From NCBI GenBank assembly GCA_021846365.1, contig JAJZXC010000005.1, forward strand, positions 1-33,430: a stretch of 33,430 bases of DNA, read 5' to 3'. The first letter of the stretch is position 1; the number at the start of each line of letters is the position of its first letter. The translations under genes were made by a program, and so were the position numbers. The DNA is from Bacillota bacterium. GTDB lineage: Bacteria; Bacillota; Sulfobacillia; Sulfobacillales; Sulfobacillaceae. The notes beneath the pieces are model-generated. The model saw nothing but the letters and a program-made list of their open reading frames with translations. It did not search any database and was not told the DNA's origin. Positions 1-33,430 of the stretch are shown here, one piece after another.

Positions 1-2
1 TA

Positions 3-49
3 TTTGACGCAGGGGTGGTAGAATTGTTTGACGCAGGGGTGGTAGAATT
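3..49. repeat. Two perfect tandem copies of TTTGACGCAGGGGTGGTAGAATT (period 24 bp), with a degenerate third copy at about 61-90
   Basis: Copies at 3-25 and 27-49 are identical; 61-90 (TTTGCCCTCAGGTGGGTGAATTGTTTGGCG) aligns with mismatches and one indel. Confidence 0.85.
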
Positions 50-51
50 AC

Positions 52-453
52 GTGACGTTTTTTGCCCTCAGGTGGGTGAATTGTTTGGCGTTCGACAGCA
101 ATCAAGCGGTATATGGCGAGCCACTGAGCCAGTTCATCACATCGCCTCTACTGAAATCACGCGCGGATGAAGAGGGTGGTATTGCCTGTCGAGCTGTCAC
201 GATGGCGCCATTCCACACCTTCGACACTCTAATAGCGAGAACTATAGTTCGTTACTGCGTCCCTCTAGAAGATCCACCCCCAAATCCATTACTGAACACG
301 CGGACATTTATCGATCTTAGGGACTATGCGGACAATACCGATGTTCCGCAAGTCGGGAAACGCAAAATCACCAGCTTTATATTCGGTAAAAAGAACTTGC
401 CTTTATTTGCGGCGCATCCTGATAAAATGATGGCACGGCTATTCGAGCCGTAG
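52..453 (+). CDS. Hypothetical protein or gene fragment
   Basis: 133-aa ORF overlapping the degenerate repeat; no clear family, no convincing RBS. Could be a remnant. Confidence 0.25.
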   Translation: MTFFALRWVNCLAFDSNQAVYGEPLSQFITSPLLKSRADEEGGIACRAVTMAPFHTFDTLIARTIVRYCVPLEDPPPNPLLNTRTFIDLRDYADNTDVPQVGKRKITSFIFGKKNLPLFAAHPDKMMARLFEP

Positions 454-481
454 ACACTTAAATGGCTAGAAAGGGCAACAG

Positions 482-1933
482 ATGTCTGGTCCCACCACAA
501 CGCGACCGAATTTGGCTCTTGCCGTGATTGTAATCGGAGTGCTAATCACGGCGGTCGACGGCACCATCGTAGTCTTGGCCCTGCCCACCATGATGCGCAC
601 GCTGCACACGCCGCTCACCAGCGTCGTCTGGATTGTCATGGCCTACCTGTTGACGATGACCCTGCTCGCTACCCAAGTAGGTCGCCTGGGCGACGTATTC
701 GGGCGCATCCGGATGTACCAGGCTGGGTTCGTCATCTTCATCGTTGGTTCCGCCTTATGCGGGGTTTCGACCAGCTGGCTCGGCCTCGTCCTGGCCCGGA
801 TTCTTCAAGGCATCGGGGGAGCCCTGATCGGCGCCAACAGCGGGGCAGTGATCGCCGACGTGTTTCCTCCCCGGCAACGGGGCCGAGCCTACGGCTATAA
901 CGCTATCGGGTGGAATCTCGGCGCCATCTTGGGCATTTTGCTGGGCGGATTCATCACCACTTATTTTTCCTGGCCCTGGATCTTTTTCATCAATGTGCCC
1001 ATCGGCATACTGGCCCTCGGTATGGCTCGGCATGCCTTTAGCCCCGACGCTTCTCGCCACCGCCACCGGTTTGACGTTCTCGGCCTGGTAACTTTGGCCT
1101 CAGGCCTATCACTCTGGTTGCTGGCCATGACCCGTTTGGCGTCTCGAGGTTGGTCGCACACCACGGCCCTCTTATCCGGCCTGGGACTAGTTGGCCTGCT
1201 GGGGTTTGTCGGTGTGGAGTCGCTGCAACCCGAGCCCTTGCTGCACCTCAGCCTGTTTCGGATCCGAACGCTGACCTTTTCGCTTCTGGCAGCGTTCTTC
1301 CAGGGACTGGGTGGTTTCGCCGTGCTCTTCCTGATCATCATGTATCTGCAGGGGGTGCGCAACCTCACCCCGCTCGACGCGTCGTTACTGCTCGTGCCTG
1401 GTTACCTGGTCGGCGCGGTGGTGGCGCCCGTCGCCGGCCGCATGGCCGACCGGGTTGGACCTGTCACTCCCGCCACCGTCGGCTTGGGTTTGCAGGCTCT
1501 CGCCATTTTGGTCTATGCCCAAGTGTCGGTTTCGACTCCCCTTATCGTGGTTGCCCTGGCCAGCACCCTCAACGGCATCGGCGCTGCAGGCTTCTTTCCG
1601 GCCAATACTGCCGCCGTGATGCAAGATACACCCGCCGGTGAGTACGGCATCGCTTCGGGAATGTTACGAACCTTTGCCAATACCGGGATGGTCCTTTCGT
1701 TTGCCCTGGCTCTGGTCATGGCTTCAACGCGCATCCCCCGCGGACTCGCTTTCGCCATTTTCGTGGGCAGCCGCCATCTCAACGCGCACGCGCTGTCGCG
1801 CTTTATTAGCGGATTGCACATCGCGCTCCAGCTCTCCATCGTAGCCCTGGTGCTGGCGGCCATCGGCTCCGTCGTACGTAGCCAACCGGCGGCGATGGCT
1901 GCCGCCGACTCCAAACGGGCCACAGGCTGCTAG
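482..1933 (+). CDS. MFS transporter, DHA2-like (14-TM drug efflux type)
   Basis: 483-aa hydrophobic protein with MFS motifs (LATQVGRLGDVFGRIRMYQAG; ARILQGIGGALIGANSGAVIADVFPPRQRGRAYG). Confidence 0.93.
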   Translation: MSGPTTTRPNLALAVIVIGVLITAVDGTIVVLALPTMMRTLHTPLTSVVWIVMAYLLTMTLLATQVGRLGDVFGRIRMYQAGFVIFIVGSALCGVSTSWLGLVLARILQGIGGALIGANSGAVIADVFPPRQRGRAYGYNAIGWNLGAILGILLGGFITTYFSWPWIFFINVPIGILALGMARHAFSPDASRHRHRFDVLGLVTLASGLSLWLLAMTRLASRGWSHTTALLSGLGLVGLLGFVGVESLQPEPLLHLSLFRIRTLTFSLLAAFFQGLGGFAVLFLIIMYLQGVRNLTPLDASLLLVPGYLVGAVVAPVAGRMADRVGPVTPATVGLGLQALAILVYAQVSVSTPLIVVALASTLNGIGAAGFFPANTAAVMQDTPAGEYGIASGMLRTFANTGMVLSFALALVMASTRIPRGLAFAIFVGSRHLNAHALSRFISGLHIALQLSIVALVLAAIGSVVRSQPAAMAAADSKRATGC

Positions 1934-2005
1934 GGCCGCCAGTTGGCAGCTTGGCCAGCTGGGGTCGACACCTGGGTGGATGATGTCACTAGAAAGAGGC
2001 GTGGG

Positions 2006-2599
2006 ATGAATTCTAAGCTTCAACGCAAGCTCGACCGTCGCATGATCGATTACCAGAAAATTGAACAAGCCGTCCGCTCTATCTTAGAGGCGATCGGCGA
2101 AGACCCCGACCGCGAAGGATTGTTAGAAACCCCGAGGCGGGTTGCTGCCCTCTATGAAGAAATCACCGCCGGCCTGGGCCAGGACCTGGAAACCGTCTTG
2201 ACAGCCAAATTTCACGTTGATCACGATGAACTCGTCCTGGTCAAAGACATTACCTTCTCCTCCATCTGTGAACATCACTTGCTGCCGTTTTACGGACAGG
2301 CCCATATAGCCTACCGGCCTCGGGGGAGCGTGGTGACCGGACTGTCGAAATTGGCCAGACTGGTCGATGCGGCCGCCAAGCAACCACAGATTCAAGAACG
2401 GATGACGAACCAAATTGCCGATGCGTTAAGCCAGGCCCTCGAACCCCAGGGAGTCTTCGTAGCGGTCAAGGCCGAACACCTCTGCATGACCGTTAGAGGG
2501 GTAAAAAAGCCGGGCAGCCATACCGTTACCATTGCAACCCGCGGTATCTACCGCGACCCGGCACAAGCCGCCCCCATCCTTGGCCTGCTCGACCTGTAA
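2006..2599 (+). CDS. folE: GTP cyclohydrolase I
   Basis: Motifs [49 protein letters not shown]. The ORF extends to 1943, but ATG at 2006 (or 2042) fits the family N-terminus better. Confidence 0.95.
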
Positions 2600-2771
2600 C
2601 GGTGCGACCAGCTTGCTCCGAGCGCATCCGCTCCCGGCGGGTGCGCCGCGGCCCGTCGCGCCTTCGCTTCAGTTATCTGCCGTGGGCACTATTCCACGGT
2701 CATGGCGGCCTCGGACCACGCATACCTATCCCCAGAGCGGACGTCAAGCGCCCGCTGGGGAGGCCTGCAGG

Positions 2772-3014
2772 GTGGACACGCGAACTCAGTTCTTGGAGGC
2801 GCTGGCCGACTGGCGCGCCGCAATCGACGCTTTCAACGGCGCCGACGCCGAGTGTCTCGACTATGCCATATATCGCTTACAAGCCGCCGAGGTCAAACTG
2901 GGCTGGGCCTTGCACCAGGCGCGCAAGGCCGGCCATGCCGGAGAGGACGCCCCCGGTCGGCAACCGGGTGGGTCGCGGCGGTCTAGCCGTGAATCACAGG
3001 CGCCTGGCGGGTGA
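2772..3014 (+). CDS. DUF2508/YaaL-like small protein
   Basis: GTG start 8 nt after GGGAGG; VDTRTQFLEALADWRAAIDAFNGADAECLDYAIYRLQAAEVKLGWALHQARKAG resembles the YaaL-type DYAIYxLxAAExxY pattern. Overlaps the asnB 3' end on the opposite strand. Confidence 0.6.
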   Translation: MDTRTQFLEALADWRAAIDAFNGADAECLDYAIYRLQAAEVKLGWALHQARKAGHAGEDAPGRQPGGSRRSSRESQAPGG

Positions 3015-4866
3015 ATGGCCTGGCGGCACGTCTGCGTACGTTCTTCAGCCACAACTCCAGCATCAGCAGGGCGTACACCTGCCGCGATGCGGTCGGGTTG
3101 TCAGGCGCCATCGCTTGCAGCACATTTCTCACTCCAGCTGGCAATATCCATTCGTGAATCTCGGCGTCGGCGTCGGTCAGCACGTCCCACGCCATGGCCT
3201 GCAGCGGACCAGCCAACAGCCGGGTAAGCGGGGTGGGAAATCCCTGTTTGGGGCGGTAGACCACCGACTCGGGCAGGTGCGCTCGCGCTACCCGACGCAA
3301 CAGCACCTTGTCTTGGCGTCCTGTGCGTCTTAGCGCCAGCGGTGTGCTGAGGGAAAAATCCACCACCCGATAGTCGCAAAAGGGCGACCGGATCTCTAAA
3401 CTATAATGCATCCCGATGCGGTCCGATTTGACCAAGACGTCATCGGCCAGGAACCAGCGAAGATCAAACCCCTGCATAGCCTGCAATTCGGACAAGGCTT
3501 GGGCTTGCTCCCAATAACGCTGCATGGTGTCGGTGCGGTCACTTTGCCGCCACTCGGCCCGCAAGAGCGCCTGTTGGGCAAAAAAGTCAAAGGTGAACCC
3601 CACCCCCCGATAGCGTTGGCTGATGGAACCGAAGGATCGCTCAATGGCTCCCGCCCCCGGCAACCCCAAGGCCATCCAGGCAGCCCGCAGCAGGGCCGGA
3701 ATTCTTTTGATCCGTCCTAAACTCAATACCTCTCCGTACCCCGCGTAACCGGCAAAGATCTCATCGGCCCCCTCGCCGGATAAGATAACCGTAACCGCCC
3801 GGCTGGCCGCCCGGGCCAAGCCGTCCAACGGCAACGCGGTAGGATCGGCCATCGGCTCATCCAGAATGTGCGCCAATTGTCCGATGCGTTCAGGCGTAAT
3901 CGTTTCGCTGACGTCAACCCGATTGAGGCGAATGTCCGCCGCGGCCGCCACGCGTTGGGCCCATTCCGACTCATCGTAGCCCTCGAAATGGCGGGGAAAC
4001 ACCGCGGTAAACGCCTCTAGCGGATGCCCGGCCACCTTGACCGCCAAAGCCGTCAAAAGGCTCGAATCGAGCCCGCCTGAAAGAAAAACTCCCACCGGCA
4101 CGTCCGCCGTTAAATGGTCAGCCACCGTCTCAGTCAGTAGCTTGTCCAACCTTTCCGCCCAGTCTTGACCACTGATATCAACCGTCGGTTCGGCCATCGC
4201 CGGCTGCCAGTAGTGCCAACGCTGGCGACGGTGGTGGGCGTGAAGCAACATCGCTTCGCCGGGCTCCAACTTGGTCACTCCGCTGAGTAGCGTATTGGGT
4301 GCGGAAACAAATCGGTGCGCCAAATAGGTCGATAAATAAGCGGGCTCCACCACCGGCTCAAAGCCAGTCAGCGCGTAAAACGCCTTCAGCTCGGAAGCAA
4401 AGGCCACACTCTGCCCGAGTTCCGCTACGTAAAGCGGTTTTTGGCCCATGTGGTCGCGCGCCAAGAGCAAGCGCTGGGTACGGCGATCCCACAACGCTAT
4501 CACGAACATACCCCGCAAGTGTGTCAGCATGTCCGATCCATAGATCTCATACAGGTGCACCAAAACCTCGCCGTCAGTTTCGCTATTCACCCGGTGGCCT
4601 TGTTGTTCGATATGGCGCCTTAACGCGGGGTAGTTGTACAATTCACCGTTGAAGACAGCCACAATCTGACCATCTTCCGATCGGTACGGTTGCATCCCGT
4701 GCTCGACATCACGCACGGCCAATCGCCGCATCCCTAAGTCTATCCCGTGTTCGGCGAAGCGTCCTTCCCCATCAGGTCCCCGGTGTGCCAGCACCGCCAG
4801 CATGGCACCTACCTGACTCGGGTCGACAGGGCCGTCATTCCGCCACATTCCCGCTATCCCGCAGAT
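2983..4866 (-). CDS. asnB: Asparagine synthase (glutamine-hydrolysing), class II GATase plus synthetase domains; apparent ATC start codon
   Basis: ORF track begins at an internal Met (4848). Upstream in frame the DNA reads ATC TGC GGG ATA GCG GGA ATG = (start)-C-G-I-A-G-M, the invariant N-terminus. SGGLDSSLL PP-loop present. SD GGAGGAGGT at 4873-4881. Confidence 0.88.
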   Translation of the reverse strand: MCGIAGMWRNDGPVDPSQVGAMLAVLAHRGPDGEGRFAEHGIDLGMRRLAVRDVEHGMQPYRSEDGQIVAVFNGELYNYPALRRHIEQQGHRVNSETDGEVLVHLYEIYGSDMLTHLRGMFVIALWDRRTQRLLLARDHMGQKPLYVAELGQSVAFASELKAFYALTGFEPVVEPAYLSTYLAHRFVSAPNTLLSGVTKLEPGEAMLLHAHHRRQRWHYWQPAMAEPTVDISGQDWAERLDKLLTETVADHLTADVPVGVFLSGGLDSSLLTALAVKVAGHPLEAFTAVFPRHFEGYDESEWAQRVAAAADIRLNRVDVSETITPERIGQLAHILDEPMADPTALPLDGLARAASRAVTVILSGEGADEIFAGYAGYGEVLSLGRIKRIPALLRAAWMALGLPGAGAIERSFGSISQRYRGVGFTFDFFAQQALLRAEWRQSDRTDTMQRYWEQAQALSELQAMQGFDLRWFLADDVLVKSDRIGMHYSLEIRSPFCDYRVVDFSLSTPLALRRTGRQDKVLLRRVARAHLPESVVYRPKQGFPTPLTRLLAGPLQAMAWDVLTDADAEIHEWILPAGVRNVLQAMAPDNPTASRQVYALLMLELWLKNVRRRAARPFTRQAPVIHG

Positions 4867-4976
4867 ATCCTGACCTCCTCCGCGCCCCTAGCGGCAGACA
4901 GACGGCTCCAGGGGAATAATACGGCTAGTGTAGCCCGACTCTCTGAAAACACTCTGAGCGCCACCTAAGAAATCGC

Positions 4977-6080
<1,104 letters not shown>

Positions 6081-6081
6081 G

Positions 6082-7809
6082 CTATCCCTCCTTTCGCGCC
6101 TTTTGGCGGCCTAACCGTTCCATCGCCGCCCTAACCTCGCGCATTAATTCCTCGGCGCATTCGCCCTGTCGTGCTCTCTCTTGCAACGTCTGTAATCGCT
6201 CCTGCTCACCGCGTTCTTTAATCCGTTCCACAAAATCGTCAATGGCCGTTTGGCCACCGTCCGGGCCTTGCCACTCCAGCGCCTCCAACAACAGCCTCCT
6301 TCCGTCGGATTCCACCCCGTCAATCCAGTCGGCTAGGTTGTCGGTGCCCCGAGTCAAAATAAAATCCAGCGTCGTCTCCAGGTGGCCCTCGCGCGGCCAT
6401 TCCGGCACTTTGGCCCGGACATCCGGGATGGCCTGGGGATGCCTGAGGAGCGCCGCCAGCAACTCCACATCCACGCTTGGCAGGGTCGGCGACGGTTTCT
6501 CCCCTGTTCTCCTCATATTATGCCTATTTTTTCCGAATGTATCCTTGGCTCCTTGCGAATCTTCTGCGCTTTGTGCTAGAATGCTAAGATCCACCCTCAA
6601 CTTCCTTGCAATGATTTCCAGGTAGCCGTGTCGCTCCACCGGGTCGCTTACCGCCATCAGCAGTGGCCGCACAGTTTGCACCGCATAGGCTTTTTCGCGC
6701 GGGGTGGTGCCGTGAAGTGTCTCCGCCACCGCCGCCAGATAGGGCGTGTTGGCGTCGACCACCGCTCGCAGGGTCTCCTCGCCCCCTTGCTTGCGCACCT
6801 CGTCGGGATCCTTCCAGGCCTCGTTCCAACGTGCCCAATTGACCTTCAAGCCCACTTCCGATAAGATCACGAAGGCGCGCTTGGTAGCTTGTTGGCCGGC
6901 ATCGTCCAAATCGTAGGCTAGCGTCACCTCCGAGCCAAATCGCGCCAACCAACGGGCTTGTCCGCTGCTGAGCGCCGTCCCCAGGCTGGCCACGGTTTGG
7001 TCTAGACCCGCCGTGTGACAAGCCACCACGTCAAAATATCCCTCGACCAACACCGGCACCGCGCCAGCCTGCCAGCGGGGCCGAGCCAAGTGCAACCCGT
7101 AGAGAACCTGTCCTTTATGGAAAATCGGCGTCTCTGGAGAATTCAAGTACTTGGGCTCTTGGCCGGAGTCCAAGGCTCGTCCACCAAAGGCGCAAATGCG
7201 CCCGCGGGCATCCCAAATCGGAAACATCAGCCGGTGGCGCCAACGGTCGTGCGCCTCCGCTGGTTTGTCGGCCACCGCCACCCCGGCCGCCACCATCTCT
7301 CGCTCAGACACGCCGCGTTCACGCAAGAAGGTCACCAAACCTCGCCAATCGCGCGGAGCGTAACCCAATTGAAACCGCTCGGCCACACTCCAGGGCAACT
7401 CTCGCCGGGCCAAAAACGGTTCAACGCGTTCTCGCCCGCGTTGAAAGTACTCCTGGCACCAGCCGAGCACACTATACAGCGAATCATGCGCCGATTGACG
7501 GGATGATCCCCGCTTGGGCTCAGCAATCCCCGCTTCTTCGCCCAGGTGTCGAACGACGTCGATGAACTCGGCTCCCTCTCGCCGCATCAAGAAGGTAAAA
7601 ACCGTACCTCCGCTGTGGCAACCGAAGCAGTAAAACAGTTGCTGTTCGGCATCAACGCTAAATGACGGCGTCTTTTCGGTGTGAAAAGGGCAAAGTCCCC
7701 AGTAGTGCTTTCCACCGCGACGAAGCGCCACTGTTCTCGAAATCACTTCAACGATGTCCGTCGCCTGGCGGACGTTGGTAATCCAAGCCTCATACTCGGG
7801 GTCGGCCAT
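6082..7809 (-). CDS. dnaG: DNA primase
   Basis: CHC2 zinc finger ([15 protein letters not shown]...[10 protein letters not shown]) and Toprim ([16 protein letters not shown]). Confidence 0.97.
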
Positions 7810-7887
7810 TAGAGCGTCACCCCCGTCTACAAGAAAGTTCGCCGCCGACGACGATATTCCTTCTTACTTCTTGGCTAGAACGCACGA

Positions 7888-8724
7888 TTACCCGGTCGGA
7901 TTTTGTCGATGACGCTTCCACATGGTCAGCACGTGCTCCGCCGTCTCCTCAACCGCCTGATGGCTAACGTCGACGACAGGACAGCCAAGGCGGTCAAAAA
8001 CGTGCCGCGCGTAGGCGAGCTCTTCGATGACCCGCGGCCAAGAGGCGTAACCCGCCGACGCAGCGAGCCCGAGTGCCCCCACCCGCTTTTTGCGTATCGA
8101 CAGCAGGGCTTCGGGAGTAATGGTCAAGCCCACGATCTTGTGCGCAACCGCCTCAAGACTCGAGGGAAGAGGCAGTTCGGGAGCCAGAGGAAGGTTGGCC
8201 ACCTTCAGTCGCCGATTGGCCAAATACAGGCTGAGTGGTGTCTTTGAAGTTCGCGACACCCCAAGCAGCACCAGTTCCGCCGCCAAGAGCGCGCCGGGGT
8301 CCTTCCCGTCATCGTAGCGCACGGCGAATTCCGCCGCCTCCACGCGTTGAAAGTAATTGCCATCTGCCCGATGGGTGAGCCCGGCCACTTCCTGGGGAGC
8401 GCGTCCGAACACGCGGCCGAGCCCCTGTATCATGGGGCCCAGCACGTCGACGGTGGAAATCCCCCGGATTTCCGCCGCCGACTGCAGGTATTCCCGCAAG
8501 GTCGCCCGCACCAACGAATGTACGATCATAGCACACGCCTCGTCCGCAGCCGATGCGACCACGCGGTCAACGGCCTCTTTGGTGCGCACATAGGTAACGC
8601 GGTCTACGCTCACCGCCGCCTCGTCCGCGAATTGCACGACTGCGGCGCGGAAAACTCGCTCCGCGGTGCCGCCGAGTGCATCCGAGACGATATATACTTT
8701 CGATAGCGGCGACGTCTTGCCCAT
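7888..8724 (-). CDS. yqfL: Pyruvate phosphate dikinase / PEP synthase regulatory protein (DUF299 kinase-phosphorylase)
   Basis: VYIVSDALGGTAERVFRAA; P-loop-like GVSRTSKTPLSLYLANR. ATG at 8724 preferred, with GGGGGGAAGCACG upstream. Confidence 0.9.
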   Translation of the reverse strand: MGKTSPLSKVYIVSDALGGTAERVFRAAVVQFADEAAVSVDRVTYVRTKEAVDRVVASAADEACAMIVHSLVRATLREYLQSAAEIRGISTVDVLGPMIQGLGRVFGRAPQEVAGLTHRADGNYFQRVEAAEFAVRYDDGKDPGALLAAELVLLGVSRTSKTPLSLYLANRRLKVANLPLAPELPLPSSLEAVAHKIVGLTITPEALLSIRKKRVGALGLAASAGYASWPRVIEELAYARHVFDRLGCPVVDVSHQAVEETAEHVLTMWKRHRQNPTG

Positions 8725-8752
8725 CGTGCTTCCCCCCAACGCGTCTAAGCCC

Positions 8753-10801
8753 CTAGCTGCCCCTGGCCGGTAGCTGTTCCGGATCCCAAAACCGGCCGAG
8801 TTCTGTCTGCAACCGAGCCAGCAACCCCAGCCGCCGGCTCTGCACCGCCGGATCCGGGTCCATCACCAATACCCGCTCGAAAAACCGCTCCACGCACTCG
8901 ATCACAGCGGGAATCTCCGCCCACCAAGCATCCATGCCCTGAGCGGCGGCCGCCAGGCGATCGGTCACGTCTCGCAATTCGGCCTCCTCAGCCACCGGGT
9001 AATCTCCCCCGCTCACCGAATTCCGCCGCTCGCCGAGGACCCTGTCGACGCGCTTGGCCACCGTCAGATACCCGCCAAATTCGGTCTCCGACCACCGCTC
9101 GGCCAACCAAGCCGCCCGCGCCGCCAGCGTGCCCAAACGGTCGTCGGCCGCGACCAGCGCGTCGAGCAGATCCACCTCAGTCGCTTCCGTCCACGCACTC
9201 TTCAATCGCCGCACAATCAAGGCCACCACCGAGGTCACCTCGAGGTTGGCCATCGCTACCGCCTTAGCCTGTTCCAACAACTCGCCGAGGCCTAGCGACG
9301 GCGCTATTGCCGATTCAGTCCAGATGCGCCCCAGGCCCAGAGCGGCGCGACGCAGGCCAAAAGGGTCTTCCGAACCCGTCGGTTGAATTCCGTGCGCAAG
9401 GGCCATCACGAGTGTGTCGGCGCGGTCGATGACACCCAGCACCTGCCCCACCCGGCCCGCTGGAATGGGGTCGCCCTGCCAGCGCGGAAGATACTGGTCC
9501 CGGATTGCCGCTGCCACCTCGGCCGGTTCCCCATCCTGTTCGGCATAAATGCCTCCCATGATGCCTTCCAACTCCGGAAACTCTTCCACCACGTGAGTCA
9601 ACAGATCGCATTTGGCCAAATCCATCGCCCGCAGCACCTGGTGCTCCTCTTCGCCCCCCAATTCCCATTGCGGCGCGGTCATCCGAAAGATGGCCTGCAT
9701 GCGCTCTACCTTGTCGGCATAGGTGCCCAAGCGGGTGTGAAATACGACCTGGGCCAGCCGGTGGCGGCGTGCCGCCAGGGGGGTCTTGCCGTCTTGGCGA
9801 TAGAAATACTCCGCATCGGCCAGCCGCGCGCCCAGGACCTTTTCGTTGCCGTGGCGCACCTCTTCCATCGCCTCGCCTTTCCCGTTGCGAACCCCGATAA
9901 AGTATGGCAAGAGGCTTGGTTTGCCGGTGTCAGTGAGGACGGGAAAGTAGCGTTGGTGCACCTTCATCGCCGTCACCAGCACCGGCTCAGGCACCGTCAG
10001 GAACCGCGGGTCAAACTCCCCGCAAAAGGGCACTGGCCACTCCACCAGATTGGCCACCTCGCTCAAGAGATCCGGCTCGGCATCCATCCGACCACCGAGG
10101 GCAAGAGCCAGCTTGCCACCGCACTCGGCGATCTCCCGCCGTCGCCGCTTCCCGTCCAGCATGACTCCCAGCCTAGACTCTAGGGCCGCCAAGTATTGCG
10201 CCGCACTGCCCATCGCTACCGCTTGCGGATGGTCGGTGCGATTGCCGCGGGTCGTTCCGCCCGAGGGGATGCCGGCCAGTTCCACCGCCAGGACGCGATC
10301 GTCGAGCCAAAGCCCAACCCATCGCACCGGACGCACAAAACGGGCGTCGCCCGCGCCCCAGCGCATCGCGCGGGGCAGGCTGAGCGAAGAAAATGCGCGC
10401 TCGACGGCTCCCGGTAGTACCGCAGCAGCCGGCAGCGCAGGCTCCCTTCGACGCGCCACCACATAACGCTTGCCGTCGACGGTGGCTTCCGTCAGCTCTT
10501 CGGGGCGCTGACCGACTCGACGCAGAAAACCTGCCAACGCCGCCGTCGCTTGTCCTTCACGGTAGGCGGCTTCCAGGCGAGGTCCCCGGATTTCGGCGAC
10601 GCGCTCTTGTTGCTGAGCGCGAACGTCTCCCCACACTGTCAAACGCCGCGGCGTCGACCCGGCAGTCAGGGACGCGATACCAATCCGCGCGCTCGTACAC
10701 TCGGCCGTTAGTCTCTCCGCCAGTTCGCTGGCCAGCGCATCCACATACCGGCTGGGAATCTCCTCACAGCCGACCTCCAGCACCATCTGCAACGGATTCA
10801 C
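8753..10801 (-). CDS. glyS: Glycyl-tRNA synthetase beta subunit
   Basis: [25 protein letters not shown]-terminus; GTG start overlaps glyQ stop (GTGA). Track ORF extends to 10840. Confidence 0.96.
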
Positions 10802-11667
10802 CGCGCCACCTCCACTTGTGCGGTGGTTAGCGCGAGCCAACGCTCGGCCGCACTGCGGGCCAAGGTCCGCATCCGCCCGATGTAAGCCTGGCGCTCGGTA
10901 ACCGCGATCGCTCCCCGGGCATCTAGGGTGTTAAACAGGTGCGAAGCCTTCAAGATGCACTCGTAACCGGGCCGAATCAGGTCCAGCTCAAGCAGTCGGC
11001 GGGCTTCGCCTTCGTAGCGGTTGAAGAGATCGCTCAAAAGGCGCGCATCGGCCTGCTCAAAACTGTAGCTCGCCTGTTCCCATTCCACCCGGCCAAACAG
11101 ATCTCGATAACCCACTCCGGGTGCCCACTCAATCGACCAGATGTCGTCGACGCCGGCCAGGTAGCTGGTCAGGCGTTCCAATCCATAGGTCAATTCAGCC
11201 GAGACGGGCCTGCACTCTTGCCCTCCAATTTGCTGGAAATAGGTGAACTGAGTTATCTCCATTCCGTCCAGCCACACTTCCCAACCAAGTCCCATCGCCC
11301 CCAGACTGGGATTTTCCCAGTTGTCCTCGACCAGTCGGATGTCGTGTCGGCGGCGATCGATCCCCAGCGTGTGCAAACTGTCCAGGTAGCGTTCAACCAC
11401 ATCCTGGGGAGACGGTTTCAAAAGCACTTGAAATTGGTGATGTTGGTAGAGCCGGTTGGGATTTTCCCCATAGCGACCGTCGATCGGACGCCGCGACGGC
11501 TGAACGTAGGCCACGTTCCAAGCGGCCGGTCCCAATGCCCGAAAAAAGGTAAGCGGGTGCATGGTGCCCGCCCCCACCTCCAGGTCGTATGGCTCGGCCA
11601 GCATGCATCCTTGTTGCATCCAATAGGTTTTGAGGCGCATCACCACCTCTTGCAGTGTAACCGTCAA
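10798..11667 (-). CDS. glyQ: Glycyl-tRNA synthetase alpha subunit
   Basis: [69 protein letters not shown]. Confidence 0.98.
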
Positions 11668-12434
11668 CGAGGTTCCTCCACTTCTGTCTCCATCAGCTGG
11701 CCGAGAAACTGCAACGACCGCGGCGGACGGTTGAGATGGGCGGTAAGATTCAAGGTCAACAACCTAACCATCTCCCCCACCAGCCGCCCCCGCGTCTCGA
11801 CTCCGCCGAACTTCGCCGGCGGAAGCTCCAGCCACCGGTTGGCCGTCTTCACCGCACCCGCTGAAAAGCGCGTGCTGCTGCCGCCCCGCATCAGCGCACA
11901 GTCAGCGCAGAGCGGTTCAAAATGCCCCGCCCGGATCACCATGCCCGCTTTCAGTTCCCCCTGACAGCCGGCGCAAGACGCGAACTGGCCGGCGAATCCT
12001 GCCGCACGCAACAAGTGCCACACGGTCGCCATCGCCACCGACGGCGGGTGGCGGCCTTCGTTTAGTGTCTCCAGCCCCGCCACTAAGGCATAAAATGCCT
12101 CGGGGGAGGAGTCGTGATCCGAAAAGCATTCGTCCACCACGTCAGCCATTAATGCTGCCCAGCCAATGCGGTCAAGATCTTCCCGAATGCGACCGAAGCC
12201 GTGAATCACTTCCGCTCCGACCACGGATTCCAAGCTGCTTCGTCCCCGGTACAAACTAAACTCAGTATAAGACAACGGATATAGACCGGCCAAGAGCGGA
12301 CTCCGCGGCTTGCGCACGCCTTTGGCCACCGCCGCCACCTTGCCCTGGTTGATCAGGAACAACGTGACCAAGCTGTCGTTTTCCCGGTAGGGACGGGCTC
12401 TCAACACAATTCCCTGATCTTGATATGCGGCCAT
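11664..12434 (-). CDS. recO: DNA repair protein RecO
   Basis: [23 protein letters not shown]; zinc-binding CAGC...CADC; 4-nt ATGA overlap with glyQ. Confidence 0.95.
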
Positions 12435-12437
12435 TTC

Positions 12438-13325
12438 TCACTCCCTGTGGGTAAAGCCCAGCCGTCGCAGCCAGTCTTCTTGGTCGCGCCAGTGCCGCCG
12501 CACCTTGACCCACAAGTCCAAATAGACGCGCGTCTGAAAGTATTCTTCCAATCCTCGCCGCGAGGTCTCCCCGATCCGGCGCAGCATGCGCCCGCCGGCA
12601 CCGATGAGGATCGCTTTTTGACTTTCTCGTTCGACATACACCGTAGCCCGCAGGTACATCGTATGATTAGGTCGCAACGTGCGCTCTTCCACCACCACCG
12701 CAACCGAATGAGGAACTTCGTCTTCGGTCGCCAAGAGAATTTGCTCCCGTACCGCTTCAGCCACATAGGTGTCTTCCGGCTGGTCGGTAACCATGTCCTC
12801 CGGAAAGTAGGCCATGCCTTCCGGCAAGCACGCCAAGGCGTCGGCTAGCAATCGATCGATCCCGGTGCCAGTCAAGGCGGAGACGGCGTACCCCCGCTCA
12901 TAGTCCGCCAGCATTCGATAGGCTGTCATGCGCTCCTCTGGCGTCGCCACCAAGTCGCTCTTGTTGGCCAGAAGCCATATCGGCGCACCCGCCGCCCGAC
13001 ACAGGTCGGCCCCCCAGTGGTCCTCCTCGCGCGGTGGACGGCTAACATCCACCACGTGCCATAGACCGTCAACTGCTTTGGCCGCGCTCCGTGCGTTCCG
13101 CGCCAGGTGACGATCCAGTGAACGTCTGGCTCGGTTCACCCCTGGGGTGTCGACGAGAATCAGTTCCGATCCACCGCGATGCAAAATCCCCCGAATATTC
13201 ATCCGCGTCGTCTGCGGCTTGGGCGACACTATGGCAATTTTACGGTCCAAAATCGCGTTGAGCAGGGTGGACTTGCCGACGTTAGGTCTCCCGATGAGGG
13301 CGATGAAGCCGGAGTGGGTAATCAT
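12438..13325 (-). CDS. era: GTPase Era
   Basis: GRPNVGKSTLLNAI; DTPGV; NKSDL; KH domain AILIGAGGRMLRRIGETSRRGLE. Confidence 0.97.
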   Translation of the reverse strand: MITHSGFIALIGRPNVGKSTLLNAILDRKIAIVSPKPQTTRMNIRGILHRGGSELILVDTPGVNRARRSLDRHLARNARSAAKAVDGLWHVVDVSRPPREEDHWGADLCRAAGAPIWLLANKSDLVATPEERMTAYRMLADYERGYAVSALTGTGIDRLLADALACLPEGMAYFPEDMVTDQPEDTYVAEAVREQILLATEDEVPHSVAVVVEERTLRPNHTMYLRATVYVERESQKAILIGAGGRMLRRIGETSRRGLEEYFQTRVYLDLWVKVRRHWRDQEDWLRRLGFTHRE

Positions 13326-13732
13326 TCGCCGAGCCCCGGCCCAAAGGCGGCGGGCAGGAGTTCCGAGAGCCGCCAGCGTTCAAGGGCGGTCCCGTCAGCA
13401 TTCCCGCCCACCACCCAGAAGTCGCCAAACTCCCTCAGCACCTGCCGACAGCCCCCGCAGGGCGAGATCGCCCGCTCCCCACCGACGACGGCGATGGCGC
13501 GAAATCGCCGATAGCCGCGGACCACGGCAGCCGCCACCGCCGCCCGCTCCGCACACAGGCCGAGGGGAGAGCTGGCATTTTCCACGTTGCATCCTTCAAT
13601 CACGGTCCCGTCCTCGGCCAACAGCGCCGCCCCCACCGCAAACCGCGAATAGGGAGCATAAGCCCGGGCGCGCGCCTGTCGGGCCGCCCCAATCAAGGCC
13701 AAGACCGTCTCCTGGTCAATCTCCGCTTGCAT
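13322..13732 (-). CDS. cdd: Cytidine deaminase
   Basis: CNVENASSPLGLCAERAAV and SPCGGCRQVLREF; ATGA overlap with era. Confidence 0.96.
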   Translation of the reverse strand: MQAEIDQETVLALIGAARQARARAYAPYSRFAVGAALLAEDGTVIEGCNVENASSPLGLCAERAAVAAAVVRGYRRFRAIAVVGGERAISPCGGCRQVLREFGDFWVVGGNADGTALERWRLSELLPAAFGPGLGE

Positions 13733-13734
13733 GC

Positions 13735-15021
13735 TCAGCCCTCATCTCCCTCGCCAGGCCCTTGGTTATCTTCGTCCGCCATCCGCTGCACCACCACCCG
13801 TTTCACCCGTCGGCCGACCACCTTGGCCACGGTAAACCGGATCCCCTCGGCCGACACCTGCTCACCTTCCACCGGGGCCCTGCCCAAAAGATGCAAAATC
13901 AGCCCGCCCACGGTGTCCACGCTCTCATGCTCGAGAGCAACCTGCAACAATTCGTCGAGTTCGTCCAACTGAATACGGCCGTCGACCTCGTAAGTATCGG
14001 AATCGATCGGGCGCACTCCCAACTCTTCGACGTCGTATTCATCCTGAATCTCCCCGACAATCTCTTCCAGCAGGTCCTCGATGGTGACAATTCCGGCGGT
14101 CCCCCCGTATTCGTCCAATGCAATCGCAATATGAGTCCGCTGCCGCCGAAAGTCAGCCAATAGTTCGTCGATTTTTTTGGTCTCCGGCACATAGTGGACC
14201 GGGCGCATCAGGTCTTGGACCAAGGTATCCGGCGGTCGCTCGTTCCAATAGGCCAAAATATCGCGGGCATAAATCACCCCGACGATATCGTCCACCGTCT
14301 TGCGATAGATGGGCAGTCGCGAGTGTCCCCAATGTACCACCGCGTTGGCCGCCTGACGAAGCGTCGTCGTTTCTTCCAAGGCGTTAACGTCGATGCGGGG
14401 CACCATGACCTCCCGCACCACGGTATCCCCAAAGTCGAAAATCCCTTGAATCATCTGCCGCTCGTTGGCTTCCAGCAGTCCCTCTTCTTCACCAACTTCG
14501 ACCAGGTTGCGAATTTCATCTTCGGTAACCAGCCGTCCTCCTTCGGCGGTAGCGCCAAACACCCTAAACACGCGCACCGCAAACCAGGTTAACGCTCGCG
14601 CGATGGGGAAGAACACCCGCGCCGACACCTCTAGGAAGGGAGCCAGCCGCGACGCCACCTTATCTGGATTATGCGCAGCATACGTCTTGGGCATGATCTC
14701 GGAAAAAAACAAGATAGCAATGGCCATGACCACCGTCGCCCAGGTGACGCCCAATTTTCCGAAATAGACGATAAACAAGGCGGTGGCTAGCGTGGAAGCG
14801 ACGACATTGCTGACGTTATTGCCCACCAGCACGGTGGTCAACAGCCGGTTGGGTTCTCGGACCAACTTTTCCAGCCAATGCGCATGCGGATCACCCACCT
14901 CCGCCAAGTGGCGCACCTTGCCTCGCGATAGCGCCATCATCGCCGTTTCTGCCATAGAATACAGGCTGGATAAGATCAGCAATAAAATTAAGATGAAGAT
15001 TCTAAGCCAATGTAAGTTCAC
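13735..15021 (-). CDS. Hemolysin C/CorC-type CNNM-CBS domain transporter
   Basis: N-terminal TM domain (DUF21-like), CBS pair (MVPRIDVNALEETTTL), C-terminal CorC domain (DEYGGTAGIVTIEDLLEEIVGEIQDEYD). Confidence 0.93.
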   Translation of the reverse strand: MNLHWLRIFILILLLILSSLYSMAETAMMALSRGKVRHLAEVGDPHAHWLEKLVREPNRLLTTVLVGNNVSNVVASTLATALFIVYFGKLGVTWATVVMAIAILFFSEIMPKTYAAHNPDKVASRLAPFLEVSARVFFPIARALTWFAVRVFRVFGATAEGGRLVTEDEIRNLVEVGEEEGLLEANERQMIQGIFDFGDTVVREVMVPRIDVNALEETTTLRQAANAVVHWGHSRLPIYRKTVDDIVGVIYARDILAYWNERPPDTLVQDLMRPVHYVPETKKIDELLADFRRQRTHIAIALDEYGGTAGIVTIEDLLEEIVGEIQDEYDVEELGVRPIDSDTYEVDGRIQLDELDELLQVALEHESVDTVGGLILHLLGRAPVEGEQVSAEGIRFTVAKVVGRRVKRVVVQRMADEDNQGPGEGDEG

Positions 15022-15105
15022 GACTGTCTGAGCCCAATGGTTAGCCCGCAGCCATCAGCCGTCAGGACTAGACGGAACCCAGCCACGAGTCAGGCCTCCC
15101 CTTTC

Positions 15106-15615
15106 TCACCTAGACCGACCCCCCGGGAAACGGACCCTGCGCCCGGAGATCCATAATACGAAACCGCTAACGACCCCAACCACCGCCAGCAGGATCACGG
15201 CCACCAACGGTTCGTGGTCAAATCTTAACATAAGTCGGCCGGGCAGTTGGCCGACAATGGGGCCGAAGGCCCACAACCCCACCGCCGCCGCCCCCATCGC
15301 CGCCAACAATACCGCTCCCGCGGCCACGTCCTTGGCCGTCTTGGCCAGTTGGTGAAACTCCGGACTGACTAAGTCGACCACCGACTCCACAGCGGTATTA
15401 ATCATCTCGGCCATCATAACCACTACAACCGCAATCAGCACACTGACAAACTTCGGTTCTGACAAGTTCACGAACCATCCCAACACCAAGATTGCCACCG
15501 CGGCTAACAAGTGAACCCGCAAATTGCGCTGAGTATTTAAAGCGTACCATAAGCCTTGAAAAGCATAACCAAAAGATTCGCTCAACGACTCAGCGCGTTT
15601 CACGCTGCAACCCAA
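15106..15615 (-). CDS. dgkA: Diacylglycerol kinase / undecaprenol kinase family, with C-terminal extension
   Basis: SFGYAFQGLWYALNTQRNLRVHLLAA; AEMINTAVESVVDL; AKTAKDVAAGAVLLAA. Confidence 0.93.
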   Translation of the reverse strand: MGCSVKRAESLSESFGYAFQGLWYALNTQRNLRVHLLAAVAILVLGWFVNLSEPKFVSVLIAVVVVMMAEMINTAVESVVDLVSPEFHQLAKTAKDVAAGAVLLAAMGAAAVGLWAFGPIVGQLPGRLMLRFDHEPLVAVILLAVVGVVSGFVLWISGRRVRFPGGRSR

Positions 15616-16045
15616 ATCCTGTCAGAATTTCCTCGGTCTTCGCCATCATCGCACTTTCCTGTTCCGGCTTGTGATGATCCCAACCCAGCAGGTGAAGCGT
15701 GCCGTGCACGGCCAAAAATCCCAACTCACGCGCGAGTGAATGGCCAAAGTCCTTGGCTTGGCGTTCCGCGCGCTCGACCGAGATCACCACATCGCCTAAG
15801 AACGGATCGTGAGCGTCACCCCCCTCGCCCTCCCGTTGCGCGAACGAAAGCACATCGGTCGGTTGGTCAAGGCCGCGGTAGGTCCGGTTAAGGGTCTGAA
15901 TACCGGCGTCATCCGTCAGCAACACACTGACTTCGGTGTGGTCGCCGGACTCTCCGGTAGCCGCCAACACCGCCAACACCGCCCTCCGCACTTCGGGCGC
16001 GAAGCGTTCCCAGGTCTTTCCATCGCTGGTTACGTGTACCGGCAT
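15590..16045 (-). CDS. ybeY: Endoribonuclease YbeY (rRNA maturation)
   Basis: LNRTYRGLDQPTDVLSF; zinc motif HGTLHLLGWDH. Confidence 0.96.
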   Translation of the reverse strand: MPVHVTSDGKTWERFAPEVRRAVLAVLAATGESGDHTEVSVLLTDDAGIQTLNRTYRGLDQPTDVLSFAQREGEGGDAHDPFLGDVVISVERAERQAKDFGHSLARELGFLAVHGTLHLLGWDHHKPEQESAMMAKTEEILTGFGLQRETR

Positions 16046-16050
16046 GCCGT

Positions 16051-18198
16051 CTACTCCTTGTCAATTTCGGGATACTCCACGCGTTGATGAAAAACCCCGG
16101 TCAGCACCCGGGTAAAGGTTTTGGCAATCGTGTCCAAATCCCTTAAGGTCACCTGGGATTCGTCGAACTGACCGTCGTGCAAGCGCTCGGCGATCAGACG
16201 TCTGACCGTTTGCTCGATCAAGGCGGGCGTCGGTTGCTTCAGCGTCCGGCAGGTCGCTTCGCTGGCGTCGGCCAACATTACCACCGCAGTTTCCCTAGAC
16301 TGCGGGCGCGGACCTTCATAACGAAAATCCTCTTCGACCACCCCGTCCCCGGTATCGGTTTGCACCGCCTTGTCATAGAAATATCGGATCAGCGTCGTGC
16401 CGTGATGCTCGCGAATAAACTGAACAATCGCGTCCGGCAAATGGTGCGCCTTGGCCAGTCCAATCCCATCGCGTACATGCGCGGCGATAATCTCCGCCGA
16501 AAGACTGGGGGGCAAATCGTCGTGCGGATTTTCCCCACCGAACTGGTTGTCGACAAAGAAATAGGCGCGCTTGGACTTGCCGATATCGTGGTAGTATGCG
16601 CCTACTCGGGCCAACAAGGAGTTCCCGCCAATGGCTTCGGTCGCCGCTTCGGCCAGATTACCTACCATCATGCTGTGGTGGTAGGTCCCGGGAGCGTCAA
16701 CGATAAGCTTGCGCAGCAAGGGTTGGTTGGGATTGGAAAGTTCAATCAGTTTCATTGCGGTGACCAGGCCCAGCGGTCCCTCCACCAGTTGCAGCAAACC
16801 TCCCGCCAGCGCCGCGGCCAAGAGTCCGTCGACTGCGGCGTAGACGAGCCCTTGCCAGACCGGATATTGCACCAGCGAGGCTCCCTGCATCCAGTCCATC
16901 CCGGCCAGTCCGAAAAGGTTGACCACCCCTACCGCCACCCCGGCCCACAAAATGTCAAAGCGATGGGACAGGCGCTTAACGCCCAAGACCCCGGCGACGG
17001 CCCCCAGAAACGACACTAACGCCACCGTAATGCTGGAATCCGTCAACGCTGCGATGGCAAGGCTCAAAACGCCCGCCAAAATCATTCCCAGGCCGGAATC
17101 GTAGAGCACGGCCACCATGACCGCGGCCGTAGGTACCATCAGATAACTCACCACGGAAAAATTCTTGAGCAAGTCGGAACCCAGCAAAAACACCACCAAG
17201 ATGGCACCGGTAACCGCCACCTGGGTGGTCTCCTGCAGCAACCCACGGCGCTGAAACCACACGTATCCGCCCAAGATTCCCACCAGCACGCCGCTTAATA
17301 GCAAAGAACCGGCGTACGGTGCCACGTTAATTCCCCGGCTCAGCAGCCCGAGTTCGCGCAGAACGCGAATGTCGTTACCGGTAACTCGCTGGCCCTGGAC
17401 CAACACCGTTTCCCCCCGCAAAATCTTCACCAGGGGCACGCGGCTGGCGGCCTGCTGCCGACGCTGCCGGGTGGCCGTACGGTTGACGAAAGTGTTGGGC
17501 GCAATGAGGCTGCGGGTAAAATCGGTTAAAAAGAGTCTGAGGCCCGGGTCCGTCTGTTCATCGGATGCCAGCTGAGCTGCGCCGTCGCGGGCAAAGGTGA
17601 GGGCTACCGAGGTATTGCGCACATCCTCGTTGCCGAGTACGGAAGAAATAATGACCATCGCCTGTTGTTCTAGGGTCGAGATGCCATTAGCCGAGTTGGG
17701 TGGCAGACGGAGCACCTGTCCCCAGATGGAGGCCGGCAAACTTACGGGGATATCCTGGGCGGCGACGGCTTCTCTCGCCTTGAGTGGTGCCGCCTTGTCC
17801 ATGCTCAACGCAGCCAACAAATTAAAGCGATTGACCACCTGTTGGCGGGCGGCGTCGAGGACATGGCGATCGACCGTCAGCACCCGGCCAACCGATATCA
17901 TTGCTTCCTTGCGGGCGTGTTCGGTCGCTCCCCAGTCGACCACACCGTAGGGAGCATACACGGTTCGCGGGGCTAAATCCCCTACATGCACGTCAATTCG
18001 TTGCGAGATCAGGGTCCCCGAAAAGATCGCGGCAATGGCGAGCCAAGTCAAGGCGGCTACCGCAAGTTGACGGGCTGCCTTTCCCCACAACCACGGACGC
18101 CGTTCGCCGGTCATAGCCGACCACCATTCACGTCCCTTCAGAATCGTGCTCATGCTCGTCTGCCTCTCTAGCCTCCTCATACTGGTCGTAGGCCGCAA
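16051..18198 (-). CDS. pgpH: 7TM-HD domain protein, YqfF/PgpH-type (c-di-AMP phosphodiesterase family)
   Basis: Multi-TM region followed by HD domain (GTYHHSMMVGNLAEAATEAI; YHDIGK; EHHGT). True start may be 18153 or 18114 because the ORF overlaps phoH. Confidence 0.93.
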   Translation of the reverse strand: MRPTTSMRRLERQTSMSTILKGREWWSAMTGERRPWLWGKAARQLAVAALTWLAIAAIFSGTLISQRIDVHVGDLAPRTVYAPYGVVDWGATEHARKEAMISVGRVLTVDRHVLDAARQQVVNRFNLLAALSMDKAAPLKAREAVAAQDIPVSLPASIWGQVLRLPPNSANGISTLEQQAMVIISSVLGNEDVRNTSVALTFARDGAAQLASDEQTDPGLRLFLTDFTRSLIAPNTFVNRTATRQRRQQAASRVPLVKILRGETVLVQGQRVTGNDIRVLRELGLLSRGINVAPYAGSLLLSGVLVGILGGYVWFQRRGLLQETTQVAVTGAILVVFLLGSDLLKNFSVVSYLMVPTAAVMVAVLYDSGLGMILAGVLSLAIAALTDSSITVALVSFLGAVAGVLGVKRLSHRFDILWAGVAVGVVNLFGLAGMDWMQGASLVQYPVWQGLVYAAVDGLLAAALAGGLLQLVEGPLGLVTAMKLIELSNPNQPLLRKLIVDAPGTYHHSMMVGNLAEAATEAIGGNSLLARVGAYYHDIGKSKRAYFFVDNQFGGENPHDDLPPSLSAEIIAAHVRDGIGLAKAHHLPDAIVQFIREHHGTTLIRYFYDKAVQTDTGDGVVEEDFRYEGPRPQSRETAVVMLADASEATCRTLKQPTPALIEQTVRRLIAERLHDGQFDESQVTLRDLDTIAKTFTRVLTGVFHQRVEYPEIDKE

Positions 18199-19138
18199 TG
18201 ATCCGCGTGATTAGATGATGGCGGATCACGTCGCGGGAGCCCAGGGAAATCACCGCGATATCGGGAATGGAGGCCAAAATTACGGCCGCTTCGGCCAACC
18301 CCGACCGCTCACCATGAGGTAGGTCCACCTGAGTGGCATCACCCGTAACCACAATTTTCGAGCCATGGCCGAATCGGGTCAGAAACATTTTCATCTGAGC
18401 ATGGGTCGTGTTTTGCGCCTCGTCAAGAATGATGAAACTATTATGCAGCGTCCGCCCTCGCATATAGGCCAGGGGCGCGATTTCTATATGTCCCCGCTCG
18501 CGTGCGCGCTCCACCGCTTCCATTCCCAGCATTTGATATAGCGCGTCGTAGAGCGGGCGCAGATAGGGGTGCACCTTCTCTTCCAGGTCGCCGGGCAAAA
18601 AACCCAGCTTTTCACCGGCCTCCACCGCGGGCCGAGTCAGGATAATCCGCTCCACCGTCTGCGTCCTCAGCGCCCCTACGGCCATGGCCATGGCCAAATA
18701 GGTTTTGCCGGTGCCCGCCGGACCCATGGCGATCACCAGCGTATGACGACGAATAGCCTCGATATACCGTTGCTGCCCGATGGTCTTGGGGCGAACGCTC
18801 TTGCCTTGAGCGGTGGTAAAGACATTTTCGGTCAGGAGATGCAAGAATTCTTGCTGTGCACCTTCTTTGACCGCCAGCAGGGCATTTTCCACCGTCTCCC
18901 GACGCACCGCCTCCCCGGCATAGGCCCATTCCGCCAAAAGGTCCAACACCTCGCGAGTCTCCGCTTCGGCGTCCGGCGTGCCTTGAATGGAAATGATGTT
19001 GCCGCGCGCCGTCAACTTGACCGTCAATGTCGCTTCAATCAGTCTCAAATGTTCGTCGCCGCGTCCGAAGAGCGTTGTTGCCGCATGATTGTCCGCAATC
19101 ACCCACTGGGTTTGTGGCAAACCGAACCTCCTTGCCAA
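18128..19138 (-). CDS. phoH: PhoH-like ATPase
   Basis: VIAMGPAGTGKTYLAMAMAV; FIILDEAQNTTHAQMKMFLTRFGHGSKIVVTGD. Confidence 0.96.
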   Translation of the reverse strand: MARRFGLPQTQWVIADNHAATTLFGRGDEHLRLIEATLTVKLTARGNIISIQGTPDAEAETREVLDLLAEWAYAGEAVRRETVENALLAVKEGAQQEFLHLLTENVFTTAQGKSVRPKTIGQQRYIEAIRRHTLVIAMGPAGTGKTYLAMAMAVGALRTQTVERIILTRPAVEAGEKLGFLPGDLEEKVHPYLRPLYDALYQMLGMEAVERARERGHIEIAPLAYMRGRTLHNSFIILDEAQNTTHAQMKMFLTRFGHGSKIVVTGDATQVDLPHGERSGLAEAAVILASIPDIAVISLGSRDVIRHHLITRIIAAYDQYEEAREADEHEHDSEGT

Positions 19139-19141
19139 TAT

Positions 19142-20335
19142 TTATTCGCTCGCTTTCCCGCCTAGTAGCGGGGGGACGACGGCGATGTTCTGTTCGGCCT
19201 GTCGGATCAGCGTAACCGAAACCCCCCCTCGACTTCGGCGAATATACCGCGCTTGCTGCAACCATCGTCCCCCTGCGGGCAAATCCGCCATCATTCGCCG
19301 CTCGGCACGCTTCATGGCCAGAACAGTGGCCTCTCTCGCCGTGAGTTGGCGTGTACTTTCCTTGATTTCATTATATACTACCCGGCGCCATTCTAACGGT
19401 ATTTCCACTCCGCGGTAAACAATCGGGCGAACTTTGACGCTGCGTCGGTACTGTCGAAAGGGCAGGCGCGGCCAACTCAGCGGGATGGCGGGGCCATGAT
19501 CAATCAACAACTGGTAATCGGTTCTGTGCGGGGCCTGGACTTTGACCCGCCGCTCGGCAAACGCTTGGTAGACGGTGGTGCGGTAGGTCACTTCGGCAAT
19601 CACGCGCCCAACCGGCGGCACCATCATGCGATGTCGGCCAAGGGCAAATTCGACGCCACCAATCAGCGGCTGGCCCTTGATCACCCGGTCGCCAGCGCCG
19701 ACCAGCGGCTCGCCCAGGTAGGTCTCAACCTTGAGCACCCGACCCGCCTCGCCGGCTACCAGTGGTGCCGAGCGGGCAAGAGGCGGCCGACTGGTCATCT
19801 CCGCGGCTTGAATCCTGGCCACGATGCCGGTGAGACTGACCCGGACCCAGAAGAAGTTGTCCAACTGCCGCTCCATGGCCATGCTGATAGAGCGCAGATT
19901 AATGCCGTCACGGCGCACTCCCGCCCGCAGCCCCACTTTGGCCGCTGCAGCGATGAGTTCCTGGCGTGCCTTGGGCCGCGAACCGAGGGTGGGGGCATCC
20001 ACGATCCATATGTGCCCGCTTAGCCACCAGACTCCGATCAACCCCGTCAGCAAGCCCGCCCACAACCAAGGCCGCTGCGATGCCCGGCGAACGGCCCGCG
20101 CCAGGCCCTGCCTCCGCCCGAAGTGGACCTCGACGTGGTGGATGCGCGCACTGCGATGCAAAGCCGGCACCGTCTGCCGCGACACGGCGCACCACAGAGC
20201 GCCGTCGTCATTGCGCCTGATCGCCCAGATTCGAAATCCTTCGCGACTGAGGTCGTCGAGCACCCGTTCACTGTTTGCGCCTTCCAGTCGGACTTGTACA
20301 AATCCGGCCAGATACCGACCGATCAATTCAGTCAC
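19142..20335 (-). CDS. yqfD: Sporulation protein YqfD
   Basis: Position between phoH and yqfC; TM region followed by a domain with EVTYRTTVYQ; 397 aa. Confidence 0.88.
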   Translation of the reverse strand: MTELIGRYLAGFVQVRLEGANSERVLDDLSREGFRIWAIRRNDDGALWCAVSRQTVPALHRSARIHHVEVHFGRRQGLARAVRRASQRPWLWAGLLTGLIGVWWLSGHIWIVDAPTLGSRPKARQELIAAAAKVGLRAGVRRDGINLRSISMAMERQLDNFFWVRVSLTGIVARIQAAEMTSRPPLARSAPLVAGEAGRVLKVETYLGEPLVGAGDRVIKGQPLIGGVEFALGRHRMMVPPVGRVIAEVTYRTTVYQAFAERRVKVQAPHRTDYQLLIDHGPAIPLSWPRLPFRQYRRSVKVRPIVYRGVEIPLEWRRVVYNEIKESTRQLTAREATVLAMKRAERRMMADLPAGGRWLQQARYIRRSRGGVSVTLIRQAEQNIAVVPPLLGGKASE

Positions 20336-20616
20336 GGCTCTGCCCTCCCCTCAAAGCGGAGCCCGCTCACCTGTCCGCCGATCACTATCACCGGCCTGTC
20401 TAACCAGTCTATCGTCAGGCCGCTGCCTTCAATAACCACCCTCCCCTCGGGTACGGCGACGATGACTTCGGATTGCCCAAAGCGAACGATTCCTCGTTGA
20501 TTTTCGATCCGCACCTTCAGTCCGCCGACGATTTCGACACGGCTTACGCCAAACAGCGCCTCGGCGGGAACCTCCGCGATTTCTGCCAGACGGTAGAGCC
20601 GGGACCCTTTCTTCAT
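20332..20616 (-). CDS. yqfC: Sporulation protein YqfC (YabP family)
   Basis: 94 aa, RLYRLAEIAEVPAEALFGVSRVEIVGGLKVRIENQRGIVRFGQSEVIVAVPEGRVVIEG; 4-nt overlap with yqfD. Confidence 0.88.
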   Translation of the reverse strand: MKKGSRLYRLAEIAEVPAEALFGVSRVEIVGGLKVRIENQRGIVRFGQSEVIVAVPEGRVVIEGSGLTIDWLDRPVIVIGGQVSGLRFEGRAEP

Positions 20617-20702
20617 GCCCTATCTGCCACCGGGCCTTGCGGCCTCAGGCGGTGGTTCTCCTCTCTCGCCCAATTCCCCGCAATCCTGGGCGGCCTTGCT
20701 TC

Positions 20703-20731
20703 ATGCTATGCGAAAGCTTCTCCCAGCATGA
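20703..20731 (-). promoter_or_regulatory. Candidate sigma-E-type promoter upstream of yqfC
   Basis: Minus strand TCATGCT-N14-CATAGCAT; partial match to kmATATT-N14-CATACAmT. Confidence 0.35.
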
Positions 20732-20798
20732 GACGGGCCCGCACTGCCTGCTCGAGCCGCCAAGCAGGAAAACGCGCCACGGCGTCGAACACCTTCAC

Positions 20799-21698
20799 AT
20801 GACGATCGCGCAATCATTGACGGATTCCAGTGCGGAGGCTCGGCGCCGCCTGGTGGGGGGGACGGCGCCAATGCTGCTCCACCCTCGGCCGCACCCGCCG
20901 ACCCACTGGCGACAAGCCAAGCTCATAGTGACCCGCGGCTGTTGGGCCAGATGTGAATTTTGCCATTTTAGCCGTTTTGTCCCCCTCAGCCAAGGCAAGG
21001 CGGTTCCGCCCGTGCTCGGCATCCCCGACGCCGTGGCCGAACTCCAGCGAGCGCCTGCCTTCGACGGGGTTAAAGTAGTAACCGGACTCAGCTTTCAAGC
21101 CCCGCTGGAATATTTTACGCATCTGATCCAGGCGCTACGAGAAGCCACCGGCCAGCCGGTGCAAGCCTTTTCCGCCGTGGAAGTTGACCATTTGGCACGG
21201 CGATTGGCCTCATCGGCGCGGGAGATCCTGACTGAATGGAAGCGCCAGCGACTCGACCGGTTGGGTCCCGGGGGCGCCGAGCTGTTGGTGCCATCGGTGC
21301 GGCCGTCGCTGGCTCGCTACCGCATATCCGTGGAACGTTGGTTGGAAATTCATCGCGTGGCGCACTCGCTGGGACTAAGGACAGCGGCCGGGCTGATGTT
21401 TGACGCCCGCACCACTGCCGCGCAAATTATCGAGCATCTGAACCGCCTGAGAGAAGTTTGCGAGGGACTCGACCATATCGAATTGCAACCCCTGGAGTCG
21501 GCCCAAACCGCATTGACCCCAATCAGGCCCCCTCGCCTCGACCAACTCTTGCGGGTAGCCGCCGCCACCAAGACTCTGTGGCCAGACCTGCCGCTTCATA
21601 TCCATCTCCGCAGCATCGCGTCGGCCGACGCCGAGATCTTGCTCGCCGATGCCGGAGTGGACCGCATAATCGAAACGGTGTTGGAGGTTCAGCCGTGA
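20799..21698 (+). CDS. Radical SAM protein, MqnC/MqnE/CofG/CofH-like
   Basis: CX3CX2C (CWARCEFCHFSRF); GPGGAELLVPSVRP; WLEIHRVAHSLGLRTAAGLMFDARTTAAQIIEHLNRLRE. ATG at 20799 preferred over the track start 20637. Confidence 0.82.
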   Translation: MTIAQSLTDSSAEARRRLVGGTAPMLLHPRPHPPTHWRQAKLIVTRGCWARCEFCHFSRFVPLSQGKAVPPVLGIPDAVAELQRAPAFDGVKVVTGLSFQAPLEYFTHLIQALREATGQPVQAFSAVEVDHLARRLASSAREILTEWKRQRLDRLGPGGAELLVPSVRPSLARYRISVERWLEIHRVAHSLGLRTAAGLMFDARTTAAQIIEHLNRLREVCEGLDHIELQPLESAQTALTPIRPPRLDQLLRVAAATKTLWPDLPLHIHLRSIASADAEILLADAGVDRIIETVLEVQP

Positions 21699-22339
21699 AC
21701 AATCCCTTGCTTTGGCTCCCTACCCTCGATCTTAGCCAGCACCCAAGCGACGATCCCTGGCTGGTTCGGATGGGTCAACGATTCGTCAACCGGTCGGCAG
21801 GCCGCGGGCACATCATCGTCGCCCCCGCCGCCGTTCCCGCCTGTTCGGCGCTGCCCTCGCTCGGCACCACCGCACCGGTCTCGGGAGCCCGCGCCTGGAT
21901 TAGCCCATGCCACGGCGACGTCGGCTCGCTGACGGCTGACCTCGAAACCGAGGTGCCGGGCGATCCGGCCGCCTGGGAGGCGGTTTTTCGGGGGGAGGCC
22001 AACCTTATGTTGCGGCGCCCACCGGGGATGACCCTGCACGCACTCAGCTATGCCTTCGCCGAGGCCGTCGAACCGCTCTCCGCCCGACTTTGGGTCGAAG
22101 GCACCAGTTGGGGCTTCGCCGCCTGCTACTGGGTTCTCAGCCTCCATCCAGAGTGGGGGTTGTACGGTGCTCTCGATCTCGCCGACGCTCTCGCGCTGGC
22201 TGAAGCTTTGCATCGTCCGCTGTGGGTGACCGACTTCGCCCGGGGTCCACTGCCGGTCGACCCCCTGCCCGAATTTGCGCCCAATCCCCGGGCACGCCCG
22301 CGCTGGAGACACGAGCCCGCGCCAGCCGCCTGGCTCTAG
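21695..22339 (+). CDS. Conserved-looking protein of unknown function coupled to the radical SAM gene
   Basis: GTG start overlaps the upstream stop (GTGA, 21695-21698); 214 aa; no recognised family. Confidence 0.7.
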   Translation: MNNPLLWLPTLDLSQHPSDDPWLVRMGQRFVNRSAGRGHIIVAPAAVPACSALPSLGTTAPVSGARAWISPCHGDVGSLTADLETEVPGDPAAWEAVFRGEANLMLRRPPGMTLHALSYAFAEAVEPLSARLWVEGTSWGFAACYWVLSLHPEWGLYGALDLADALALAEALHRPLWVTDFARGPLPVDPLPEFAPNPRARPRWRHEPAPAAWL

Positions 22340-22477
22340 TCGACCGTCTCGCCGTCGCAATCTATATAGGATGGTGAAATCTAAATTCTCTAAGGCGCGC
22401 GCATCCGTTCAAATCCCTTCGTGGTCGCATATTGCGCCGGGGCATATTCGGTGCAGGCGATGGCCAACCAGCAAGCA

Positions 22478-22510
22478 AGAGACTCCGGGGAGTTTTTCCT
22501 CGGAGTCTCT
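22478..22510. terminator. Strong hairpin in a convergent intergenic region; possible bidirectional terminator
   Basis: AGAGACTCCGGGGA-GTTTT-TCCTCGGAGTCTCT: 14-bp stem with one G.U pair and 5-nt loop. No downstream T-run on either strand. Confidence 0.5.
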
Positions 22511-22546
22511 GACTGAATACCTATGCACGGGCCGCTGGACCCGACC

Positions 22547-22869
22547 TCATAATCCGCCGCCTAAAGCCGCCTTCACTTTTCCGGCTATCTCCACTTCAGC
22601 CCGGCCCTGAACTCGGGGAGTCAGCCAGGCCATTACACTCTTCATGTCCGCCATCCCCCGCGCCCCGGTTTCCTGGATCGCCTGATCCACCAAACCGGCT
22701 AACTACACGTCGCGCCGTTCCTTCACTTCTTTGGCGATCAAACGGACGATCTCGCCATCGTCAAGTGACGTCCGGCGGCCTTGACGCTGCGGATAACGGT
22801 TAAGCGAACTTTGTCCTTGCTCCGCATCGCGCGCTTCAAATCGTCGTGCAAGCGTTCTTTGAGCAACAA
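22547..22869 (-). pseudogene. yqeY: GatB/YqeY-domain protein YqeY, frameshifted and internally deleted
   Basis: Three pieces in different frames: LLKERLHDDLKRAMRSKDKVRLTVIRSVKAA, then SLDDGEIVRLIAKEVKERRDV*, then LAGLVDQAIQETGARGMADMKSVMAWLTPRVQGRAEVEIAGKVKAALGGGL*. Located downstream of rpsU, as in Bacillus. Confidence 0.85.
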
Positions 22870-22934
22870 ATCCGACCTCCGTGGGCCCCAGAATTAATGG
22901 CATATTCAGGCAACGAATAACGCAGTAAAAAGTG

Positions 22935-23114
22935 CTACCGCTTGTTGCTCTTCTTACGTGCTGCCTCCGACTTCTTCTTGCGCCGAACGCTAGGCTTTTC
23001 GTAATGTTCCCGTCGGCGCGCTTCCGCCAACACGCCAGCCTTTTGGATCTGCCGCTTGAACCGACGCAATGCGCTGTCTAGACTTTCATTCTTGCCGACC
23101 TTGACCTCTGACAT
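22935..23114 (-). CDS. rpsU: 30S ribosomal protein bS21
   Basis: Manual translation: [59 protein letters not shown] (59 aa, not in the ORF track); GGGAGGG RBS. Confidence 0.97.
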
Positions 23115-23232
23115 TTGCTCCCTCCCCTCTCCCCAACCGGGTCGGGGTTACCTTCCTTTCATTATAGGGCGGGCCCAAAAAGTCGTCAAACCGAAGAATC
23201 GGGAAAACCTGGGGGCGAGACCATCCGCAGCG

Positions 23233-23382
23233 TTACCATGGGCGGTATAGGTGGCCGTACTTGCTCAGGCACTCCTTGCATAGAGTGCTATCCAAGAATC
23301 CCCCAGGCATCGAAAGAACGGGTTTTTTGACCACCGGCTTGTGACAGATATCGCAGAATTTAAGTTCGATGAGCTTGCCCAC
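23233..23382 (-). CDS. Small zinc-ribbon-like protein (49 aa)
   Basis: Manual translation from GTG: (M)GKLIELKFCDICHKPVVKKPVLSMPGGFLDSTLCKECLSKYGHLYRPW*; two CxxC knuckles; GGAGG 7-9 nt upstream. Not in the ORF track. Confidence 0.72.
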   Translation of the reverse strand: MGKLIELKFCDICHKPVVKKPVLSMPGGFLDSTLCKECLSKYGHLYRPW

Positions 23383-23447
23383 GACCCGCCTCCTCGCAGG
23401 CTAGCATCACCGAATCCAGCCGCCGTCACTCTAGCAGTCTCGACCAG

Positions 23448-24182
23448 TCATGGACAAGCAAGGGGAAGGTTGGCGGAAGGCTTGGTCAAGTCGCCGGTGA
23501 GCCACAATAGGAGGAGAGCGCCGAAGATCCCCGCGTTTTCCGCCCGGAAGGTTTGGGGACCCAGGCGGACCGAGCAAAACCCCTGCTGATGCAATACGGT
23601 TCGCTCTTGCTCGCTGATGCCGCCTTCGGGGCCCACCACCGTCTTCACTCGCTGCAGGGTTCCCGCCGCCGCCCACCAATGTTCCAGCGGCTCACCGTCC
23701 GGATCCCACAGCACACCGGCCTCACCCTCATCCCGGCCCAGATCCTCCAGGCCGGCCGCCAGGGGTAAAATATCTGGGATGTCCGCCCGCCGGCACTGTT
23801 CACTCGCCTCTTTAGCAATCCGCCGCCAGCGCTGGAGCTTGTTCGCTCCCGCCTCTCGCACGACGCTCCGTTCGGCCACCCAGGGTTGAAAGCGCGCAAT
23901 CCCCACCTCGGTGCCCTTCTCGATCACCTGGCTGAGCAGGTCATGCTTAATCAAGGCTGGGGCCAAGGTTATCGCCAGCCGAAAGCAAGGCTGAGACTCC
24001 AACTCCCGTCCGATCCTAAGGCTGGTCCCGTCCCCATCCAACTGGGCAAAAAAGAGGCCCACGCCTTCAACCATCGCCTCCAGCCCGCGGCGGCCGATCC
24101 GCATCACCTGGACCAGATAGTGGAGCTCGTCCTGGCTGAGGGGGATGCTACCGTGCTTAAGCCGCCGGGCCTCAAACATCAT
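23448..24182 (-). CDS. rsmE: 16S rRNA (uracil(1498)-N3)-methyltransferase
   Basis: LIKHDLLSQVIEKGTEVGI; VVGPEGGISEQE; VRLGPQTFRAENAG. Start ATGATG at 24182, just after the prmA stop; the track ORF extends to 24353. Confidence 0.95.
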   Translation of the reverse strand: MMFEARRLKHGSIPLSQDELHYLVQVMRIGRRGLEAMVEGVGLFFAQLDGDGTSLRIGRELESQPCFRLAITLAPALIKHDLLSQVIEKGTEVGIARFQPWVAERSVVREAGANKLQRWRRIAKEASEQCRRADIPDILPLAAGLEDLGRDEGEAGVLWDPDGEPLEHWWAAAGTLQRVKTVVGPEGGISEQERTVLHQQGFCSVRLGPQTFRAENAGIFGALLLLWLTGDLTKPSANLPLACP

Positions 24183-24187
24183 GCGGA

Positions 24188-25084
24188 TCACTGGGCGATC
24201 CGAAGCGTTGCCCAGCCCTGGCGGATGCGGTATTCGAAAATTCGAAGACCGCCCTCCCGACGCAACATCGTCTCCATTTCGGGCACGGCGGCTTCCAACA
24301 GACCGGATAAAATGGCCCACCCGCCAAGTCGCTTGCGCACCGATGGCCACCACTGGATAATCAATTCGCGAGTCAAATTCATCATGATTAGATCATACGG
24401 GGGCCCCGCCGTAAGATCCGCCAACGTTCCCCGCGTCACCTGAATCCGGCGCTCCAAACCGTTTGATCGAATATTGCTCAGCAACGCCCGTACGGCCGTC
24501 GGGTCCGGTTCTACCGCGTCCACGGTTACTGCCCCCAACTGGGCGGCGGCCAGCGACAAGATGCCCGACCCGGCTCCCAGATCCAAGACTCGGTGTACTG
24601 CGGCGCCTTGGGCAATCAAGATCTCCAGGCAGCAACGCGTGGTGGCGTGGGTCCCGGTGCCAAAAGCCATGCCTGGGTCGAGCCAGATGGTTTTTTGGGC
24701 GGAAAAAGGAGAACTTTCGTACCAGGTCGGCACGATCCCGTAGCCAGCGGGCAGCGTCACCGGTTCGTAATACTGTTTCCATGCCGTTTCCCAGGTCTGC
24801 CCGGCCACCCGTTCGACCGCAACTTGCCAACCGTGGGCCGATGCCTGTTGGCGCACCCGCACCGCCACAGCCGGCCAGCGTTCGTCGTCCGCGAAATACC
24901 CCGCCACAAACGGGGTGAGGTCAGTTGGTTGCACCATGTCCGTGAACGGTGCCAACACCGACGGCTCGCCGTCCTCAAATTCCACTCCGCTGAGTCCAAA
25001 GTCGATCAGCCATGCCGCGGCGGCCTCAATTTCGCTAGCCTTGACCGTGACCTGAACCCTCCAATAGTCAACGCCCGAACGCAT
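24188..25084 (-). CDS. prmA: Ribosomal protein L11 methyltransferase
   Basis: [45 protein letters not shown]. Confidence 0.96.
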
Positions 25085-26189
25085 CTTTCACCTTGCGCAA
25101 AATACTGCGGTCCTCGGCCAGCACCGATTCATCACGCAATTCCGCCCACTGCCGCATCAATTCGCGCTCTTTGGCCGAAAGCTGGGAGGGCACCTGAACA
25201 GTAATTCGCACGTGCAGATCTCCCCGAATGGAGGGACTGCCAAGGCGCGGAAAACCTAGCCTGGGCACCCGAAACACCGTGCTCGGCTGGGTGCCGGGCG
25301 GAATATGGATCGTCTCCCGGGCCCCGATTCCCTCCACCTCGACATCTGCCCCCAGAACCGCCTGGGCAAAGCCGATGGCAAGGTCGATAACCAGATCTTG
25401 GCCCTGACGCCGGAACGCTGCGTGCGACTTGACGTGCACCAACACCATCAAATCTCCAGGAGAACCGCCGCGTTGACCAGCCCCACCTTCTCCCGGTACC
25501 CTGAGCCGGGTTCCGTCTTCGACCCCCGGGGGGACGGTGATGGTGATGCGCTTTTCAGCCCTGACTTGGCCACGCCCGCGACACTCCCGGCAGGGCGTGC
25601 TCACCGTCTTGCCCGTGCCTCGGCACTGCGGACAAGTTTCGATTTGCCGCACCCGGCCCAACAAACTGTCGCGAATGTACTCGACCTGGCCTCCCCCGTG
25701 GCAGCGTCCGCACGTCTCAATCCGCGTGCCGGGTTCAGCCTGGTTGCCGTGACAACGGGGGCACACGTCATCGCGGACCAGCCGAATCTCCCGTTCTACC
25801 CCCGTCATCACGTCTTCCAAGTCGATCGTGAGGTCCGACCGCAAATCGGGACCGCGCTCGGGCCCGGGGCGCCCACCCGCTCCGCTGCCGCCGAAAAACA
25901 TATCGAAAATGTCGCCAAACCCGCCGAATCCTCCGAAATCGGTCTGCCCAAAATGATATCCCGGGCCGGCGCCTTGGGTGCCGAACTGGTCGTATTGCGC
26001 ACGCTTGTTGGCGTCGCTCAGCACCTCGTAGGCTTCGTTCAATTCTTTAAACTTTTCTTCGGCTCGGTCATCCCCGGGGTTGGCGTCCGGGTGGTGTTTC
26101 CGGGCCAGCCGGCGAAAAGCCTGTTTAATCTCGTCTTCTGACGCGTTCCGGCTTACACCCAGGACATCGTAATAATCTCGATTCGCCAT
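25068..26189 (-). CDS. dnaJ: Chaperone protein DnaJ
   Basis: J domain with HPD, G/F region, four CxxCxGxG-like repeats. Confidence 0.98.
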
Positions 26190-26217
26190 ACCCGTTCCTC
26201 CCTATCGGCGCCCAGCC

Positions 26218-26859
26218 CTATTGTCCGTCATCGGACGTTGCTGGCGCGTCTTCCTCCTGCCCTGCGCCGGATGACACTTTCACCAACGCAGCGCGCAACA
26301 CGCGGTCTCGCCAGCGAAACCCCTTTTGAACCTCTTCGGCTACTATGCCTTCCGGCCAGGTACTTTCCACCTGCTGCACCGCCTCGTGAAGCGATGGATT
26401 GAAGGGATTGCCTACGGTAGCGATGGACTGGACGCCCAGTCTCGCCAACGCCTCGTTGAATCCGTTCAAGGTCATTTCCACGCCGACCCGCCACGCCTTG
26501 GCCTCTCCCTCGGTCGGCATGAATTTTACCGCTCGCTCTAAGTTATCGTACACGGGCAGCAAGTCGTGCAATATTCGGTTAATAATTTGCGTTTCGCTTT
26601 CCAACCTGTCCCGTTCTACCCGGCGGCGAAAATTTTCGAAGTCCGCTTGCAAGCGAACCAACTGTTCGTATCTGTTTTCAGCCATACCTTGCCAGTCGAC
26701 CTCGGGTTCAGCTTCGCCTTCCTCAGCTTCGACATCGGCCGCTTCGTCCCCGCCATCCGCATTCACCGCCTGCGGCTGACTATCCTGGTTGGCTCCCACC
26801 GTCGCGTCCTTCTTGGCTTCCGGATTTTCGTGCTCGGCTGCTGTGTCTTGTTCCCTCAT
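26218..26859 (-). CDS. grpE: Nucleotide exchange factor GrpE
   Basis: RLQADFENFRRRVERDR; LLPVYDNLERAVKF; FNPSLHEAVQQVES. Confidence 0.97.
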   Translation of the reverse strand: MREQDTAAEHENPEAKKDATVGANQDSQPQAVNADGGDEAADVEAEEGEAEPEVDWQGMAENRYEQLVRLQADFENFRRRVERDRLESETQIINRILHDLLPVYDNLERAVKFMPTEGEAKAWRVGVEMTLNGFNEALARLGVQSIATVGNPFNPSLHEAVQQVESTWPEGIVAEEVQKGFRWRDRVLRAALVKVSSGAGQEEDAPATSDDGQ

Positions 26860-26891
26860 CGTCTATTTCGTGCCCCCCTGACAATGCTTCC

Positions 26892-27905
26892 CTATGCCCA
26901 TTCTAACGCCCTCGAGAGCTCTTCCGAAACGGCTTCCAACACGGCCATCACGCGACCGTACTGCATGCGCCGCGGCCCCAACACCAACAGTCTGCCCACG
27001 ACCTGGCCCCCGGCCCGGTAGGCGGCCGTCACCACGCTACAGTCCTGAATGTCGTCAGCCGGTACTTCTGTGCCAATCAGCACCTCGACCTGCCCTGACT
27101 CGCGCGTACTCAAAAGCCGGTCTATCTCCGACTCCGTTTCCAAAAATCCCAACACCCGTTTCAAACGTTCGACGTCACGGAATTCTGGATAGTTTAGCAT
27201 GCTGCGCGTACCCGAAAGCGCCACCCGCTCCTCGTCCTCACCGGCACCGGCTAATCGCTGAATGACTTCCCGCCAAAACCCCTGGTAGCGCCACAGATCC
27301 CTGCGCAGTCGCTTCATCATCTCGCCTTCCAGGTCCCTAAGCGGCACCCCTTCCAGACTGCGGCTAATCTCGGCCGCCATCGCCGCCAGATCCGAACCGA
27401 TGAGTTCCGGCGGCACGCCAACGGTGCGACTTTCGACGTAGCCCGCATCTGTCTGCACCACGAGGACGGCCAGTGTCGGCGCCAAGATAACCACGCTCAG
27501 ATCAGCCAGGTGCGCGTCTTCTCCCCGCGGTGCCAACACCACCGTCGGATAGGCGGTAATGTCGGAAACCAAACGAGCGGTTTGGTGAATCAGCCAGGCG
27601 ATTTCGTGCGCCTTTGCCCGGTAACTGGCCCGAATCCATTCAATCAGCGAGTGATCCAAACCTGGCCGGGATAACAGTTGGTCCACGTAATACCGGTAAC
27701 CCTTGTCGGATGGAACCCGGCCCGAGGACGTGTGCGGGTGCTCCAGATAACCCTGTTCTTCGAGATCGGCCATCTCGTTGCGGATGGTGGCAGGGCTGAC
27801 ACCCAACTGATACTTTCGGGAGAGGGTGCGCGAACCCACCGGCTCTCCCAGATTGACGTAATCCTCAATCAAGAGTTCCAGGATGCGCCGCTTGCGTCCA
27901 TCCAC
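26892..27905 (-). CDS. hrcA: Heat-inducible transcription repressor HrcA
   Basis: RKRRILELLIEDYVNLGEPVGSRTLSRKYQLGVSPATIRNEMADLEEQGYLEHPHTSSGRVPSDKGYRYYVD. Confidence 0.98.
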   Translation of the reverse strand: MDGRKRRILELLIEDYVNLGEPVGSRTLSRKYQLGVSPATIRNEMADLEEQGYLEHPHTSSGRVPSDKGYRYYVDQLLSRPGLDHSLIEWIRASYRAKAHEIAWLIHQTARLVSDITAYPTVVLAPRGEDAHLADLSVVILAPTLAVLVVQTDAGYVESRTVGVPPELIGSDLAAMAAEISRSLEGVPLRDLEGEMMKRLRRDLWRYQGFWREVIQRLAGAGEDEERVALSGTRSMLNYPEFRDVERLKRVLGFLETESEIDRLLSTRESGQVEVLIGTEVPADDIQDCSVVTAAYRAGGQVVGRLLVLGPRRMQYGRVMAVLEAVSEELSRALEWA

Positions 27906-27922
27906 CGTCGATCACCTCACAA

Positions 27923-27949
27923 TTAGCACTCGAGATACACGACTGCTAA
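27923..27949. promoter_or_regulatory. CIRCE operator (HrcA binding site)
   Basis: TTAGCACTC-N9-GACTGCTAA; one mismatch from TTAGCACTC-N9-GAGTGCTAA; 18 bp upstream of hrcA. Confidence 0.93.
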
Positions 27950-27962
27950 TGCTAACGCATTG

Positions 27963-27992
27963 AGGGTAGCATCCTCCTCTAGCGGCTGTCAA
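27963..27992 (-). promoter_or_regulatory. Candidate sigma-A promoter of the hrcA operon
   Basis: Minus strand TTGACA-N18-TACCCT; perfect -35, weak -10, placing CIRCE near the transcript start. Confidence 0.5.
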
Positions 27993-27999
27993 GAGCGGG

Positions 28000-29244
28000 T
28001 CAGCCCTCCTTGCTAGCCACCACCAACTCTACCGGGGCATCGACTAGCCTTCCCATCACCCGATTTGCCAGGTCCAGGCCTCGCGCCGTCAAGGCAATAC
28101 GCTCGGCATCCCAGGTGATCAATCCGTCACGGCGGAGTTCCTCCCACACGTGATGGAAAACGGACAGCGGGTCGACTCCAAAGCGCCGTCCAAAGCGCCT
28201 GCGGGTAAACCCGCTAACCTGTCGCAGGCCCAACCAGCAGTATTCGCGCATCAGTGCCGGAGGGCCTAGATCTTCGCTCTCCGCCACCGGGTCCCGGTCT
28301 GCATGTACCCGGCTAAGGTAACTCGGCAGTGATCGGGCGTTCCACCAGCGGCGCCGACCGTCAAACGAATGCGCCGCCATCCCCAGCCCCACATAGGGGT
28401 TTAGCGTCCAGTACAGCTGGTTCATCCGTCCTTGGCAGTTGGGGCGCGCGTAGCTGGAGATTTCGTACCGGGTCATACCCGCTTCAGTTAGCCGCTGGTT
28501 GGCCCAGTCGGCCATGTCCGCCGTCTCATCCGGGTCGGGAGTCGCCAGTTGGTGTCGCCGAATCTTTTGATACACTTGAGTGCCCGGCTCCAGTTGCAAC
28601 TGGTAGAGGGACAAATGGTCAGGATCAAGGCGCACCATTTGCTCCACCGTCTCCTGCCACTGCCGCCCGGTCTGCCCAGGCCATCCGTAGATGGCGTCCA
28701 AACTGATGGCCGAAAAGCCCGCCTGCTTGGCTGCGGCCATCGTCTGCAGGACAATATCGACGCCATGGCCGCGGTTCATCTCCCGCAGTAAATCGTCTTG
28801 CAGGGCTTGCACGCCGATCGAGAGTCTGGTCACGCCCGCCTGCCTAAATCCGGCCAGGGTGTCTCCATTCACCGTGTCCGGGTTGGCCTCCAACGTCACT
28901 TCGGCGCCTAGGCTGCCCGTGCGCTGTTCAATCGCCCCCAGCAATCGTTCAACCGCTTCCGGTCTTAACAACGAGGGCGTGCCGCCCCCCAGATAAACCG
29001 CCAAGGGAGGGTGAGGGGGAATATCCTCGCTCCACCACTCGCCAATCAACGCATTCACATAGGTGGTGGTAACTTCCTGGTCACGGACCAGCACGGTGGG
29101 GAAGTCACAATACGTGCAGCGCACGGGACAAAAGGGAATATGAATGTAGACACCCCAAGCCTCAAGGGCCGGTTCACGCCACGGATGGGCCCCCAGCGCT
29201 CTGCGGGCGGGACTTTCATCTTCAGACGGCATCAGATCATTCAC
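28000..29244 (-). CDS. hemW: HemW-type radical SAM protein (coproporphyrinogen III oxidase-like heme chaperone)
   Basis: GVYIHIPFCPVRCTYCDF; YLGGGTPSLL; RLSIGVQALQDDLLREMNRGH; conserved lepA-hemW-hrcA order. Confidence 0.95.
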   Translation of the reverse strand: MNDLMPSEDESPARRALGAHPWREPALEAWGVYIHIPFCPVRCTYCDFPTVLVRDQEVTTTYVNALIGEWWSEDIPPHPPLAVYLGGGTPSLLRPEAVERLLGAIEQRTGSLGAEVTLEANPDTVNGDTLAGFRQAGVTRLSIGVQALQDDLLREMNRGHGVDIVLQTMAAAKQAGFSAISLDAIYGWPGQTGRQWQETVEQMVRLDPDHLSLYQLQLEPGTQVYQKIRRHQLATPDPDETADMADWANQRLTEAGMTRYEISSYARPNCQGRMNQLYWTLNPYVGLGMAAHSFDGRRRWWNARSLPSYLSRVHADRDPVAESEDLGPPALMREYCWLGLRQVSGFTRRRFGRRFGVDPLSVFHHVWEELRRDGLITWDAERIALTARGLDLANRVMGRLVDAPVELVVASKEG

Positions 29245-29312
29245 CGCCTTTCAACCAGTCCGGCCAGCCCAGGGGCTGTCCCCCCAGGGTTAACCGAGGC
29301 CGCCGAGCTTGC

Positions 29313-31112
29313 CTAAGATTCGTCTTCCGCCCTCAAAATGGCCATAAAAGCTTCTTGGGGGATCTCGACGTTTCCCACCGATTTCATCCGCCGCTTGCCC
29401 TCCTTTTGCTTTTCCAGCAGCTTACGCTTTCGCGTAATATCCCCGCCGTAACATTTGGCTAGTACGTCCTTGCGCAGAGCACGAACCGTTTCCCGCGCAA
29501 TCACTTTGCTTCCAATGGCCGCTTGAATGGGCACTTCAAAGAGCTGACGAGGTATCAACTCGCGAAGTTTGGCCACTAACGACTTGCCTTTGGGGTACGC
29601 TCGCTGACGATGTACGATGGCGGACAGCGCGTCGACGGCCTCTCCATTCAGCAGAATATCCATTTTGACCAGGTCGGCGGGTTCCATCCCCGCCGGCTGA
29701 TAATCCAACGAGGCATAACCGTGGGTCCGACTCTTCAACTGATCAAAAAAATCAAACATAATTTCCCCCAATGGAAGCCGATAGGTGAGCATGGCGCGTT
29801 GGGGGTCGAGATAGGTGAGCGCATGATATTCACCGCGGCGCTCCTGAGAGAGTTCCATCACGGCTCCGATATATTCCGCCGGGGTGATGATGCTGACATC
29901 CACCACCGGCTCCAAGATCTCACTGATCTCCCCCGCCGGCGGCATCATTGAGGGGTTGTCTACCCGCACCGTCTGACCGTTGGCAAGGTTAACTTGGTAG
30001 ACCACGTTGGGCGCGGTAGTAATCAGGACGAGGCCGTACTCGCGCTCCAGGCGTTCTTGGACGATCTCAAGATGTAAGAGCCCCAAAAATCCTGCCCGGA
30101 AACCAAACCCTAAGGCCAGGGAGGTTTCCGGCTCAAAGGTCAGCGCGGCGTCGTTGAGCTTAAGTTTTTCTAAAGCCTCTCGCAATCGCGCATAATCCCC
30201 CGATTCAACCGGATACAGGCCGGAAAAAACCATGGGCTGGGCAGGTCGGTATCCCGGCAGGGGTTCCCGTGCCCTAGGCTGGGCCAGCGTGACCGTATCG
30301 CCCACCCGCGTGTCCTGCACGCTCTTGATCTGCGCCGCCAAATACCCCACTTCTCCGCAGCTGAGATCGTCCACCGGGGCCAACTCGGGCCGAAAGACTC
30401 CGACCTCGATCACCTCAAACTCCTTTTCGGTGGCCATAAACCGAATGCGATCGCCAACCGCTACCCGTCCGTCAACCACTCGTACAAACACCAACACGCC
30501 TTTGTAACTATCGAAACGCGAATCAAAAATCAGCGCCCGCAAGGGATTGTCCAGGTTACCCGCCGGGGGCGGAATCCTGTTCACGATGGCGACCAGCACA
30601 TCGTCGATGCCAATGCCCTGCTTGGCCGAGACCGCCAGTGCCTCGGTGCCGTCAATCCCGATTTCAACCAGATCTTCGCGCACGCGGTCGGCGTCCGCGC
30701 TTGGCAGGTCGATCTTGTTGATGACAGGTACCACGGTCAGATCGTGTTCCAGCGCCAGGTACAGGTTGGCCAAGGTCTGGGCTTCGATCCCCTGCGAGGC
30801 GTCAATCACCAGCAGCGCCCCCTCACAGGCGGCTAACGCGCGTGACACCTCGTAGGTGAAGTCCACGTGGCCCGGGGTGTCGATCAAGTTGAGTTTGTAG
30901 GTCTGACCCGAGTGCTCCCAGTTCAGGCATACCGCCTGGGCTTTGATCGTGATACCCCGCTCGCGCTCCAGCTCCATGGAGTCCAACAATTGGGGGGCCA
31001 TGTTACGCGCTGCCACCGCACCTGTACGTTCCAAAATGCGGTCAGCCAAAGTCGATTTGCCGTGGTCAATGTGAGCAATGATGCAAAAATTTCGGATGTG
31101 CGCTGAATCCAC
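29313..31112 (-). CDS. lepA: Elongation factor 4 (LepA GTPase)
   Basis: [39 protein letters not shown]; LePA C-terminal domain [26 protein letters not shown]. Confidence 0.98.
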
Positions 31113-31145
31113 AAGCGGCCTCCTTCGGTCTCGGTCCCCTCCTCG

Positions 31146-31418
31146 CTATGGTAGCAACTCACCGGCCGCTTGAAAAGCCAGCGCCCGCGGTTTTCTCGGA
31201 TTATGGACCTTGGCGTGAATACCTTGTTCCCCGCAACAGACGGGTACTGTGAGGGGGCTCCACAAGATTCGCCAGACCGGCCGCCCCCGGTGCTCGACCC
31301 GATAGACCGCCGCCTCTGGGGCAGCAGAATTAAGCGCAGCTTCACCGTCGCGAAAGAAGACACGCCATTCATCATCAATCAATCGGAGGGCATAGGGCGA
31401 ATCGAAGGTCTGAGGCAA
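31146..31418 (-). CDS. Hypothetical protein
   Basis: 90-aa ORF between rpsT and lepA, TTG start, weak RBS, no recognised family. Confidence 0.4.
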   Translation of the reverse strand: MPQTFDSPYALRLIDDEWRVFFRDGEAALNSAAPEAAVYRVEHRGRPVWRILWSPLTVPVCCGEQGIHAKVHNPRKPRALAFQAAGELLP

Positions 31419-31535
31419 CCGAAGAACTCTTCAGCAAATAACGGCGTCATTGGTCAATTGAATTTTGGGTCAGAAACGGCGGGAGCTTTCATCCCCATCC
31501 AGCAGGAAGATAGACAGGGACGAAAGCCTTGATGT

Positions 31536-31808
31536 CTAAACAGCCTGTCGGCGCTTACTCAGTTTTCGGGCTAGGCGCGCTTTGTGACGGTTGGCGTTAT
31601 TGCGGTGAATTACGCCTTTTTGCGCCGACCGGTCGAGTCTGGCGTACACCGTTCGCAAAGCCTGCTCGGCCGCAGTCAGATCCCCTTGGTTTAAGGCGTT
31701 CTCAAATCTCCGGATGGCGGTTCGAAACATGGTTTTCCGGATTCGGTTGCGGAGCGTACGCACCTTGGTCTGCCGGATGCGCTTCTTCGCTGACTTAATA
31801 TTGGCCAC
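31536..31808 (-). CDS. rpsT: 30S ribosomal protein bS20
   Basis: (M)ANIKSAKKRIRQTKVRTLRNRIRKTMFRTAIRRFE... GTG at 31808 sits 6 nt after AGGAGGT; the track ATG (31814) directly abuts the SD. Confidence 0.95.
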   Translation of the reverse strand: MANIKSAKKRIRQTKVRTLRNRIRKTMFRTAIRRFENALNQGDLTAAEQALRTVYARLDRSAQKGVIHRNNANRHKARLARKLSKRRQAV

Positions 31809-31923
31809 TCGCATACCTCCTCAACGGAGTATAGCAAATTGTTCAGGACTGGTAAAGCGTCCCTGTCGTGCAGCGGTGACCAGAGTCAGGGAGGAGCGGC
31901 GACCTTCAGGCTCACTGGACCCG

Positions 31924-31952
31924 GAATAATGCTCCAACATTTACCATATCCA
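31924..31952 (+). promoter_or_regulatory. Candidate sigma-E-type promoter upstream of spoIIP
   Basis: GAATAAT-N14-CATATCCA; near match to kmATATT-N14-CATACAmT with consensus spacing. Confidence 0.4.
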
Positions 31953-31987
31953 TCGGTAAGTCGGAAACCAACGGCGGGAGGACAGAC

Positions 31988-33223
31988 GTGGCGAAGCAGC
32001 GACGGATACCGCGTATGATATGGCTGCCAGGAACGCGCCGACAGCGCCGGCGTCCCACTCGGGTTGCCGGAGACTCCGGCTCGCACCGGGACAAACTGGG
32101 TCGCGACCTCGGCGGCAAGCGACCGCCTAGGTCATACGGGGTGTTGGCAATGTACATCAGCACGTTGGCGGCAGTAGGAGGGATTTTGTGGGCTACCCCG
32201 CGACCTAAGCAGGGGGCCGTCCCCGTAACCGCGCCCGCGTATGCAAAGCAGAACGGCCCGGGTTTGGGACGTTGGCTGGCTTCCACCCGCGTCAGCTTGG
32301 CTTCGGCCGAAGCTTGGTTGCGCGCAGGGGTTCCCCTGTACCGCCTGGTGGTTCCCCAACCCGTCCCGGCTTCATGGTCCAGTTGGTTGGCAGCGGGAGT
32401 CACCGCCGCGGCAGGGACCCGAATTAATTCCCTGCAAAGTCTCCTTGGGCAAGAAATACCGGGACTCAAAGGGGCCCCGGCCCCGTCTCGTCCGCCGCGA
32501 CCACGGTCAGCCAAGCATCATCCTCGGGCTGCCACCATGGCGGAACTCCCCGGCGCTGGCCACCGGATTTGGGCAGTCTTAGGGCGAGCACCTGCGATAG
32601 GCATTTTTCAGACCCGGAGCACGGAATCGTTCTGGCCTGTGCTTGCTGCGGGTCGAGCCACCGCGACCACCACCGACTGGTCCAAGACCGTGGTAGCGGT
32701 GGGATGGACGCTGGCGCGCGATTTGCACCAGAAAGGGCTGATGGTCGTTCAGTCTCGAGTGAACAATATGACCGACGGCCTGCTGGCTAGCGACTATCAC
32801 GCATATCGAACCGCCGAGCAATTAAAGCGGCGCTATCGGACCCTGAAGGTATTACTTGACGTTAACCGGGCCACCGTCAACGTGCCCTCGGTTACGATCA
32901 ACGGCCAAGCAACGGCCCGAATTACCTTGATCGTGGGCACCAACACCGTGTTGCCAGACCCCACCTGGCGCCGGGATTATGCCTTTGCTCAAATCTTGAC
33001 TGCCGACCTGAGGCGGATCGCACCGGGGATCCTCGGCCGTCCGGCGATCATGCGGGTGCCATATCGCTATAACGAGGAAGTGATGCCCTTGGACTTGGTG
33101 GTGCAGATCGGCGGGCCCAACAACACTCTTAGCCAGGAGATGGCGGCGGCGGGAGACCTTGCCGCCGCTCTTAAGACGGTTCGGGATCAGGGATGGCTAA
33201 AGACCTCGCCTGCTCAGGCCTAG
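31988..33223 (+). CDS. spoIIP: Stage II sporulation protein P homologue, predicted catalytically inactive
   Basis: 411 aa, N-terminal TM; STESFWP, TDWSKTVVAVGWTLARDL, ARITLIVGTNTVLPDPTWRRDYAFAQIL, IGGPNNTL match SpoIIP architecture. GTG start with GGGAGG 6 nt upstream. Confidence 0.85.
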   Translation: MAKQRRIPRMIWLPGTRRQRRRPTRVAGDSGSHRDKLGRDLGGKRPPRSYGVLAMYISTLAAVGGILWATPRPKQGAVPVTAPAYAKQNGPGLGRWLASTRVSLASAEAWLRAGVPLYRLVVPQPVPASWSSWLAAGVTAAAGTRINSLQSLLGQEIPGLKGAPAPSRPPRPRSAKHHPRAATMAELPGAGHRIWAVLGRAPAIGIFQTRSTESFWPVLAAGRATATTTDWSKTVVAVGWTLARDLHQKGLMVVQSRVNNMTDGLLASDYHAYRTAEQLKRRYRTLKVLLDVNRATVNVPSVTINGQATARITLIVGTNTVLPDPTWRRDYAFAQILTADLRRIAPGILGRPAIMRVPYRYNEEVMPLDLVVQIGGPNNTLSQEMAAAGDLAAALKTVRDQGWLKTSPAQA

Positions 33224-33266
33224 GCAACGTGCCCAAGATTTGGCAGACGCTTTGGCAACGAAAAGT

Positions 33267-33304
33267 TTGTCTCCACAAGGGAGCTGCTATAATGTGATTA
33301 ATCA
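33267..33304 (+). promoter_or_regulatory. Candidate promoter (TATAAT at 33288-33293) with adjacent palindrome TGATTAATCA (33295-33304)
   Basis: Perfect -10 hexamer; weak -35 (TTGTCT, 15-nt spacer); perfect 10-bp palindrome at the expected start site. The driven gene would lie outside the window. Confidence 0.4.
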
Positions 33305-33430
33305 TATCTACGGATCTCTACTCAGAAACCCTACGGATTTCCGCATTCCCCAGCCCGTCTGGAATTCTTCGCTCTTCCCAGGCCGCAATGTAATCCCGTG
33401 ACGGTCTCCCGCCACATACTCCTCCGCAGG

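Follow-up and report, generated by a model that had tools for sequence, protein, structure and literature searches.

A catalytically degenerate SpoIIP kept under purifying selection in Sulfobacillales genomes lacking SpoIID

Within a window of 33,430 nucleotides (the whole stretch of DNA analysed here, taken from a draft genome of the family Sulfobacillaceae), we identified a spoIIP orthologue whose reading frame is intact and whose product, 411 residues long from a GTG start, has lost both of the histidines that are essential in this engulfment amidase-endopeptidase, together with the glutamate of its third motif. Judging from these residues, catalysis is very likely absent from the protein, as regards the amidase step. 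Engulfment is considered to require catalysis by SpoIIP, and single His-to-Arg mutants arrest sporulation in Clostridioides difficile. Lineages in which the same inactivating change has become fixed alongside a sporulation gene set provide a natural test of the engulfment force, posing the question of whether the engulfing membrane advances by peptidoglycan hydrolysis or by another force, such as wall synthesis or the SpoIIIA/Q zipper.

The locus and its active-site residues

The source genome is a draft of 3.0 Mb in 275 contigs, 97% complete and 2% contaminated, and its named relatives within the family are Sulfobacillus harzensis, S. thermotolerans, S. benefaciens and S. acidophilus. The initial annotation, made from the letters alone, had described an intact frame and a preserved SpoIIP scaffold; its coordinates and residue numbers proved correct, and the scaffold is borne out by a match to Pfam PF07454 (E = 7.9e-27; 94.9 bits against a cut-off of 24.4) and by a predicted Amidase_3-like fold. 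Against the NCBIfam model TIGR02867 the same protein scores 82.7 bits, below the curated cut-off of 123.15. Four degenerate proteins score 82.7–120.4 with this model, while four canonical proteins pass at 130.6–206.2. As the degenerate copies fall below a cut-off used by annotation pipelines, spoIIP may be mistakenly reported as missing from their genomes, and the cut-off may have hidden such members so far. A search for a second, intact spoIIP, which the initial annotation had proposed, found none in the 275-contig, 97% complete draft and none in relatives from the same order, throughout which spoIIP is a single-copy gene.

Table 1. Features of the spoIIP locus, with positions numbered along the window
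Feature	Position	Strand	Basis
lepA, on the rpsT side of spoIIP in the window	29313..31112	-	
rpsT, divergent neighbour marking the orthologous locus	31536..31814	-	96% identical to G001
sigma-E-like promoter, ATAAT-N14-CATATCCA	31926..31952	+	pattern match upstream of spoIIP
ribosome-binding site GGGAGG, 6 nt before GTG	31976..31981	+	read from sequence
spoIIP orthologue, catalytically degenerate	31988..33223	+	ORF reading, Pfam match
predicted N-terminal membrane helix, residues 49-69	32132..32194	+	hydrophobic AF2 helix
SpoIIP domain, residues 199-395, predicted Amidase_3 fold	32582..33172	+	Pfam, AF2, Foldseek
motif 1 QTRSTES, residues 208-214; catalytic His replaced by R210, Glu213 kept	32609..32629	+	
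motif 2 DVNRA, residues 291-295; catalytic His replaced by N293, D291 and R294 kept	32858..32872	+	
motif 3 QIGGPNNTLSQE, residues 373-384; Glu replaced by Q373 and Q383, E384 kept	33104..33139	+	

The rpsT–spoIIP neighbourhood is conserved, with rpsT identities of 60–85% among relatives in the order and the closer value given in Table 1 for G001, a separately assembled genome of the same genus. In G001, G006, G010 and G014 lepA lies downstream of spoIIP, unlike in the window, where it borders rpsT. Relative to G001, the rpsT–spoIIP pair is inverted in place (31,178–33,287), and the sequence 3′ of spoIIP in the window matches what comes after rpsT in G001; this is either a real local inversion or an assembly artefact. 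Further along the window, dnaK is not present between grpE and dnaJ (26,189–26,218), two genes that are also close together in G001, G006, G010, G014 and G035.

Each of the five genomes in the clade to which the window belongs (genera g1, g6 and g10, hereafter the degenerate clade) has a sigma-E-like promoter upstream of spoIIP; a chance match per shuffled upstream region is expected at about 0–0.005. A stricter first pattern had missed the promoter of the window, and the looser one, found at 7 of 58 loci against 0.56 expected, was picked after viewing the alignment of the window with G001; we therefore take the match as supporting evidence for the degenerate clade only.

No solved SpoIIP structure was found by sequence search. 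In the AlphaFold2 model, the core domain has pLDDT values mostly above 90 and the linker following the N-terminal helix is of low confidence. A Foldseek search of the PDB with this model returned Amidase_3 amidases first (Rv3717/Ami1, E = 3.4e-7; also CwlD, CwlV and AmiB), as did the model of the canonical S. thermotolerans orthologue. An Amidase_3-like fold is thus predicted with high confidence, along with an N-terminal membrane anchor. In the model, a core strand precedes R210 and two further strands have N293 and Q373 at or close to an end, the geometry of the site being judged from secondary structure and fold matches only.

The three motifs read IFQ208-T-R210-STESFW, LLD291-V-N293-R-A and VVQ373-IGGPNNTLSQE384. 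None of 15 canonical SpoIIPs from the same class deviates from YHTHxxE, DxHRD or ExG, so that the substitutions are real departures. Alignment with canonical SpoIIPs places R210 on the second histidine of HTH (C. difficile H142) and N293 on the histidine of DxHRD (C. difficile H222), in agreement with the initial annotation. In C. difficile, H142R, the very exchange seen at R210, and H222R each gave no amidase products and arrested sporulation (PMC6221140), and both catalytic histidines are reported to be strictly conserved across orthologues from Bacilli and Clostridia (PMC6934232). The ExGG glutamate is Q373, as had also been noted, and a further glutamine occupies position 383 of GgxxNxxxE, adjoining the order-invariant E384. 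The published third residue, C. difficile E309, sits in GgxxNxxxE, corresponding to position 383 and not to ExGG. A profile alignment with Amidase_3 sets DxHRD on the zinc-histidine motif and ExGG (373) on the catalytic glutamate, at a probability of 2%, a very weak comparison that we use as a pointer only. The C. difficile enzyme carried no bound metal by ICP-MS (PMC6221140).

Part of the divergence is older than the inactivation. Q208, which the initial annotation had counted among the inactivating changes, occurs throughout family f1, also in Sulfobacillus proteins whose QTHSxES, DxHR and ExGG are intact, and the first histidine of HTH is conserved only in Clostridia, the second (H142) being catalytic (PMC6934232). 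The aspartate of HRD is lost order-wide, also from Sulfobacillus proteins whose site is otherwise intact, so both changes predate inactivation, and what is specific to the clade of the window is that both essential histidines are gone. E213 (of TES), D291 and R294 are retained, and loss across the active-site loops is incomplete. The description of all signature catalytic positions as substituted thus stands for the two histidines and the motif-3 glutamate but not for the ancestral Q208, nor for the three retained residues.

Relatives show that the state is not peculiar to one assembly. G001 reads QTR/DINR/QIGG, so that genus g1 (the window and G001) combines R/N with E373Q and keeps E213; genera g6 and g10 read QTF/DVQR, that is, F/Q plus E213Q with E373 kept; and no member has lost D291, R294 or E384. 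Sequencing error as the source of the substitutions, which the initial annotation had named as a possible refutation, was rejected on these grounds. No alternative acid is common to g1 and g6/g10, which disfavours a rebuilt active site.

Recurrence, genomic background and selection

We searched 42 genomes of the order for SpoIIP. On a species tree of concatenated RpoB and RpoC, which groups g1, g6 and g10 with an SH-aLRT of 100, loss of both histidines needs four independent changes: one in that clade, one in G037 (genus g14; QTE/DIQR), one in Candidatus Hydrogenisulfobacillus (G035; HTF/DVAR/RIGG) and one in G057 of another family (HSI/DLER), with lineages bearing intact motifs separating the last three from the first. 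A SpoIIP tree computed without the active-site columns again needs four changes and disfavours a single clade at a borderline AU p of 0.043, long branches such as that of G057 weakening the gene tree. A single origin of all degenerate copies was accordingly rejected. Degenerate copies occur in eight genomes, one of them closed (G035, 2,570,337 bp), and none of the eight contains a stop or frameshift. Across the wider class (G042–G060), most non-Sulfobacillus members have two to four SpoIIP paralogues, some with a variant motif 3 such as GSHQVSRSQ in G054.

Every degenerate SpoIIP sits in a genome without SpoIID. Neither the PF08486 profile nor a SpoIID protein query gave a match in the genome of the window, and the same profile, with a repeat query using the G041 protein, found SpoIID in no genome of the order other than G041; neither search detected one in G057. 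A divergent SpoIID overlooked by Pfam was rejected, the protein query also being without match. The only SpoIID of the order (G041:C26:87-1199) lies at the start of a 77 kb contig in a genome that is 7% contaminated, and is either a retained ancestral gene or contamination; the SpoIIP of G041 carries HTH. Sulfobacillus has been reported to be without SpoIID and SpoIIQ (PMC7924749). As S. harzensis is nevertheless endospore-forming (PMC8489842), sporulation without SpoIID does occur in the family. The genome of the window encodes two Amidase_3 and two M23 proteins. Counts of both are equal in degenerate and canonical members, with no extra hydrolase specific to the clade, and a clade-specific replacement among these families was therefore rejected.

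In the degenerate lineages, sporulation is predicted from gene content. The genome of the window encodes SpoIIM (101 bits, above the cut-off), SpoIIIAH, four SASPs and SpoIVA, and a single contig carries matches to Spo0A, SpoIIIAA, SpoIIIAB, SpoIIIAD and SpoIIIAE as well as SpoIVB and SpoIIM. G036, the sister of G037, is without SpoIIP, SpoIIM, SpoIIIAH, SASP and SpoIVA all together, which indicates that SpoIIP is lost with sporulation and not with its active site. G036 and G047, both devoid of this set and of all Amidase_3 proteins, are apparent complete losses of sporulation. A study of Ca. Hydrogenisulfobacillus filiaventi R50 observed no formation of spores (PMC10080006).

The dN/dS comparison among close relatives that the initial annotation had suggested gave about 0.23: 0.22 between the window and G001 (dS 0.82) and 0.235 between G006 and G014 (dS 0.11), neither dS being saturated. 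Canonical spoIIP pairs with usable dS gave 0.055 and 0.084 in family f1 and 0.224 in one f2 pair, placing the degenerate genes at 2–4 times the canonical f1 orthologues, and SpoIIM, SpoIIIAA, SpoIIIAE and Spo0A of these degenerate genomes are mostly at 0.05–0.16. Relative to RpoBC, the SpoIIP domain has diverged about twofold faster in the degenerate clade than in canonical members. Among 68 positions that do not vary between 27 canonical members of the family, 49 keep their residue in each of the five degenerate-clade genomes. The degenerate spoIIP is under partial relaxation with strong remaining constraint, and, considering its dN/dS, these conserved sites, its promoter and the accompanying sporulation genes, the gene is not decaying. 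The initial reading of a pseudoenzyme whose scaffold is preserved, as opposed to decay, is well supported by histidine loss, fold, constraint, recurrence and the lack of a second copy, but taken as a whole it is supported in part, Q208 being ancestral and selection measurably relaxed; the partner recruitment within the engulfment machinery that it suggested is one putative role. Its meaning is altered by two facts beyond the sequence then read, namely that the genome has no SpoIID and that the loss recurs. A FolD-like protein (L195:8757-9737) has unusually high dN/dS in degenerate-clade genomes, 0.41 and 0.32, where a canonical pair gives 0.05.

Possible roles of a SpoIIP without its catalytic histidines

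We favour the explanation, and judge it reasonably probable, that a catalytically dead SpoIIP, anchored in the membrane and facing the peptidoglycan, has been retained as a structural component of an engulfment machine that works without SpoIID. Under this proposal SpoIID, a glycan cutter that needs the denuded strands made by SpoIIP, and whose absence we observe, would have been lost early in the order; denuded strands would then have been worth less, and the catalytic histidine pair could have become dispensable and been lost repeatedly, a step behind which stand the four double-histidine losses, all on SpoIID-less backgrounds. The fold, membrane helix, promoter and most core residues have remained under purifying selection, presumably because SpoIIP has kept its affinity for the septal wall or for partners, SpoIIM and the SpoIIIA complex among them. 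We infer for the protein of the window a retained scaffold or wall-binding role, in which bound SpoIIP may guide or ratchet the membranes as they migrate, remodelling being left to wall synthesis or a different hydrolase. Since loss of both histidines recurs, and always where SpoIID is also missing, engulfment in the degenerate lineages probably proceeds without the textbook cutting step; the same pattern suggests a rule by which loss of the second enzyme, SpoIID, frees the first, SpoIIP, from catalysis. A bolder extension, which we advance only tentatively, is that the whole order engulfs without the SpoIID–SpoIIP wall-cutting engine, with SpoIIP repeatedly turned into a non-catalytic scaffold and with wall synthesis or tethering, not processive hydrolysis, as the drive.

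The twofold faster divergence and 2–4-fold higher dN/dS count against this structural role in that they also fit slow relaxation. Decay is the most serious rival: hydrolysis would be unneeded or sporulation fading, and SpoIIP an eroding remnant with no positive role. Besides these rates, it could draw on G036, where SpoIIP and other sporulation genes are missing in the sister of a degenerate genome, and on R50, which has not been seen to sporulate (PMC10080006). We nevertheless consider it unlikely, because dN/dS stays far below 1 at dS up to 0.82, all eight degenerate copies are free of stops and frameshifts, the 49 sites, fold, membrane helix and promoter are retained, and other sporulation genes in the same genomes have ordinary dN/dS, mostly 0.05–0.17. 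Less probable still is a re-engineered site, in which peptidoglycan would be cleaved through other residues (for example E213, D291, E384 and R210) or by endopeptidase activity only. Retention of D291, R294 and E384 in all members would suit such a site, and the lack of bound metal in C. difficile SpoIIP leaves the chemistry uncertain (PMC6221140); but two known catalytic histidines and one acid are lost, the acid differs between g1 and g6/g10, and the remaining order-invariant residues are invariant in canonical members too, so that no new conserved set has emerged.

That another hydrolase, a CwlD-like Amidase_3 or an M23 protein, took over catalysis with SpoIIP as its activator or docking partner strikes us as improbable to a high degree. 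Candidates exist in the two Amidase_3 and two M23 proteins of the genome, the predicted SpoIIP fold resembles amidases seen in partner complexes (CwlD–GerS, AmiB–EnvC), and amidase activation by LytM proteins that are themselves inactive is known from EnvC, but the equal counts in canonical relatives mean that no new hydrolase marks the degenerate clade. We give almost no credence to a sequencing or assembly artefact, or to an intact copy missing from the draft: fragmentation and 97% completeness would leave room for one, but the separately assembled G001 has the same residues, the closed G035 is among the eight degenerate genomes, and spoIIP is single copy across the order.

Relation to known systems

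No paper in the literature searched pairs SpoIIP with ‘pseudoenzyme’; for ‘catalytically inactive’, in the part of the literature that was checked, a passage of PMC3533761 concerns LytM domains of other proteins. The protein of the window resembles SpoIIP as known from the SpoIIDMP amidase-endopeptidase (PF07454/TIGR02867) in its Pfam match, rpsT neighbourhood, helix, fold, single copy and accompanying sporulation gene set, and differs in the substitution of both catalytic histidines and the motif-3 glutamates, in the absence of SpoIID and in a TIGR02867 score of 82.7; of the SpoIIDMP complex, its genome has SpoIIM and not SpoIID. The nearest comparison is with canonical Sulfobacillus SpoIIP (S. 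harzensis, S. thermotolerans), which belongs to the same family, also has QTH for HTH and also occurs without SpoIID, but which, unlike the window, keeps the second motif-1 histidine, the DxHR histidine and the ExGG glutamate; these orthologues pass TIGR02867 at 131–141 bits. The Amidase_3 amidases (Rv3717/Ami1, CwlD, CwlV) share the predicted fold and are active zinc enzymes, whereas the residues that align, in a weak alignment, with a zinc ligand and the catalytic glutamate are absent in the window. A precedent for keeping a hydrolase fold without catalysis in the engulfment apparatus, for localisation, is offered by the degenerate LytM domains of SpoIIQ and SpoIVFA, as described in a passage of PMC3533761. 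These have the unrelated M23 fold and their inactivity is the rule in Bacilli, whereas that of SpoIIP, as proposed here, would have arisen several times from an enzyme thought essential.
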